Source of the DNA: Pseudomonadota bacterium | GTDB lineage: Bacteria > Pseudomonadota > Gammaproteobacteria > Burkholderiales > Burkholderiaceae_C | Direction of reading: 5' to 3' | DNA length: 49,593 nucleotides | Assembly: GCA_018241325.1 (NCBI GenBank) | Contig: JAFEEB010000044.1 | Coordinates: 20,626 to 70,218 of the forward strand | Part shown: positions 1-49,593 of the stretch, in pieces | Position numbering within the stretch: the first letter of the stretch is position 1 | Layout: each line of letters begins with the position of its first letter | Notes under the pieces: generated by a model | What the model was told of the DNA's origin: nothing | Databases searched by the model: none | The model's input: the letters and a program-made list of their open reading frames with translations, nothing else | Position numbers and translations under genes: made by a program

Positions 1-9
1 GGTCAAGTC

Positions 10-642
10 ATGATCAGAGTGGGCATTGTGGACGATCACGCCATCGTTCGCGTCGGGTTGCGCAACTTCCTGGCCGAGCAGGTCGATGTGCGCGTGGTGG
101 GCGAGGCCGCCAACGGCCGCGAGGCCATCGACCTGGCGCGCACCACCGAGATGGACGTGATGCTGATGGACTTGTCGATGCCCGGCCAGAGCGGCATCGA
201 CGCGCTGGCCATGATCCGCGCCAAGGCGCCGGACGTGGGCATCCTGGTGCTGTCGATCTACCCCGAGGAGCACTACGCGATGAACCTGATCCGCCAGGGC
301 GCCAGCGGCTACCTGAACAAGGAGTGCGACCCGCTGGAAATCGTCGACGCCATCCGCACCATCGCGCTGGGCAAGCGCTACTTTTCGGCGCAGGTGGCCG
401 AGTTGATGGCGCAGCAACTCGACCGCAAGGCCGACGGGCTGCCGCACGAGTTGCTGTCGGAGCGCGAGTTCCAGGTGTTCCTCAAGCTGGCCGCCGGCCA
501 GACCGCGGGGCAGGTGGCCGAGGAGCTGTCGCTGTCGGTCAAGACCGTGAGCACCTACCGCACGCGCCTGATGGAAAAGCTGGGCCTGCATTCGAACAGC
601 GACCTGACGTATTACGCGCTGACGAACAAGCTGATCACCTGA
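10..642 (+). CDS. NarL/FixJ-family response regulator
   Basis: Two-domain transcriptional regulator of 210 aa, the usual family length. Residues 1-120 form a receiver domain: acidic pair D8-D9, phospho-acceptor D54 in the M-D-L-S-M-P-G context, conserved S82 and K104. Residues about 145-205 form a LuxR-type helix-turn-helix (LSEREFQVF, then the V-K-T-V-S-T-Y-R-T-R recognition helix). The ATG at base 10 gives a complete receiver domain. It converges with the single-domain receiver gene at 659-1066, 16 bases away. No histidine kinase is visible; one may lie left of the window. Target genes cannot be inferred. Confidence 0.93.
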   Translation: MIRVGIVDDHAIVRVGLRNFLAEQVDVRVVGEAANGREAIDLARTTEMDVMLMDLSMPGQSGIDALAMIRAKAPDVGILVLSIYPEEHYAMNLIRQGASGYLNKECDPLEIVDAIRTIALGKRYFSAQVAELMAQQLDRKADGLPHELLSEREFQVFLKLAAGQTAGQVAEELSLSVKTVSTYRTRLMEKLGLHSNSDLTYYALTNKLIT

Positions 643-658
643 TTGCCGCCGCTCCCGT

Positions 659-1066
659 TCAGGCGGCCGGCGGCGCTTGCAGTGCGGTGCGCAACTGCGT
701 GCAGTAGTCGAACAGGGCCTCCAGCTCGCTGGACTTGTCGAAGAAGGCGTCGGCACCCATAGCGTGGCAGCGTGCGCGCACGTCCGGCGTGACGTAGTTG
801 GTGAGCACCACCACCTTGCGCGGCGCCAGGCGCGCCCGGCACGCCTGCAGCACGCCCAGGCCGTTGCCCTGCTTGAGAAAGAGATCGACGATGGCCAGGT
901 CCCACACCGAGTCCGCCTGCGTCAGCCAGGCGCTGCCGGCTTGCTCGCCTTCGGCATGGCCCGCGACGGTGATGCCCACCCATTCATTCAGGGTGACGAT
1001 CAGGCGGTCGCGAATGACCGCGTTGTCCTCGACAAAATAGACGCGAAGGGGGGAATCGGACAGCAT
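659..1066 (-). CDS. Single-domain response regulator (CheY-like receiver)
   Basis: 135 aa, receiver domain only, no output domain. Visible phosphorylation site: acidic E13-D14, acceptor D61 in the A-I-V-D-L context, T89 and K111. The fold ends near residue 128 with a short Ala/Pro tail. Such stand-alone receivers act through protein-protein contact or as phosphate relays and sinks. Its convergent position next to a NarL-type regulator suggests a shared signalling pathway, but that is inference. ATG start; the next gene upstream on this strand ends at 1229, leaving about 160 bases for a promoter. Confidence 0.88.
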   Translation of the reverse strand: MLSDSPLRVYFVEDNAVIRDRLIVTLNEWVGITVAGHAEGEQAGSAWLTQADSVWDLAIVDLFLKQGNGLGVLQACRARLAPRKVVVLTNYVTPDVRARCHAMGADAFFDKSSELEALFDYCTQLRTALQAPPAA

Positions 1067-1228
1067 GGCGTGTTGACGTTTTCAAACTGGTTCGCACGCA
1101 GTCAAGCTTGGCCACGGGTTTCAGCAGGTAACACGGCCGAGTCTGCGCGCAGCGCCGGCGCCCGAATGTAGGACAAGCGCCCGAAGGGATGGGATTGCAT
1201 CCAGCAGAGCCCATGGCGCGCCAATATT

Positions 1229-1990
1229 TCAGCGCATGGCTGCGGCCCCGCCACAAACCGGGCAGTCAGGCTGGCGCCGGATGCGCACGGTGGTGAAGTC
1301 GGCGCGCCGCGCGTCGATCATCAGCAGGCGCCCGACCAGGGGCTCGCCGACGTTGCACAGCAGCTTGATCGCCTCGCTCGCCTGCAGGCTGCCGACGATG
1401 CCCACCAGAGGGGCCAGCACGCCCATGGTGGCGCAGGCCACGTCCTCCACCTGCTGCGTCGGTGGGAAGACGCAGGCGTAGCACGGCGAGTCGGCGCGGC
1501 GCGGGTCGTACACCGACACCTGGCCGTCCAGGCGGATGGCGGCGCCCGACACCAGCGGCTTGCGGTGGCGCACGCAGGCGGCGTTGAGCGCGTGGCGCGT
1601 GGCGTAGTTGTCGCCGCAGTCCAGCACCACGTCGGCGCCTTGGACGCACTCGTCCAGAAGCGCGGCGTCGGCGCGCCGCGCCACGGTGTGCACCTGCACG
1701 CCCGCGTTCAGCGCCGCGATGGCCGCGCGCGCCGAATTGACCTTGGCCTGGCCGACGCGGGCGCTGGTGTGCATGATCTGGCGCTGCAGGTTGGTCAGAT
1801 CGACGGTGTCGTCATCGACGAGGGTCAGGCGCCCCACGCCGGCGCTGGCCAGGTACAGCGCCACCGGCGAGCCCAGGCCGCCGGCGCCCAGAATCAGGGC
1901 ATGCGCGGCCAGCAGCCGTTGCTGGCCTTCGATGCCGATTTCATCGAGCAGCACATGGCGCGAATAGCGCAGCAGTTGCGAGTCGTCCAT
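1229..1990 (-). CDS. moeB: MoeB/ThiF/HesA-family E1-like adenylyltransferase
   Basis: 253 aa, close to the length of MoeB (about 250). MoeB and ThiF adenylate the C-terminal glycine of a ubiquitin-like sulfur carrier (MoaD or ThiS). Visible: ATP-binding GAGGLG at residues 35-40, D59-D60, the N-L-Q-R-Q motif at 68-72, D-C-G-D-N at 124-128, zinc cysteines C170/C173 and C243/C246, and C186 at the position of the family's conserved cysteine ahead of G-V-L-A-P-L-V-G. There is no rhodanese domain at the C-terminus. It lies 33 bases downstream of ctpA, likely co-transcribed. MoeB versus ThiF cannot be separated from sequence and context alone. Confidence 0.85.
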   Translation of the reverse strand: MDDSQLLRYSRHVLLDEIGIEGQQRLLAAHALILGAGGLGSPVALYLASAGVGRLTLVDDDTVDLTNLQRQIMHTSARVGQAKVNSARAAIAALNAGVQVHTVARRADAALLDECVQGADVVLDCGDNYATRHALNAACVRHRKPLVSGAAIRLDGQVSVYDPRRADSPCYACVFPPTQQVEDVACATMGVLAPLVGIVGSLQASEAIKLLCNVGEPLVGRLLMIDARRADFTTVRIRRQPDCPVCGGAAAMR

Positions 1991-2023
1991 GGCGCGGCGG
2001 GCGCGCGGCGGGCGCGCCGCCGC

Positions 2024-3457
2024 TCACTCGTTCTTGGGCTCTTCCTTGCGCGCGGTCAGCGTGGTGCTGACCTTCACCGGCTCGCCCTTGAGCTTGGCCA
2101 GCGCCTGCAGCAGCGGAAAGTCCTTGGCGCTGCCGTATTCGGGCGGGCGGCGCTCGGACGCGGGCTTCTTGGCCTCGGCCTCGAGCTTTTTCAGGGCTTC
2201 CTCGCGCTCTTGCTCCAGCGCCGGGTCTTTCTTGTCGGGGCTGGCACCGGCCAGGTGGTGGTCCAGGTCGGCCTCGCGCATGCGCAGCACGGCAAAGGGG
2301 CTGCCCTCGGCGGTATCGTCCACCAGGATGTCGGGCATGATGCCCTTGGCCTGGATGGTGTTGCCGCTGGGCGTGTAGTAGCGCGCCGTGGTGATCTTCA
2401 GGGCGGTGTCGGGCCCCAGCGGGCGCACGGTCTGCACCGAGCCCTTGCCGAAGGTCTGGCTGCCCATGATGACGGCGCGCTTGTTGTCTTGCAGCGCACC
2501 GGCGACGATCTCGCTGGCCGAGGCCGAGCCCTCGTTGACCAGCACCACCAGCGGCACCTTCTTGAGCGCGGCCGGCAGGCTGGCCAGCGGATCGGCGCCG
2601 CGACGGCGCATGTAGTCCTCGGGGATGGCCTTGTAGGCGGCCTTGCTTTCCTCGATCTGGCCGTTGGTGGTGACCACCGTGGTTCCCTCGGGCAGGAAGG
2701 CGGCCGACACGGCCACCGCGGCGTCCAGCAGGCCGCCCGGGTCGTTGCGCAGGTCGAGCACCAGGCCCTTCAGGTTGGGGTCTTGCTTGTAGAGGCTGTC
2801 GATCCGGCTGACGAAGTCATCCACCGTGCGGTCCTGGAACTGCGACACGCGAATCCAGGCATAGCCGGGCTCCAGCATCTTGCCCTTGACCGACTGGGTG
2901 CGGATTTCCTCGCGCGTGATGGTGACCGGAAAGCTGCGGCTCTCGTCGCGCCGCAGCACGGTAAAGCGCACCTTGGTGCCGGGCTCGCCGCGAATGCGCT
3001 TGACCGCGTCGTTCAACGGCAGGCCCTTGACGGCGGTGTCGTCGATCTTGGTGATCAGATCGCCGGTCTTCAGGCCGGCGCGGTCGGCGGGCGAGCCCTC
3101 GATGGGCGACACCACCTTGATCAGCCCGTCTTCCTGGGTGATTTCGATGCCCACGCCGACGAAGCGGCCGGTGGTGCCTTCGCGAAATTCCTTGTACGAC
3201 TTCTTGTCGAAATACTGCGAGTGCGGGTCCAGCCCCGCCACCATGCCCGAGATGGCATCGGTGATCAGCTTTTTCTCGTCCACCGGCTCGACGTAGTCGG
3301 TCTTGATCATGCTGAACACCGCCGCCAGTTGCTGCAACTCTTGTAGCGGCAGCGGCGCCAGCGTGCCGCGCGCCACGGTTTGCAGCGATACGGTGGTCAG
3401 CGCGCCGGCGAGCGCACCCGCGGCGATCCAGCCGGCGATCTTGGTTTTCTGGCTCAT
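2024..3457 (-). CDS. ctpA: S41-family C-terminal processing peptidase (CtpA)
   Basis: 477 aa, typical for the family. An N-terminal hydrophobic segment (residues 7-28) acts as signal or anchor, so the protein acts in the periplasm. A PDZ domain covers about residues 95-170 (F-V-G-V-G-I-E-I and S-P-A-D-R-A-G-L). The S41 protease domain follows, with the catalytic Ser-Lys dyad S313 (in E-G-S-A-S-A-S-E-I) and K338 (in T-F-G-K-G-S), 25 residues apart as in characterised CtpA enzymes. The C-terminal 100 residues are charged and low complexity (K/E/P-rich). It follows gpmA, about 100 bases away, in the gpmA-ctpA-moeB order common in Burkholderiales (from memory). Confidence 0.94.
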   Translation of the reverse strand: MSQKTKIAGWIAAGALAGALTTVSLQTVARGTLAPLPLQELQQLAAVFSMIKTDYVEPVDEKKLITDAISGMVAGLDPHSQYFDKKSYKEFREGTTGRFVGVGIEITQEDGLIKVVSPIEGSPADRAGLKTGDLITKIDDTAVKGLPLNDAVKRIRGEPGTKVRFTVLRRDESRSFPVTITREEIRTQSVKGKMLEPGYAWIRVSQFQDRTVDDFVSRIDSLYKQDPNLKGLVLDLRNDPGGLLDAAVAVSAAFLPEGTTVVTTNGQIEESKAAYKAIPEDYMRRRGADPLASLPAALKKVPLVVLVNEGSASASEIVAGALQDNKRAVIMGSQTFGKGSVQTVRPLGPDTALKITTARYYTPSGNTIQAKGIMPDILVDDTAEGSPFAVLRMREADLDHHLAGASPDKKDPALEQEREEALKKLEAEAKKPASERRPPEYGSAKDFPLLQALAKLKGEPVKVSTTLTARKEEPKNE

Positions 3458-3557
3458 GTGACGGGGCTTTCGTGAGGCAAACGCTCAATATACAGGGTTC
3501 AGGCGAGGGGTTGGACTTGGGTTCGTCGCGCCCAGGGAAGTTCCGCGCCGGTGGCGC

Positions 3558-4301
3558 TCAGCCGCGGCCTTGCCGCGCCACGGCGGCGGCGGCCTGCTCG
3601 GCCGCCTGCGCGTCGCCCAGGTAGTAGTGGCGCAGGGGGCGCAGCGCGCCGTCCAGCTCATACACCAGCGGAATGCCGTTGGGGATGTTCAGGCCGACGA
3701 TGTCGGCGTCGGAGATGCCGTCCAGGTACTTGACCAGCGCGCGGATCGAGTTGCCGTGCGCCACCACCACCAGGCGGCGGCCAGCGTGGATCTCGGGCGC
3801 CATCACGGCGTTCCAGAACGGCAGCACGCGCGCCACGGTGTCCTTCAGGCATTCGGTGAGCGGCACTTCCTCGGGCTTCAGGCGGGCGTAGCGCAGGTCG
3901 CTGCGCTCGCAGCGCGGGTCGTCCAGCGCCAGCGCCGGCGGCGGGGTGTCGTAGCTGCGCCGCCACGTCAGCACCTGCGCGTCGCCGTACTGCTGGGCCG
4001 TCTCGGCCTTGTTCAGGCCTTGCAGCGCGCCGTAGTGGCGTTCGTTCAGGCGCCAGTGCTTCATCGACGGCAGCCACAGGCGGTCCATCTCGTCGAGCGT
4101 CAGGTGCAAGGTGCGGATGGCGCGCTTGAGCACGCTGGTGCAGGCCAGGTCGAACTCGTAGCCCTCGGCCTTCAGCAGGCGGCCGGCCTGGCGCGCCTGC
4201 TCGATGCCGGTGGGCGTCAGGTCCACGTCGGTCCAGCCGGTGAAGCGGTTTTCCAGGTTCCAGGTGGATTCGCCATGGCGGATGAGAACGAGCTTGTGCA
4301 T
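3558..4301 (-). CDS. gpmA: 2,3-bisphosphoglycerate-dependent phosphoglycerate mutase
   Basis: 247 aa (E. coli GpmA is 250). Interconverts 2- and 3-phosphoglycerate in glycolysis and gluconeogenesis. The phospho-histidine is H9 in L-I-R-H-G-E-S; the family signature continues with [11 protein letters not shown] and [12 protein letters not shown]. The second active-site histidine is in V-V-A-H-G-N-S-I-R. The frame stays open 57 bases further upstream, but the ATG at 4301 puts the R-H-G motif at the normal position, so that start is chosen. It is divergent from the rhodanese gene, with an A/T-rich palindrome at 4366-4373 between them. Confidence 0.97.
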
Positions 4302-4365
4302 GGGGCAGAGAAAGCGGAAAAAAGACAGGGCCGGCGCAGCCGGCGCGCAGGACAACAACCGCTCA

Positions 4366-4373
4366 TTTTAAAA
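4366..4373. promoter_or_regulatory. TTTTAAAA palindrome in the gpmA/rhodanese divergent gap
   Basis: In an otherwise GC-rich 141-base gap the self-complementary TTTTAAAA gives a TAAAAT-like -10 on the plus strand (4369-4374) and a similar hexamer on the minus strand. It could serve both divergent genes. No convincing -35 boxes are visible, so this is a weak call. Confidence 0.3.
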
Positions 4374-4442
4374 TGCCGGGTTGCCGCCGGTGCGCGCGGC
4401 TTGCACGGCCGGCGTTTGCCGCACTCACAAAGGACATTTACC

Positions 4443-4850
4443 GTGGATTTCTTGATCGCCAACTGGTCGCTGGTCTTGCTGGCCCTGGTGTCGGGTGGCC
4501 TGCTGGCCTGGCCGCTGCTGCAAGGCGGCACCGGCGCGGGGCTGTCGGCGGCGGCGGCCGTGCAACGCATCAACCGCGAGAAGGCGGTGGTCATCGACGT
4601 GTGCCAGCCCGAGGAGTTTGCCGCCGGCCACGTGGTGGGCGCCAAGAGCATCCCGCTGGCCGATCTGGAGGCCAAGCTGCCCGGCGCCGTCAAGAACAAG
4701 GCCACGCCGCTGGTGATGGTCTGCGCCTCGGGCGTGCGCGCGCGCCGCGCCGTGGCCGTGGCCCGCAAGCTGGGCTTCGAGCAGGCCGATGTGCTGGTGG
4801 GCGGCATGAAGAGCTGGCGCGATGCCAATCTGCCGGTCGAAAAGGCCTGA
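4443..4850 (+). CDS. Membrane-anchored single-domain rhodanese-like protein
   Basis: 135 aa. One transmembrane helix (about residues 8-26) precedes a single rhodanese domain (about 35-130). The active-site cysteine is C94 in V-M-V-C-A-S-G-V-R-A, followed by the G-G-M-K-S-W motif near the end. Rhodaneses transfer sulfane sulfur to cyanide or protein thiols; the natural acceptor here is unknown. The start is GTG at 4443, chosen because a strong AAAGGA ribosome site lies at 4429-4434 and the TM helix begins directly after it. A longer upstream frame runs over gpmA antisense and is not credible. It is 14 bases upstream of grxC, so the two are likely co-transcribed. Confidence 0.9.
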   Translation: MDFLIANWSLVLLALVSGGLLAWPLLQGGTGAGLSAAAAVQRINREKAVVIDVCQPEEFAAGHVVGAKSIPLADLEAKLPGAVKNKATPLVMVCASGVRARRAVAVARKLGFEQADVLVGGMKSWRDANLPVEKA

Positions 4851-4864
4851 GGCTGGTTGCAGAC

Positions 4865-5125
4865 ATGCCCCCCATCACGCTCTACACCACCGCCACCTGC
4901 CCCTACTGCATCCGCGCCAAGCAACTGCTGGCCGCCCGCGGCGTGACCGAATACGAGGAAATCCGCGTGGACCTCGACCCCGCCGAGCGCGTGCGGATGA
5001 TGGAACGCAGCGGACGGCGCACCGTGCCGCAGATCTTCATCGGCGCCAAGCATGTGGGCGGCTGCGACGACCTGATGGCGCTGGACGCGCAGGGCGATTT
5101 GCTGCCGCTGCTGGCGGGCGCCTGA
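4865..5125 (+). CDS. grxC: Glutaredoxin 3
   Basis: 86 aa, matching GrxC length. Glutathione-dependent dithiol oxidoreductase of the cytoplasm. The redox motif is C12-P-Y-C15, followed by the T-V-P-Q-I-F-I cis-proline segment and the G-G-C-D-D glutathione-binding turn. ATG at 4865, 14 bases after the rhodanese stop. The rhodanese-grxC-secB-gpsA order is a familiar betaproteobacterial cluster, which supports the call. Confidence 0.96.
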   Translation: MPPITLYTTATCPYCIRAKQLLAARGVTEYEEIRVDLDPAERVRMMERSGRRTVPQIFIGAKHVGGCDDLMALDAQGDLLPLLAGA

Positions 5126-5195
5126 GATAATCCGATGCTTGCGCGGCGGTGTCGCCGCCTTGGCTTTTCTGCTTTTTCCCTAACCGAGATATTCC

Positions 5196-5645
5196 ATGGC
5201 CGATCAGGATCCCGTGTTCAACATCCAGCGCGTCTATCTGAAAGAGGCGTCGCTGGAGCAGCCCAATTCGCCCGCCATCCTGCTCGAGCAGGAGCAGCCG
5301 GCCCTGGAGATCAACCTGGGCGTGAACGCCGAAGCCGTGGCCGAGGGCATTTTTGAAATTGCCGTGACCGCCACCGTCCAGTCCAAGATTGCCGACAAGA
5401 CGGTGTTCCTGGTCGAGTGCAAGCAGGCGGCGATCTTCGAGATCCGCAACGTGCCCGAGGAGCAGATGGCCGGCATCGTCGGCGTGGCCTGCCCGCAGAT
5501 CGTGTATCCCTATCTGCGCAGCAACGTGGCCGACCTGGTGCAGCGCGCCGGCTTTCCGCCGGTGCACCTGGCCGAAATCAACTTCCAGGCCATGTACGAG
5601 CAGCAGCAGGCGGCGCAGGCCCAGGCGCCTGCGACCACGCAGTAA
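5196..5645 (+). CDS. secB: Protein-export chaperone SecB
   Basis: 149 aa (E. coli 155). Tetrameric cytoplasmic chaperone that holds preproteins unfolded and delivers them to SecA. Recognised by F-N-I-Q-R-V-Y-L-K near the N-terminus, the central [11 protein letters not shown] segment, and the conserved [15 protein letters not shown] and I-N-F-Q-A-M-Y blocks. The C-terminus is Gln/Ala-rich and lacks an obvious metal-binding tail. It sits between grxC and gpsA on the same strand. Confidence 0.97.
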
Positions 5646-5678
5646 TTTTTGCCAATTCGGCCTCTGGCGCCCGTCCAT

Positions 5679-5706
5679 CAAGCGCAGTCAGCTATGAAAA
5701 TCATAG
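5679..5706 (+). repeat. Short AGCTAT-family repeat spanning the gpsA start
   Basis: An A/T-rich island (AAGCGCAGTCAGCTATGAAA and the bases after it) in GC-rich sequence. It contains a perfect 6-3-6 inverted repeat, CTATGA / AAA / TCATAG at 5692-5706, which includes the gpsA ATG. The AGCTAT(c/g)AAAAT core recurs at 20703, 39270 and, inverted, at 26911. Confidence 0.5.
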
Positions 5707-6719
5707 TTATCGGCGCTGGCGCCTGGGGCACGGCGCTGGCCGTGAGCGCGGCACGCAACCCGGCGGGCCACCAGGTGGTGCTGTGGGCACGCGATGGCGC
5801 GCAGGCCGAGGCCATGGCGGCGCAGCGCGAAAACGCACGCTACCTGCGCGGCATTCCGCTGCCGCGCGAGCTGGCGGTGCACGGCGGCGACCTGGAGCGC
5901 CTGCTGGATGCGACGGCGCTGGCCGACCTGCTGATCGTCGCCACGCCCGTGGCCGGCCTGCGTCCCACCCTGAGCCTGCTGCGCGATTTGCGCGTGCCGG
6001 TGGGCTGGCTGTGCAAGGGCTTCGAGCCCGCGCAGGACCCGGCGGCGCACCGCCCCTTCGGGCTGATGCCGCACGAGATCGCCCGCATCACCGCGCCGGA
6101 TGTGCCCTGCGGCGTGTTGTCAGGCCCCAGCTTTGCGCAGGAAGTGGCGCGCGGACAACCCACGGCCCTGGTGGCGGCCAGCCGGCACGAGGGCGTGCGC
6201 CAGGCGCTGGTGGCGGCCTTTCACGGCCCCACACTGCGGGTGTACGGCAACGACGACTGGGTGGGTGTCGAAGTGGGCGGCGCGGTGAAGAACGTGATGG
6301 CCATTGCCACCGGCTTGGCCGACGGGCTGAACCTGGGGCTGAATGCGCGCGCCGCCCTCATCACGCGCGGCCTGGCCGAAATGGCCCGCCTGGGCGTGGC
6401 CCTGGGGGCGCAGCCCGAGACCTTCATGGGCTTGTCGGGCCTGGGCGACCTGGTGCTGACCGCCACGGGCGATCTGAGCCGCAACCGCCGCGTCGGCCTG
6501 CTGCTGGCCGAGGGCAAGAGCACGGCCGAGGCGGTGCAGTCGCTGGGACACGTGGCCGAAGGGGTGTACAGCGCCCACACCGTGTTGCAGCGCGCACGCC
6601 ACCTGGGCGTGGACATGCCGATCACCGAATGCGTGGTGGCGCTGCTGGACGGGCAGTTGAAGCCTGTAGAAGCGGTGGCCGCGCTGATGGGGCGCGACCC
6701 CAAGGGCGAGTTGCTCTGA
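5694..6719 (+). CDS. gpsA: NAD(P)-dependent glycerol-3-phosphate dehydrogenase
   Basis: 341 aa, normal family length. Reduces dihydroxyacetone phosphate to sn-glycerol-3-phosphate for phospholipid synthesis. Rossmann motif G-A-G-A-W-G at residues 7-12; conserved S-G-P-S-F-A near the middle; catalytic lysine in G-G-A-V-K-N-V; substrate-binding G-L-S-G-L-G-D-L and S-R-N-R-R. The ATG at 5694 puts the Rossmann strand directly at the N-terminus; the frame extends 45 bases further but with no motif. No Shine-Dalgarno sequence is obvious, and the start codon lies inside a short inverted repeat. Confidence 0.96.
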
Positions 6720-7244
6720 TCACCTTCCCAGCATCTTGCCCAGCATCCCGACAATGTCGTCGGTGCTGCCCAGGCCGCCCTGCGGAGCCTGGCCGTGGGG
6801 GGTGAGCTTGTTGATCAGTTCGGGCAGCAACTGCGCCACGCCGCCGGCGGCGTCGGCATGGCCGACCCCCAGTTGCGAAGCGATGTTGCCGATCACGTCG
6901 GGGCCGAGCGCCTGCGTGACCTGGTCGGAGGTGACCGGGTGGTTCTCGCCCGTGCCCACCCAGCTGCTGGCGGCGCCACCCAGGCCCGCTTGCTGAAACT
7001 TGTTGAGCAGCCCGCCCAGCCCGCCCGACTGGCTGTTGTTGGCCAGCATGGACATCAGGATGGGCGCCAGCGCCGCGATCATGCCCATGTTGAGGCCACC
7101 GCCGGCGCCGCCGGGCGCTTGCTGCTGCTGGCCGCCCAGCATGCCGCCCAGGATGTTGCCCAGGCCGCCGCCCAGCTGGCCTTGGCCTTGCGCCTGGCCT
7201 TGCCCGGCCAGCACCGAACCCAAAACAGAATCAAGCAGTCCCAT
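6720..7244 (-). CDS. YidB-like DUF937 family protein
   Basis: 174 aa. Gly/Gln-rich low-complexity N-terminal third (repeated GQ and GG runs after M-G-L-L-D-S-V-L-G), then the DUF937/YidB-type region with the M-L-A-N-N-S-Q-S-G-G segment and a conserved S-S-W-V-G-T-G-E-N-H-P-V-T block, ending in M-L-G-K-M-L. Function unknown. The ATG at 7244 is preferred over one 24 bases upstream because a GAAGGGG ribosome site sits just before it. It abuts gpsA tail to tail with no spacer. Confidence 0.85.
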   Translation of the reverse strand: MGLLDSVLGSVLAGQGQAQGQGQLGGGLGNILGGMLGGQQQQAPGGAGGGLNMGMIAALAPILMSMLANNSQSGGLGGLLNKFQQAGLGGAASSWVGTGENHPVTSDQVTQALGPDVIGNIASQLGVGHADAAGGVAQLLPELINKLTPHGQAPQGGLGSTDDIVGMLGKMLGR

Positions 7245-7341
7245 TTCGCACCCCTTCAAGTTGAACAAAACAACCAGCCATTGTGGCGCGAATCGACCGG
7301 GCTGGCGCGTGCACCCAAGCGCCGACCAGCCAAAGCGTGAT

Positions 7342-8193
7342 TTATCCCGCCGGAGTGAAGGCCAGGCGCACGTAAATGGGGGCGTAGGCCTCGGCCTGCG
7401 TGATCTCGACCAGGGTCTCCTTGGCCAGCTCCAGCAGCGCGATCAGGGTGACCACCAGCACCGGCACGCCGCGCGCGGGGTCGAACAGGTCCTCGAACGG
7501 CGCAAAGCGGCGGCCCTGCAGTCTTTTGAGCACGATCGACATGTGCTCGCGCACGCTCAGCTCCTCGCGCGAGATCCGGTGGTGCTGCACCAGCCTGGCG
7601 CGCTTCAGGATGTCGGCCCAGGCGCTTTGCAGGTCGGCCAGCTCCACGTCCGGAAAGCGCGGGGTGAGCGCCTGCTCCACATACACCTGCGCGCGCAAAA
7701 AATCGCGCCCGAACTGCGGCGCCTCGGCCAGTTGCGTGGCTGCCAGCTTCATCTGCTCGTACTCGAGCAGGCGGCGCACCAGCTCGGCGCGCGGGTCCTC
7801 GGGCTCCTGGCCCTCGGCGCTCTTGCGCGGGGGCAGCAGCATGCGCGACTTGATCTCGATCAGCATGGCCGCCATCAGCAGGTATTCGGCCGCCAGCTCC
7901 AGGTTGCGGCTGCGGATCTCATCGACATAGCTGAGGTACTGGCGCGTTACCGCCGCCATGGGGATGTCCAGGATGTTGAAGTTCTGCTTGCGGATCAGGT
8001 ACAGCAGCAAATCCAGCGGGCCCTCGAAGGCCTCCAGGAAGATCTCCAGCGCGTCCGGCGGGATGTACAAATCCTGCGGCAGCGCGAACAACGGCTCGCC
8101 ATACAGGCGCGCGACCGCCACGTGGTCCACCACCAGCGGCAGATCGGCCTCGGGTGCGACCGGCAGCAGCAGGGTGTCGTCGGCGGCAGTCAC
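7342..8193 (-). CDS. scpA: Segregation and condensation protein ScpA
   Basis: 283 aa. Kleisin partner of SMC/ScpB in chromosome condensation. Recognised by the F-E-G-P-L-D-L-L-L-Y-L-I-R-K-Q motif near residue 50, then N-I-L-D-I-P and Y-L-L-M-A-A-M-L-I-E-I-K-S-R-M-L-L-P. The start shown is GTG at 8193, four bases after the DUF3460 stop, implying translational coupling. The first 45 residues precede the family core, so a slightly later start is possible. Confidence 0.92.
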   Translation of the reverse strand: MTAADDTLLLPVAPEADLPLVVDHVAVARLYGEPLFALPQDLYIPPDALEIFLEAFEGPLDLLLYLIRKQNFNILDIPMAAVTRQYLSYVDEIRSRNLELAAEYLLMAAMLIEIKSRMLLPPRKSAEGQEPEDPRAELVRRLLEYEQMKLAATQLAEAPQFGRDFLRAQVYVEQALTPRFPDVELADLQSAWADILKRARLVQHHRISREELSVREHMSIVLKRLQGRRFAPFEDLFDPARGVPVLVVTLIALLELAKETLVEITQAEAYAPIYVRLAFTPAG

Positions 8194-8197
8194 CGGC

Positions 8198-8434
8198 TCA
8201 CGCGGGATCGGACTTCGGATGGCGCGGCAGCGCGTAATACACGTAACCCGTCGGCGGGATGCGGCCGGCGCGCATCTCGGCTTGCTGATCGCGGTCGATG
8301 CGCTTGTCCCACAGCAGCGCGCGGCCCTGGCGCTGGGCCAGGTCCAGCTCCGGGCGCTCTTGCTTGAGCGCCTGCAGAAAGTCCGTGGCGGGGGAGGTGT
8401 AGTGGGGGCGGGCGAACAATTTGGCGAAGGACAT
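8198..8434 (-). CDS. DUF3460 family protein
   Basis: 78 aa, mostly charged, no signal or membrane segment. It matches the short DUF3460 proteins of Betaproteobacteria by its Y-T-S-P-A-T-D-F-L and Q-R-Q-G-R-A-L-L-W-D-K blocks and the G-Y-V-Y-Y motif near the C-terminus. Function unknown. It directly precedes scpA, as in related genomes (from memory), which suggests co-expression. Confidence 0.82.
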   Translation of the reverse strand: MSFAKLFARPHYTSPATDFLQALKQERPELDLAQRQGRALLWDKRIDRDQQAEMRAGRIPPTGYVYYALPRHPKSDPA

Positions 8435-8528
8435 GGATTTGTTGGGCGCGATGGGAGAACGTTGTCCGCGCCGGGTCAGCGCGATGCGTTACAAACGCCT
8501 TGGCGTGATTTTACCGAGGTCGTTCAAG

Positions 8529-9050
8529 ATGAAATACACAGGCATTCCCGTTCGTCGTTGGGGCTTGGCGGCCATGCTCGCCGCGGCACTGGGGGCCGCC
8601 GGCTGCGACCCGCAAGCCATCAAGGAGCTGGAAGAAGGCGTGGCCACCGAGGCCGACGTGGTGCAGCGCTTCGGCCAGCCCGAGCGCGTGTGGCCCGAGG
8701 CCGGCGGCGCCAAGACCTACGAATACAACCGCCAGCCCGAAGGCCTGCGCAACTACATGATCACCATCGGCGCCGACGGCAAGATGAGCGCGCTGCGCCA
8801 GGTGCTCACCCCCCAGAACTTCGCGCGCGTACACGCCGGCATGGGCGTGGAGGACGTGCGACGCATGCTGGGCAAGCCGGCCAGACAGGTGCCCCACGCG
8901 CTGAAAAACGAAACCGTCTGGACCTGGAAGTTCCTGGAGCCGCCCAGCGACAAGAAGGCCTTCAACGTGTACTTCGGCCCCGACATGCGGGTGCAGCGCA
9001 CCGAGATCGGCGCGGACCCGGACGGGGCGGACATGCGCGGCGGGGGCTGA
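8529..9050 (+). CDS. BamE/SmpA-like outer-membrane lipoprotein
   Basis: 173 aa. An N-terminal signal (residues about 9-25) ends in A-A-G-C with C26 as probable lipidation site. The rest resembles the small BamE/OmlA fold twice over: T-E-A-D-V-V-Q-R-F-G-Q-P, then V-E-D-V-R-R-M-L-G-K-P with W-T-W-K-F. This suggests a duplicated SmpA/OmlA-type domain rather than BamE itself. ATG 8529 gives a clean signal peptide. The last 60 bases (8991-9050) recur at 11221-11280 with about 82 percent identity. It converges with the opine-dehydrogenase-like gene. Confidence 0.8.
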   Translation: MKYTGIPVRRWGLAAMLAAALGAAGCDPQAIKELEEGVATEADVVQRFGQPERVWPEAGGAKTYEYNRQPEGLRNYMITIGADGKMSALRQVLTPQNFARVHAGMGVEDVRRMLGKPARQVPHALKNETVWTWKFLEPPSDKKAFNVYFGPDMRVQRTEIGADPDGADMRGGG

Positions 9051-9083
9051 GTCAACAGTCCAGGCCGGACGCCCGGCGTGCGG

Positions 9084-10145
9084 CTACGCGCTCACGCGCG
9101 CCAGCAGGCCCGCTGCCGTCTCGTCGCGCAGGCCCAGTGGCTCGATCAGCGTGTTTTCACGGGCGTAGTCGCGCCCCGCGATCAGGCCGGCGGTGGCGAT
9201 GATGGTGTCTGTGGCCGGCGTGGGCACCTGCGCCAGGCGGCCCAGCGCGGCGCAAAAGACCAGTCCGTAGGGCACGTCCTCGCTCAGGAAGCGGGTCCCG
9301 ATGTCGGTCGGGCCGGGCGGGCCGCCGCGCTTGGCGTGCAGTTCGGCGGCGATGTCGGCCAGGCGCTCCGATCGGGTGTCGAACGACTGGGCGAAGTGCT
9401 GCTCGATGCTGCGCACCGACAGGCCGAAGGCGCCCGCCAGCGCCCGGCGCTCGGCGTCGAGCTTTTCAATCACCGCCGCCACGCGCTCGGTCATGTAATG
9501 GTATTGCGGCCAGTGCTCGGCGCGCTCGATGCGCGTCCAGTTGAACAGCGCCAGCGGCCCGTGCGCGGCCGGGTTGATGTTGGTGAGCGCGCTGGCCAGC
9601 GCGTTGGCTTGCGGCGTGAAACCCTCGCCGAACAGCCCGGTGCACAAGCGCAGCACCGCGTCCTGCCGTGCCGTGGGCAGCGCCGACACGCCCAACTGCG
9701 TGCGCCGCGTCATGATGCGCACGCGATCGAACGCCTCGCGCCGCGCCGTCAGCACCGTGGTGCCCAGGCTGGCCACGGTCACGTCGGCCGTGCCGAGCGC
9801 GCGCACCCGTTCATGCAGGTACAGCGAGGACAGCGAGGCCATCGAGCTGACCAGCACGGTTTGCCCGGCGCGCAGCTCGGGCGCCAGCGCGTCCATCACC
9901 GCGCGATGGGCATTGACGGGAACGGCGATCAGGATCAGCTCGCAGCCGCTCAGTTCAGCCACCGCGCTCACCCAGTGCACCGATACGCTCGCGTCGAGCA
10001 CGCCGGTGCTGACCAGCGGCTGAGCGCCCCTGGGGTGGGCAGCGCTCGCGCGAGGCGCCCACAGGTGGACGGCGTGACCGCGTTGCGCCAGCCAGGCCGC
10101 GCTGGCCAGACCGATGCCGCCCGCGCCGATGATGCCGATGTTCAT
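9084..10145 (-). CDS. NAD/NADP octopine/nopaline dehydrogenase family protein
   Basis: 353 aa. N-terminal Rossmann domain with G-A-G-G-I-G at about residues 7-12; C-terminal helical domain with N-I-N-P-A-A-H-G-P-L-A-L-F-N-W, whose Asn and His match the active-site region of opine dehydrogenases. An alternative reading is a ketopantoate reductase-like (ApbA/PanE) protein, but its typical catalytic lysine motif is not seen. The substrate is unknown. It lies 13 bases downstream of a Bug-type binding protein on the same strand, suggesting that uptake and metabolism of a carboxylate are linked. That link is inference. Confidence 0.72.
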   Translation of the reverse strand: MNIGIIGAGGIGLASAAWLAQRGHAVHLWAPRASAAHPRGAQPLVSTGVLDASVSVHWVSAVAELSGCELILIAVPVNAHRAVMDALAPELRAGQTVLVSSMASLSSLYLHERVRALGTADVTVASLGTTVLTARREAFDRVRIMTRRTQLGVSALPTARQDAVLRLCTGLFGEGFTPQANALASALTNINPAAHGPLALFNWTRIERAEHWPQYHYMTERVAAVIEKLDAERRALAGAFGLSVRSIEQHFAQSFDTRSERLADIAAELHAKRGGPPGPTDIGTRFLSEDVPYGLVFCAALGRLAQVPTPATDTIIATAGLIAGRDYARENTLIEPLGLRDETAAGLLARVSA

Positions 10146-10158
10146 CGTGCCGCCTCGC

Positions 10159-11124
10159 TCAGTTGGCCTGGATTTTCCCGAGCCGGATCACGCTCTCCCA
10201 GCGCTTGTCGTCCTCGGCGATCACCTGGCCCAGCTCGGCCGGACCGCCGCAGGTGGCGGCAGCGCCCAGCGCCTTGAAGCGTTCCACGGTGCCGGTTTGC
10301 GCGCAAATGGCCTGCAGCTCGGCGGACAGCTTGTCCAGCACCGGCTTGGCGGTGCCGGCCGGCGCCAGCAACCCAACCCAGACCGGCACGGTGAGGCCCT
10401 TGATGCCGGTGGCCTCGGTCATGGTGGGCGCGCCGTGCAGCGCACCGATCGGTGCGTTGGTGAAGCTGCCCAGCACGCGGGCTTTCTTGTCGATCACCAT
10501 GGGTTCGATCGAAGCCGAACTGGTCACCATCGCCGCCACCTGCCCGCCCAGCAGGTCGGTGATGGCCGGGCCCGCGCCGCGGTACGGCACATGCAGCAGC
10601 TGCACGCCGGTGGACTGCGCCAGCAGCTCGCCGGTCAGGTGCGACACGGTGCCGTTGCCGGTGGAGGCAAAACTGACCTTGCCCGGGTTGGCCTTGGCAT
10701 CCTTGATCAGGTCGGCCACGCTGGCGTAGGGGCTTTGGGCGCGCACCGCCAGCGTCATCGGCGTGTCGGCCACCAGCGCCACGGGCACGAAATCCTTGCG
10801 CGGGTCGTAGCTGAGCTTGGCAATCAGGTGCGGCGCGATGGTGATGGCGCCGCCGGTGGCCAGCAGCAGCGTGCGGCCGTCGGGCTTGGCCTTGGCCACG
10901 GCGTCGGCCGCGATCACGCCGCCGGCGCCGGCCTTGTTCTCGACCACCACCGCAGCGCCCAGGCGCGTGCCCAGGCGTTCGGCCAGGTAGCGGCCGATGA
11001 CGTCCTGCGCGCCGCCCGGCGCGAAGGGCACGACGATGCGGGTCACGTCGCCTTGGGCATGGGCCGGGGCGGCGCTCCACCAGGTCAGGGCGGCAAGAGC
11101 CAGGGCAGTCAATGGGGTGCGCAT
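10159..11124 (-). CDS. Bug-family tripartite tricarboxylate transporter substrate-binding protein
   Basis: 321 aa, standard Bug/TctC length. Sec signal peptide (residues 1-24, cleavage after A-H-A), then the family N-terminus I-V-V-P-F-A-P-G-G-A-Q-D-V-I-G-R, A-D-G-V-E-N-K-A-G-A-G-G-like and V-P-Y-R-G-A-G-P-A-I-T-D-L-L-G-G blocks. These periplasmic proteins bind small carboxylates. No TctA/TctB membrane genes are present nearby, as is usual for the many orphan Bug proteins in this order. ATG 11124 starts the signal peptide; the long upstream frame is antisense to the next gene. Confidence 0.93.
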   Translation of the reverse strand: MRTPLTALALAALTWWSAAPAHAQGDVTRIVVPFAPGGAQDVIGRYLAERLGTRLGAAVVVENKAGAGGVIAADAVAKAKPDGRTLLLATGGAITIAPHLIAKLSYDPRKDFVPVALVADTPMTLAVRAQSPYASVADLIKDAKANPGKVSFASTGNGTVSHLTGELLAQSTGVQLLHVPYRGAGPAITDLLGGQVAAMVTSSASIEPMVIDKKARVLGSFTNAPIGALHGAPTMTEATGIKGLTVPVWVGLLAPAGTAKPVLDKLSAELQAICAQTGTVERFKALGAAATCGGPAELGQVIAEDDKRWESVIRLGKIQAN

Positions 11125-11220
11125 GAGGGGGTTCGCAAATCGAGCGAAAAGTGGATGAAAAACGGCGCCATTATTGCAGCGATGGTGCGCAGTGGGCGCT
11201 GCAGCGCCGCGCAAGCCAGC

Positions 11221-11280
11221 GTGCGGCGCACCGAGATCGGCACGAACCCGGATGGGCCGGATGGACGAGGCGGCGGCTGA
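11221..11280 (+). pseudogene. 60-base duplicate of the 3' end of the BamE-like lipoprotein gene
   Basis: Aligned without gaps to 8991-9050, this segment differs at 11 of 60 positions (about 82 percent identity) and ends at the same in-frame TGA. It would encode V-R-R-T-E-I-G-T-N-P-D-G, like V-Q-R-T-E-I-G-A-D-P-D-G in the intact gene. Similarity stops abruptly upstream, so only the tail survives. Best read as the remnant of a deleted paralogue between the Bug gene and the PagL-type gene. Confidence 0.6.
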
Positions 11281-11303
11281 CACGGCGCGCTCGCCGGGGC
11301 GTG

Positions 11304-11309
11304 CATACT
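11304..11309 (+). promoter_or_regulatory. Possible -10 box six bases ahead of the pagL-like start
   Basis: CATACT (TATACT with one change) ends six bases before the ATG at 11316. If used, transcription would begin at or next to the start codon, giving a leaderless message. No Shine-Dalgarno is visible. The -35 region is unconvincing. Confidence 0.25.
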
Positions 11310-11315
11310 GGCCGC

Positions 11316-11936
11316 ATGACGGCCCGTTGTTGCATCCGTTCACCCTCCGAGCTCGGCGCACCCCGGCGATCGGCAAAGTCCAGGGCGCGGTGCCGGCCCG
11401 TTGCCTGGCGCGCGGTGCTGCTGGCGGTGCTGCTGGGCTGCGCCGGCACGTCGGCGACGGCCGCGCCTGCCCTCGATCTGACCGTGTCGGCCGGCGCGGG
11501 CACGCAGCACGTGGACAAGCTGGGCCTGGTGCTGGGCTGGACGCGTCCCGAGCCGCTGTGGCAGGGCCGGCGCTGGCGCCTGATGCTGCGCCATGAGCTC
11601 GAACTGGCCAACTGGCGCGTGGCGAATGCGCGCGATCTGCTGGAGCTGGGCTATTCGCCCGTGCTGCGGCTGGAGCGCCCGCTGGCCGATTCGAGGGCCA
11701 CTTTTTTCGTGGAAGGATCGATCGGCGCGCGCCTGCTCTCGCACACCCGGGTGGGCCCGGACCACGACATGAGCACGGCGTTCCAGTTCTCCGACGAGTT
11801 GCGTGCCGGCTGGACGTGGGGCGATCAGGGACGCCACACGGCGGGGCTGCGTTTGCAGCACCTTTCCAACCTCGGCATCAAGGAGCCCAACCCGGGCATC
11901 AACTTCTGGCAGCTTTACTACCGCTACCGGTTTTGA
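11316..11936 (+). CDS. PagL-type acyloxyacyl hydrolase (lipid A 3-O-deacylase)
   Basis: 206 aa. Long N-terminal extension with a hydrophobic signal core at about residues 30-50, then an outer-membrane beta-barrel with alternating hydrophobic strands ending in Y-Y-R-Y-R-F, a C-terminal Phe typical of barrel proteins. The catalytic pair H182-x-S184 lies in L-Q-H-L-S-N, followed by P-N-P-G-I-N. From memory of P. aeruginosa PagL (H126, S128, E140) the position of the Glu appears to be N196 here. Known PagL removes the 3-linked acyl chain of lipid A. It converges with the ABC transporter gene ten bases away. Confidence 0.78.
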   Translation: MTARCCIRSPSELGAPRRSAKSRARCRPVAWRAVLLAVLLGCAGTSATAAPALDLTVSAGAGTQHVDKLGLVLGWTRPEPLWQGRRWRLMLRHELELANWRVANARDLLELGYSPVLRLERPLADSRATFFVEGSIGARLLSHTRVGPDHDMSTAFQFSDELRAGWTWGDQGRHTAGLRLQHLSNLGIKEPNPGINFWQLYYRYRF

Positions 11937-11946
11937 TGGACCGGGC

Positions 11947-13764
11947 TCATCCGATGGGCGAGACTTCGATACGGTAGCGCGCCGGGCCGCCCTCGGGCTG
12001 CGCCACCAGTTGCCAGCGCCGCTTGTGAAAGGGCGCGACGCTGGGACGGTGGGCGATGGACAGCAGTGCGCCGCCGCCGCGCTCGGTCAGCGCCTTCAGG
12101 CGCTCGTACAGCGTTTTTTCGGCCTCGGCGTCCAGCGCGGCCGTGGCCTCGTCGGCCAGCACCCAGGCGGGTTGCTTGAGCAGCACGCGGGCGATCGCCA
12201 GGCGCTGTTGTTCGCCGCCGCTCAGTTTTTGCGTCCAGTTGTCGCGCTCATCCAGGCGCGCGGCCAGCTGCGGCAGCAGGGCGTCTTGCAGCGCCTGCCC
12301 GAGCTGCGCGTCGCTGTAGCGTTCGGCCGGCTCGGGGTAGGCCAGCGCGTCGCGCAGGCTGCCGTCGGGAAAGTACGGCCGCTGCGGGATGAACATGGCG
12401 CTGGCGGGCAGCGCCACGCGGCCCTGCGCCCAGGGCCAGATCCCGGCCATGGCGCGAAACAGCGTGCTCTTGCCGCTGCCCGAGGGGCCTTGCAGCAGGG
12501 TGTGCTCGCCGGGCGCCACCGCCAGGCTCTCGCCCTGCACCAGGGTGTCGCCGGTGGGCAGCGCGACGGTCAGGGCGCTGGTGGTGATGGCGGGGGTGCT
12601 GGCCGTTTGCACCGACTCGACCGCGCCGGGCGCGGCCTCCTGGCGGGACAGCATGGCCTCGAAGCTGGTCAGGCGCTCGGTGGTGGCGCGCCAGGCGGCC
12701 AGGCTGTCGTAGTTGTCGACGAACCAGGACAGCGCACCCTGCACGCGATCGAAGGCGCTGCTGATCTGCATCAGCTCGCCCAGCTGGATGGCGCCGCTGA
12801 AAAAGCGCGGTGCGGCCACGATGAAGGGAAACACCACGGCCGCCTGGCCAAACAGGTTGGTAAAGCCCACCAGCTGCTTTTGCTTGTTGATGAGCTTGAG
12901 GTAGTTGGCCAGCACGGCTGAAAAGCGCGTGTCGAGGTTGCGGCCTTCCACCGCCTCGCCGTGGTCCAGCGCGATGGATTCGCTGTACTCGCGCACGCGC
13001 ACCAGGTTGTGGCGGTAGTTGGCCTCGCGCCGCTGCTGCTCGAAGTTCAGGCCGATCAGCGGCCGACCGATGAAGTGCGTGAGCACGCTGCCCACGGTGC
13101 AATACAGCAGCGCCATCCACACCATGAAGCCGGGAATCACGAACGCGCTGCCACCCACGCTGAACGAGAAGCTGCCCGACAGGCCCCACAGGATGCCGAC
13201 GAAGCTGGCCAGGGTGACCACGGCGTTGAGGAAACCCATGGACAGGCCCACCGTCTGCGCGGTGAACTGGGCCGCGTCTTCCTGCAGGCGCTGGTCGGGG
13301 TTGTCGGGCGCGCGCTGGCCGGGCACGGGCAGGCCGCTGCCGGCTTGCTCCTCGGGCGCCGGACCGCTGTAGCGGGCGAGCTCCATGCGGTAGAAGGCGT
13401 GGTTGGTCAGCCAGCGGTGCATCAGGTCGCGCGTCATCCAGGCGCGCCAGCGCAGCTGCAGCAACTGCGTCAGGTAAAAGCGGTAGACGGCGATGGCGAT
13501 GAAGATCATCGCCAGATACGTGAAGCGGCCCAGCTGCGTCCAGAACACCGCCGCGTCCTTGTTTTGCAGCGCGTCGTAGAAGGTGCGGTTCCATTCGTTG
13601 ATCTGCACCAGCATGTACACCGCGCCCAGGTTGAGCGCGATGATGGCCGCCAGCAGGCCGCGGGCCTTCCACTTTTCCTCGGACCGGGCGAAGTACGGGG
13701 CCGACAAGTGCGCCACCTGGCGCAGGAATTGCTGGATGCGGGAGAGCTTGTCGAACCAGGTCAT
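11947..13764 (-). CDS. ABC transporter, fused membrane and ATPase (SbmA/YddA-like)
   Basis: 605 aa. The N-terminal membrane domain (ABC_membrane_2 type, SbmA/BacA and YddA relatives) has helices near residues 35-53, 82-100, 172-195, 205-228 and 300-318, with the E-W-N-R-T-F-Y-D-A-L-Q motif at 57-67. C-terminal ATPase: Walker A G426-P-S-G-S-G-K-S-T434, signature L-S-G-G-E-Q 514-519, Walker B V-L-A-D-E 535-539. The family includes peptide and vitamin B12 transporters and works as a homodimer. The substrate here is unknown. A 15-residue Pro/Gly insert around 136-156 lies between membrane helices. Confidence 0.9.
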   Translation of the reverse strand: MTWFDKLSRIQQFLRQVAHLSAPYFARSEEKWKARGLLAAIIALNLGAVYMLVQINEWNRTFYDALQNKDAAVFWTQLGRFTYLAMIFIAIAVYRFYLTQLLQLRWRAWMTRDLMHRWLTNHAFYRMELARYSGPAPEEQAGSGLPVPGQRAPDNPDQRLQEDAAQFTAQTVGLSMGFLNAVVTLASFVGILWGLSGSFSFSVGGSAFVIPGFMVWMALLYCTVGSVLTHFIGRPLIGLNFEQQRREANYRHNLVRVREYSESIALDHGEAVEGRNLDTRFSAVLANYLKLINKQKQLVGFTNLFGQAAVVFPFIVAAPRFFSGAIQLGELMQISSAFDRVQGALSWFVDNYDSLAAWRATTERLTSFEAMLSRQEAAPGAVESVQTASTPAITTSALTVALPTGDTLVQGESLAVAPGEHTLLQGPSGSGKSTLFRAMAGIWPWAQGRVALPASAMFIPQRPYFPDGSLRDALAYPEPAERYSDAQLGQALQDALLPQLAARLDERDNWTQKLSGGEQQRLAIARVLLKQPAWVLADEATAALDAEAEKTLYERLKALTERGGGALLSIAHRPSVAPFHKRRWQLVAQPEGGPARYRIEVSPIG

Positions 13765-13805
13765 CGGGGGCTTTCACGGTCGGAAGGAGCGCGCATCGTA
13801 GCGGC

Positions 13806-13836
13806 TTGCCGGGGCGTGGCAGGGGCGCCCTATACT
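13806..13836 (+). promoter_or_regulatory. Candidate sigma-70 promoter for the MgtC-family gene
   Basis: TTGCCG (13806-13811) and TATACT (13831-13836) with a 19-base spacer, 24 bases upstream of the ATG at 13860 in the divergent gap. The -10 matches consensus at 5 of 6 positions. The spacer is long, so confidence is moderate. Confidence 0.45.
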
Positions 13837-13859
13837 GACCCGACACCGTCGCGCCGCCC

Positions 13860-15176
13860 ATGCCTGATTCGATCCTGACCCTGCCCCAGGCCAACTGGCC
13901 GTACTCGCAAAGCCTGATGCGGCTGGCGCTGGGCCTGGCGCTGGGCCTGTTGATCGGGCTGGAGCGCGAGCGCCGCGGCAAGGAGGCGGGCGTGCGCACC
14001 TTCGGCTTCATCGGCCTTTTGGGTGCCATCGGCGGGGCGCTGGGCATGCCCTACGCGCTGGCGGCGCTGGCGCTGACGGGCTTGCTGGCGGTGCTGCTCA
14101 ACCTGTCCTCGCTGCGGGCCAACCAGGGCACCGAGCTGACCACCTCGGCTGCCATGATGGTGACGGCCATGTCGGGCATTCTGTGCGGGCAGGGCCACAC
14201 GCTGCCGCCCGCGGCGGTGATGGTGATCGGGGCCGCGCTGCTGGCCTGGAAGGAGCGGCTGGCGGACTTCTCGATGGGCCTGTCGGAGGGCGAAATCCGC
14301 TCGGCCCTGCTGCTGGCCATCCTGGCCATCGTGATCTACCCGGCGCTGCCCACGGGCACCGTCGGGCCGGGCAACCTGATCGAGCCGCGCTATGCTTGGG
14401 TGACGGTGATCCTGATTGCCGGCATCGGTTTTTTCAACTACGTGCTGTGGAAGATGTACGGCACGCGCGGCACCGAGCTGTCGGGCTTTTTCGGCGGCCT
14501 GATCAACAGCAACTTCACCGTGATCGAGCTGTCCGAGCGCGTGCGCGAAGTGGGCGCGGCCTTCGTGCCCACGGCCTATCGGGGCATCCTGCTGGCCACC
14601 ACGGCCATGGTGGCGCGCAACGCCACGCTGCTCCTGATCCTGGCGCCGCAGGCGCTGGTGGGGGCGCTGTCGGCCTTTGCCCTGATGGCGCTGACCAACG
14701 TGGCCTTGGTGGTCGGCAGCATGCGCCACCGCCACGGCGCCAGCGCCGCGGCGGCGCCCGAGATCAACCTGGAGCTGCCGTTTTCGCTGTCGCAGGCGCT
14801 CAAGTACGGCGCCATTTTTCTGGTGCTGCACGTGGTGGGCGCGCTCACGCAGCGGCATTTTGGTGACACGGGCTTTTACTTTGTCAGCGTGGTCGGCGGC
14901 CTGCTGTCCAGCGCCAGTGCGGTGGCCGCTGCCGCCACGCTGGCCGAGCAGGGCAACATCGCCCCCATCACCGCGGGCGTGGGCGCCGTGCTGGCCTCCT
15001 TCACCAGCCTGGTCTTCAGTCTCAGCTTCGTGCTGCGCACGCGCAGCCGGCCGCTGATTCGCACGCTGGCGGTGTCGATGGTGGCCGTCGGCGCCGCCGG
15101 CCTGGTGGGCCTGCTGGCCAGCCACTGGGCCGAGCCCTGGGTGATGCGCGTGGTCGATCTGGCGCGGGGTGGTTGA
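13860..15176 (+). CDS. MgtC/SapB family membrane protein with DUF4010 domain
   Basis: 438 aa, almost entirely hydrophobic, with a dozen or so membrane segments. Residues about 15-150 are MgtC/SapB-like (L-G-L-L-I-G-L-E-R-E-R-R-G near residue 30, then G-V-R-T-F-G-F-I-G-L-L-G). The remainder matches DUF4010 (G-F-F-G-G-L-I-N-S-N-F-T motif near residue 210, and a late G-G-L-L-S-S-A-S-A-V-A-A-A-A-T segment). Longer MgtC-like proteins of this type are of unknown function; a role in ion homeostasis is only suggested. ATG 13860 follows a recognisable promoter. It converges with the DUF1501 gene. Confidence 0.88.
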   Translation: MPDSILTLPQANWPYSQSLMRLALGLALGLLIGLERERRGKEAGVRTFGFIGLLGAIGGALGMPYALAALALTGLLAVLLNLSSLRANQGTELTTSAAMMVTAMSGILCGQGHTLPPAAVMVIGAALLAWKERLADFSMGLSEGEIRSALLLAILAIVIYPALPTGTVGPGNLIEPRYAWVTVILIAGIGFFNYVLWKMYGTRGTELSGFFGGLINSNFTVIELSERVREVGAAFVPTAYRGILLATTAMVARNATLLLILAPQALVGALSAFALMALTNVALVVGSMRHRHGASAAAAPEINLELPFSLSQALKYGAIFLVLHVVGALTQRHFGDTGFYFVSVVGGLLSSASAVAAAATLAEQGNIAPITAGVGAVLASFTSLVFSLSFVLRTRSRPLIRTLAVSMVAVGAAGLVGLLASHWAEPWVMRVVDLARGG

Positions 15177-15217
15177 CGCGCGCGGCGGCCTTGTCAGTGA
15201 TGACTGGGATTTTTATC

Positions 15218-16444
15218 TCAAGCCTGGTGCAATAGGCCATCCAGCCGCGCATCCCAGCGCGTGTCGGGCAGCACCTCGGCCAGTTGACTGTCGCGCAGAC
15301 CGAAGGCGGGCCGCAGCACCTGCGCCAGCACGGCGCGAAAGTCGTGGTGCACGGGCACGTCGCGCTGCTCGTGCAGGTTGGCTTGGGCCAGCCCCGTCCA
15401 CTGGCCGTGCCAGCGGCCGCCGGCCACGCGCGGGCCGATCAGCCACATGGCGTTGCCGTGGCCGTGGTCGGTGCCGCGGCTGCCGTTCTCGGCGGCGGTA
15501 CGGCCGAACTCGCTGGCCATCACGATCACGTCGCCGGGGCGATCGAAATCGCGCGCCAGCTGCGCCAGCGCGCCGCCCAGGCTGCGCAGGTTGTTGGCCA
15601 ATTGCCCCGCGACGGCGCCCTGGCCCGCGTGCGTGTCCCAGCCGCCGGCCGACAGAAAACCGATGCGCAGGCTGCGCTCCTGCCGCATCAGGGTGCCCAG
15701 GTTGCGCGCGTCCTGCACCAGCAGGGCCGGGGCGGCGGCGCCGTTGTCGGCCGCCTGCATCTCGCGCGTGAGGTCCTGCGCGGTGCGCAGGCGGCTGCCG
15801 GCGCCCTGTCGGAAGGCCCTGGAAAGCTCGTCCGGCCCGTCGTACAGCGCCATCAGCGCCTGGCGCGCCTGCGGGTTTTGCAGCGCGCCGGGGCGCTGGG
15901 CGGCGCGCCCGTGCGCCACCAGCTTGACCGGGGCGCGCCCGTCCAGGATGCGCGGATTGGATTCGCCCACGCCCAGCGCATGCACGGTGCCGGCGCTGCC
16001 ACTGACGCCGGCGAGGCGGTTGAGCCAGCCGGGCGTGTCGCCGCCGCGGCCCAGGCGCGCGGTTTCCCAGTAGTACTGCGCGTCGAAGTGCGAGCGCGTC
16101 GGGTCGGGCGAGCCGGCGGCGGGGATCACGGCCAGGCGGCGCTGTTTCCACAGCGGCAGCACGTCGGCCAGCGCGGGGTGCAGGGCAAAGGTGTCGTCCA
16201 GCGTGAGCGCGGCTTGATCGGTGCCGTCGGGCGCGGGCAGGGCAATGCTGGAGCGCAAGCGGGCGTAGTCCGGGTCGGCGTAGGGCACGAACAGCGACAA
16301 GCCATCGACTGCGCCGCGCAGGAACACGACGACGAGGCGGCCTTCGCCCTGGGCGCCCAAGGTGGCCTGGGCAAAGGCGCGTGGGCCGAGCGCTAGCGTG
16401 GCGGCACCGGCCAGCAGGTGGCGGCGGGAGAGGGGCGTGTTCAT
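15218..16444 (-). CDS. DUF1501 family Tat-exported protein
   Basis: 408 aa. Twin-arginine signal S-R-R-H-L-L at residues 6-11 followed by a hydrophobic stretch and A-F-A-Q cleavage. The body matches DUF1501 (sulfatase-like fold): V-V-V-F-L-R-G-A-V-D-G-L-S-L-F-V-P-Y-A-D near the N-terminus, G-G-W-D-T-H-A-G-Q-G in the middle, V-I-V-M-A-S-E-F-G-R-T and D-H-G-H-G-N later. Function is not established. Almost always paired with DUF1800, which lies immediately upstream here, separated by a strong hairpin. The ATG at 16444 sets up the Tat signal. Confidence 0.92.
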   Translation of the reverse strand: MNTPLSRRHLLAGAATLALGPRAFAQATLGAQGEGRLVVVFLRGAVDGLSLFVPYADPDYARLRSSIALPAPDGTDQAALTLDDTFALHPALADVLPLWKQRRLAVIPAAGSPDPTRSHFDAQYYWETARLGRGGDTPGWLNRLAGVSGSAGTVHALGVGESNPRILDGRAPVKLVAHGRAAQRPGALQNPQARQALMALYDGPDELSRAFRQGAGSRLRTAQDLTREMQAADNGAAAPALLVQDARNLGTLMRQERSLRIGFLSAGGWDTHAGQGAVAGQLANNLRSLGGALAQLARDFDRPGDVIVMASEFGRTAAENGSRGTDHGHGNAMWLIGPRVAGGRWHGQWTGLAQANLHEQRDVPVHHDFRAVLAQVLRPAFGLRDSQLAEVLPDTRWDARLDGLLHQA

Positions 16445-16459
16445 GGTTTGCTCCGGAAT

Positions 16460-16502
16460 AAATAGCTTGCCGCGCTTGCCCTGCAAGCGCGGCAAGCTAT
16501 TT
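16460..16502. repeat. Perfect 20-bp inverted repeat with 3-base loop
   Basis: AAATAGCTTGCCGCGCTTGC (16460-16479), loop CCT, then its exact complement at 16483-16502. The hairpin overlaps the DUF1800 stop codon (TAG at 16499-16497, minus strand) and ends 15 bases before the DUF1501 start at 16444. There is no following T-run on either strand, so it is not a standard terminator. It may attenuate or stabilise the intercistronic message. Confidence 0.85.
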
Positions 16503-18026
16503 GGTCATGAATTCTCGGCTGGCCAGCAGCAGGCCGCCGCGCAGGGGGGCGGGCTGCGCGTCGATGTGGCGCAGGGTGGCGGGCTGCATGAATTCGGTCA
16601 GAAAGTCCGCCGGTGGATGGCGCCGCGCCAGGCCCAGGGCATAGTCGGCGCGATGCGTCAGCGCCTCGGGCGCGAGCCAGGTGGCGCGGTCCGTCTTGTA
16701 GCCGTCGGGCGTGGGCCAGCGCAGCACGCCTTGGCCCGCGCCTTGCAGCAGGTTGAGGGTTTGCGTCAGCTCGTGCGCGTCCTGCGGGCCGCCGCAGGCG
16801 GCGAGCGCGGAGCAGGCGTAGTCGTAGGGGGTCTTGAACAAGGTGTTGGCCGGGTCCCAGAAGGCGGCGGACTGCACCAGCGTGCGCAGCACGGCGCGGG
16901 TGTCGCCGCCGCTGGACAGGAAGCGGCGCGCCAGTTGCTCGACCAGCGCGGGCGGCGGCTCGTCGGCGACGAACCACTGCGCCAGGCGCAGCGCCACGCG
17001 GTGCGCGGTGGCGGGGTGCGCGGCCAGCATGCGGATGGCGCGCACGCCCTCGGCTTCGCCCGCGCGGGGGTCGGGGTTGCCGCCGAAAGTCTGGCCGAGC
17101 ACGGTCTTCACGCCCGCATCGTGCGCGCGCGGGGCAAAGCGAAAACCGCTCTCCTGGCGCGGCGCCACCGTCCAGCCGGTGAGCACGCGGGCCAGCTCGC
17201 GCACGTCGCCCTGCGTGTAGCCGCTGCCCACGCCCAGGGTGTGCAGCTCCATCAGCTCGCGGGCGTAGTTTTCGTTCAGGCCGCGGCGCTGCGTGCCTTG
17301 CATGGTGCCCTCGGCCACGCTTTGCGCCTGGTCGAGGTAGTACAGCATGGCGGGGTGGCGGGCGCCGGCCAGCAGCAGCTGGTCGAACGGGCCGAAGGCG
17401 TGGGCGCGGATGGCGTGCACCAGGTAGTGGCCGGCAAAGGGCCGCACGCTGCCTTTGTCGGCCGAGACGTTGAGGTGGTTGAACCAGAACTCGCTCAGCC
17501 GCGCGAGCAGCGGGGGCTCGACGTCGGGGCGGCAGCCACTGGTGATGCGCCAGTCCTGCGCCTGGCGCACCATGCGGGCGCTGTAGCGGAGCGGGTCGTC
17601 GGCCGTTGCGGCGGGCAGGGCGTTGACCGGTGCGGCCATGGGGGCCGGGGCCATGGCCGGAGCGCTGCTTTGCGCGTCACGGCGCTCGCGGCGTGCGACG
17701 CGCTCTTCGGCGACGTGCTGAAAGATCTCCGGCAACGGCGCATCGAAGTCGGCCGGCAGGCCGGCCCGCTCGATGGGCTGCTGGCTGGCGGCAAAGGCGG
17801 CGTCGATCTCGCGCAGCGCCCAGGCACGCGGGCCGCCGGCCTGCCGCACCTGCGCCAGCAGCGCCGGGGTGGGCCCATAGCCCAGACGCGAGAGCACGCG
17901 CCAGGTGGCGGAGCGCTCGGCGCCCGGGTCGTCGGCGCGGGCCCAGGGGGCCCAGGTGGTGGTGGCGCCGGCGGCGGCCAGCAGCAGGGCGCGGCGCCGG
18001 GACAGGGGGGGAACGTGGGGGACCAT
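16497..18026 (-). CDS. DUF1800 family Tat-exported protein
   Basis: 509 aa. Tat-type signal S-R-R-R-A-L-L-L at residues 9-16. Family blocks: R-V-L-S-R-L-G-Y-G-P-T near residue 45, L-S-E-F-W-F-N-H-L-N-V in the middle, L-N-E-N-Y-A-R-E-L-M-E-L-H-T-L-G-V and L-T-G-W-T-V afterwards. Function unknown; the DUF1800-DUF1501 pair is widespread and inferred to be exported and co-transcribed. A stretch rich in Pro/Ala/Met around residues 115-135 is low complexity. It lies 103 bases downstream of the EF-hand gene. Confidence 0.92.
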   Translation of the reverse strand: MVPHVPPLSRRRALLLAAAGATTTWAPWARADDPGAERSATWRVLSRLGYGPTPALLAQVRQAGGPRAWALREIDAAFAASQQPIERAGLPADFDAPLPEIFQHVAEERVARRERRDAQSSAPAMAPAPMAAPVNALPAATADDPLRYSARMVRQAQDWRITSGCRPDVEPPLLARLSEFWFNHLNVSADKGSVRPFAGHYLVHAIRAHAFGPFDQLLLAGARHPAMLYYLDQAQSVAEGTMQGTQRRGLNENYARELMELHTLGVGSGYTQGDVRELARVLTGWTVAPRQESGFRFAPRAHDAGVKTVLGQTFGGNPDPRAGEAEGVRAIRMLAAHPATAHRVALRLAQWFVADEPPPALVEQLARRFLSSGGDTRAVLRTLVQSAAFWDPANTLFKTPYDYACSALAACGGPQDAHELTQTLNLLQGAGQGVLRWPTPDGYKTDRATWLAPEALTHRADYALGLARRHPPADFLTEFMQPATLRHIDAQPAPLRGGLLLASREFMTK

Positions 18027-18129
18027 GGCGGTGTCTCCGCAAGGGCTTGGCGCGCCAAGTCGGGCCGCGCCAGTCTTGTTTTGTTGCCAACGCTCAAGCG
18101 CTGCGTGGCGCCGACGTCTTCAACAAACT

Positions 18130-18522
18130 TTACCGAGCGGATGAACCGTCTTTGCCCGCCTGCGCCTCGCGCTCGCGCCGGGCCAGGCGCTCGGCGCGCT
18201 GGCGGGCCGCTTCGGCGCGGATTTCGTCCTGTGTCAGGTAGCCGTCGCCGTTGGTGTCGGTGCGGCGAAACAGCTCGGCCAGCGATGGCTTGAGGCGGAT
18301 GGCCACCTCGGCCTCGGCGCGCGAGACGCGGCCGTCGCCGTTGGTGTCCAGCAGCTTGAAGAGTTGCAGTGCCTGCGACTCGCCGGCACTGGGGGGCTTG
18401 GCGGACGCGGCCGTGGGCGCGGCGGGCGCCGCTGGCGCGGGCGGCGTCGTTTGGGCCCACGCGGCGACGGGTGGCAGCAGGCTGAGGAGCAGCGGCAGGG
18501 CCAGGCGCAAAAGCAGGGTCAT
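18130..18522 (-). CDS. Secreted EF-hand calcium-binding protein
   Basis: 130 aa. Signal peptide residues 1-24 (cleavage after A-W-A-Q), a Pro/Ala linker to residue 45, then two canonical EF-hand loops, D59-T-N-G-D-G-R-V-S-R-A-E70 and D89-T-N-G-D-G-Y-L-T-Q-D-E100, both with the full acidic ligand set. The tail is Arg/Glu-rich and probably helical. The start overlaps the stop of the upstream 5'-nucleotidase by four bases (ATGA), so translation is coupled. Probably periplasmic; partner unknown. Confidence 0.85.
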   Translation of the reverse strand: MTLLLRLALPLLLSLLPPVAAWAQTTPPAPAAPAAPTAASAKPPSAGESQALQLFKLLDTNGDGRVSRAEAEVAIRLKPSLAELFRRTDTNGDGYLTQDEIRAEAARQRAERLARREREAQAGKDGSSAR

Positions 18523-19463
18523 GCGCCCTTGGAGCGTGGCGGGCGGCGGCGGGTTTCCGCCGTCTTGGATGCATTTGTAACGCCGGCCGACACATGCCCG
18601 GCCGGCACGAAGCCGGCGGCCTGCCGGATGTGGCCGCTCTGGTCGTCGAAGAAGAAGTCGGGCTCGAATTCGCGCAGGAATTCGCCCTTTGGCAGGCCGC
18701 CCAGAAACATCGCCTCGTCCACGCGGATGTTCCACTGCATCAGCGTCTGGATGGCGCGGCGGTGCGCCGGCGCGCCGCGCGCGGTGACCAGGGCGGTGCG
18801 GATGCGCATGCCCGTGCCGGCCGATTGCTGCAGGCGGTGCAGCGCCACCAGGAAGGGCTTGAACGGCCCGGCCGGCAGGGGCTCGTCGGCCTTGCGCTTT
18901 TCGTGGCGCTGGAAGGCGTCCAGCCCCTTTTGCTGAAACACGCGCTCGGCCTCGTCGGAGAACAGCACGGCGTCGCCGTCGAAGGCGATGCGCAGCTCGT
19001 CGGGATAGCCGTTGCCCGCCGGGCGTGCGCCCACCATCACGTGCGCGGCCGGAAAACCCGCAGCCAGCGCCTCGCGCACGTCGCCCTCGTTGGCCGACAG
19101 GAAAATGTCGGCGTTGAGCGGGCGCAGGTAGCCAAAGGGCGCGCGGCCCTGGGTGAACACCCCGCGCTCCAGCCGCAGCGCCTGCGCCGCGCCCGAGCTG
19201 AAGATGCGCATGCCGGAGACCGGGTCGTTGCGCGAGAGGATGACGACCTCCACGCGCTCGACGCCGTCCTGGTTGAAGCGCAGCAGCTTTTTCACCATCG
19301 AGTACGCAATGCCCGGATGCGCGGGCACGTCCAGGCGCTCGAGCTGCAGACGCATGTAGCCCTCGGCGTCGCCGCCTTCGAACACGCGGTTTTCTTCTTC
19401 CAGATCGAACAGGGCGCGCGAGGAAATCGCGACCACGAGCTTGTCGTCGAGGGCGGGGGGCAT
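18519..19463 (-). CDS. Cytosolic 5'-nucleotidase (cN-I-like)
   Basis: 314 aa. Matches the bacterial 5'-nucleotidase family related to eukaryotic cN-I: V-V-A-I-S-S-R-A-L-F-D-L near the N-terminus, V-I-L-S-R-N-D-P-V-S-G, then I-A-F-D-G-D-A-V-L-F-S-D with the acidic catalytic pair, and F-F-D-D-Q near the C-terminus. It hydrolyses nucleoside 5'-monophosphates in the cytoplasm. ATG 19463 begins one base from the VapC stop, so it probably shares the toxin-antitoxin transcript. The final 20 residues are basic. Confidence 0.87.
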   Translation of the reverse strand: MPPALDDKLVVAISSRALFDLEEENRVFEGGDAEGYMRLQLERLDVPAHPGIAYSMVKKLLRFNQDGVERVEVVILSRNDPVSGMRIFSSGAAQALRLERGVFTQGRAPFGYLRPLNADIFLSANEGDVREALAAGFPAAHVMVGARPAGNGYPDELRIAFDGDAVLFSDEAERVFQQKGLDAFQRHEKRKADEPLPAGPFKPFLVALHRLQQSAGTGMRIRTALVTARGAPAHRRAIQTLMQWNIRVDEAMFLGGLPKGEFLREFEPDFFFDDQSGHIRQAAGFVPAGHVSAGVTNASKTAETRRRPPRSKGA

Positions 19464-19464
19464 G

Positions 19465-19884
19465 TCAGGCGGGGTCTTCCCAAGGGTTGAGCACGGGCGC
19501 ACCGCAGGCGGCAAAGTCGCGCACGTTGCGGCTGACCACCGTCAGGCCGTGCACCAAGGCGGTGGCGGCGATCCAGGCATCGCGCTCCGGCGCGGGGTTG
19601 GGCACGTGCATGGCGGCGCAGCGGCGCGCGATGGGGCCGTCGATGTCGAGCACGCGCCCTTCAAACTCGGTCACGACACGGGTGTCCAGCCACTCGCGCA
19701 GCACGCTCCCTTGGACCGGGTCGCGCCGCTCGCGCTGGCGCACACCCAATTCCAGTTCAAACAAGGTGATGCAGGAGATAAACAGGGTGTGCGTACTCAC
19801 ACTGCGCGACCACGCCAACAAGCTGGCCGGCGCCTTGTCGGGCCGACGCAAATCGGAGATGACGTTGGTGTCGAGCAGGAACAT
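19465..19884 (-). CDS. vapC: PIN-domain toxin, VapC family
   Basis: 139 aa, usual VapC length. Mg-dependent RNase toxin. First acidic residue D5 in F-L-L-D-T-N-V-I-S-D-L-R-R; second in F-E-L-E-L-G-V; third in E-R-D-A-W-I-A-A-T-A; the fold ends with S-R-N-V-R-D-F-A. It follows the antitoxin by four bases, the standard antitoxin-first order. The palindromic site upstream of the antitoxin is the likely operator. Confidence 0.93.
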   Translation of the reverse strand: MFLLDTNVISDLRRPDKAPASLLAWSRSVSTHTLFISCITLFELELGVRQRERRDPVQGSVLREWLDTRVVTEFEGRVLDIDGPIARRCAAMHVPNPAPERDAWIAATALVHGLTVVSRNVRDFAACGAPVLNPWEDPA

Positions 19885-19888
19885 GGGT

Positions 19889-20137
19889 TCAATCGAACTC
19901 GGCCGCCCGCGCGAAATCGCCCATGCGCGGCGGGTCGAACTCGATGTCTTCCACGCCCGGCATCGCCAGCGCCTCCACGATCGACTGCGGCTTGTGGGTC
20001 AGGCGCTCATATTCGGCGTTGGTGATCAGCACATACGCGCGCCGACCGCGGTCGGTGATGAACACCGGTCCGTCATTGGCCGCGCGCTTGGCGCGCGCCG
20101 TGTCCTGGTTGAACTCGCGTGAGCTGAGGGTTTGCAT
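19889..20137 (-). CDS. Phd/YefM-type antitoxin
   Basis: 82 aa. N-terminal DNA-binding region of the Phd/YefM fold (S-S-R-E-F-N-Q-D-T, then G-P-V-F-I-T-D-R-G-R-R-A-Y-V-L), C-terminal region binding the toxin (F-D-P-P-R near the end). Neutralises the adjacent VapC and represses the operon. A GGAAGGGG ribosome site precedes the ATG at 20137, and an operator-like palindrome is 24 bases upstream. Confidence 0.93.
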   Translation of the reverse strand: MQTLSSREFNQDTARAKRAANDGPVFITDRGRRAYVLITNAEYERLTHKPQSIVEALAMPGVEDIEFDPPRMGDFARAAEFD

Positions 20138-20160
20138 GGCATTTCCCCTTCCGGGTTTTG

Positions 20161-20180
20161 ATGTAGCAATGTTACTACAT
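20161..20180. promoter_or_regulatory. Operator-like palindrome upstream of the antitoxin gene
   Basis: ATGTAGCAATGTTACTACAT: arms ATGTAG/CTACAT with an inner AA/TT pair. It sits in the 57-base gap between gspF and the antitoxin, A/T-rich against a GC-rich background, and overlaps the likely promoter. Its position fits autorepression by the antitoxin-toxin complex. Confidence 0.6.
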
Positions 20181-20194
20181 CGTGTGCCTGAGGG

Positions 20195-21412
20195 CTATTT
20201 GACCCACTGATTGAGCTGGATGATGGGCAGCATCACCGCCAGCACGATCAGCATCACGACCACGCCCATGACGACGATCAGCAGCGGCTCCAGCACGGTG
20301 GCCAGCTGCATGGCGCGGCGCTGCACCTCGGTGGACAGCTGCACTGCGGCGCGTTGCAGCATCAGGGGCAGCTGGCCGGTTTGCTCGCCCAGGCGCGCGA
20401 ACATGGCCAGCAGGCCTGGAAAGCGCTTTTTCTGCGCCAGCGCCGCGGCCAGCGGCGCGCCCTCGCGCACCAGCACCAGGGCGTCTTCGGCGTCGCGCCG
20501 CATGGCCGTGTTGTTCAGCGTCTCGCTGGCGGCCTGCAGCGCGCGCAGGATGGGCACGCCGGCGCCCGCCAGCATGGCCAGCGTGCTGCCAAAGCGCGCC
20601 GCGTTGTAGCCGCGTGCCAGGCGCCCCACCAGCGGCAGGCGCAGCCAGGCGGCGTCGAATTTTTGACGAAAAGCCGGGATCGTCAGCGCCCACCGGGCGC
20701 CGGCAGCTATCAAAATGATGGCGCCCAGCAGCCACCAGCCCCAGCTGCGCACAAAGCTGCTGATGGCCAGCATGGCCACCGTCAGCATCGGCAGTGCGTG
20801 CTTGGTGCCGGCAAACACGGTGGCCACCTGCGGCACCACGTAGCTGACCAGAAACACCACGATCACGATCGCCACGAGGGTGACGATGGCTGGGTACAGC
20901 GCCGCCCCGATCAGCTTGCCCTTGAGCGCCTGGCGCTCCTCCAGGTCGTCGGCCAGGCGCTCGAGCACGCCGCCCAGGTGGCCGCCCTGCTCGCCGGCGG
21001 CGATCACCGCCGTGTAGACCAGCGAGAACTCGCGCGGGTGCTGCGCCATGGCACGCGCCAGCGGGGCGCCGGCGTTGACCTCGGCGCGCAGGTTGGCGAT
21101 CAGGTTGCGCTGCCTGTCGTCTTCGGCCTCGTCGGACAGCGCGGACAGCGAGCGCTCCAGCGGCAGGCCGGAGGCGACCAAGCCGGCGAGCTGGCGCGTG
21201 AAGATCGCCAGTTGCGTGCTGCCGAAGGCGCGCCCCCCCGCGATCGGCCGGCTCAGGAGGCTGTCGGCCGCGCCCGTCACCGGCTCCACCGCCAGCGGCA
21301 CCAGCGCCTGCCCGCGCAGCTGCGCGCGCGCCAGCCGCGCCGTGTCGGCCTCGATCACGCCCTTGCGGGTCTGGCCGTCGGCTTGCAGGGCTTCGAAGGA
21401 GTAGGCGGGCAT
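20195..21412 (-). CDS. gspF: GspF-type inner-membrane platform protein of type II secretion/type IV pilus family
   Basis: 405 aa, normal for GspF/PilC. Two GspF domains: about residues 65-190 (F-T-R-Q-L-A-G-L-V-A-S-G-L-P-L-E-R-S-L near 70) and 270-395 (F-G-S-T-L-A-M-L-A-G-A-G-V-P-I-L-R-A-L). Membrane helices near 170-195, 220-245 and 375-395. N-terminal Y-S-F-E-A-L-Q-A-D-G-Q-T-R-K-G-V-I-E-A-D favours GspF over PilC. None of the other T2SS genes is in the window. The region encoding I-I-L-I-A-A-G contains a copy of the AGCTATCAAAAT repeat. Confidence 0.9.
   Translation of the reverse strand: MPAYSFEALQADGQTRKGVIEADTARLARAQLRGQALVPLAVEPVTGAADSLLSRPIAGGRAFGSTQLAIFTRQLAGLVASGLPLERSLSALSDEAEDDRQRNLIANLRAEVNAGAPLARAMAQHPREFSLVYTAVIAAGEQGGHLGGVLERLADDLEERQALKGKLIGAALYPAIVTLVAIVIVVFLVSYVVPQVATVFAGTKHALPMLTVAMLAISSFVRSWGWWLLGAIILIAAGARWALTIPAFRQKFDAAWLRLPLVGRLARGYNAARFGSTLAMLAGAGVPILRALQAASETLNNTAMRRDAEDALVLVREGAPLAAALAQKKRFPGLLAMFARLGEQTGQLPLMLQRAAVQLSTEVQRRAMQLATVLEPLLIVVMGVVVMLIVLAVMLPIIQLNQWVK
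20703..20720. repeat. AGCTAT-family short repeat inside gspF
   Basis: GCAGCTATCAAAATGATG lies within the gspF coding frame and is nearly identical to the intergenic copy at 39270-39285 (CAGCTATCAAAATGAG). It is A/T-rich compared with its flanks. Confidence 0.4.
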
Positions 21413-21487
21413 GGGTGGGGCAATTGCGACGCGGGTTGGTCACCGAATGACGCAACCACGCACAAGCGAGTTTAGGAGAGCGTCGGC

Positions 21488-23812
21488 TTAGTCCAAGTAC
21501 AGGTGCTTCTGAAAGCCGACAAAGACGCTCCGAACCTGCTCGGGCTGGCCAAGTTCGGCAAAGGCGTCTGGCAGCGCGCGGTACTTCAGGCGCAGCAGGG
21601 GCGAGAGCTTTTCCTGATCCAGCTCGTCAACGCCCTGGCTGACATACTGCGCCAACACAAAGTCGATGAAGGCCTGCTGCTTGTCGGTCAGGCTTTGCGT
21701 GGCCGCTGCCTTGGCGGCGCTGGCGCGTTGCGCACGGGTCTTGGGCTGCGTGGCAAAGGCCACGTAAGCCAGCACGTCGAACAGATCGCTCTGGTCGGCC
21801 TCGATGATGGTTTGCATCTCGGCCAAGGGTTCGCGTCCAAAGCCCTTGTCTGCAAGCTGCTCCAGAAGTGACCTGCGCGTCTGCGGCTCGCTCCAGATGC
21901 GGCGCAGCTCTTCCTCGTCCTTGAAGAACTCGGGCAGCGCGCCGAACAGTGCTTCGAGAAACTGCGCGGCAGACAGCGGCCGCCCATCGGCGCCCCAGAA
22001 CGTCGTTGCCGTCATGCTCTGAATCGCGCGCGCCTTGCCGTCGGCCAGCTTGATCTGAAGTTTGTACGCGGGCGGTGGCGGCTCCGCCACGATCAACGGC
22101 TCGGACGGGCCAGGCGGCTGCGGCGACGTGGGGCGCGGCCCCTGCGGCTCGGGCTCCACCGGTTCGCCATCCCATTCGGGGTCGCTGAAGTGGTGATAGG
22201 CCTTGACGAAGTCGTAGATGGTGAAAAAGTCCTTGCCATCAAACAGGCGCGTGCCGCGCCCGATGATCTGCTTGAACTCGATCATCGAATTGACGGGCCG
22301 CATCAGCACGATGTTGCGCACATTGCGCGCATCCACGCCAGTCGATAGCTTTTGCGACGTGGTGAGGATGGTGGGGATGGATTTTTCGTTGTCCTGAAAG
22401 TCGCGCAGAAACTGCTCGCCCATCGCGCCATCGTTGGCCGTCACGCGCACGCAGTAGTTTGGGTCGGTGCTGGTCTTGGCCTGGTTGATCAAGTCGCGCA
22501 CCACCAGCGCATGATCTTGCGTGGCGCAGAACACCAGAGTTTTTTCGTGCGGGGCCATCATGCTCATGAAGAGGCGCACGCGATATTCCTCGCGCTCGCG
22601 GATGATGATCACGCGGTTGAAGTCGCCCTCCACATAGCGCCGGCCGGGCACCACCTCGCCTTCCACAATGGCGTCGTCGGGCGTGTAGGTGTAGTCGTCC
22701 AGCGTGGTGGCAATCTGCTTGACCTTGAAGGGCGTGAGATACCCGTCGTTGATGCCATCTTTCAGCGAATAGGTATAGACCGGCTCGCCAAAATAAGCAT
22801 AGGTGTCGGCGTTGCTGCGGCGCTTGGGCGTGGCCGTCAGGCCAAGCTGCACGGCCGGGGCAAAGTGCTCCAGAATCGCGCGCCACTGGCCTTCGTCGTT
22901 GGCGCCGCCACGGTGGCATTCGTCGATGACGATGAAGTCAAAGAAATCCGCCGGGTATTCGCCAAAGTAGGGCGACGGCTGCCCGTCCTTGGGCGGCCCG
23001 CTCATGAAGGTCTGGAAGATGGTGAAGAAGATGCTGCCGTTCTTGGGCACGCGGCCCTTCTTCTTGATCTCGTCCGGTGCAATGCGCACCAGCGCATCGT
23101 CGGCAAAGGCCGTGAAGGCGTTGTAGGCCTGGTCGGCCAGGATGTTGCGATCGGCCAAAAACAAAATGCGCGGGCGGCGCGTCGGCTCGGTGCCAGTGTT
23201 CCAGTCACTGAGATTCCAGCGGCTGTGAAAGAGCTTCCACGCAATCTGAAAGGCAATCGCCGTCTTGCCCGTGCCCGTGGCCAGCGTGAGCAGGATGCGG
23301 CTTTGCCCGCCGGCAATGGCCTCCAGCACGCGGCGCACCGCAATCTCCTGGTAGTAGCGGCTCTCCCACGCGCCGCCCTTGTCCTCAAACGGCACGGCGG
23401 CAAAGCGGTCGCGCCAGGCGTTGGCCTCGGCAAAGGTTTGCGCCCACAGCGCCTCGGGGCTGGGAAAGGCCGCCACATCGCCCTCTGCGCCCGTGGCCAT
23501 GTCCACGCCGTAAATCTGCTGGCCATTGCTGGCGTAGGCAAAGCGCAGCGCCAGCTTGGCCGCATAGCGCTTGGCCTGCGCCAGCCCCTCGGTGTGCGGC
23601 TTGTCCCGCGCCTTGGCCTCGATCACCGCCAGCTTGGTGTTGCGGTAGATCAGCACATAGTCGGCAATGTCGGCCTGCGCCCGCTGCCCGCGCCCCTGCA
23701 GGCGGCCGGGCGCAATCACCTCGCGCCGGATGCGGCTGCCTTCCACCACGCCCCAGCCTGCGGCCTGCAAGGCGGGGTCAATCAGCTCGGCGCGGGTTTC
23801 GGCTTCGTTCAT
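21488..23812 (-). CDS. hsdR: Type I restriction enzyme R subunit (EcoEI-like)
   Basis: 774 aa, the shorter EcoEI-type HsdR. N-terminal PD-ExK nuclease with D51, E65 and K67 (V-I-E-A-K-A). Superfamily 2 motor: Walker A A-T-G-T-G-K-T at 178-184, D-E-C-H box in F-I-V-I-D-E-C-H-R-G-G, motif III L-T-A-T-P-K-R, motif VI Q-I-I-G-R-G-T-R. The C-terminal third matches the EcoEI R C-terminal domain. It translocates and cleaves unmodified DNA together with HsdM and HsdS. The ATG overlaps the stop of a 7-codon upstream frame. It is separated from hsdS by a 165-base A/T-rich gap. Confidence 0.95.
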   Translation of the reverse strand: MNEAETRAELIDPALQAAGWGVVEGSRIRREVIAPGRLQGRGQRAQADIADYVLIYRNTKLAVIEAKARDKPHTEGLAQAKRYAAKLALRFAYASNGQQIYGVDMATGAEGDVAAFPSPEALWAQTFAEANAWRDRFAAVPFEDKGGAWESRYYQEIAVRRVLEAIAGGQSRILLTLATGTGKTAIAFQIAWKLFHSRWNLSDWNTGTEPTRRPRILFLADRNILADQAYNAFTAFADDALVRIAPDEIKKKGRVPKNGSIFFTIFQTFMSGPPKDGQPSPYFGEYPADFFDFIVIDECHRGGANDEGQWRAILEHFAPAVQLGLTATPKRRSNADTYAYFGEPVYTYSLKDGINDGYLTPFKVKQIATTLDDYTYTPDDAIVEGEVVPGRRYVEGDFNRVIIIREREEYRVRLFMSMMAPHEKTLVFCATQDHALVVRDLINQAKTSTDPNYCVRVTANDGAMGEQFLRDFQDNEKSIPTILTTSQKLSTGVDARNVRNIVLMRPVNSMIEFKQIIGRGTRLFDGKDFFTIYDFVKAYHHFSDPEWDGEPVEPEPQGPRPTSPQPPGPSEPLIVAEPPPPAYKLQIKLADGKARAIQSMTATTFWGADGRPLSAAQFLEALFGALPEFFKDEEELRRIWSEPQTRRSLLEQLADKGFGREPLAEMQTIIEADQSDLFDVLAYVAFATQPKTRAQRASAAKAAATQSLTDKQQAFIDFVLAQYVSQGVDELDQEKLSPLLRLKYRALPDAFAELGQPEQVRSVFVGFQKHLYLD

Positions 23813-23832
23813 AGGGCGGGCTCGGCTTTCAT
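23809..23832 (-). other. Seven-codon leader frame overlapping the hsdR start
   Basis: ATG at 23832 encodes M-K-A-E-P-A-L, and its TGA overlaps the hsdR ATG by four bases (ATGA). It could couple or limit hsdR translation. No ribosome site is evident and such frames arise by chance. Confidence 0.2.
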
Positions 23833-23930
23833 CAAAACAGAGTCAAGAAAAACAAGCTCCGTAGATGTTTGGCAAGTTGTTGTTTTATATAGAATTTGTC
23901 CTTGTTTTGGCAGATCTGTCGTGGTCAAAA

Positions 23931-23981
23931 TCAAAACCCAATCAAGAAACCTAGGCCCAGTGCGGCAGATAGATTGTTCAT
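23931..23981 (-). other. 16-codon hydrophobic frame overlapping the hsdS stop
   Basis: Starts in an ATGA overlap with the hsdS stop and encodes M-N-N-L-S-A-A-L-G-L-G-F-L-I-G-F before TGA, inside the A/T-rich hsdS-hsdR gap. The geometry is that of a translationally coupled gene, but the length gives no statistical support. Confidence 0.2.
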
Positions 23982-25228
23982 GCGGCGGCTTCCAGTTGCT
24001 GGTCGGCGGCCTTGGCGGTCAGTTGGCCGGTGAAGGCTTGGTGCAGGAGGGACTGCTTGAGTTCGGTGAGGGCGGTGAGCTTCTGTCTTTGCGTGTTCTT
24101 GAATGACTCACACGTTTGCTCGATCTCTGCGAGCTTGTCGACGACTTGTAATTGCGTATCGAGAGAAGGCACGGACGTGATCATGAATGCGCGTATGTCC
24201 TTCATGTTTACGTGTTGAACGGTGGCACCGCGCGAGTGGGCAAGAAGCTGCAACTGGCTGCGACGTTGCAGCAAAAAATGGGCGAGGTACTCGGACTTGA
24301 AAACCTCGCGTTTAGGTCGGATCAAAACGGTCCTTTGGCCTAAGCAAACGCGCATACCTTCTGGAATGACGGCTACGTTTCCGGCAGGTGCTTCGCGCGC
24401 CAAGATCAGATCGCCTGCGACTGGCACGGCTCGGCGAGTCCAGGTCACATACGTCGCTTCGGAAACCCGGTTCACATCTTCGAGGACCAATCTTCCCTTG
24501 CCGATGTTTGGTGTCCTGATTGACGGGTAGCCATGTTTCTGTGTCGGCGCCGTTTTGTGTTCACAGTCAACAATCAGTTCGCACAGGGAAGCAAGTTCGC
24601 GAGGGACGAAGCTGTCATCGAGGTGCTGGTCAAAGCAAGCTTGTCCCAATGCATCCGCTAACTCACGCGCGTTCTGCAGGTTCTTCTCGGTGTTGGCCTT
24701 GGCGGTGGCGATGGCGTCGAAGGCTTCATCGAGGATGGCGACGATGCGGCGCTGCTCGGGGAGCGGCGGAATCGGGATAGGAAGTCGTTCGATGAAATCC
24801 GCAGCTACCCGTTTGTGCCCCACGGCACCGGTCATCGTCCTCGCGCCGAATTCGCGGAAGTCAGGCCGGTACAGATAGTAGTAAAGAAATTCGCGATCAA
24901 GCGTTGGCTCGGGACGCAAAACGATGAACTCGCTTGATCCAAAGCCGACGCCATTCACCAGGTTTTTGGCGATGCCGAGCTTCCCGTTCTCGAAGCAAGG
25001 GGTGATCTTGGCAACCAATACGTCACCTTCGGCGAAGTACGTATAAGTACCGATGACCTCAGCCATTGGGCGCGTAGCGGTTGGCACCATGAACTTTGTG
25101 TCGATGCCAAGAACGTCCATCGGAGCAAACGAAACCACATCATCATCAGCAAATCTCGCGCGAACCACGGCCTTTTTGGGCTTGATTTCGCAGACATCAG
25201 CTAGCGGTCTGATCTGCCACCCCTCCAT
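23978..25228 (-). CDS. hsdS: Type I restriction enzyme specificity subunit
   Basis: 416 aa. Two variable target-recognition domains (about residues 1-145 and 200-345), each followed by a conserved helical spacer: I-P-I-P-P-L-P-E-Q-R-R-I-V-A-I-L-D-E with E-K-N-L-Q-N-A-R-E-L, and L-D-T-Q-L-Q-V-V-D-K-L-A-E-I-E with L-K-Q-S-L-L-H-Q-A-F-T-G-Q-L-T near the end. Both domains are present, so a bipartite DNA target is expected. The ATG at 25228 overlaps the hsdM stop by one base (TGATG). A GTG three bases earlier is also in frame. Its base composition is less GC-rich than that of its neighbours. Confidence 0.95.
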   Translation of the reverse strand: MEGWQIRPLADVCEIKPKKAVVRARFADDDVVSFAPMDVLGIDTKFMVPTATRPMAEVIGTYTYFAEGDVLVAKITPCFENGKLGIAKNLVNGVGFGSSEFIVLRPEPTLDREFLYYYLYRPDFREFGARTMTGAVGHKRVAADFIERLPIPIPPLPEQRRIVAILDEAFDAIATAKANTEKNLQNARELADALGQACFDQHLDDSFVPRELASLCELIVDCEHKTAPTQKHGYPSIRTPNIGKGRLVLEDVNRVSEATYVTWTRRAVPVAGDLILAREAPAGNVAVIPEGMRVCLGQRTVLIRPKREVFKSEYLAHFLLQRRSQLQLLAHSRGATVQHVNMKDIRAFMITSVPSLDTQLQVVDKLAEIEQTCESFKNTQRQKLTALTELKQSLLHQAFTGQLTAKAADQQLEAAA

Positions 25229-26685
25229 CACGCCACCAACTCCCGAATCGTTGCCAGCGCCTCGGCGCTTTCCGCATCCAGCGCTGCAATCTCATCAAGG
25301 ATTTCCTGCGGGCTGCGCAGCACCACTTCATCGCCGCCGTTCGGGTTCTTGACCGACAGGTCGTAGCTGCTCGCATCGATGCTGCTGGCATCCACCGACC
25401 AGCTTTTGGGTGAATCGGCCAAGCTGGCTTGCAGGGCGACGAAGTCCGCCAAATCATCGTCGTTCAGCGGGTTGGTCTTGCCCAGGTTGCGGCCGGGGTC
25501 GAGCTGGTAGTACCAAACCTTGCGCGTGGGTGCGCCTTTTTCGAAGAACAGCACCACGGTTTTGACGCCCGCGCCTTGAAAGGTGCCGCCGGGGCAGTCG
25601 AGCACGGTGTGCAGGTTGCAGCCCTCCAGCAGCAGCTTGCGGATGCTGACCGAGGCGTTGTCGGTGTTGGACAAAAAAGTGTTCTTGATGACGATGGCGG
25701 CGCGCCCACCGGCCTTCAGGCGCTTGATGAAGTGCTGCAAAAAGAGAAACGCCGTTTCGCCCGTCTTGATGGGAAAGTTTTGCTGCACCTCCTTGCGCTC
25801 TTTGCCGCCAAAGGGCGGGTTGGCCAGGATGATGTCGAAGCGGTCTTTGTCCTGGATGTCGGCCAGGTTTTCGGCCAGGGTGTTGGTGTGGATGACGTTG
25901 GGCGCTTCAATGCCGTGCAGGATCATGTTCATGATCGCAATCACGTAGGCCAGGCTCTTCTTCTCTTTGCCGTAGAAGCTGCGCTGTTGCAGGGTTTGCA
26001 GGTCGGTGGTGCTCAGGCCGGGCTGGCTGGATAGGTACTCAAACGCCTCGCACAGAAAGCCGGCCGAGCCGCAGGCGCCGTCGTAGATGCGCTCGCCGAT
26101 GCGGGGCTTGATCACGCGGATCATGGCGCGGATGAGCGGGCGGGGCGTGTAGTACTCGCCGCCGTTGCGGCCGGCGTTGCCCATGTTCTTGATCTTGGCT
26201 TCGTACAGGTGCGATAGCTCGTGCTTTTCGCGCTGCGAGCGAAAGTGCAGCTCGTCCACTTGCTCGATCACGTCGCGCAGGGTGTAGCCGCTTTGGATTT
26301 TGTTTTTGATCTCGCCAAAGACTTCGCCAATCTTGTACTCGATGGTGTTGGGGCCGCTGGCGCGCGCCTTGAAGCCGGCCAGGTACGGAAAGAGCGTGCT
26401 GTTGACAAACTCGCGCAGGTCGTCGCCGGTCATGGCGGTGTTGTGGTCGAGCTTGCCGTCCGCACCCTTGGGCGCGGCCCAGCTTGACCAGCGATGCGCT
26501 TCATCGAGGATGAAGCGGTAGCTTTTGCCTTCGAGTGCGGCTTCGGCGGCCTTGTCGGCCTCCAGGTCGTCCAGGTATTTCAGGAACAGCAGCCACGAGC
26601 TTTGCTCGGTGTAGTCCAGCTCGCTGGTGCAGCCTGCGTCTTTGCGCAGGATGTCGTCGATGTTCTTGAAGGTTTGCTCAAACAC
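25228..26685 (-). CDS. hsdM: Type I restriction enzyme methyltransferase subunit
   Basis: 485 aa, typical. N-terminal HsdM domain (residues about 5-130), then an N6-adenine methyltransferase: SAM motif Y-D-G-A-C-G-S-A-G-F-L, catalytic N-P-P-F in D-I-I-L-A-N-P-P-F-G-G-K. Protects the host DNA and forms the M2S core. The start is GTG at 26685, preceded by a weak AAGG site; no in-frame ATG is close. It is the first gene of hsdM-hsdS-hsdR and starts 100 bases from tRNA-Arg(CCT), whose 3' end points towards it. Confidence 0.95.
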   Translation of the reverse strand: MFEQTFKNIDDILRKDAGCTSELDYTEQSSWLLFLKYLDDLEADKAAEAALEGKSYRFILDEAHRWSSWAAPKGADGKLDHNTAMTGDDLREFVNSTLFPYLAGFKARASGPNTIEYKIGEVFGEIKNKIQSGYTLRDVIEQVDELHFRSQREKHELSHLYEAKIKNMGNAGRNGGEYYTPRPLIRAMIRVIKPRIGERIYDGACGSAGFLCEAFEYLSSQPGLSTTDLQTLQQRSFYGKEKKSLAYVIAIMNMILHGIEAPNVIHTNTLAENLADIQDKDRFDIILANPPFGGKERKEVQQNFPIKTGETAFLFLQHFIKRLKAGGRAAIVIKNTFLSNTDNASVSIRKLLLEGCNLHTVLDCPGGTFQGAGVKTVVLFFEKGAPTRKVWYYQLDPGRNLGKTNPLNDDDLADFVALQASLADSPKSWSVDASSIDASSYDLSVKNPNGGDEVVLRSPQEILDEIAALDAESAEALATIRELVA

Positions 26686-26784
26686 GGTTGGCCTTGCGTC
26701 GGTAGCTTTGGATGGCTTTTTGCTGGCGCAGCCGGGACTTGGGCAGGGTGAAGAGTGCGGCTGCGACGGGCCTAAGCTTCAAGT

Positions 26785-26859
26785 TGGCGCCCCCGGCAGG
26801 AATCGAACCTGCATCTGGCGCTTAGGAGGCGCCCGTTCTATCCATTGAACTACGGCGGC
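26785..26859 (-). tRNA. tRNA-Arg (anticodon CCT)
   Basis: 75 bases with encoded CCA (TGG at 26785-26787). D stem GTTC/GAAC; anticodon stem GGCGC/GCGCC with loop CTCCTAA, so the anticodon is CCT (decodes AGG); T arm GCAGG-TTCGATT-CCTGC; discriminator G. The acceptor arms are GCCGCCG and CGGGGGC, which leaves a G4-G69 mismatch where GCCCCCG would pair fully. The remaining structure is complete. Confidence 0.95.
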
Positions 26860-26910
26860 GAGGGTGGGGGCATTGTATCGGCGGGCGCAGGACCCAAGCC
26901 GGCAGACTCC

Positions 26911-26930
26911 TGATTTGATAGCTGGAAGCG
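26911..26930. repeat. AGCTAT-family short repeat
   Basis: On the minus strand this reads CGCTTCCAGCTATCAAATCA, the same core as at 39270 and 20703. It lies in the gap between the tRNA and the end of tamB. Confidence 0.4.
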
Positions 26931-26968
26931 CACGGTGCGAGGGCGCCACAGGCGGATTTGATCTGAAA

Positions 26969-29900
26969 TCAGTCGAAGGACAGCTTGTAGATCAGATCGA
27001 CGGCGGAGGTCTCGCCCGCCTGCCCGCGCAGGCTCCAGCGGCGCGAGAGCTCGTAGAAAATCATCAGCGCGCCGCCGGTGCCGGCCAGGCTGTGCTCGTA
27101 GGCGGCGTACAGGCGATCGGACAGGCGCTTGCCCAGGGTCACGCTGGCGCCGGCGACGGTGTCGCCATCGCCGCCGCCGGCCACGCTCAGTTCATCCAGG
27201 CCAAAGCGCGACGCCAGGCCGCGCCCGTTGCGCCCGCCCAGCACCGCCAGCGCGGCCGATTGCAGCATGGCGGCCTCAGCGCCGGTGGCGGGCGCGGCGC
27301 GGCCCAGCATCAGCCAGGCCAGGGTCTGGCTGTCGGGCAGGGGCGGGTTGGAGTACAGGCGCACGCGCGGCAGCAGGGCGGTGCCGGCCACCTGCACGCC
27401 GGCCTGCTGGTCGCTGGCGAAGTTGGGGCGCAGGGCGATGATGTCCAGCGTGGGGTTGTCGGCCGTGCCGGTGAAGGTGATGCGCCCGCGCGTGATGTCC
27501 ATGTTCTGGCTGTAGGCATGAAAGCGCCCGCCCTCGGTTTGCACCAGGCCGGTGACTTGGGGCAGCCCGTCCAGCGGGCCGTCGGCGGCCAGGCTCAGGG
27601 TGCCGGCCAGGCGGGTGTCGAGGCCGCGGCCTTCGACCCGAAAGTCCGGCCCCAGGTCGATCTTGACGTCGACCTTGGCGGTCATGGGGGGTGTGCCGGT
27701 GGGCGGCGCGGTTTGCCGGCTGCTCGCGCTGCGCGGCGGCGCGGGCGGGCGCGCCAGGGTGCCGGGGGCTTCCTGGCCCTGCGCCGTGCGGCCGCCGGCG
27801 CCGTGCACGACGATGTCGTCGCTCAGCGCGGGGCGGCTTTCGTCGGGCAGCACGATCAGGGCGTGGTCCACCTTCAACTGGCCGTCGGCGCGCAGGGCGC
27901 GGCCGTCCAGCGCGGCCTGCACGCGGCCGGACACGGTGATCTGGCGGTCGGACTGGATGCTGGCGCGCAGCTGCTCGAGCGTGGCGTCCAGCCGCGCCTG
28001 GCCGCGCCCGTCGATCCAGCCGGCCTCGCCGCGGGCGGTCAGCCGGCCGCCGCCGCCCTGCCGGCCGGCGCCGCGCAGCGAGAACTCGTCGATCAGCACG
28101 CGCGTGCCGTCCAGGCGCGCGCGCAGGCGCCCGTCCTCGAACTGGATGCCGTCCACCACCGAGCGCAGCGCCAGGTCGTCGGCCGACGCGGTGCCGGTGA
28201 GCTGGGGCGCGGCGCGCGTGCCGCCCACGCGCGCGTCCAGCGCCAGCGAGCCGCGCAGGCGCCAACCGGGCGGCGCCAGCACCGACCAGACCGAGATCTG
28301 CGGCAGTTGCGCGCGCACGTCGCCCTGCAGCGGCGCGCTCTCGGGCCAGGCCCAGTGGGTGCGGCCGGCGGCGTCGGTCGTGGCGGCCAGGTCGGTGCGC
28401 AGGCGCGCATCGATGCGGCCGGCGCGCGCGCTGTCCCAGGCCAGCTTCAGCTCCAGCGCGTGGCCGTCGCTGCCCAGCGTCAGCCGCGCCTGGCGCAGGC
28501 CGGCGGCCACCTGGGTCTGCACGCCGGTGTCGGGGTCGGTGGCGTGCAGCGTCACGTCGCCGCTGGCGCGTGCCAGCTCGGCCTGCACGCGCAGCGTGCG
28601 GCCCAGCGCGGCGTCCCAGTGGCCGTTGAAGACCACGTTGCCGTCCAGGCCGGCGTCCTGCATCTGGGTGCCGGCGATGCGCTCGATCCACTGCAGCGGC
28701 AGGCCCGTGAGGCGGCCGGTGGTGCTCAGCTCGCCGCCGTGCCAGCGCGCCGGACCCCAGGCCAGCGTGGCTTGCGCGGCGGGCGCGGGCGAGGTGACGA
28801 CGAGCTCGCCCGCGCCGACATCGACCTGGCCGCCTTGCGCGGGCGATGCGCTCACGGCCACGGCGTTGCGGCTGGCCAGTTGCCAGGTGCCCGCACCCAG
28901 TGCCGGATCGCGCACGCGTGCCTGCAGGCGCTGCACGGTGGCGCGCCAGGACGAATCGGCCAGCGCGGCCTTGGGGCCGGTGCGCCCGCCTTCGAGCGCC
29001 AGTTGCAGATCGAGCTGGCGCTCGCCCTGGGTCAGTTGCCCCTGCGCGTCGATGCGGGCCTGCGCCAGCGTGCCGTCCACGCCGAGCTTGAGCTGGCGCG
29101 CCTCGATCGGCGGCGCGTCGGTGGCGGTTGTGACCGACAGGCGCGGCGCCGTCAGGCTCGCGTGCAGTTCGGGGTTTTGCCAGCCGCCTTGCCAGCGCGC
29201 TTGCAGCGTGGCGCTGCCGCGCGCGTCGGCGCCGGCCAGCGCATCGGCCACACCGGGCCAGCGGCGCAGCCAGGCCAGGGTGCGCGCGGCGTCGGTCAGC
29301 TTGACTTGCGCCGTGCCGGCGCCGCGCGTGGCGTGCAGCTCGCCTTGCACGGTGGCGCCCAGGCCCGGCGCGGTGGTCGTGATGTCGGCGCGCCCGCCGG
29401 GCGTGGCCGTGCCCAGACCCTGCAGCGCGGCGCTGCCGGCCAGTTGCGCGTCGTCGGTGCGGATGCGCAACTGCTCCAGCGTCAGCACCTTGTCGGCCCA
29501 GCGGCCGCGCGCGTGCAGGTCGTGCAGGCGCAGCGCGCGCAGTTCACGCAGCGCGCGCCCAGGCGTGCCTTTGTCTTGCGGGGCCGTGGTGCGGGCGCCC
29601 GCGCGCGCTTGCAGCGTGGCGTCGAAGTCGATGGCCTCGCCGGCGCCCTGCACCGTGGCTTGACCATCAATGGGCAGCGCGGCCAGTTGCGTGTGCAGGC
29701 GTGCCGGGTCGATGTCGGCGAGCTGCGCGTCGATCTGCCAGGGCGGCGCCGCAGCGGCGCTGGCGCCGGCCGGCGCGCGCTGCCAGCGCCCGCTGGCCTG
29801 CAGCGTGCCGCCGCCCAGTTGCGCGTGCAGCGTGCGCACGGTGGCGGTGTCGCCCTGCCAGCTCAGGTCGGCCTGCAGGGCGTCCACCGGCAGGCGCTGG

Positions 29901-31078
29901 CGGTCCCAGGGGCCGGCGGCGGTGTTGGCCAGATCGGCCGTCACCGCCCAGCCGGGGGTTGTGGCGGCATCGGCCGCGGGCAGCGGCGCCAGGTCCACGC
30001 GCCCGCCCAGTTGGGTGCGCGGCGCGGCGGGCCACAGCGCGCCCAGGTCGATCGATTGCAGCGTGGCGTGGGCCTCGGGCAGCGGTTGCGGCGCCCACGG
30101 GGTGATGCGGGCGGTGGCGTGGGCGCGGGGTGCGCCTTCGGTGTCGGTGCCGGTGTCCGTGCCCGTGTCGGCGGGCGCCACCGGGGACGGGGCCAGGGCA
30201 TCCGGCAGCGGCGGCACGGCCGGGACGGGGGCCGAGGCGCCGGCGGCCGCGGGCACGGCCTGCACGTCGGCCTGCGCGTTCAGCTCGGCGAGCGGGCCGT
30301 GCAGCGTGGCTTGCAGCGTGAGCGGCAGCGTCGTCGGCGCATCCGGCAAGGGGGGAGCGAGCGCGCCGGCCAGGGCCAGGTCGAGCCGGATGGGCGCCTC
30401 GTCGCCCAGCGTGGCGCGGGCGTGCCAGCGGCCGTCCTGAAAGCGGGCGTGCTCCAACTCGAGCCGATGGCGCGCGCCGTCGTAGTCGTAGCGCGCGGCC
30501 ACGTCGTGCAGCGCCCGCGCGGGCGGGCCGGCCCATTGCAATTCGTCCACCCGCAGCGCGTCCACCTGCACGTGCAGCGGCAAGGCCAGCGATGGGGGCG
30601 GACCGGCCGAGGGGGCGCCGGCCGGGCGCTGGTCGTCGATCCGGATGCGGCGCGCGGCCAGGCGCTCGATGCGCAGCGTGCGCGCCAGCAGGGCGGCCGG
30701 GGTCCAGCGCAGCTCGGCGTCGTCCACCTCGACGCGCAGGCCGTCCTGGCTCCACACCAGGCGCTGCACGGTGCCGCCCGCGCGCAGCGAGCCGGTGGCC
30801 GCCTCGGCGTGCAGCGGCAGCCGTGCGCCGGCCCAGCGCAGCGCGGTGGCCAGCGAGCCGTCGGTGCCGGCCCACCACCACAGCGTGCCGATGGCGGCCA
30901 GCAGCGCCGCCAGCACGCCGAGCAGCGCCGCGGCCAGCCAGCGGCCCCCGCGTCGCTGCGGTGGGCGCGGTGGGCGCGCGGGCGGGATTTCGGGGTCAGG
31001 ATGGCCGGCAGCCGGCGCGGAGTTTGCCGCAGCAGCTATCGTATCGAGAGCATCTGGAGGTGCCGGACCGGTGGCCAT
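26969..31078 (-). CDS. tamB: Translocation and assembly module inner-membrane protein TamB
   Basis: 1369 aa (usual range about 1250-1400). One N-terminal membrane helix (about residues 45-70, L-A-A-A-L-L-G-V-L), then a very long repetitive beta-rich periplasmic region and a C-terminal DUF490 domain (last about 350 residues, with R-I-T-F-T-G-T-A-D-N-P-T-L-D and ending Y-K-L-S-F-D). AsmA-like bridge protein spanning the periplasm, with roles in outer-membrane protein assembly and lipid transport. Its ATG overlaps the tamA stop by one base (TGATG). The open frame continues upstream across tamA only because of high GC. Confidence 0.93.
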   Translation of the reverse strand: MATGPAPPDALDTIAAAANSAPAAGHPDPEIPPARPPRPPQRRGGRWLAAALLGVLAALLAAIGTLWWWAGTDGSLATALRWAGARLPLHAEAATGSLRAGGTVQRLVWSQDGLRVEVDDAELRWTPAALLARTLRIERLAARRIRIDDQRPAGAPSAGPPPSLALPLHVQVDALRVDELQWAGPPARALHDVAARYDYDGARHRLELEHARFQDGRWHARATLGDEAPIRLDLALAGALAPPLPDAPTTLPLTLQATLHGPLAELNAQADVQAVPAAAGASAPVPAVPPLPDALAPSPVAPADTGTDTGTDTEGAPRAHATARITPWAPQPLPEAHATLQSIDLGALWPAAPRTQLGGRVDLAPLPAADAATTPGWAVTADLANTAAGPWDRQRLPVDALQADLSWQGDTATVRTLHAQLGGGTLQASGRWQRAPAGASAAAAPPWQIDAQLADIDPARLHTQLAALPIDGQATVQGAGEAIDFDATLQARAGARTTAPQDKGTPGRALRELRALRLHDLHARGRWADKVLTLEQLRIRTDDAQLAGSAALQGLGTATPGGRADITTTAPGLGATVQGELHATRGAGTAQVKLTDAARTLAWLRRWPGVADALAGADARGSATLQARWQGGWQNPELHASLTAPRLSVTTATDAPPIEARQLKLGVDGTLAQARIDAQGQLTQGERQLDLQLALEGGRTGPKAALADSSWRATVQRLQARVRDPALGAGTWQLASRNAVAVSASPAQGGQVDVGAGELVVTSPAPAAQATLAWGPARWHGGELSTTGRLTGLPLQWIERIAGTQMQDAGLDGNVVFNGHWDAALGRTLRVQAELARASGDVTLHATDPDTGVQTQVAAGLRQARLTLGSDGHALELKLAWDSARAGRIDARLRTDLAATTDAAGRTHWAWPESAPLQGDVRAQLPQISVWSVLAPPGWRLRGSLALDARVGGTRAAPQLTGTASADDLALRSVVDGIQFEDGRLRARLDGTRVLIDEFSLRGAGRQGGGGRLTARGEAGWIDGRGQARLDATLEQLRASIQSDRQITVSGRVQAALDGRALRADGQLKVDHALIVLPDESRPALSDDIVVHGAGGRTAQGQEAPGTLARPPAPPRSASSRQTAPPTGTPPMTAKVDVKIDLGPDFRVEGRGLDTRLAGTLSLAADGPLDGLPQVTGLVQTEGGRFHAYSQNMDITRGRITFTGTADNPTLDIIALRPNFASDQQAGVQVAGTALLPRVRLYSNPPLPDSQTLAWLMLGRAAPATGAEAAMLQSAALAVLGGRNGRGLASRFGLDELSVAGGGDGDTVAGASVTLGKRLSDRLYAAYEHSLAGTGGALMIFYELSRRWSLRGQAGETSAVDLIYKLSFD

Positions 31079-32979
31079 CAGAAGGTGAACCCCACGCTCA
31101 TGTGCAGCCGCACCTGGTGCGACTGCAGGCCGTAGGCGATGGCCAGCTCCATCGGCCCCACGGGCGTGATCAGGCGCACGCCGGTGCCCACACCCCAGTG
31201 GGCGCGCAGATCGCCGACCCGGTTGGCCACGCCGCCGACGTCGATGAACAGGGTGTGCTCCAGCAGGCCGGGATAGCGCTCTTGCAGGATGGGGCGCTGC
31301 CATTCGATGCTGCCCACCGCCTGGTAGCGGCCGGGCGCCACCAGGCCGCCCACCGGCACGCCGATGCTGCGATAGCTGTAGCCGCGCACCGTGGCGTCGC
31401 CGCCGGTGCGAAACAGGTTGGTGGCGGGCAGGCGGGCCGCGTCGCTGGCCAGCACCGAACCGGCGTCGGCGCGCAGTTGCAGCCGGCTGGCGCCACCGCC
31501 CAGGGGCACGAAGCCGAGCCAGCGCCCCGCCACGCGCGCAAAGGGCTTGCGCGGGCCGATGGTGGTCAGCCCCAGGCCGAGGTCCAGGCCCAGGCCGTGG
31601 CCGCGCTTGGGCAGTTGCAGGTTGTCGAAGTAGCGCCCCGTCCAGGCGTAGTTGACGCTGACGGCGGCGCCGTCGCCCAGCAGCGCGTCGGGCACGGCCT
31701 GGCTGCCCGAGCCGGTGACGTTGGCGTGCTCGTACTGCACGTAGATGTTGCGGTCGTAGTCCTTCTCGGTCTTGAGCACGCCGGCGCGCACGGTTTGCGA
31801 CAGCGTGGCCAGCACGCCGTCGTCCTGCCGCATGGTGCGCGCCAGGCCCGCCCGGCGCCAGCCGTCTTCGTCGGGCAGCGAGGTCAGCTCGGCCTGCAGC
31901 AGCGGCTGCTTGCGGTCCAGGTTCAGCTTGGTGTCGGTGCGCCAGGAGCTGCCGAAGGCGGTGTTGTCGCGGTGCTCCAGCGTCAGGCGCGGGCCGCTGT
32001 CGGTGCTGTAGCCCACGCCCAGTTGCAGCTTGTGGCGCTTGGCCTCGGTGACGGTGTATGTGACGGGCACGGCGGCGGGGTCGCCGTCGGGGTCGATGCT
32101 GATGTAGGCCGCGTCGTAGTAGCCGCTGCCGGTCAGGCGCTGCTGCGCATCGACCAGCGCCTTCTGGTCGTATTCGTCGCCGGGCCTCAGCCAGGACAGG
32201 CGCTCGGCCAGCCAGGGCGGGTAGCGCCCGGCGCCCTTGACGACGGACGGCCCCAGGCGAAACAGCGGCCCCGAGTCGAGCTGCACGCCCAGGCGCGCGC
32301 GGGCCTGCGCGGCGTCGATGTCGGCGCGGCTGCTCTCGATGCGCCCGCGCGGGTAGCGCTGCGCCACGAGCTGGCGCAGCGCCTCGGTCTTGGCGGCGGA
32401 CCAGCGCTGCTGCGTGAAGCGGCGGCCCGGCTCCAGCGTCCAGCCGTCCTCGATCGCTTGGCGCTGCTGGCGCGCGCCGGCGTCGGCGGACTGGGCGATG
32501 TCGCCGGCGAAGCCGATGTCCACGGTGGCGACCGTCGTGGGCTCGCCGGGCTCGATGGCGATCACCACCGTGGGGCGCGCGCCGGCCGCGCCGTCGCGGC
32601 GCACCTGCACGCGGGGGTCGAAGTAGCCCTCGGTGCCCAGCAGGTTGCGCACGTCGCGCTCGGCCAGCACCATCAGGCGCGCCAGCTCGTTGGCCTCCAG
32701 GTCGCGCACGGCGCGGTAGCGCTGCAAGGTGTTGAAGCGCTCGACGAGCGCGCGCAAGTCCTCGTCCGCGCATTCGACGCGGATGTCGAAGGCGTCGGGC
32801 GCCGCGGCGTCGCCCACCACGCCGGCGGTGGACGGCGCCGCCGCCGCCCGCGTGTCGTCGGCGGCATCGTTCGCGCCGGGAGCGGCTGCGCAGGCACACA
32901 GCGCCAGCACCGCGGTCAGCACGGCGGCCAGCCTGGCGGCGCGCTTGCGCGGGGCTTTTGCAGGGTTCGCACGTGGCAT
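31078..32979 (-). CDS. tamA: Translocation and assembly module outer-membrane protein TamA
   Basis: 633 aa. Basic N-terminus and signal segment (residues about 14-32), POTRA domains over residues about 50-290, then an Omp85-type 16-strand barrel with V-R-G-Y-S-Y-R-S-I-G (the conserved VRGY motif) and T-P-V-G-P-M-E-L-A-I-A-Y, ending in G-F-T-F. Works with TamB. ATG 32979 gives the signal peptide. The mature N-terminus has a C-A-C sequence that is a poor lipobox. Confidence 0.93.
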   Translation of the reverse strand: MPRANPAKAPRKRAARLAAVLTAVLALCACAAAPGANDAADDTRAAAAPSTAGVVGDAAAPDAFDIRVECADEDLRALVERFNTLQRYRAVRDLEANELARLMVLAERDVRNLLGTEGYFDPRVQVRRDGAAGARPTVVIAIEPGEPTTVATVDIGFAGDIAQSADAGARQQRQAIEDGWTLEPGRRFTQQRWSAAKTEALRQLVAQRYPRGRIESSRADIDAAQARARLGVQLDSGPLFRLGPSVVKGAGRYPPWLAERLSWLRPGDEYDQKALVDAQQRLTGSGYYDAAYISIDPDGDPAAVPVTYTVTEAKRHKLQLGVGYSTDSGPRLTLEHRDNTAFGSSWRTDTKLNLDRKQPLLQAELTSLPDEDGWRRAGLARTMRQDDGVLATLSQTVRAGVLKTEKDYDRNIYVQYEHANVTGSGSQAVPDALLGDGAAVSVNYAWTGRYFDNLQLPKRGHGLGLDLGLGLTTIGPRKPFARVAGRWLGFVPLGGGASRLQLRADAGSVLASDAARLPATNLFRTGGDATVRGYSYRSIGVPVGGLVAPGRYQAVGSIEWQRPILQERYPGLLEHTLFIDVGGVANRVGDLRAHWGVGTGVRLITPVGPMELAIAYGLQSHQVRLHMSVGFTF

Positions 32980-33065
32980 GGCCCAAGTCTATTCGGCCGA
33001 CTTGTCGGACAAGGCCGCGATTTGCGTGTCCGGCGCCGTCGGGCCCGGCGTGCGACCGCGCCCGA

Positions 33066-33074
33066 TGCTATAAA
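33066..33074 (+). promoter_or_regulatory. Extended -10 promoter candidate for the GH79 gene
   Basis: TGCTATAAA: an extended -10 (TGn) followed by TATAAA, 56 bases ahead of the ATG at 33131, in an intergenic stretch. No clear -35, as expected for extended -10 promoters. Confidence 0.35.
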
Positions 33075-33130
33075 CCCTGTGCGCGTGGGGCGGACAGGGC
33101 CCCCGCCCCGGTCATTGTCAGGAGCCGCTC

Positions 33131-34738
33131 ATGCTTTTCGTGTCCTTGCCGTGCCGGTCGGCGCTCGCGCTGTCTGCTGCGCTGGCGGCGGGCGGCTGCG
33201 CCATCGGAGTCAACACCACGTCCACGCCCGTGCGGCTCGATCCCGCCGCCTTGCCCCGGGTCGGCGAGGTCGATGCGCGCTACCAGTCCTACAACGTCGA
33301 GATGCTCGAAGTCACGGGCGGCAATTTCTGGCGGCCCTATGGCGCGCCCGCCGCCAAGGGCCCGGCAGCGGCCGACGTGCCCGCCGGCATGGCCGCGTCG
33401 CTGTACGCCTACCGCGCGCCGATCGATCTGGCCAACCCGCGCCTGCGCCTGCTGGCCAGCGCGCTGGCGCCGGCCTATGTGCGCGTGAGCGGCACCTGGG
33501 CCAACAACGTCTTTTTTGCCGACACCAACGCCGCGCCGTCCAAGCCGCCGGCGGGCTACGGCGGCGTGCTCACGCGCGCCCAGTGGCGCGGCGTGGTCGA
33601 TTTCTCGCGCGCGGTGGGCGCGCCCATCGTCACCTCCATGCCCACCGGCATCGGCACGCGCGACGCCCAGGGCCGCTGGCTGCCCGATCAGGCGGCGCGC
33701 TGGCTGGCCTTCAACCGCGCCATCGGCGGCGACATCGCGGCCGTCGAATACATGAACGAGCCCACGCTGGCCACCATGGGTGGCGCGCCCAAGGGCTATG
33801 GCGCGGCCGACTTCGAGCGCGACTTCGAGGTGTTCCGCGCCTTCATGGGCGTGCAGCTGCCCGGTGCGAAGATCTTGGGCCCGGGCTCGGTCGGTGAGAG
33901 CACGGGCGACTGGGGCGTGGCGCAAGGCGGCTACAGCGCCGACATGGGCATCCTGCCGGCCGATGCGCTGGCCGCCGGCATGCGCGGTCAGGCCGACGCC
34001 TTTTCCTACCACCACTACGGCGCCGTGTCGCAGCGCTGCGCCGCGCAAGGCCACCAGACCACGGCCGATCGCGCGCTGGGCGAGGACTGGCTGGGCCGCA
34101 CCGACCAGACGCTGGCCTTCTACCGTGCGGTGCGCGAGCGCCGCCTGCCGGGCAAGCCGTTCTGGAACACCGAAACCGGCGAGAGCGCCTGCGGCGGCAA
34201 CCCCTGGGCGGGCGAGTTCATCGACACCTTCCGCTATCTCGACCAGCTCGGCCGCCTGGCGCGGCAGGACGTGAAGGTGGTGCTGCACAACACCCTGGTC
34301 GCCAGCGACTACAGCCTGCTCGATGAAACCGACTTCAGCCCGAAGCCCAGCTACTGGGGCGCGCTGCTGTGGGCGCGGCTGATGGGCCCGCGCGTGCTGG
34401 ACAGCGGCGTGCCCATCGCCGAGGGGCGCCACGTCTATGCGCACTGCCTGAAGGGCACGCCCGGCGGCGTGGCGCTGCTGGCCATCAACAACAGCGCGCA
34501 GGCCGTGGCGCTGCAATGGGCGGGCGCGCCCGACGCGCAGCTGTGGCAGCTGACCGCGCCCACGCTGCGCAGCCGCAGCGTGCTGCTCAACGGCCAGCCG
34601 CTGGCGCTGGGCGCCGACGGACAACTGCCGGCCACGCCCAGCCAGCCGCTGGCGGGCGGCGCCACCACGCTGGCGGCGCACAGCATCTCGTTCGTGGCGT
34701 TGCCGAACGCCGGCAACGCGGCCTGCCGGGTGAGCTGA
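33131..34738 (+). CDS. GH79-family (heparanase-like) glycoside hydrolase, probable lipoprotein
   Basis: 535 aa. Signal region with A-A-G-G-C, lipidation possible at C23. The alpha/beta barrel resembles human heparanase: S-P-A-Y-L-R-like A-P-A-Y-V-R-V-S-G at 113-121, acid/base E210 in Y-M-N-E-P, nucleophile E348 in W-N-T-E-T-G-E-S-A-C-G-G (heparanase G-E-T-S-S-A-Y-G-G), then L-D-Q-L-G-R-L-A-R and P-S-Y-W-G-A-L-L-W-A-R-L-M-G. A C-terminal beta-sandwich (about 430-525) follows. GH79 enzymes release glucuronic acid or cleave heparan sulfate; a bacterial heparanase is known from Burkholderia. The substrate here is unknown. A GGAGC ribosome site precedes the ATG. Confidence 0.82.
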   Translation: MLFVSLPCRSALALSAALAAGGCAIGVNTTSTPVRLDPAALPRVGEVDARYQSYNVEMLEVTGGNFWRPYGAPAAKGPAAADVPAGMAASLYAYRAPIDLANPRLRLLASALAPAYVRVSGTWANNVFFADTNAAPSKPPAGYGGVLTRAQWRGVVDFSRAVGAPIVTSMPTGIGTRDAQGRWLPDQAARWLAFNRAIGGDIAAVEYMNEPTLATMGGAPKGYGAADFERDFEVFRAFMGVQLPGAKILGPGSVGESTGDWGVAQGGYSADMGILPADALAAGMRGQADAFSYHHYGAVSQRCAAQGHQTTADRALGEDWLGRTDQTLAFYRAVRERRLPGKPFWNTETGESACGGNPWAGEFIDTFRYLDQLGRLARQDVKVVLHNTLVASDYSLLDETDFSPKPSYWGALLWARLMGPRVLDSGVPIAEGRHVYAHCLKGTPGGVALLAINNSAQAVALQWAGAPDAQLWQLTAPTLRSRSVLLNGQPLALGADGQLPATPSQPLAGGATTLAAHSISFVALPNAGNAACRVS

Positions 34739-34810
34739 GGGGCTGCGCCGCTCGGGGCGTTTGCAGAACAAATACGCCGTCAGCGCCCATCCATTGGGCG
34801 CGAACGGCTA

Positions 34811-35998
34811 TTATTTGGATAGCATCCGCATCGCATCCTCCAGCCCCTTGAGCGTGAGCGGGAACATGCGGTGGCCCATCAGCTGCTGCACGATGGCGAT
34901 GCTCTGGCGGTACTGCCACACGCCCTGCGGCTCGGGGTTGATCCAGACGAACTTGGGAAAGGCGTGCGTCAGGCGTTGCAGCCATTCGGCGCCGGGCTCC
35001 TCGTTGTTGTACTCGACGCTGCCGCCCGGTTGCAAAATTTCGTAGGGGCTCATGGTGGCGTCGCCCACGAAGATCAGCTTGTAGTCCTTGTTGTACTTGC
35101 GGATGATGTCCCAGGTCGGGAACTTCTCGGCAAAGCGGCGGCGGTTGTTCTTCCACATGAAGTCATACACGCAGTTGTGGAAGTAGTAGAACTCCAGGTG
35201 CTTCATCTCGGCCTTGGTGGCCGAAAACAGCTCTTCCACGCGCTGGATGTGCTCGTCCATGGTGCCGCCCACGTCCATCAGCAGCAGCACCTTCACGTTG
35301 TTGTGGCGCTCGGGCACCAGCTTGATGTCGAGCCAGCCCGCGTTGGCGGCCGTGCTGCGGATGGTGTCGGGCAGGTCCAACTCGAGCTCGTTGCCTTCGC
35401 GCGCGAACTTGCGCAGCCGGCGCAGCGCCACCTTGATGTTGCGCGTGCCCAGCTCCTGGCTGTCGTCGTAGTCGCGGTAGGCGCGCTTTTCCCACACCTT
35501 GACGGCGCTCTTGTTCTTGCCCGCACCGCCGATGCGCACGCCCTGCGGGTTGTAGCCGCCGTGGCCGAAGGGGCTGGTGCCGCCCGTGCCGATCCACTTG
35601 CTGCCGCCCTCGTGGCGCTCTTTTTGCTCCTCCAGGCGCTTCTTGAGCGTCTCCATCAGCTCGTCCCAGCCCATCTTTTCGATCGCGGCTTTCTCCTCGG
35701 GCGTGAGTTCCTTTTCCAGAACTTGGCGCAGCCAGTCGGCGGGGATCTCCTTGCTGAAGTCGGTCAGCATCTCCACGCCCTTGAAGTAGGCGGCGAAGGC
35801 GCGGTCGAACTTGTCGAAGTGCTTCTCGTCCTTGACCAGCGCGGTGCGCGCCAGGTAATAGAAGTCGTCGATCGAGCAGGCGTCGGGCTGCCTGGGGCCG
35901 ACCACGTTGGCTTGCAGGGCTTCGAGCAGGGTCAGAAATTCCTTGACCGAAACCGGCAGCTTGGCGGCGCGCAGGGTGTAGAAAAAGTCGATCAGCAT
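34811..35998 (-). CDS. VWA domain-containing CoxE-like protein
   Basis: 395 aa. N-terminus L-I-D-F-F-Y-T-L-R-A-A-K-L-P-V-S-V-K-E-F as in CoxE-like partners of MoxR ATPases, a helical region rich in charged residues (about 110-160), then a von Willebrand A domain with metal site D-V-G-G-T-M-D. This has Gly-Gly-Thr where a classic MIDAS has Ser-x-Ser. Such proteins act with MoxR AAA ATPases in metal insertion or complex maturation. The moxR gene is 1.5 kb upstream on the same strand rather than adjacent. ATG 35998 lies four bases after the toxin gene stop. Confidence 0.87.
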   Translation of the reverse strand: MLIDFFYTLRAAKLPVSVKEFLTLLEALQANVVGPRQPDACSIDDFYYLARTALVKDEKHFDKFDRAFAAYFKGVEMLTDFSKEIPADWLRQVLEKELTPEEKAAIEKMGWDELMETLKKRLEEQKERHEGGSKWIGTGGTSPFGHGGYNPQGVRIGGAGKNKSAVKVWEKRAYRDYDDSQELGTRNIKVALRRLRKFAREGNELELDLPDTIRSTAANAGWLDIKLVPERHNNVKVLLLMDVGGTMDEHIQRVEELFSATKAEMKHLEFYYFHNCVYDFMWKNNRRRFAEKFPTWDIIRKYNKDYKLIFVGDATMSPYEILQPGGSVEYNNEEPGAEWLQRLTHAFPKFVWINPEPQGVWQYRQSIAIVQQLMGHRMFPLTLKGLEDAMRMLSK

Positions 35999-36002
35999 GG
36001 TG

Positions 36003-36296
36003 TCAGGCTCCGGGCCAGCGGGTGGGCGACTGGCGAAAGTGCAGGCAGGCGTGCACGCGCACGCCGTCTGCAACGATGTCGAAGTGCAGCGCGTAGGGGA
36101 AGCGGCGCAGCTTGATCCAACGGAAGACGCCGCGTGTCACCGGGTAGCGATCGGCGCTGTGCGCCAGTTGGTCGCGGGCGGTGGCAATCGCTCGCAAAAA
36201 TTCGGCACCCAGCCCGGTGCGCTGCGCCTCATACCAAGCAAAAGCAACCGCGATATCACCTTGTGCTGCCGGCTTGAATTCGACCGAGCGCGTCAC
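36003..36296 (-). CDS. RelE/ParE-family toxin
   Basis: 97 aa, ParE-like: V-E-F-K-P-A-A-Q-G-D-I, F-A-W-Y-E-A-Q-R-T-G-L-G-A-E-F, R-Y-P-V-T-R-G-V-F-R-W and R-R-F-P-Y-A-L-H-F. The start is GTG at 36296, overlapping the antitoxin stop by four bases (GTGA). A longer upstream frame is only an antisense extension over the antitoxin. ParE toxins act on gyrase and RelE on ribosome-bound mRNA; which applies cannot be told here. Confidence 0.88.
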   Translation of the reverse strand: MTRSVEFKPAAQGDIAVAFAWYEAQRTGLGAEFLRAIATARDQLAHSADRYPVTRGVFRWIKLRRFPYALHFDIVADGVRVHACLHFRQSPTRWPGA

Positions 36297-36508
36297 AACC
36301 GAACGCCGAGCTTCTCGGCGATCTGCTCCAGGCTTTTGCCATGGCCTGGATGCGCGTCGGCCCACGCGGCGCGGCGGCACACTTCTTCGTATACCTCGTC
36401 GGAGATCGGCGGCAACGAATCTTCCGCAATGCTGTCCCACAGGTCTTCGACCAGTTGCAGGCGTTCATGCACGCCGAGGGCGGTCAAGTCTTTGAGGATG
36501 GCGTTCAT
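36293..36508 (-). CDS. Addiction-module antitoxin (TIGR02574-like)
   Basis: 71 aa. H-E-R-L-Q-L-V-E-D-L-W-D-S-I near residues 14-27 is the hallmark of this antitoxin family, followed by P-I-S-D-E-V-Y-E-E-V and a final helix. Paired with the downstream ParE/RelE toxin by a four-base overlap. Only 23 bases separate it from the GNAT gene, with no palindrome, so it may depend on the upstream transcript. Confidence 0.85.
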   Translation of the reverse strand: MNAILKDLTALGVHERLQLVEDLWDSIAEDSLPPISDEVYEEVCRRAAWADAHPGHGKSLEQIAEKLGVRL

Positions 36509-36531
36509 GCGGCACTCCTGGGCAAGGGCGA

Positions 36532-37131
36532 TCAGGCCCCATTGTGGCGCGCCAGCAGGTACAGCAGCTGCGCCCGCGCCTCGGGCCACTCGGCCGCGAT
36601 CATGCTGTAGATCACCGTGTCGCGCACGGTGCCGTCGCGGCGCAGTTGGTGGTGGCGGATCACGCCGTCTTTTTTGGCGCCCAAGCGCTCGATGGCGCGC
36701 TGGCTGGCAAAGTTGTAGTTGTCGGTGCGCCAGCCCACCACGGCACAGCCCAGGGTGTCGAAGGCGTGGCCCATCATCAGCAGCTTGCACGTGGTGTTGA
36801 CATGGCTGCGCTGCACGCTTTGCGCATACCACGTGTAGCCGATCTCCACGCGCTGCACGGCGGGCAGGATGTCGTGATAGCTGGTGGAGCCCAGCACGCG
36901 CTCGCCGGCCTCGTCGATGACGGCAAAGGCGAAGCGGTTGCCTTGCTCGCGCATCTGCAGGGCGGTCTCGATATAGGCGCGCGTCTGCTCGGGCTCGGGC
37001 ACGCCGGTCACGCGAATGCGCCAGAGCTGGCCGTCGGCGGCGGCGGCGCGCAGGCCGGCTTCGTGTGCCAGCGCCAGCGGCTCCAGGCGGATGCCGCGAT
37101 CGCGGAGGGTGACGGGTTGGACGAAGCTCAT
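36532..37131 (-). CDS. GNAT-family N-acetyltransferase (RimJ/RimL type)
   Basis: 199 aa. GNAT fold with R-D-R-G-I-R-L-E-P-L at the start, V-L-G-S-T-S-Y-H-D-I, I-G-Y-T-W-Y-A-Q-S-V-Q-R-S-H-V-N-T (acetyl-CoA loop region), and the C-terminal G-W-R-T-D-N-Y-N-F-A-S-Q-R-A-I-E-R-L-G-A motif typical of the RimJ/RimL subgroup. The acceptor is unknown. ATG 37131; the next gene upstream ends 29 bases away. Confidence 0.88.
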   Translation of the reverse strand: MSFVQPVTLRDRGIRLEPLALAHEAGLRAAAADGQLWRIRVTGVPEPEQTRAYIETALQMREQGNRFAFAVIDEAGERVLGSTSYHDILPAVQRVEIGYTWYAQSVQRSHVNTTCKLLMMGHAFDTLGCAVVGWRTDNYNFASQRAIERLGAKKDGVIRHHQLRRDGTVRDTVIYSMIAAEWPEARAQLLYLLARHNGA

Positions 37132-37160
37132 TGGACGGCTCCTTGCTTGCGTGGCTTGTT

Positions 37161-37373
37161 TCAACCGGGGCCGCGCGCCTGGCGCCAGCGGCGCGCGGCA
37201 CCCAGGCCGATGCCGCCACACAGGCCGATGGCCGCGATGGCCAGCACGCTGGCGTTGCTGTGCAGGTCACGCAGCACGTCGATGCCGGCCATGCGCGCCA
37301 GCCAGTAGCCCGCCAGCGCGCCGCCGACAAAGCCGACGGCGTCGGTCAGTGCCTTGGTCAGCAGAGGGGGCAT
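37161..37373 (-). CDS. Small hypothetical membrane protein
   Basis: 70 aa with two predicted membrane stretches (about residues 10-25, V-G-F-V-G-G-A-L-A-G-Y-W-L-A, and 36-55, A-S-V-L-A-I-A-A-I-G-L-C-G-G) and a basic C-terminus. Family not recognised. The ATG at 37373 is chosen because upstream of it lies the structured repeat. It sits between moxR and the GNAT gene on the same strand. Confidence 0.6.
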   Translation of the reverse strand: MPPLLTKALTDAVGFVGGALAGYWLARMAGIDVLRDLHSNASVLAIAAIGLCGGIGLGAARRWRQARGPG

Positions 37374-37420
37374 GGGTCTTCCAAGTTCAATCACGTGGCC
37401 TGCGGATCGGTGGCCTCGAC

Positions 37421-37551
37421 ATCCCAAGGGCCAAAAGGCCGCGGAGCAGGCCATGCCAAGGCACCCTTGGTCGGGGTTTCCCCGATCAATGGGTGCGCCA
37501 CCTCGCAGGGGGGAGGCGCAACATCGCGCAGCGAGTGGAGCCTGGGGGTGG
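37421..37551 (-). repeat. Stop-codon-linked structured repeat, copy 1 (downstream of moxR)
   Basis: Begins next to the moxR stop (TGA at 37554-37552) and runs downstream in moxR sense. It shares CTCC(A)CTCGCTGCGCGATGTT and CCTGCTCCGCGG blocks with copies 2 and 3. A 36-nt hairpin at 37461-37496 has outer arms GCACCC/GGGTGC, inner arm TTGATCGGGG facing CCCCGACCAA, loop AAA, a bulged A and one A-C mismatch. Confidence 0.8.
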
Positions 37552-38394
37552 TCATCTGTTGCGCTGGTTCATGAAAACCAGCTTCTCGAACAGGCTCGTG
37601 TCCTGCTCGTTCTTCAAGAGCGCGCCCACCAGTGGCGGCACGGACACCTTGTCGTCCTTGCTGTGCAGCGCCTCGGCCGGGATGTCCTCGGCCACCAGCA
37701 GCTTCAGCCAGTCCAGCAGCTCGCTGGTGGATGGCTTTTTCTTCAGGCCGGGCAGGCCGCGCACGTCGAAGAACACCTTCATGGCGGCGCTGAGCAAGTC
37801 TTTTTTCAGATCCGGGAAGTGGACATGGACGATCTGCTTCATCGTCTCCGGCTCGGGGAACTTGATGTAGTGAAAAAAGCAGCGGCGCAAAAAGGCATCG
37901 GGCAGCTCTTTTTCGTTGTTGGAGGTGATGAAGACCACGGGGCGGTGCCGCGCCTTGATGGTCTCGCGCGTCTCGTAGCAGTGGAACTCCATGCGGTCGA
38001 GCTCGCGCAGCAGGTCGTTGGGAAACTCGATGTCGGCCTTGTCGATTTCGTCGATCAGCAAGGCCACCGGCTCGTCGGCGGTGAAGGCCTGCCACAGCAC
38101 GCCCTTGACGATGTAGTTGTGGATGTCCTTGACGCGGTCGTCGCCCAGCTGGCTGTCGCGCAGGCGGCTGACGGCGTCGTATTCGTACAGGCCCTGCTGC
38201 GCCTTGGTGGTGCTCTTGATGTGCCATTGCAGCAGCGGCAGCTTGAGCGCGCCGGCCACTTCCTCGGCCAGCATGGTCTTGCCGGTGCCCGGCTCGCCCT
38301 TGACCAGCAGCGGGCGCTTGAGCGTGATGGATGCATTGACGGCCAGCATCAGGTCTTGCGTGGCGACGTAGGAATCGGTGCCTTGGAATTTCAT
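37552..38394 (-). CDS. MoxR-family AAA ATPase
   Basis: 280 aa. Walker A G-E-P-G-T-G-K-T near residue 40, Walker B A-L-L-I-D-E-I-D-K, sensor V-F-I-T-S-N-N-E-K-E-L, arginine-finger region L-R-R-C-F-F-H-Y-I. MoxR ATPases act as chaperones with VWA proteins, here presumably the CoxE-like gene at 34811-35998. ATG 38394 is chosen over one five codons earlier because M-K-F-Q-G-T matches the family start. Its stop is followed directly by repeat copy 1. Confidence 0.92.
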   Translation of the reverse strand: MKFQGTDSYVATQDLMLAVNASITLKRPLLVKGEPGTGKTMLAEEVAGALKLPLLQWHIKSTTKAQQGLYEYDAVSRLRDSQLGDDRVKDIHNYIVKGVLWQAFTADEPVALLIDEIDKADIEFPNDLLRELDRMEFHCYETRETIKARHRPVVFITSNNEKELPDAFLRRCFFHYIKFPEPETMKQIVHVHFPDLKKDLLSAAMKVFFDVRGLPGLKKKPSTSELLDWLKLLVAEDIPAEALHSKDDKVSVPPLVGALLKNEQDTSLFEKLVFMNQRNR

Positions 38395-38440
38395 GTCGGG
38401 TGGGGCCAATGAACCAGGGATGGACTAGGGAAAATGAGGC

Positions 38441-38469
38441 TTCGGGACGCTGCGGCGCTTGATTACAAT
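38441..38469 (+). promoter_or_regulatory. Candidate promoter for the cytochrome c4 gene
   Basis: TTCGGG (38441-38446) and TACAAT (38464-38469), spacer 17, 44 bases ahead of the ATG at 38514. The -10 is good; the -35 matches only partly. Confidence 0.4.
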
Positions 38470-38513
38470 CGGCTGCTGATCTGAATCAAACAACCTTGGA
38501 TTGTGCGCGCAAA

Positions 38514-39179
38514 ATGAAACTGATCCTGTCTCCGATGTTCGTTGCACTCAGCCTCGCCGCCGGCCTGGCCACGTCTGCCCAGGCCCAGGTCAAGGGCAAC
38601 ATCGAGGCGGGTGAAGGCAAGGTGGCCATGTGCATCGGCTGCCACGGCATCATGGACTACAAGACCAACTTCCCCGAGGTCTACCACGTCCCCAAGATCG
38701 CCGGCCAGAACGCCAAGTACATCGAGACGGTGCTGGGCGAATACAAAAAGGGCACGCGCAAGCACCCCAGCATGCGCGGCATCGCCGGCTCGCTGACCGA
38801 GCAGGACATCGCCGACGTGGCCGCCTACTACACCGCCCTGGGCGAGATCAAGGGCGCGCCCGAGCTGCCGGCCCCGCGCGCGGCCAGCGCCGACGTGACG
38901 GCGCTGCTGCAAAAGGGCGCCTGCGTGTCCTGCCACGGCGACAACTTCAGCAAGCCGATCGACCCGAGCTACCCCAAGATCGCCGGCCAGTATCCCGACT
39001 ACCTGTTTGCCGCACTCAAGGCCTACAAGGACGACACGCACGCCACCTGGGGCCGCGGCAACCCGGTCATGGCCGGCATGGCCAAGCAGTTCTCCAACGC
39101 CGAGCTCAAGGCCATCGCCTACTACATCGGCTCGCTGCCCGGCGAGGTGCGCACGGTGCCGCAGGGGCGCTTTCGCTGA
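38514..39179 (+). CDS. Dihaem cytochrome c4 family protein
   Basis: 221 aa. Signal peptide residues 1-24 (S-A-Q-A cleavage), so periplasmic. Two haem c sites, C40-x-x-C43-H44 and C137-x-x-C140-H141, in two similar halves with K-I-A-G-Q repeated after each haem and Met ligands likely in S-M-R-G-I and V-M-A-G-M. Cytochromes c4 pass electrons to terminal oxidases. ATG 38514; an in-frame ATG 18 bases upstream lacks a better ribosome site. It is followed by a strong terminator. Confidence 0.93.
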   Translation: MKLILSPMFVALSLAAGLATSAQAQVKGNIEAGEGKVAMCIGCHGIMDYKTNFPEVYHVPKIAGQNAKYIETVLGEYKKGTRKHPSMRGIAGSLTEQDIADVAAYYTALGEIKGAPELPAPRAASADVTALLQKGACVSCHGDNFSKPIDPSYPKIAGQYPDYLFAALKAYKDDTHATWGRGNPVMAGMAKQFSNAELKAIAYYIGSLPGEVRTVPQGRFR

Positions 39180-39199
39180 GGGGCCCAGTCCCCGGCTTC

Positions 39200-39229
39200 A
39201 AAAAAGCCCGCCGCCGGCGGGTTTTTTTT
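39200..39229. terminator. Bidirectional rho-independent terminator
   Basis: Stem CCCGCC (39207-39212) / GGCGGG (39216-39221) with three-base loop GCC, flanked by A6 on the left and T8 on the right. It lies between the convergent cytochrome c4 and DUF1841 genes, so it can stop both. Confidence 0.92.
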
Positions 39230-39269
39230 GTGGGCAAATGCGGCGTAGGCGCTTGATATAAAGGCGCGG

Positions 39270-39285
39270 GCAGCTATCAAAATGA
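39270..39285 (+). repeat. AGCTAT-family short repeat
   Basis: GCAGCTATCAAAATGA just past the end of the DUF1841 gene; matches 20703-20720 almost base for base. Confidence 0.4.
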
Positions 39286-39295
39286 GAGTAACCAG

Positions 39296-39730
39296 TCAAT
39301 CCCGGGTGGCCCGCCGGCGCACGCAGTCCAGGTAGGCCGCGCCGTCGGGCTGGCTCTGCCTGGCCTGCGCATCGGCCAGCATCTGGCCCAGGCACTGCAT
39401 CACCTCGTGGTGCGCGGCGTGCAGATCGCCCCGGCGCGCGGCCAGCAGCTCCACCGCCTGGCGAATGCCGGCGGGCTGGTCGATGCTGCACTGCTCGCTG
39501 ATCGACAGGTGCATGGACAGGTGCAAAAACGGGTTGCCGCCCACCGCGCCCTCGCCGTACTGGCGCGCCACCGCCGCGTCCGCGTCGGCCAGCTCGGCAT
39601 GCCACTCGGGGTGCTCGGCCACCCAGCCGGCGGCCAGTTGCTCGATGGCCTGCATGGGCTGCTCGGCCTGCGACTTGGCCCAGGCCTCGCAAAAAAACCG
39701 GCGCACTTGTTCTTGGGTGGGGGTGAACAT
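39296..39730 (-). CDS. DUF1841 family protein
   Basis: 144 aa, soluble, no signal. Family blocks: Q-V-R-R-F-F-C-E-A-W near the start, then G-G-N-P-F-L-H-L-S-M-H-L-S-I-S-E-Q and H-E-V-M-Q-C-L-G later. Found mainly in Beta- and Gammaproteobacteria; function unknown. It is divergent from the thiolase gene with a 103-base gap. Confidence 0.88.
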   Translation of the reverse strand: MFTPTQEQVRRFFCEAWAKSQAEQPMQAIEQLAAGWVAEHPEWHAELADADAAVARQYGEGAVGGNPFLHLSMHLSISEQCSIDQPAGIRQAVELLAARRGDLHAAHHEVMQCLGQMLADAQARQSQPDGAAYLDCVRRRATRD

Positions 39731-39833
39731 GATGCGAGGAGGGTAGCACGCAGGGCTGCCGGCGGCGGCGCAGCGTTCGATCGCATAACATCATGGCCGC
39801 TGACGCCAGAACCCCTTGATTCGGAGACTTTTC

Positions 39834-41036
<1,203 letters not shown>

Positions 41037-41111
41037 CGGATCGTGGCAGGGCGCTATTTTATTGATAGTGCTCTGCGCTGACTGCGCGCGGGCTGCGGCC
41101 GGATTCGATGA

Positions 41112-42974
41112 TCAAATCCGCTCGACCGGATCGGTCGGCGGGATGGCGGGCAGCTCATTGGCCGCCAGCGCGTGCGCGGCCTGCTCGCGCTCCTTGGCGA
41201 GTTGCTCCTCAAACTGCATGCGCCCGCGCACCACCACCGAGATCAGCTTGGCGCGGTCCTTGTAGTAGGGGTGCATCTCTTCGAACAACGCCAGGTTGTG
41301 GCGGCGAAAGCGGTCGGCGCTGAAGCGCGCCACCTCGGCGCTGGCGCCCAGCAGCTCCAGCACGCGGCGGCCGCTCACCAGGCTGGACTCGAACAGCTCG
41401 CGCTCCACGCGCATCACGCCGCGGTCGCGCAGCTGGTTCCAGTGCGTGACGTCGCGCGCGCGCGCCACCAGCTCCAGCTGGGGAAAGTGCTGGCGCACCA
41501 GATCGACGATGGCCAGCGACTGCTCCACGTCGTCCACCGCCAGCACCAGAATCTGCGCCTCGGCGGCGCCGGCGGTGCGCAGCAGGTCCAGCCGCGTGGC
41601 ATCGCCGTAAAAGACGCGCGAGCCGAACGCGCGCGCGGCCTCGACCATCTCGGCGTCGTGGTCCAGCACCGTCACCGCCACGCCCTCGGCGCTGAGCAGG
41701 CGGCCGACGATCTGGCCGTAGCGGCCAAAGCCGGCAATGATGACCGGGGCGTTCTGCGGCTCGGACAGCTCGGGCGGGGCCGGCGGGCGGCCGCAGTCGG
41801 CGTAGCGCGGCAGCAGCCAGCGGTCCACGGCGACCAGGGCCAGCGGTGTCAGCAGCATCGACAGCGCCACGGCGCCGATCAGCAGCGAGGCCGTGGCGGC
41901 CGGCAGCGCGTTGGCGTCCGCCGCGGCGCGAAACACGACAAAGGCGAATTCGCCGCCCTGCGCCAGCAGCAGCGTGAACACCGGCCGCTCCTGCATCGGC
42001 AGCTTCAGCAGCCGCGCCAGCGCGCCGATGACCAGCACCTTCAAGGCCAGGAACCCGAGTACCAAAGCGGCCATCGTCCCCGGTGAGGCCAGCAGCACCC
42101 CGAAGTCGATGCTCATGCCGACGGCGACGAAAAACAGGCCCATCAACAGGCCCTTGAAGGGCTCGATGTCGGTCTCCAGCTCGCGCCGATATTCGCTTTC
42201 GGCCAGCAGCACGCCGGCCAGAAAGGCGCCCAACGCCATCGACAGGCCCACCCACTGCATCAGGCTGGCGATGCCCACCACCACCAGCAGCGCAGCCGCG
42301 GTGAACAGCTCGGTCGAGCCGCTGCGCGCGATCCAGCGCAGCGCCGGGCGCAGCAGCAGGCGCCCGCCGAAGACGATGGCGGCGATCGCGGCCAGCGTCT
42401 TCAGCGCTTCCAGCCAGCGCGTGCCGGCCGGGCTGGCCTCGTGCAGTCCGCTGGCCAGCGCCAGCAGCGGCAGCAGGGCCAGGATGGGAATGGCCGCCAC
42501 GTCCTGAAACAGCAAGATCGAAAAGCCCGCCTGCCCGGTGGAGGTGCGCATCAGGTTGCGCTCGCCCATCACCTGCAGCGCGATCGCCGTGCTGGACAGC
42601 GCCAGGCCCAAGCCCGCCACCACGGCGATGCGCCAGGCCACGCCCAGCATCAGCGCGACGGCGGTGATCGCCAGCGCGCAGGCCAGCACCTGCACGCTGC
42701 CCCAGCCGAAAATGGGCCGGCGCAGGCTCCACAGGCGCCGCGGCTCCAGCTCGAGGCCGACCAGAAACAGCATCAGCACCACGCCGAATTCGGCGAAGTG
42801 CAGGATGTCCTGCACGTTGCTGACCAGGCCAAGGCCCCAGGGCCCGATGGCGATGCCCGCCACCAGGAAGCCGATGATGGCGCCCAGCCCGAGCGCGCGC
42901 GAGAGCGTGACCGCCAGCACCGAGGCCGCCAGGTAGATGAAGCTGTTGACGAGCCAGGGTGGGGCGTGTTCCAT
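41112..42974 (-). CDS. Kef-type (CPA2) cation/proton antiporter with RCK domain
   Basis: 620 aa. About 12 membrane helices over residues 5-385 (Na/H exchanger fold, with L-G-A-I-I-G-F-L-V-A-G-I-A-I-G-P early), then a cytoplasmic Rossmann RCK/TrkA-N domain (G-F-G-R-Y-G-Q-I-V-G, L-D-H-D-A-E, G-D-A-T-R-L-D-L-L) and a charged tail. KefB/KefC of E. coli are glutathione-gated K+ efflux systems; no KefF/KefG partner is present. ATG 42974 is chosen; the longer frame (to 43022) runs into the structured repeat. Confidence 0.9.
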   Translation of the reverse strand: MEHAPPWLVNSFIYLAASVLAVTLSRALGLGAIIGFLVAGIAIGPWGLGLVSNVQDILHFAEFGVVLMLFLVGLELEPRRLWSLRRPIFGWGSVQVLACALAITAVALMLGVAWRIAVVAGLGLALSSTAIALQVMGERNLMRTSTGQAGFSILLFQDVAAIPILALLPLLALASGLHEASPAGTRWLEALKTLAAIAAIVFGGRLLLRPALRWIARSGSTELFTAAALLVVVGIASLMQWVGLSMALGAFLAGVLLAESEYRRELETDIEPFKGLLMGLFFVAVGMSIDFGVLLASPGTMAALVLGFLALKVLVIGALARLLKLPMQERPVFTLLLAQGGEFAFVVFRAAADANALPAATASLLIGAVALSMLLTPLALVAVDRWLLPRYADCGRPPAPPELSEPQNAPVIIAGFGRYGQIVGRLLSAEGVAVTVLDHDAEMVEAARAFGSRVFYGDATRLDLLRTAGAAEAQILVLAVDDVEQSLAIVDLVRQHFPQLELVARARDVTHWNQLRDRGVMRVERELFESSLVSGRRVLELLGASAEVARFSADRFRRHNLALFEEMHPYYKDRAKLISVVVRGRMQFEEQLAKEREQAAHALAANELPAIPPTDPVERI

Positions 42975-42983
42975 GTCAGTGGT

Positions 42984-43153
42984 CCATGGCGCTGCGCGCC
43001 ACCCGCAGCGCATGAAGTCCAAAGAACCGAAGGACCGCGGAGCAGGTCAGCCAAGGGCGCCCGTGGCCGGGGTCTCCCCGGTCACTGGGCGCGCGTCCTG
43101 CAAGGGCGAAGGCGAAACATCGCGCAGCGAGTGGAGACTGGGGGTGTTTCATT
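42984..43153 (-). repeat. Stop-codon-linked structured repeat, copy 2 (downstream of the TRIC-family gene)
   Basis: Starts beside the stop of the TRIC-family gene (TGA 43156-43154) and fills the whole gap to the Kef start. Hairpin at 43057-43092: outer arms GCGCCC/GGGCGC, inner GTGACCGGGG with CCCCGGCCAC, loop AGA, bulged A and A-C mismatch. The distal end (GCTGCGGGTG, then GCGCAGCGCCATGG) aligns with the end of copy 3. Confidence 0.8.
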
Positions 43154-43804
43154 TCACCGCCGCCAGCCGGGCACCGCCCAGCCGCGGTCCACCGACAGCA
43201 GCCGCCCGCCGGCGGTGACCACCACGGTCACCGTCAGGATCAGCCAGGGCGCCAGGCCCAGTGCCTGCAAGCCCACGAACAGCCAGCCGCCGGCAAACGA
43301 CCACAGCGCGTAGGGCCGGTGGTCGTTCAGTGCCCGCGGGATCTCGTTGCACAGCACGTCGCGCAGCACGCCGCCGAACACGCTGGTGACCACGCCCATC
43401 AGGACGGCCACCAGCGGGGGCTCGCCGACGGCCAGCGCCAGGTCCACCCCCACGGCGGTGAACAGGCCCAGGCCCAGCGCGTCGGGCCAGAGGATGGCGC
43501 GCTCGGTGGGCGCCAGGTGGCGCTGGCGCATGAACAGCACGGCGGCCACGCACAGGCCCAGCAGCGCCCACAAAAATTCCACGTGCCGCACCCAGAAGAA
43601 GGGCCGCTGGTCCAGCAGCAGGTCGCGCAGCGTGCCGCCGCCAAAGGCCGTGGCAAAGGCCACCACGCACACGCCCACGGCGTCCAGCCGCTTGCGCGCC
43701 GCTTCGATCACGCCCGACAGCGCAAAGGCCAGCGTGGCGGCCCACTCCAGCGTCATGCGCAGCTTGTCGCCCCAGAACGGGGGCAGGGGTTGCATCAGTT
43801 CCAT
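43154..43804 (-). CDS. TRIC/UPF0126 family membrane protein
   Basis: 216 aa with seven hydrophobic segments in two similar halves, each carrying the glycine-rich motif G-G-G-T-L-R-D and G-G-V-L-R-D-V-L of PF03458. Bacterial TRIC proteins form trimeric cation channels; older annotations call them UPF0126 or glycine transporters. The ATG at 43804 gives the family start. The gap to parA contains an A/T-rich AGCTA/TAGCT sequence. Confidence 0.9.
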   Translation of the reverse strand: MELMQPLPPFWGDKLRMTLEWAATLAFALSGVIEAARKRLDAVGVCVVAFATAFGGGTLRDLLLDQRPFFWVRHVEFLWALLGLCVAAVLFMRQRHLAPTERAILWPDALGLGLFTAVGVDLALAVGEPPLVAVLMGVVTSVFGGVLRDVLCNEIPRALNDHRPYALWSFAGGWLFVGLQALGLAPWLILTVTVVVTAGGRLLSVDRGWAVPGWRR

Positions 43805-43832
43805 GGCGTGTGGCGGGTTTGGGTGGGCGGAG

Positions 43833-43856
43833 GCAGCTACATTTTATATAGCTGGC
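43833..43856. repeat. A/T-rich AGCTA/TAGCT inverted sequence
   Basis: GCAGCTACATTTTATATAGC: AGCTA and TAGCT face each other around an A/T core in the divergent gap between the TRIC-family gene and parA. Related to the AGCTAT family and may also supply a promoter (TATATA). Confidence 0.35.
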
Positions 43857-43905
43857 TACCATGGCGTCGATCCATTGCACAAACAAGCGTCGAGGAGGTC
43901 CGAAC

Positions 43906-44532
43906 ATGCCGGTGGTCGTCATCGCCAATCCCAAGGGCGGCGTGGGCAAGTCCACGCTGGCCACCCACGTGGCCGGCTACTGGGCCAGCCGCGGCCACGC
44001 CGTGATGCTGGGCGACGTGGACCGGCAGCAGTCGGCCCGCCTGTGGCTGGGCCTGCGCCCCGCGGCGGCCCGCCCCATCACCGCCTGGGACGTGCAGCGC
44101 GACTTCATTGTGCGCCCGCCCAGGGGCACCACGCACGTGGTGCTGGACACCCCCGCCGGCCTGCGCGGCCTGCAACTGAAGGACGCGCTGCGCTTGGCCG
44201 ACCGCGTGCTGGTGCCGCTGCAACCCAGCATCTTCGACATCTACGCCACGCGCGAATTCATCGACGAGCTGCGCGAGCTCAAGGGCGCTGCCCCGCAGCG
44301 CATCGGCCTGGTGGGCATGCGCGTGGACGAGCGCACGCTGGCGGCCGAGCAGCTGCGCCAGTTCACGCACGATCTGGGCCTGCCGGTGCTGGCGCAGCTG
44401 CGGCCCACGCAGAACTACGTGCACCTGGCCGCGCGCGGCCTGACCTTGTTCGACGTGGCGCCGGGCCGCGTGCAGCGCGACCTGGAGCAGTGGCAGGGCC
44501 TGTGCCGCTGGCTCGATCAGTCGCCTGCATGA
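43906..44532 (+). CDS. Orphan ParA-family ATPase
   Basis: 208 aa, the short ParA/MinD-like form. Deviant Walker A K10-G-G-V-G-K-S-T17 preceded by N-P; D-V-D-R-Q-Q-S-A after it; Walker B-like V-V-L-D-T-P-A-G. There is no parB or parS nearby, so a role in chromosome partition is not supported; such orphans often position other complexes. A strong GAGGAGG ribosome site (43892-43898) precedes the ATG. Confidence 0.9.
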   Translation: MPVVVIANPKGGVGKSTLATHVAGYWASRGHAVMLGDVDRQQSARLWLGLRPAAARPITAWDVQRDFIVRPPRGTTHVVLDTPAGLRGLQLKDALRLADRVLVPLQPSIFDIYATREFIDELRELKGAAPQRIGLVGMRVDERTLAAEQLRQFTHDLGLPVLAQLRPTQNYVHLAARGLTLFDVAPGRVQRDLEQWQGLCRWLDQSPA

Positions 44533-44555
44533 CTCGCGCCGGCGAGCGCTGCCGC

Positions 44556-44561
44556 TAAATT
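44556..44561 (+). promoter_or_regulatory. Possible -10 box six bases ahead of the MaoC start
   Basis: TAAATT ends six bases before the ATG at 44568 and no ribosome site is visible, so the transcript could be leaderless. The -35 region is not convincing. Confidence 0.28.
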
Positions 44562-44567
44562 GCCCCC

Positions 44568-45020
44568 ATGAAAACCTTCGACACCCTCGCCCAGCTGGTC
44601 GCCTGCGTCGGCCAGGAAGTGGCCGTGAGCGACTGGCACACGGTGACCCAGGCGCACGTCAACCAGTTTGCCGACGCCACGGGCGACCACCAGTGGATCC
44701 ACGTGGACGTGGACCGCGCCGCGGCCGGGCCCTTCGGCGCGCCCATCGCGCACGGCTTTCTCACGCTGTCGCTGGTGGCGGGTTTTTCGCAGCGCACCCT
44801 GAAGGTGGGCGACGTGCGCATGGGCGTCAACTACGGCCTGAACAAGGTGCGCTTCATGGCGCCCGTCCCCGTCGGCAGCCGCCTGCGCTCGCGCATGACG
44901 CTGCTGGAGGCCACGCCCGTCGAGGGCGGCCAGCAGCTGGTCTGGAAGAACACGATCGAGCGCGAGGGCAGTGAAAAGCCCGTGTGCGTGGCCGAGTCGG
45001 TGGCGCGCTATTACACATGA
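44568..45020 (+). CDS. MaoC-family dehydratase (R-specific enoyl-CoA hydratase type)
   Basis: 150 aa, single hot-dog domain. Hydratase-2 motif: D40 and H45 in A-T-G-D-H-Q-W-I-H, then G-P-F-G-A-P-I-A-H-G-F-L-T-L-S-L. Likely hydrates 2-enoyl-CoA to (R)-3-hydroxyacyl-CoA or a related thioester; the physiological substrate is unknown. The stop TGA at 45018-45020 is followed at once by repeat copy 3. Confidence 0.9.
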   Translation: MKTFDTLAQLVACVGQEVAVSDWHTVTQAHVNQFADATGDHQWIHVDVDRAAAGPFGAPIAHGFLTLSLVAGFSQRTLKVGDVRMGVNYGLNKVRFMAPVPVGSRLRSRMTLLEATPVEGGQQLVWKNTIEREGSEKPVCVAESVARYYT

Positions 45021-45182
45021 ACCCCCCGGTCTCCACCCGCTGCGCGATGTTCCGCCCACCCCCCAAGGGGCATCGCCAGTGACCGGGGAGACCCCGGCCA
45101 CGGCGATCGCTGACATGGCCTGCTTCGCAGCCCTTCGGCTCTTTGGGGGTTTTACGCTCTGCGGGTGACGTGCAGCGCCATG
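45021..45182 (+). repeat. Stop-codon-linked structured repeat, copy 3 (downstream of maoC, into trmL)
   Basis: Begins at the base after the MaoC stop, in the same sense. Hairpin at 45072-45107: outer arms ATCGCC/GGCGAT, inner GTGACCGGGG with CCCCGGCCAC, loop AGA, bulged A and A-C mismatch. The distal end (45155-45182) overlaps the 3' end of the opposing trmL gene and aligns with copy 2. Confidence 0.8.
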
Positions 45183-45658
45183 GATTGCTGTGAGGTCCCA
45201 GCAAACCCGTTCTGGCGCCACGCCTCGAACACCGTCACTGCCACGGCGTTGGACAGATTCAGGCTGCGCTGATCCGGCCGCATGGGCAGGCGCAGCTGCT
45301 GCGCCGGCGCCAGGCGCGCGCGCAGGGCGGGTGAGAACCCCCGCGTCTCGGCGCCGAACACCAGCCAGTCGCCCGGCGCAAACGCCACCTCGTACACGCT
45401 GCGCTCGCCCTGGGTGGTGAGCGCGAACACGCGCGCCGCATCGGGCCGCTGGGCATGCAAAAAAGCGTCCCAGTCGGCGTGCCGGCGCACGGCGGTGTAC
45501 TCGTGGTAGTCCAGCCCCGCGCGGCGCAGCAGCTTGTCGTCCATCGAAAAACCCAGCGGCTCGATCAGATGCAGGTCGCAGCCGGTGTTGGCCGCCAGGC
45601 GGATCACGTTGCCGGTGTTGGGCGGGATTTCGGGTTCGACCAGGACGATGTGAAACAT
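45152..45658 (-). CDS. trmL: tRNA (cytidine(34)-2'-O)-methyltransferase TrmL
   Basis: 168 aa (E. coli 157). SPOUT fold: V-E-P-E-I-P-P-N-T-G-N-V-I-R-L at the start, I-E-P-L-G-F, R-R-A-G-L-D-Y-H-E-Y, F-G-A-E-T-R-G, then the knotted motif P-M-R-P-D-Q-R-S-L-N-L-S-N-A-V-A. Methylates the wobble base of tRNA-Leu isoacceptors. The C-terminal residues after A-W-R-Q-N-G-F-A-G exceed E. coli TrmL by about 10, and this tail is encoded by the end of repeat copy 3. Confidence 0.94.
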   Translation of the reverse strand: MFHIVLVEPEIPPNTGNVIRLAANTGCDLHLIEPLGFSMDDKLLRRAGLDYHEYTAVRRHADWDAFLHAQRPDAARVFALTTQGERSVYEVAFAPGDWLVFGAETRGFSPALRARLAPAQQLRLPMRPDQRSLNLSNAVAVTVFEAWRQNGFAGTSQQSMALHVTRRA

Positions 45659-45697
45659 GGCGTGATTGTCGCCCTCCGACGCAGGCTTGCCGCTGCT

Positions 45698-46405
45698 TCA
45701 GTCGGGCGGTGCGGTCCGCGCCACCGTGAGCGCCGTGATGTGCGCCACCCCGGCCGCGCGCAGCGTGCGTGCCGCCTCGTGCAGGCTGGCGCCGGTGGTC
45801 ATCACGTCGTCGATCAGCACCACGTGCCGACCATGCAGCGCCGCCGCACGCGGACCATGGACGGCAAATGCGCCGCGCACGTTGCGCAAGCGCTCGGCGC
45901 GCGTCAGGCCACGCTGCGGCGGCGTGTCGCGCACGCGCCGCAGGCCATCGACCAGGCAGCGCTTCGGATGCAGGCGCCGCGCCAGCAGCAGCGCCGGGTT
46001 GAAGCCGCGCTCGGCCAGGCGCCGGGGCGCCAGCGGCATGGGCAGCAGCCAGTCGGCTTGCGCCAGCGCGTCGGCCGCACCGGGCACGCGCCGCAGCAGC
46101 CCGGCCAGCGCGCCCGCCAGGCCGATGTCCTGCTGGAACTTCAGGCGGGCGATCAAACCCGCCCAGGGCCATTCGTAGCCCGTGGCGGTCAGGCAATGGT
46201 CCAGCGGGGGCGGCTGCAGCAGGCAGGCGCCGCAGCGCATCACCCCCGGCGCCACCGGCAGCGCGCAGCTTGGGCAGCGCGCCCGCACCGGCGCAAAGCG
46301 GGTGATGCAGTCCGTGCACACCGTGTGCGCCGGCCACGCCCGGCAAACGGCGCATTGGCTGGGCCACCCGTCCAGGGTGAATAGACGCGCGGGCAAACGG
46401 GGCAT
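45698..46405 (-). CDS. comF: ComF family phosphoribosyltransferase-like protein
   Basis: 235 aa. N-terminal zinc cysteines (C-A-V-C at about 18-21, then C-T-D-C, C-P-S-C and C-G-A-C) followed by a type I PRTase domain with L-L-P-M-P-L, R-G-F-N-P-A-L-L-L and the PRPP loop V-V-L-I-D-D-V-M-T-T-G-A-S. ComF proteins support natural DNA uptake in some bacteria. The ATG at 46405 gives the family N-terminus. Divergent from the BioC-like gene with a 49-base gap. Confidence 0.92.
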   Translation of the reverse strand: MPRLPARLFTLDGWPSQCAVCRAWPAHTVCTDCITRFAPVRARCPSCALPVAPGVMRCGACLLQPPPLDHCLTATGYEWPWAGLIARLKFQQDIGLAGALAGLLRRVPGAADALAQADWLLPMPLAPRRLAERGFNPALLLARRLHPKRCLVDGLRRVRDTPPQRGLTRAERLRNVRGAFAVHGPRAAALHGRHVVLIDDVMTTGASLHEAARTLRAAGVAHITALTVARTAPPD

Positions 46406-46434
46406 GGGCGATCGGGTGCGGCAGGGCCGGTCAA

Positions 46435-46440
46435 TATACT
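46435..46440 (+). promoter_or_regulatory. Candidate -10 (TATACT) ahead of the BioC-like gene
   Basis: TATACT 14 bases before the ATG at 46455, in the narrow comF divergent gap. A weak TCGGGT lies 17 bases upstream of it. The resulting 5' leader would be only about 8 bases. Confidence 0.35.
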
Positions 46441-46454
46441 GCGCGACTGCCCCC

Positions 46455-47369
46455 ATGCCGACCGACCAACCGCCCACCCTCGACCCCGTGGCGGCCCAAC
46501 GCTGGGCCGCGCTGCCGCATGCCGCCACACCCTGGCTGCACGACGAGGTGGCGCGGCGCATGGCCGAGCGCTTGCCCTGGATTCGCCTGCCGGTGGCGCG
46601 CTGGGCGCACTGGGAGCCGCTGGGCGGCGACGCCCAAGCGCGTGCGCTGGTGGCGGCGCACTACCCGGATGCGGAGTGTATCGAGGTCCGCGCGCAGGCT
46701 GGACAAGCGCCGGGCGCTACAAAATCAGAAGCAAAAAGCTGGTGGCGACGCCTCGCCCCCACCCGGCGCGCACCCGACGTCCAGGTGCTGGCCGAGCCGC
46801 CCGAGGGCGCCGTGCAACTGCTCTGGGCCAACATGCTGGCGCATCACGCCGCCGATCCGCGGGCCTTGCTGGCGCGCTGGCGGCGCGCGCTGGCGCCCGA
46901 TGGCTTTCTGATGTTTTCCTGCTTCGGCCCCGACACGCTGCGCGAGTTGCGCGCGCTCTATGCCCAGTGCGGCTGGCCGCCGCCCGCGCAGGAATTCACC
47001 GACATGCACGACTGGGGCGACCAACTGGCCATGGCCGGCTTTGCCGACCCGGTGATGGACATGGAGCGCATCACGCTCACGTTCGACACCCCCGCGCGCC
47101 TGCTGGCGGAGCTGCGCGAGCTGGGACGCAACCTGCATCCGCAGCGCTTTGCCGGCTTGCGCACGCCGGCCTGGCGCCGGCAGCTGGAGGCGGCGCTGGG
47201 CGAGCGCCTGCGCGAGCGCGCCGATGCGCCCCTGGCGCTCAGCTTCGAGCTCATCTACGGTCACGCGCTCAAGCCATCGGCCGAACGCAAGGCGCCACGC
47301 GAGGGGCTGACGGTGCATCGCACCCGGGCGTCGTTGCGCGAAACCCCACAGCCGCCGCGCGCGAGTTGA
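46455..47369 (+). CDS. BioC-like methyltransferase-family protein with degenerate SAM motif
   Basis: 304 aa. The central region V-Q-L-L-W-A-N-M-L-A-H-H-A-A-D-P and L-A-P-D-G-F-L-M-F-S-C-F-G-P-D-T-L-R-E-L matches motifs post-I to III of BioC/UbiE-type methyltransferases, including the G-P-D-T-L-R-E-L of BioC. The glycine-rich SAM motif I (D-x-G-x-G-x-G) expected near residue 50 is absent; W-E-P-L-G-G-D occupies that position. A segment around residues 83-98 (G-A-T-K-S-E-A-K) is encoded by repeat-like DNA. Activity is therefore uncertain. Confidence 0.75.
   Translation: MPTDQPPTLDPVAAQRWAALPHAATPWLHDEVARRMAERLPWIRLPVARWAHWEPLGGDAQARALVAAHYPDAECIEVRAQAGQAPGATKSEAKSWWRRLAPTRRAPDVQVLAEPPEGAVQLLWANMLAHHAADPRALLARWRRALAPDGFLMFSCFGPDTLRELRALYAQCGWPPPAQEFTDMHDWGDQLAMAGFADPVMDMERITLTFDTPARLLAELRELGRNLHPQRFAGLRTPAWRRQLEAALGERLRERADAPLALSFELIYGHALKPSAERKAPREGLTVHRTRASLRETPQPPRAS
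46703..46740 (+). repeat. Repeat-like insertion within the BioC-like gene
   Basis: CAAGCGCCGGGCGCTACAAA and the A-rich bases after it are unusually A/T-rich for the gene. They resemble the CAAGCGC...GCTAt.AAAA arrangement at 5679 (AAGCGCagtcAGCTATgAAAA). The reading frame is kept. Confidence 0.35.
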
Positions 47370-47572
47370 GCCAGATCACAAAGTTGCCGGTTTGGGGTTG
47401 CGAGTCGGTTAAACTTGTTTCCATCCATGCGTGAATGAGTGGCGCTGCGGGTTTGCCCCGCTGGTGCCTTGGTGAGCGATCACCGACGATTGGCCGCGCG
47501 ACCTCGTTTGGTGGCAAGCCCCAGCCAATGACCCGGCGCGTGAAAGTTTGTGTTTGTGGAAGACGTGACACG

Positions 47573-48769
47573 ATGAAGAGCATTGAAAAGACCTTGGCCG
47601 GCGCTCCTGGCCGTGCCGCCGTCGCGCTGACGGCCTGGGCCGCCTCCGCCGCGCAAGCGGCCCAGGTGAACGATCTGCCCGGCGGTCCGGGCGTGAATCA
47701 GCTCAACCTGACCCCCGGCGTCACGCAGATCGCGCAAGCCCAGTACGACCTGCACTGGATGCTTCTGATCATCTGCACGATCATCTTCGTCGGCGTGTTC
47801 GGCGTGATGTCGTATTCCATCTGGCATCACCGCAAGTCGCGCGGCGCCAAGGCCGCGCACTTCCACGAATCGCTGGGTGTCGAGATCGCCTGGACCGTGG
47901 TGCCCTTTTTCATCGTCATCGGCATGGCGGCGCCGGCCACCAAGGTGATCATCGCGCAAAAAGACACCACCAACCCCGACCTCACCATCAAGGCCACCGG
48001 CTATCAATGGAAGTGGGGCTATGACTACCTGATCGGCGAAGGGCAGGGCATCGGTTTCCTGTCCACGCTCGACTCTTCGCAACGCGCGCTCTCCGACGCG
48101 GGCAAGCCCGAGGGCGACAATTACCTGCTGAAGGTGGACAACCCGCTGGTGGTGCCCGTGAACAAGAAGGTGCGCGTGATCACCACCTCCAACGACGTGA
48201 TCCACTCCTGGTTCGTGCCCCAGCTGGGAGTCAAGCAGGACTCCATCCCCGGCTTCGTGCGCGACACGTGGTTTCGCGCCGAAAAAACGGGCGACTTCTA
48301 CGGCCAGTGCGCCGAGCTGTGCGGCAAGGAGCACGCCTACATGCCCATCCACGTGAAGGTGCTGCCGCAGGAGGAATACACCGCGTGGGTGCAAGACCAG
48401 AACAAGCGCATGGCCGCCGCGGCCGATGACCCCAGCAAGGTCTGGACCCTGCCCGATCTGGAGGCGCGCGGCGCCAAGGTGTATGCCGCCAACTGCGCGG
48501 CCTGCCACCAGGAAAACGGCAAGGGCGGCGGCGCCATCAAGGCCTTGGACGGCAGCCCCATCGTGAAGGGCGCGCCGGCCGAGCAGATGCACGTTCTGCT
48601 GGAAGGACGCGCCAACGGCGCCATGCCGTCCTGGAAGCAGCTGTCCGACACCGAACTGGCGGCCGTCGCCACCTACACCAAGAACCACTGGAGCAACGCG
48701 ACCGGCCAGATCATCCAGCCGTCCGAGTTTGCCGCTGCGCGCACGGGCAAGTTCCCTGCAGGCGGCTGA
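47573..48769 (+). CDS. coxB: Cytochrome c oxidase subunit II, caa3 type (fused cytochrome c)
   Basis: 398 aa. Signal peptide (about 1-30), two membrane helices (about 62-82 and 104-122), periplasmic cupredoxin domain with CuA ligands H211, C246, C250, H254 and M257 (C-A-E-L-C-G-K-E-H), then a C-terminal cytochrome c domain with C308-A-A-C311-H312 and a likely Met ligand in G-A-M-P-S-W. It accepts electrons from cytochrome c and passes them to subunit I. ATG 47573; the 203-base upstream gap presumably holds the operon promoter, which I could not place with confidence. Confidence 0.96.
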   Translation: MKSIEKTLAGAPGRAAVALTAWAASAAQAAQVNDLPGGPGVNQLNLTPGVTQIAQAQYDLHWMLLIICTIIFVGVFGVMSYSIWHHRKSRGAKAAHFHESLGVEIAWTVVPFFIVIGMAAPATKVIIAQKDTTNPDLTIKATGYQWKWGYDYLIGEGQGIGFLSTLDSSQRALSDAGKPEGDNYLLKVDNPLVVPVNKKVRVITTSNDVIHSWFVPQLGVKQDSIPGFVRDTWFRAEKTGDFYGQCAELCGKEHAYMPIHVKVLPQEEYTAWVQDQNKRMAAAADDPSKVWTLPDLEARGAKVYAANCAACHQENGKGGGAIKALDGSPIVKGAPAEQMHVLLEGRANGAMPSWKQLSDTELAAVATYTKNHWSNATGQIIQPSEFAAARTGKFPAGG

Positions 48770-48835
48770 GCGGGCGCCTCGACCATCGCCCTGCTCCCGT
48801 TGCACCCATTTAGTCAGATATCCGGAGAATCCTCC

Positions 48836-49593
48836 ATGAGCGCCGTACTCCCATCGCCCCATGCCGGCCACGCCGACCACGCCCATGACGACCACCATGG
48901 CGCGCCCACGGGCTGGCGCCGCTGGGTGTTCGCCACCAACCACAAGGACATCGGCACGATGTACCTGCTGTTCTCCTTCACCATGCTGATGGTGGGAGGC
49001 ACGCTGGCCATGCTGATCCGCGCCGAGCTGTTCGAGCCCGGCCTGCAGATCGTCAACCCGGAGATGTTCAACTCGTTCACCACCATGCACGGGCTGATCA
49101 TGGTGTTCGGCGCCATCATGCCGGCCTTCGTGGGCTTCGCCAACTGGATGATCCCGCTGCAGATCGGCGCGTCGGACATGGCGTTCGCGCGCATGAACAA
49201 CCTCAGCTTCTGGCTGCTGGTGCCTGCCGGCATCACGCTGGCGTCCACCTTCTTCATGCCCGGCGGCGCGCCCGCCGGCGGCTGGACGCTGTATGCGCCG
49301 CTGACCGCGCAAATGCCGATGTCGCTGGACGCGGCCATCTTCTCGCTGCACATCATGGGCGCCTCCTCCATCATGGGCGCCATCAACATCATCGTCACCA
49401 TCCTGAACATGCGCGCACCCGGCATGACGCTGATGAAGATGCCGATGTTCTGCTGGAGCTGGCTGATCACCGCCTACCTGCTGATCGCCGTGATACCGGT
49501 GCTCGCCGGCGCGATCACGATGACGCTGACCGACCGCCACTTCGGCACGCACTTCTTCAACCCGGCCGGCGGCGGCGATCCGGTGATGTACCA
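48836..49593 (+). CDS. ctaD: Cytochrome c oxidase subunit I (5' part, runs off the window)
   Basis: The first 252 codons are present and the gene continues past the window end. His-rich N-terminus ([10 protein letters not shown]), then the family motifs [12 protein letters not shown], and T-M-H-G-L-I-M-V-F whose His is a low-spin haem a ligand. At least five membrane helices are visible. CCGGAG precedes the ATG at 48836, 66 bases after the coxB stop, as in cox operons. Confidence 0.96.

What the first reader, a model, noticed from the sequence alone, without database searches (positions are those of the whole stretch)
37421..45182. Three-copy structured repeat beginning at gene stop codons, with covarying hairpin arms
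Copies at 37421-37551, 42984-43153 and 45021-45182 start within a few bases of the stops of moxR, the TRIC-family gene and maoC, always in the sense of the gene they follow. All share a CTCGCTGCGCGATGTT-like block, a 36-nt hairpin and a CCTGCTCCGCGG-like block. In the hairpin the outer arms are GCACCC/GGGTGC, GCGCCC/GGGCGC and ATCGCC/GGCGAT: the sequence changes but pairing is kept at all six positions. Inner pairs also switch (T-A to C-G, T-A to G-C), while a bulged A and an A-C mismatch are invariant. A second small hairpin follows (GGCC/GGCC in copy 1, AGCC/GGCT in copy 3). This points to selection on an RNA structure acting in 3' UTRs: 3'-end formation, message stability or protein binding. 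A mobile intergenic repeat carried by an unseen enzyme is the alternative.
Basis: partly seen in the sequence, partly recalled or inferred. Interest (0 to 1): 0.8.

Follow-up and report, generated by a model that had tools for sequence, protein, structure and literature searches.

The report
Mobile hairpin repeat behind stop codons
The three copies belong to a family of about 165-base DNA repeats, more than a hundred in this genome, that sit directly behind the ends of genes and appear to have spread by inserting there, most likely as a larger relative of a known but unexplained bacterial repeat.

Summary
Confirmed and far larger than reported. The three copies belong to a ~165-nt element with 134 model hits in the 81 stretches examined of this genome, probably an Ottowia species. 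In 101 of 119 placeable clusters it begins within 8 nt of the stop of a same-sense gene; random placement in the same gaps gives 23 of 118 against 100 observed. Hairpin covariation is real across 109 copies: 253 two-sided changes against 75 in shuffles. But G-U and A-C cells are equally common (53 vs 63), unlike tRNA (9 vs 0), so selection on a sense-strand RNA is not shown. In a same-genus relative the stops of 20 compared genes sit at the same codon or within two, and 18 of these 20 sites lack the element. One empty site is an overlapping ATGA that own carries on both sides of the insert. Best reading: a non-autonomous mobile palindromic repeat inserting at stop or stop/start junctions, MIRU-like in targeting and probably the long form of the BRE family. 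The moving enzyme is unknown; Y1/RAYT presence does not track the repeat. A new variant of a known kind.

The parts
37389..37551 (-). Copy 1 of the repeat, starting directly behind the moxR stop
   Evidence: CM hit 37389-37554, 139 bits; sequence; empty orthologous site in relative G025
42975..43153 (-). Copy 2, from the TRIC-family stop to the start codon of the KefB-like gene
   Evidence: CM hit 42985-43150, 181 bits; sequence; ends TGAAATGAAACACC ... ACTGACATG
45021..45182 (+). Copy 3, starting directly behind the maoC stop; its 3' end overlaps the 3' end of the convergent trmL-like gene
   Evidence: CM hit 45017-45182, 156 bits; sequence; empty site in G025
37461..37496 (-). Central 36-nt hairpin of copy 1
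   Evidence: Arms read; helices 3 and 4
43057..43092 (-). Central 36-nt hairpin of copy 2
   Evidence: Arms read; helices 3 and 4
45072..45107 (+). Central 36-nt hairpin of copy 3
   Evidence: Arms read; helices 3 and 4
   Evidence: Gene call; DNA of the last codons ends in the same residues and stop in relatives without the repeat
43154..43804 (-).
   Evidence: Gene call
   Evidence: Gene call; same last residues and stop position in G025

Best explanation
The feature is a non-autonomous mobile DNA repeat of about 165 nt made of palindromic modules. It spreads within genomes of the family by inserting, in one orientation, at the 3' boundary of genes: at stop codons, preferring DTGA (ATGA, GTGA, TTGA), including overlapping or near-adjacent stop/start junctions inside operons. 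Its 5' end (TGAnATGA) and 3' end (CTGAnATG) restore a stop codon for the gene in front and, in operons, a start codon for the gene behind, so insertion does little harm. The arms stay paired because the hairpins matter as single-stranded or extruded DNA for movement, or because replication repairs imperfect palindromes. Shown: copy number, position, orientation, empty sites, unchanged native stops, two-sided pair changes, modular variants. Inferred: that it moves as a unit, the role of the hairpins, and an enzyme acting from elsewhere (not identified).
For: 134 hits in 120 clusters, 14 clusters with two tandem copies. 110 of 119 clusters lie in the sense of the upstream gene, 101 within 8 nt of its stop, 37 at exactly +3 and 22 at exactly -2. 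Random placement in the same gaps: 23.4 of 118 expected, 100 observed; for gaps of 60 nt or more 2.4 of 53 expected, 41 observed. Of 24 upstream genes sought in relative G025, 20 were found and read; the stop is at the same codon in 14 and within two codons in all 20; 18 of the 20 sites have no repeat behind the stop, one has one, one has an antisense copy (checked with both models). At one site the empty allele is an ATGA overlap and own has ATGA on both sides. The base before TGA is non-C in 73 of 87 element stops against 191 of 354 other TGA stops, p 1.8e-7. Same position in five other genera: 29 of 30 hits follow a same-sense stop, within 16 nt. Long copies carry whole extra hairpin modules, and own and G025 differ by one module at a shared site. 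Balanced G-U and A-C cells.
Against: No enzyme found: Y1/RAYT presence does not track the repeat. No constant target-site duplication: the variable base of TGAnATG matches between the two ends in 8 of 21 copies against 6.1 expected. A plain DTGA target does not explain why intergenic non-stop TGAs are so rarely hit, and 15 of 102 element stops are TAA or TAG. The DTGA preference is weaker elsewhere: C precedes TGA in 8 of 20 element stops of G025 and 5 of 20 in other genera, against 61 of 104 and 16 of 42 other genes. Of 18 clusters not within 8 nt of a same-sense stop, 11 stay unexplained, nine of them with an upstream gene in the opposite sense. In the more distant family f4 only 4 of 8 loci lie near a same-sense stop. 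Movement was not observed; emptiness rests mainly on one relative at 73-94% identity in the compared gene ends, and in 3 of 19 sites checked the DNA behind the gene is not colinear nearby, so loss or rearrangement in that relative is possible for some sites.
Confidence: 0.6

Rival explanations
1. A functional 3' UTR RNA: the sense-strand hairpins set mRNA 3' ends, protect the message or bind a protein, and copies persist because they must sit right behind the stop codon.
For: Sense orientation and tight spacing to stops; strong two-sided pair changes; same position in other genera with the core structure kept. REPs within 15 nt of a stop lower translation in E. coli, as cited in PMC12306157 (passages).
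Against: G-U 53 against A-C 63 cells, while nine tRNAs give 9 against 0. 18 of 20 sites empty in a relative. Element identity at six shared sites 0.56-0.86 while upstream genes are 0.79-0.93 identical (the 0.56 pair has a run of N in one copy, and coding DNA is not a neutral yardstick). 17 clusters have the next start codon 10 nt behind the model end, so they are not general terminators; at one site a native terminator-like hairpin is still there behind the element.
Confidence: 0.2
2. A REP-like element moved by a RAYT (Y1 transposase) encoded elsewhere in the genome.
For: Palindromic, short, high copy, near gene ends; own genome has one Y1 domain match at C39:6184-6513. GTAG REPs often supply the stop codon to flanking ORFs (PMC3733652, passage).
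Against: G017 (99% complete, 43 hits) has no Y1 match; G001, G009, G013 and G026 have Y1 matches and no repeat hit. The only element hit listed on the own Y1 gene's contig lies about 13 kb away (capped list). The REP tag GTAG is not part of the consensus.
Confidence: 0.08
3. Random insertion plus selection: copies insert anywhere, and only those exactly at gene ends survive, with no targeting.
For: Would explain exact placement inside overlapping operon junctions, where only duplication of ATGA is harmless.
Against: In gaps of at least 60 nt, where many harmless positions should exist, 41 of 53 still abut the upstream stop against 2.4 expected; among convergent gene pairs 17 of 19 against 7.8. 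The best-scoring copies show the same pattern as the worst: 35 of 40 against 29 of 36.
Confidence: 0.1

Closest known systems
BRE, Beta-proteobacterial repeat element (Hot et al. 2011, PMC3110155)
   Same: Short G+C-rich repeat of Bordetella and Comamonadaceae, usually intergenic, some overlapping ORF ends by a few bases, tandem copies, no known function (one section read). In its Table 3 none of the 13 loci lies between divergent genes, as a gene-end rule would predict. A superfamily model built here also matches three genomes of another family of the order, eight read loci being 84-98 nt long.
   Different: BRE is about 90 bp; the window form is about 165 nt with extra 5' and 3' blocks and optional hairpin modules. 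Some BREs lie wholly inside coding sequences. In the section and passages read stop codons and covariation are not discussed. No named BRE sequence could be compared.
MIRU, mycobacterial interspersed repetitive unit (Supply et al. 1997)
   Same: Described as mobile and inserting at start codons so that an ORF in the MIRU couples to the gene at -4 nt, with little effect on it (review PMC12548453, passage); the DTGA target is recalled, not read.
   Different: Window family is palindromic with covarying arms, mostly at stops without a coupled start, also between convergent genes, and shows no codon-like substitution pattern.
REP/BIME elements and RAYT
   Same: High-copy palindromes near gene ends; termini of GTAG REPs often supply stop codons (PMC3733652 passage).
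   Different: Several times longer than the 20-40 bp given for REPs (abstract in listing), one orientation, no RAYT association in 29 genomes.
Bor-1 stem-loop family of Bordetella (PMC2267715)
   Same: Intergenic, structured, 93 or 117 long, 128 or 196 members by species (passages).
   Different: Relationship not testable here; sequence not held.

Membership tests
BRE | Homologous core sequence and structure | tested here: inconclusive
   Model R2 finds the core in the window's family and in three genomes of family f4, sizes as for BRE, but f4 is unnamed and no deposited BRE was compared
BRE | About 75-91 bp full length | tested here: not met
   Hit lengths in the own genome peak at 165-167 nt (64 of the 134 lengths listed are 164-168 or nearby); f4 hits are shorter
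BRE | Mostly intergenic, scattered, sometimes tandem | tested here: met
   120 clusters, 14 with two copies, 1 overlapping a called gene by more than 80 nt
BRE | Found in Comamonadaceae | tested here: met
   Loci with the closest TRIC genes carry Ottowia, Comamonadaceae and Burkholderiales titles; hits in five other genera of the window's family
MIRU | Insertion at stop/start junctions (DTGA) | tested here: inconclusive
   DTGA enriched in own and one ATGA duplication, but a downstream start is not required
MIRU | Internal ORF coupled to flanking genes | tested here: not met
   Frame from the 5' ATG or GTG is open for 53 or more codons in most of 76 copies but so is another frame, and codon third positions are not more variable in 36 ungapped copies
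MIRU | Mycobacterial sequence family | not tested
   No MIRU sequence was compared
REP/RAYT | Dependence on a RAYT in the genome | tested here: not met
   No Y1 domain match in G017, which has 43 hits
Rfam RNA family | Match to a known RNA family | tested here: not met
   Only a tRNA in the window at gathering score; in seven element loci at E up to 1 only tRNA-Sec and a miRNA hit far below its gathering score

The most novel reading that the evidence does not exclude
The insertion system recognises translation termination itself, not a DNA word: copies lie behind TGA, TAA and TAG in roughly the proportions of all genes (87/8/7 of 102 at the element against 354/45/49 of 448 other genes; other genera 20/4/5 against 42/7/7), exactly at the native stop and in sense. 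That would need a translation- or mRNA-coupled insertion route, for instance through an RNA intermediate joined at the stop codon.
Probability: 0.1. Interest if true: 0.88.

Novelty: new variant of a known kind. Interest (0 to 1): 0.58.

Why it matters
Short palindromic repeats fill many bacterial genomes, and how they choose their sites is mostly unknown. This family gives an unusually clean case: more than a hundred copies in one genome, most with one end at a stop codon and in one orientation, with empty sites in a relative. It shows that pair-preserving changes in such repeats need not mean an RNA function, and uses a simple strand test (G-U against A-C) to separate the two. It also gives a position rule that can be tested on BRE, whose authors left the function open in 2011, and suggests that site choice resembling that of MIRUs exists in a distant phylum.

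Tried and rejected
Three-copy local feature: rejected, family-wide. Known RNA family: none at the sensitivity used. Element-encoded peptide: a frame is open in most copies, but another frame is too, and substitution shows no third-position excess. Simple duplication of TGAnATG: ends not matched. TGA as strict target: not supported. RAYT: no association. Plasmid or phage carriage: no match of copy 2 in either collection. Named genomes: only 4 of 80 loci have an R1 hit at E up to 0.1; in the seven closest read, what follows the TRIC gene is unrelated to the window, so these were not used as empty sites. First gene caller called shadow frames and was replaced. Integron attC was considered from memory and dropped: copies follow ordinary genes whose relatives keep their place without the element. 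Literature: seven searches turned up BRE, Bor-1, REP and a MIRU review, and nothing seen in their listings describes this stop-codon rule; one search returned nothing. Papers seen: PMC3110155 one section and passages; PMC12548453, PMC12306157, PMC3733652 and PMC2267715 passages only; Supply 1997 not read.
Full report
OBSERVATION. The three copies are real. A blastn search of the window's genome (3.82 Mb, 93 contigs) with copy 2 gave 55 hits, 40 candidates scored. A covariance model (R1, 167 positions, 27 copies) gave 145 hits with 150 of 6267 candidates scored, so a lower bound. I fetched 80 stretches around hits; the model finds 134 hits at E up to 0.001 in these plus the window, 120 clusters after merging tandem copies. 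Some weaker hits were not in the fetched stretches.

ANATOMY. A young copy reads TGAnATGAAACACCCCCAGTCTCC, a CGCTGCGCG block, a CCCCC/GGGGG hairpin, the 36-nt hairpin, a GGCC/GGCC hairpin, and a GCGCTGCG-type hairpin ending ATGGATAACTGAnATG. Twenty-one of 134 hits are longer than 185 nt (194-254) and carry extra hairpin modules of two or three kinds. At one site shared with relative G025 the two genomes differ by one such module.

POSITION. Genes were called with a home-made codon-usage caller seeded with window genes; no public annotation was available. Of 120 clusters one overlaps a called gene by more than 80 nt. Of the other 119, the upstream neighbour is in the same sense in 110; the layouts are 90 tandem sense, 19 convergent, 6 tandem antisense, 3 divergent, 1 without a downstream gene. 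101 of 119 start within 8 nt of the upstream stop, 37 at +3 and 22 at -2 relative to the model start. Random position and strand in the same gaps predicts 23.4 of 118, observed 100, maximum 37 in 20,000 draws; for gaps of at least 60 nt 2.4 of 53 against 41. Of the 18 exceptions, three follow a degenerate or long copy (L135, L128:9362, L189), one (L172) follows the end of a selenocysteine tRNA gene, three are at -11, -14 and +18, and 11 stay unexplained: nine with the upstream gene in the opposite sense and two at 72 and 626 nt. In G025 23 of 24 hits have the upstream gene in the same sense, 22 of them within 12 nt of its stop (the other follows the tRNA gene); in five other genera 29 of 30, all 29 within 16 nt. 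For the broader model R2, 15 of 18 loci of the window's family and 4 of 8 of family f4 lie between -35 and +20 of a same-sense stop; the f4 exceptions include two at 193 and 280 nt and two with an opposite gene.

EMPTY SITES. In G025 the moxR and maoC stops are followed directly by other sequence. For 24 further single copies the last 170 nt of the upstream gene were sought in G025; 20 were found and read, four had no match. The stop is at the same codon in 14 and within two codons in all 20; 18 sites have no repeat, one has a repeat (L121/L292), one an antisense copy (L134:7220/L276). Both models confirm this: the only hits beside a stop are L292 and L276; two other strong hits lie 650 nt or more away. 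So genes are not cut short: the element sits at native stops. In 16 of 19 sites the DNA behind is colinear within 250 nt. At L146/L281 the empty site is an ATGA overlap of two genes; own has ATGA on both sides of the element and the second gene starts in the second ATGA. In the other direction 6 of 24 G025 copies have an own copy behind the same gene. Their elements are 0.56-0.86 identical, against 0.79-0.93 for the upstream genes, lower in each of the six; one pair is of different subfamilies (the lowest value includes a run of N). Other relatives carry divergent elements at the moxR stop (L203) and the maoC stop (L206), and behind the gene convergent to TRIC (L200). Turnover looks high, and the same gene ends are hit more than once.

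TARGET. The base before TGA is A, G or T in 73 of 87 element stops against 191 of 354 other TGA stops (p 1.8e-7); in the +3 class, where the stop is not part of the ATGAAAC end, 28 of 35. In G025 it is 12 of 20 against 43 of 104, in other genera 15 of 20 against 26 of 42. TGA is not significantly enriched among element stops (87 of 102 against 354 of 448, p 0.17); other genera show 20 TGA, 5 TAG, 4 TAA. Three of the 20 G025 stops are TAA where own has TGA, and one own TAA faces a G025 TGA, so the element end may replace the stop. Older copies may have changed their stop by mutation, so a DTGA-like preference at insertion is possible. The variable base in TGAnATG does not agree between the ends (8 of 21, expected 6.1), which speaks against a simple 7-nt duplication.

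STRUCTURE. On a structure-blind alignment of 109 copies (own, G025, other genera; A6) 91.8% of 2991 cells form a standard pair, 253 cells have changes on both sides (75 in shuffles; 35 to 55 with partners slid), score 0.232 (0.092; 0.03 to 0.08). These sequences are related, so cells are not independent events, and I chose the pairs by eye from this family. Sense-strand RNA selection should tolerate G-U and not A-C. Observed are 53 G-U and 63 A-C cells; without helix 2, which holds a column out of register, 37 and 32. Nine tRNAs from the loci in hand give 9 and 0. Pairing is therefore kept symmetrically on both strands, as for a DNA hairpin or palindrome. Replication-linked repair of imperfect palindromes (recalled) could give this without selection.

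RANGE. Of 60 genomes 27 have R1 hits: own, 21 of 28 same-genus relatives, 5 of 7 from other genera of the family, 0 of 24 from other families of the order; 47 candidates were scored per genome. The seven relatives without hits have genomes of 2.0-3.1 Mb, but six with hits are no larger than 3.1 Mb. With R2, 9 of 250 genomes of the order match at E 0.001: six of the window's family (own included) and three of family f4. The f4 loci read are 84-98 nt, and G131 has two same-strand pairs close together; size and tandem habit fit BRE, but f4 is unnamed. Plasmid and phage collections gave no match. The genus is probably Ottowia: loci with the closest TRIC genes carry Ottowia titles, and one same-genus contig (G018:C152, 18,058 nt) has the length of an Ottowia contig in that list.

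MECHANISM. I commit to a non-autonomous mobile palindromic repeat with insertion at gene 3' boundaries. Shown: copy number, position, orientation, empty sites, intact native stops, modular variation, two-sided pair changes. Inferred: transfer as a unit, an enzyme in trans, and a role of the hairpins as single-stranded DNA. The ends fit a harm-avoiding design: TGAnATGA gives stop codons in two frames, and CTGAnATG leaves a start for the next gene in the 17 clusters with a start codon 10 nt behind the model end. MIRUs are described as inserting at start codons with coupling at -4 nt (PMC12548453 passage); here a coupled start is often absent. A Y1/RAYT enzyme is not associated: G017 has 43 hits and no Y1 match, four genomes have Y1 and no repeat. 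Why non-stop TGAs in wide gaps are avoided is unexplained and is the main open point.

VERDICT. Observation confirmed and enlarged; interpretation partly supported. A new variant of a known kind (BRE-like beta-proteobacterial repeats), with a striking and testable position rule.

Noticed in passing
45152-45182: The last residues of the trmL-like protein (after GFAG) are encoded antisense in copy 3; in G025 the DNA reads into a short different tail, so the insertion replaced the C-terminus.
   Followed up: partly
43154-43804: G025 lacks the TRIC gene at this place: the start of its KefB-like gene lies directly beside the ParA-like gene, so gene and copy 2 may have arrived together or been lost together.
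   Followed up: partly
L172:2090-2355: A copy follows the CCA end of a selenocysteine tRNA gene in own and in G025 (L272), the one clear non-coding case.
   Followed up: partly
G014 (e.g. L211): One same-genus genome has 20 Y1-domain matches, several with the same score, which suggests an IS200-like family unrelated to repeat number.
   Followed up: no
L126:6787-7031, L163:2041-2288, L182:2344-2584: Optional hairpin modules of about 75-85 nt inside long copies, e.g. one with the near-perfect palindrome ACAAAAGGTCCGGTGGACCTTTTGT.
   Followed up: partly
L155:2175, L157:2457, L179:1982: Three of the exceptional copies begin 1-8 nt from the start of a gene in the opposite sense, so the 5' end still abuts a coding boundary.
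   Followed up: no
26788-26859: Single tRNA gene of the window, tRNA-Arg(CCT) by ARAGORN.
   Followed up: no
8991-9050 and 11221-11280: Two 60-nt stretches 82% identical, probably related C-termini.
   Followed up: no
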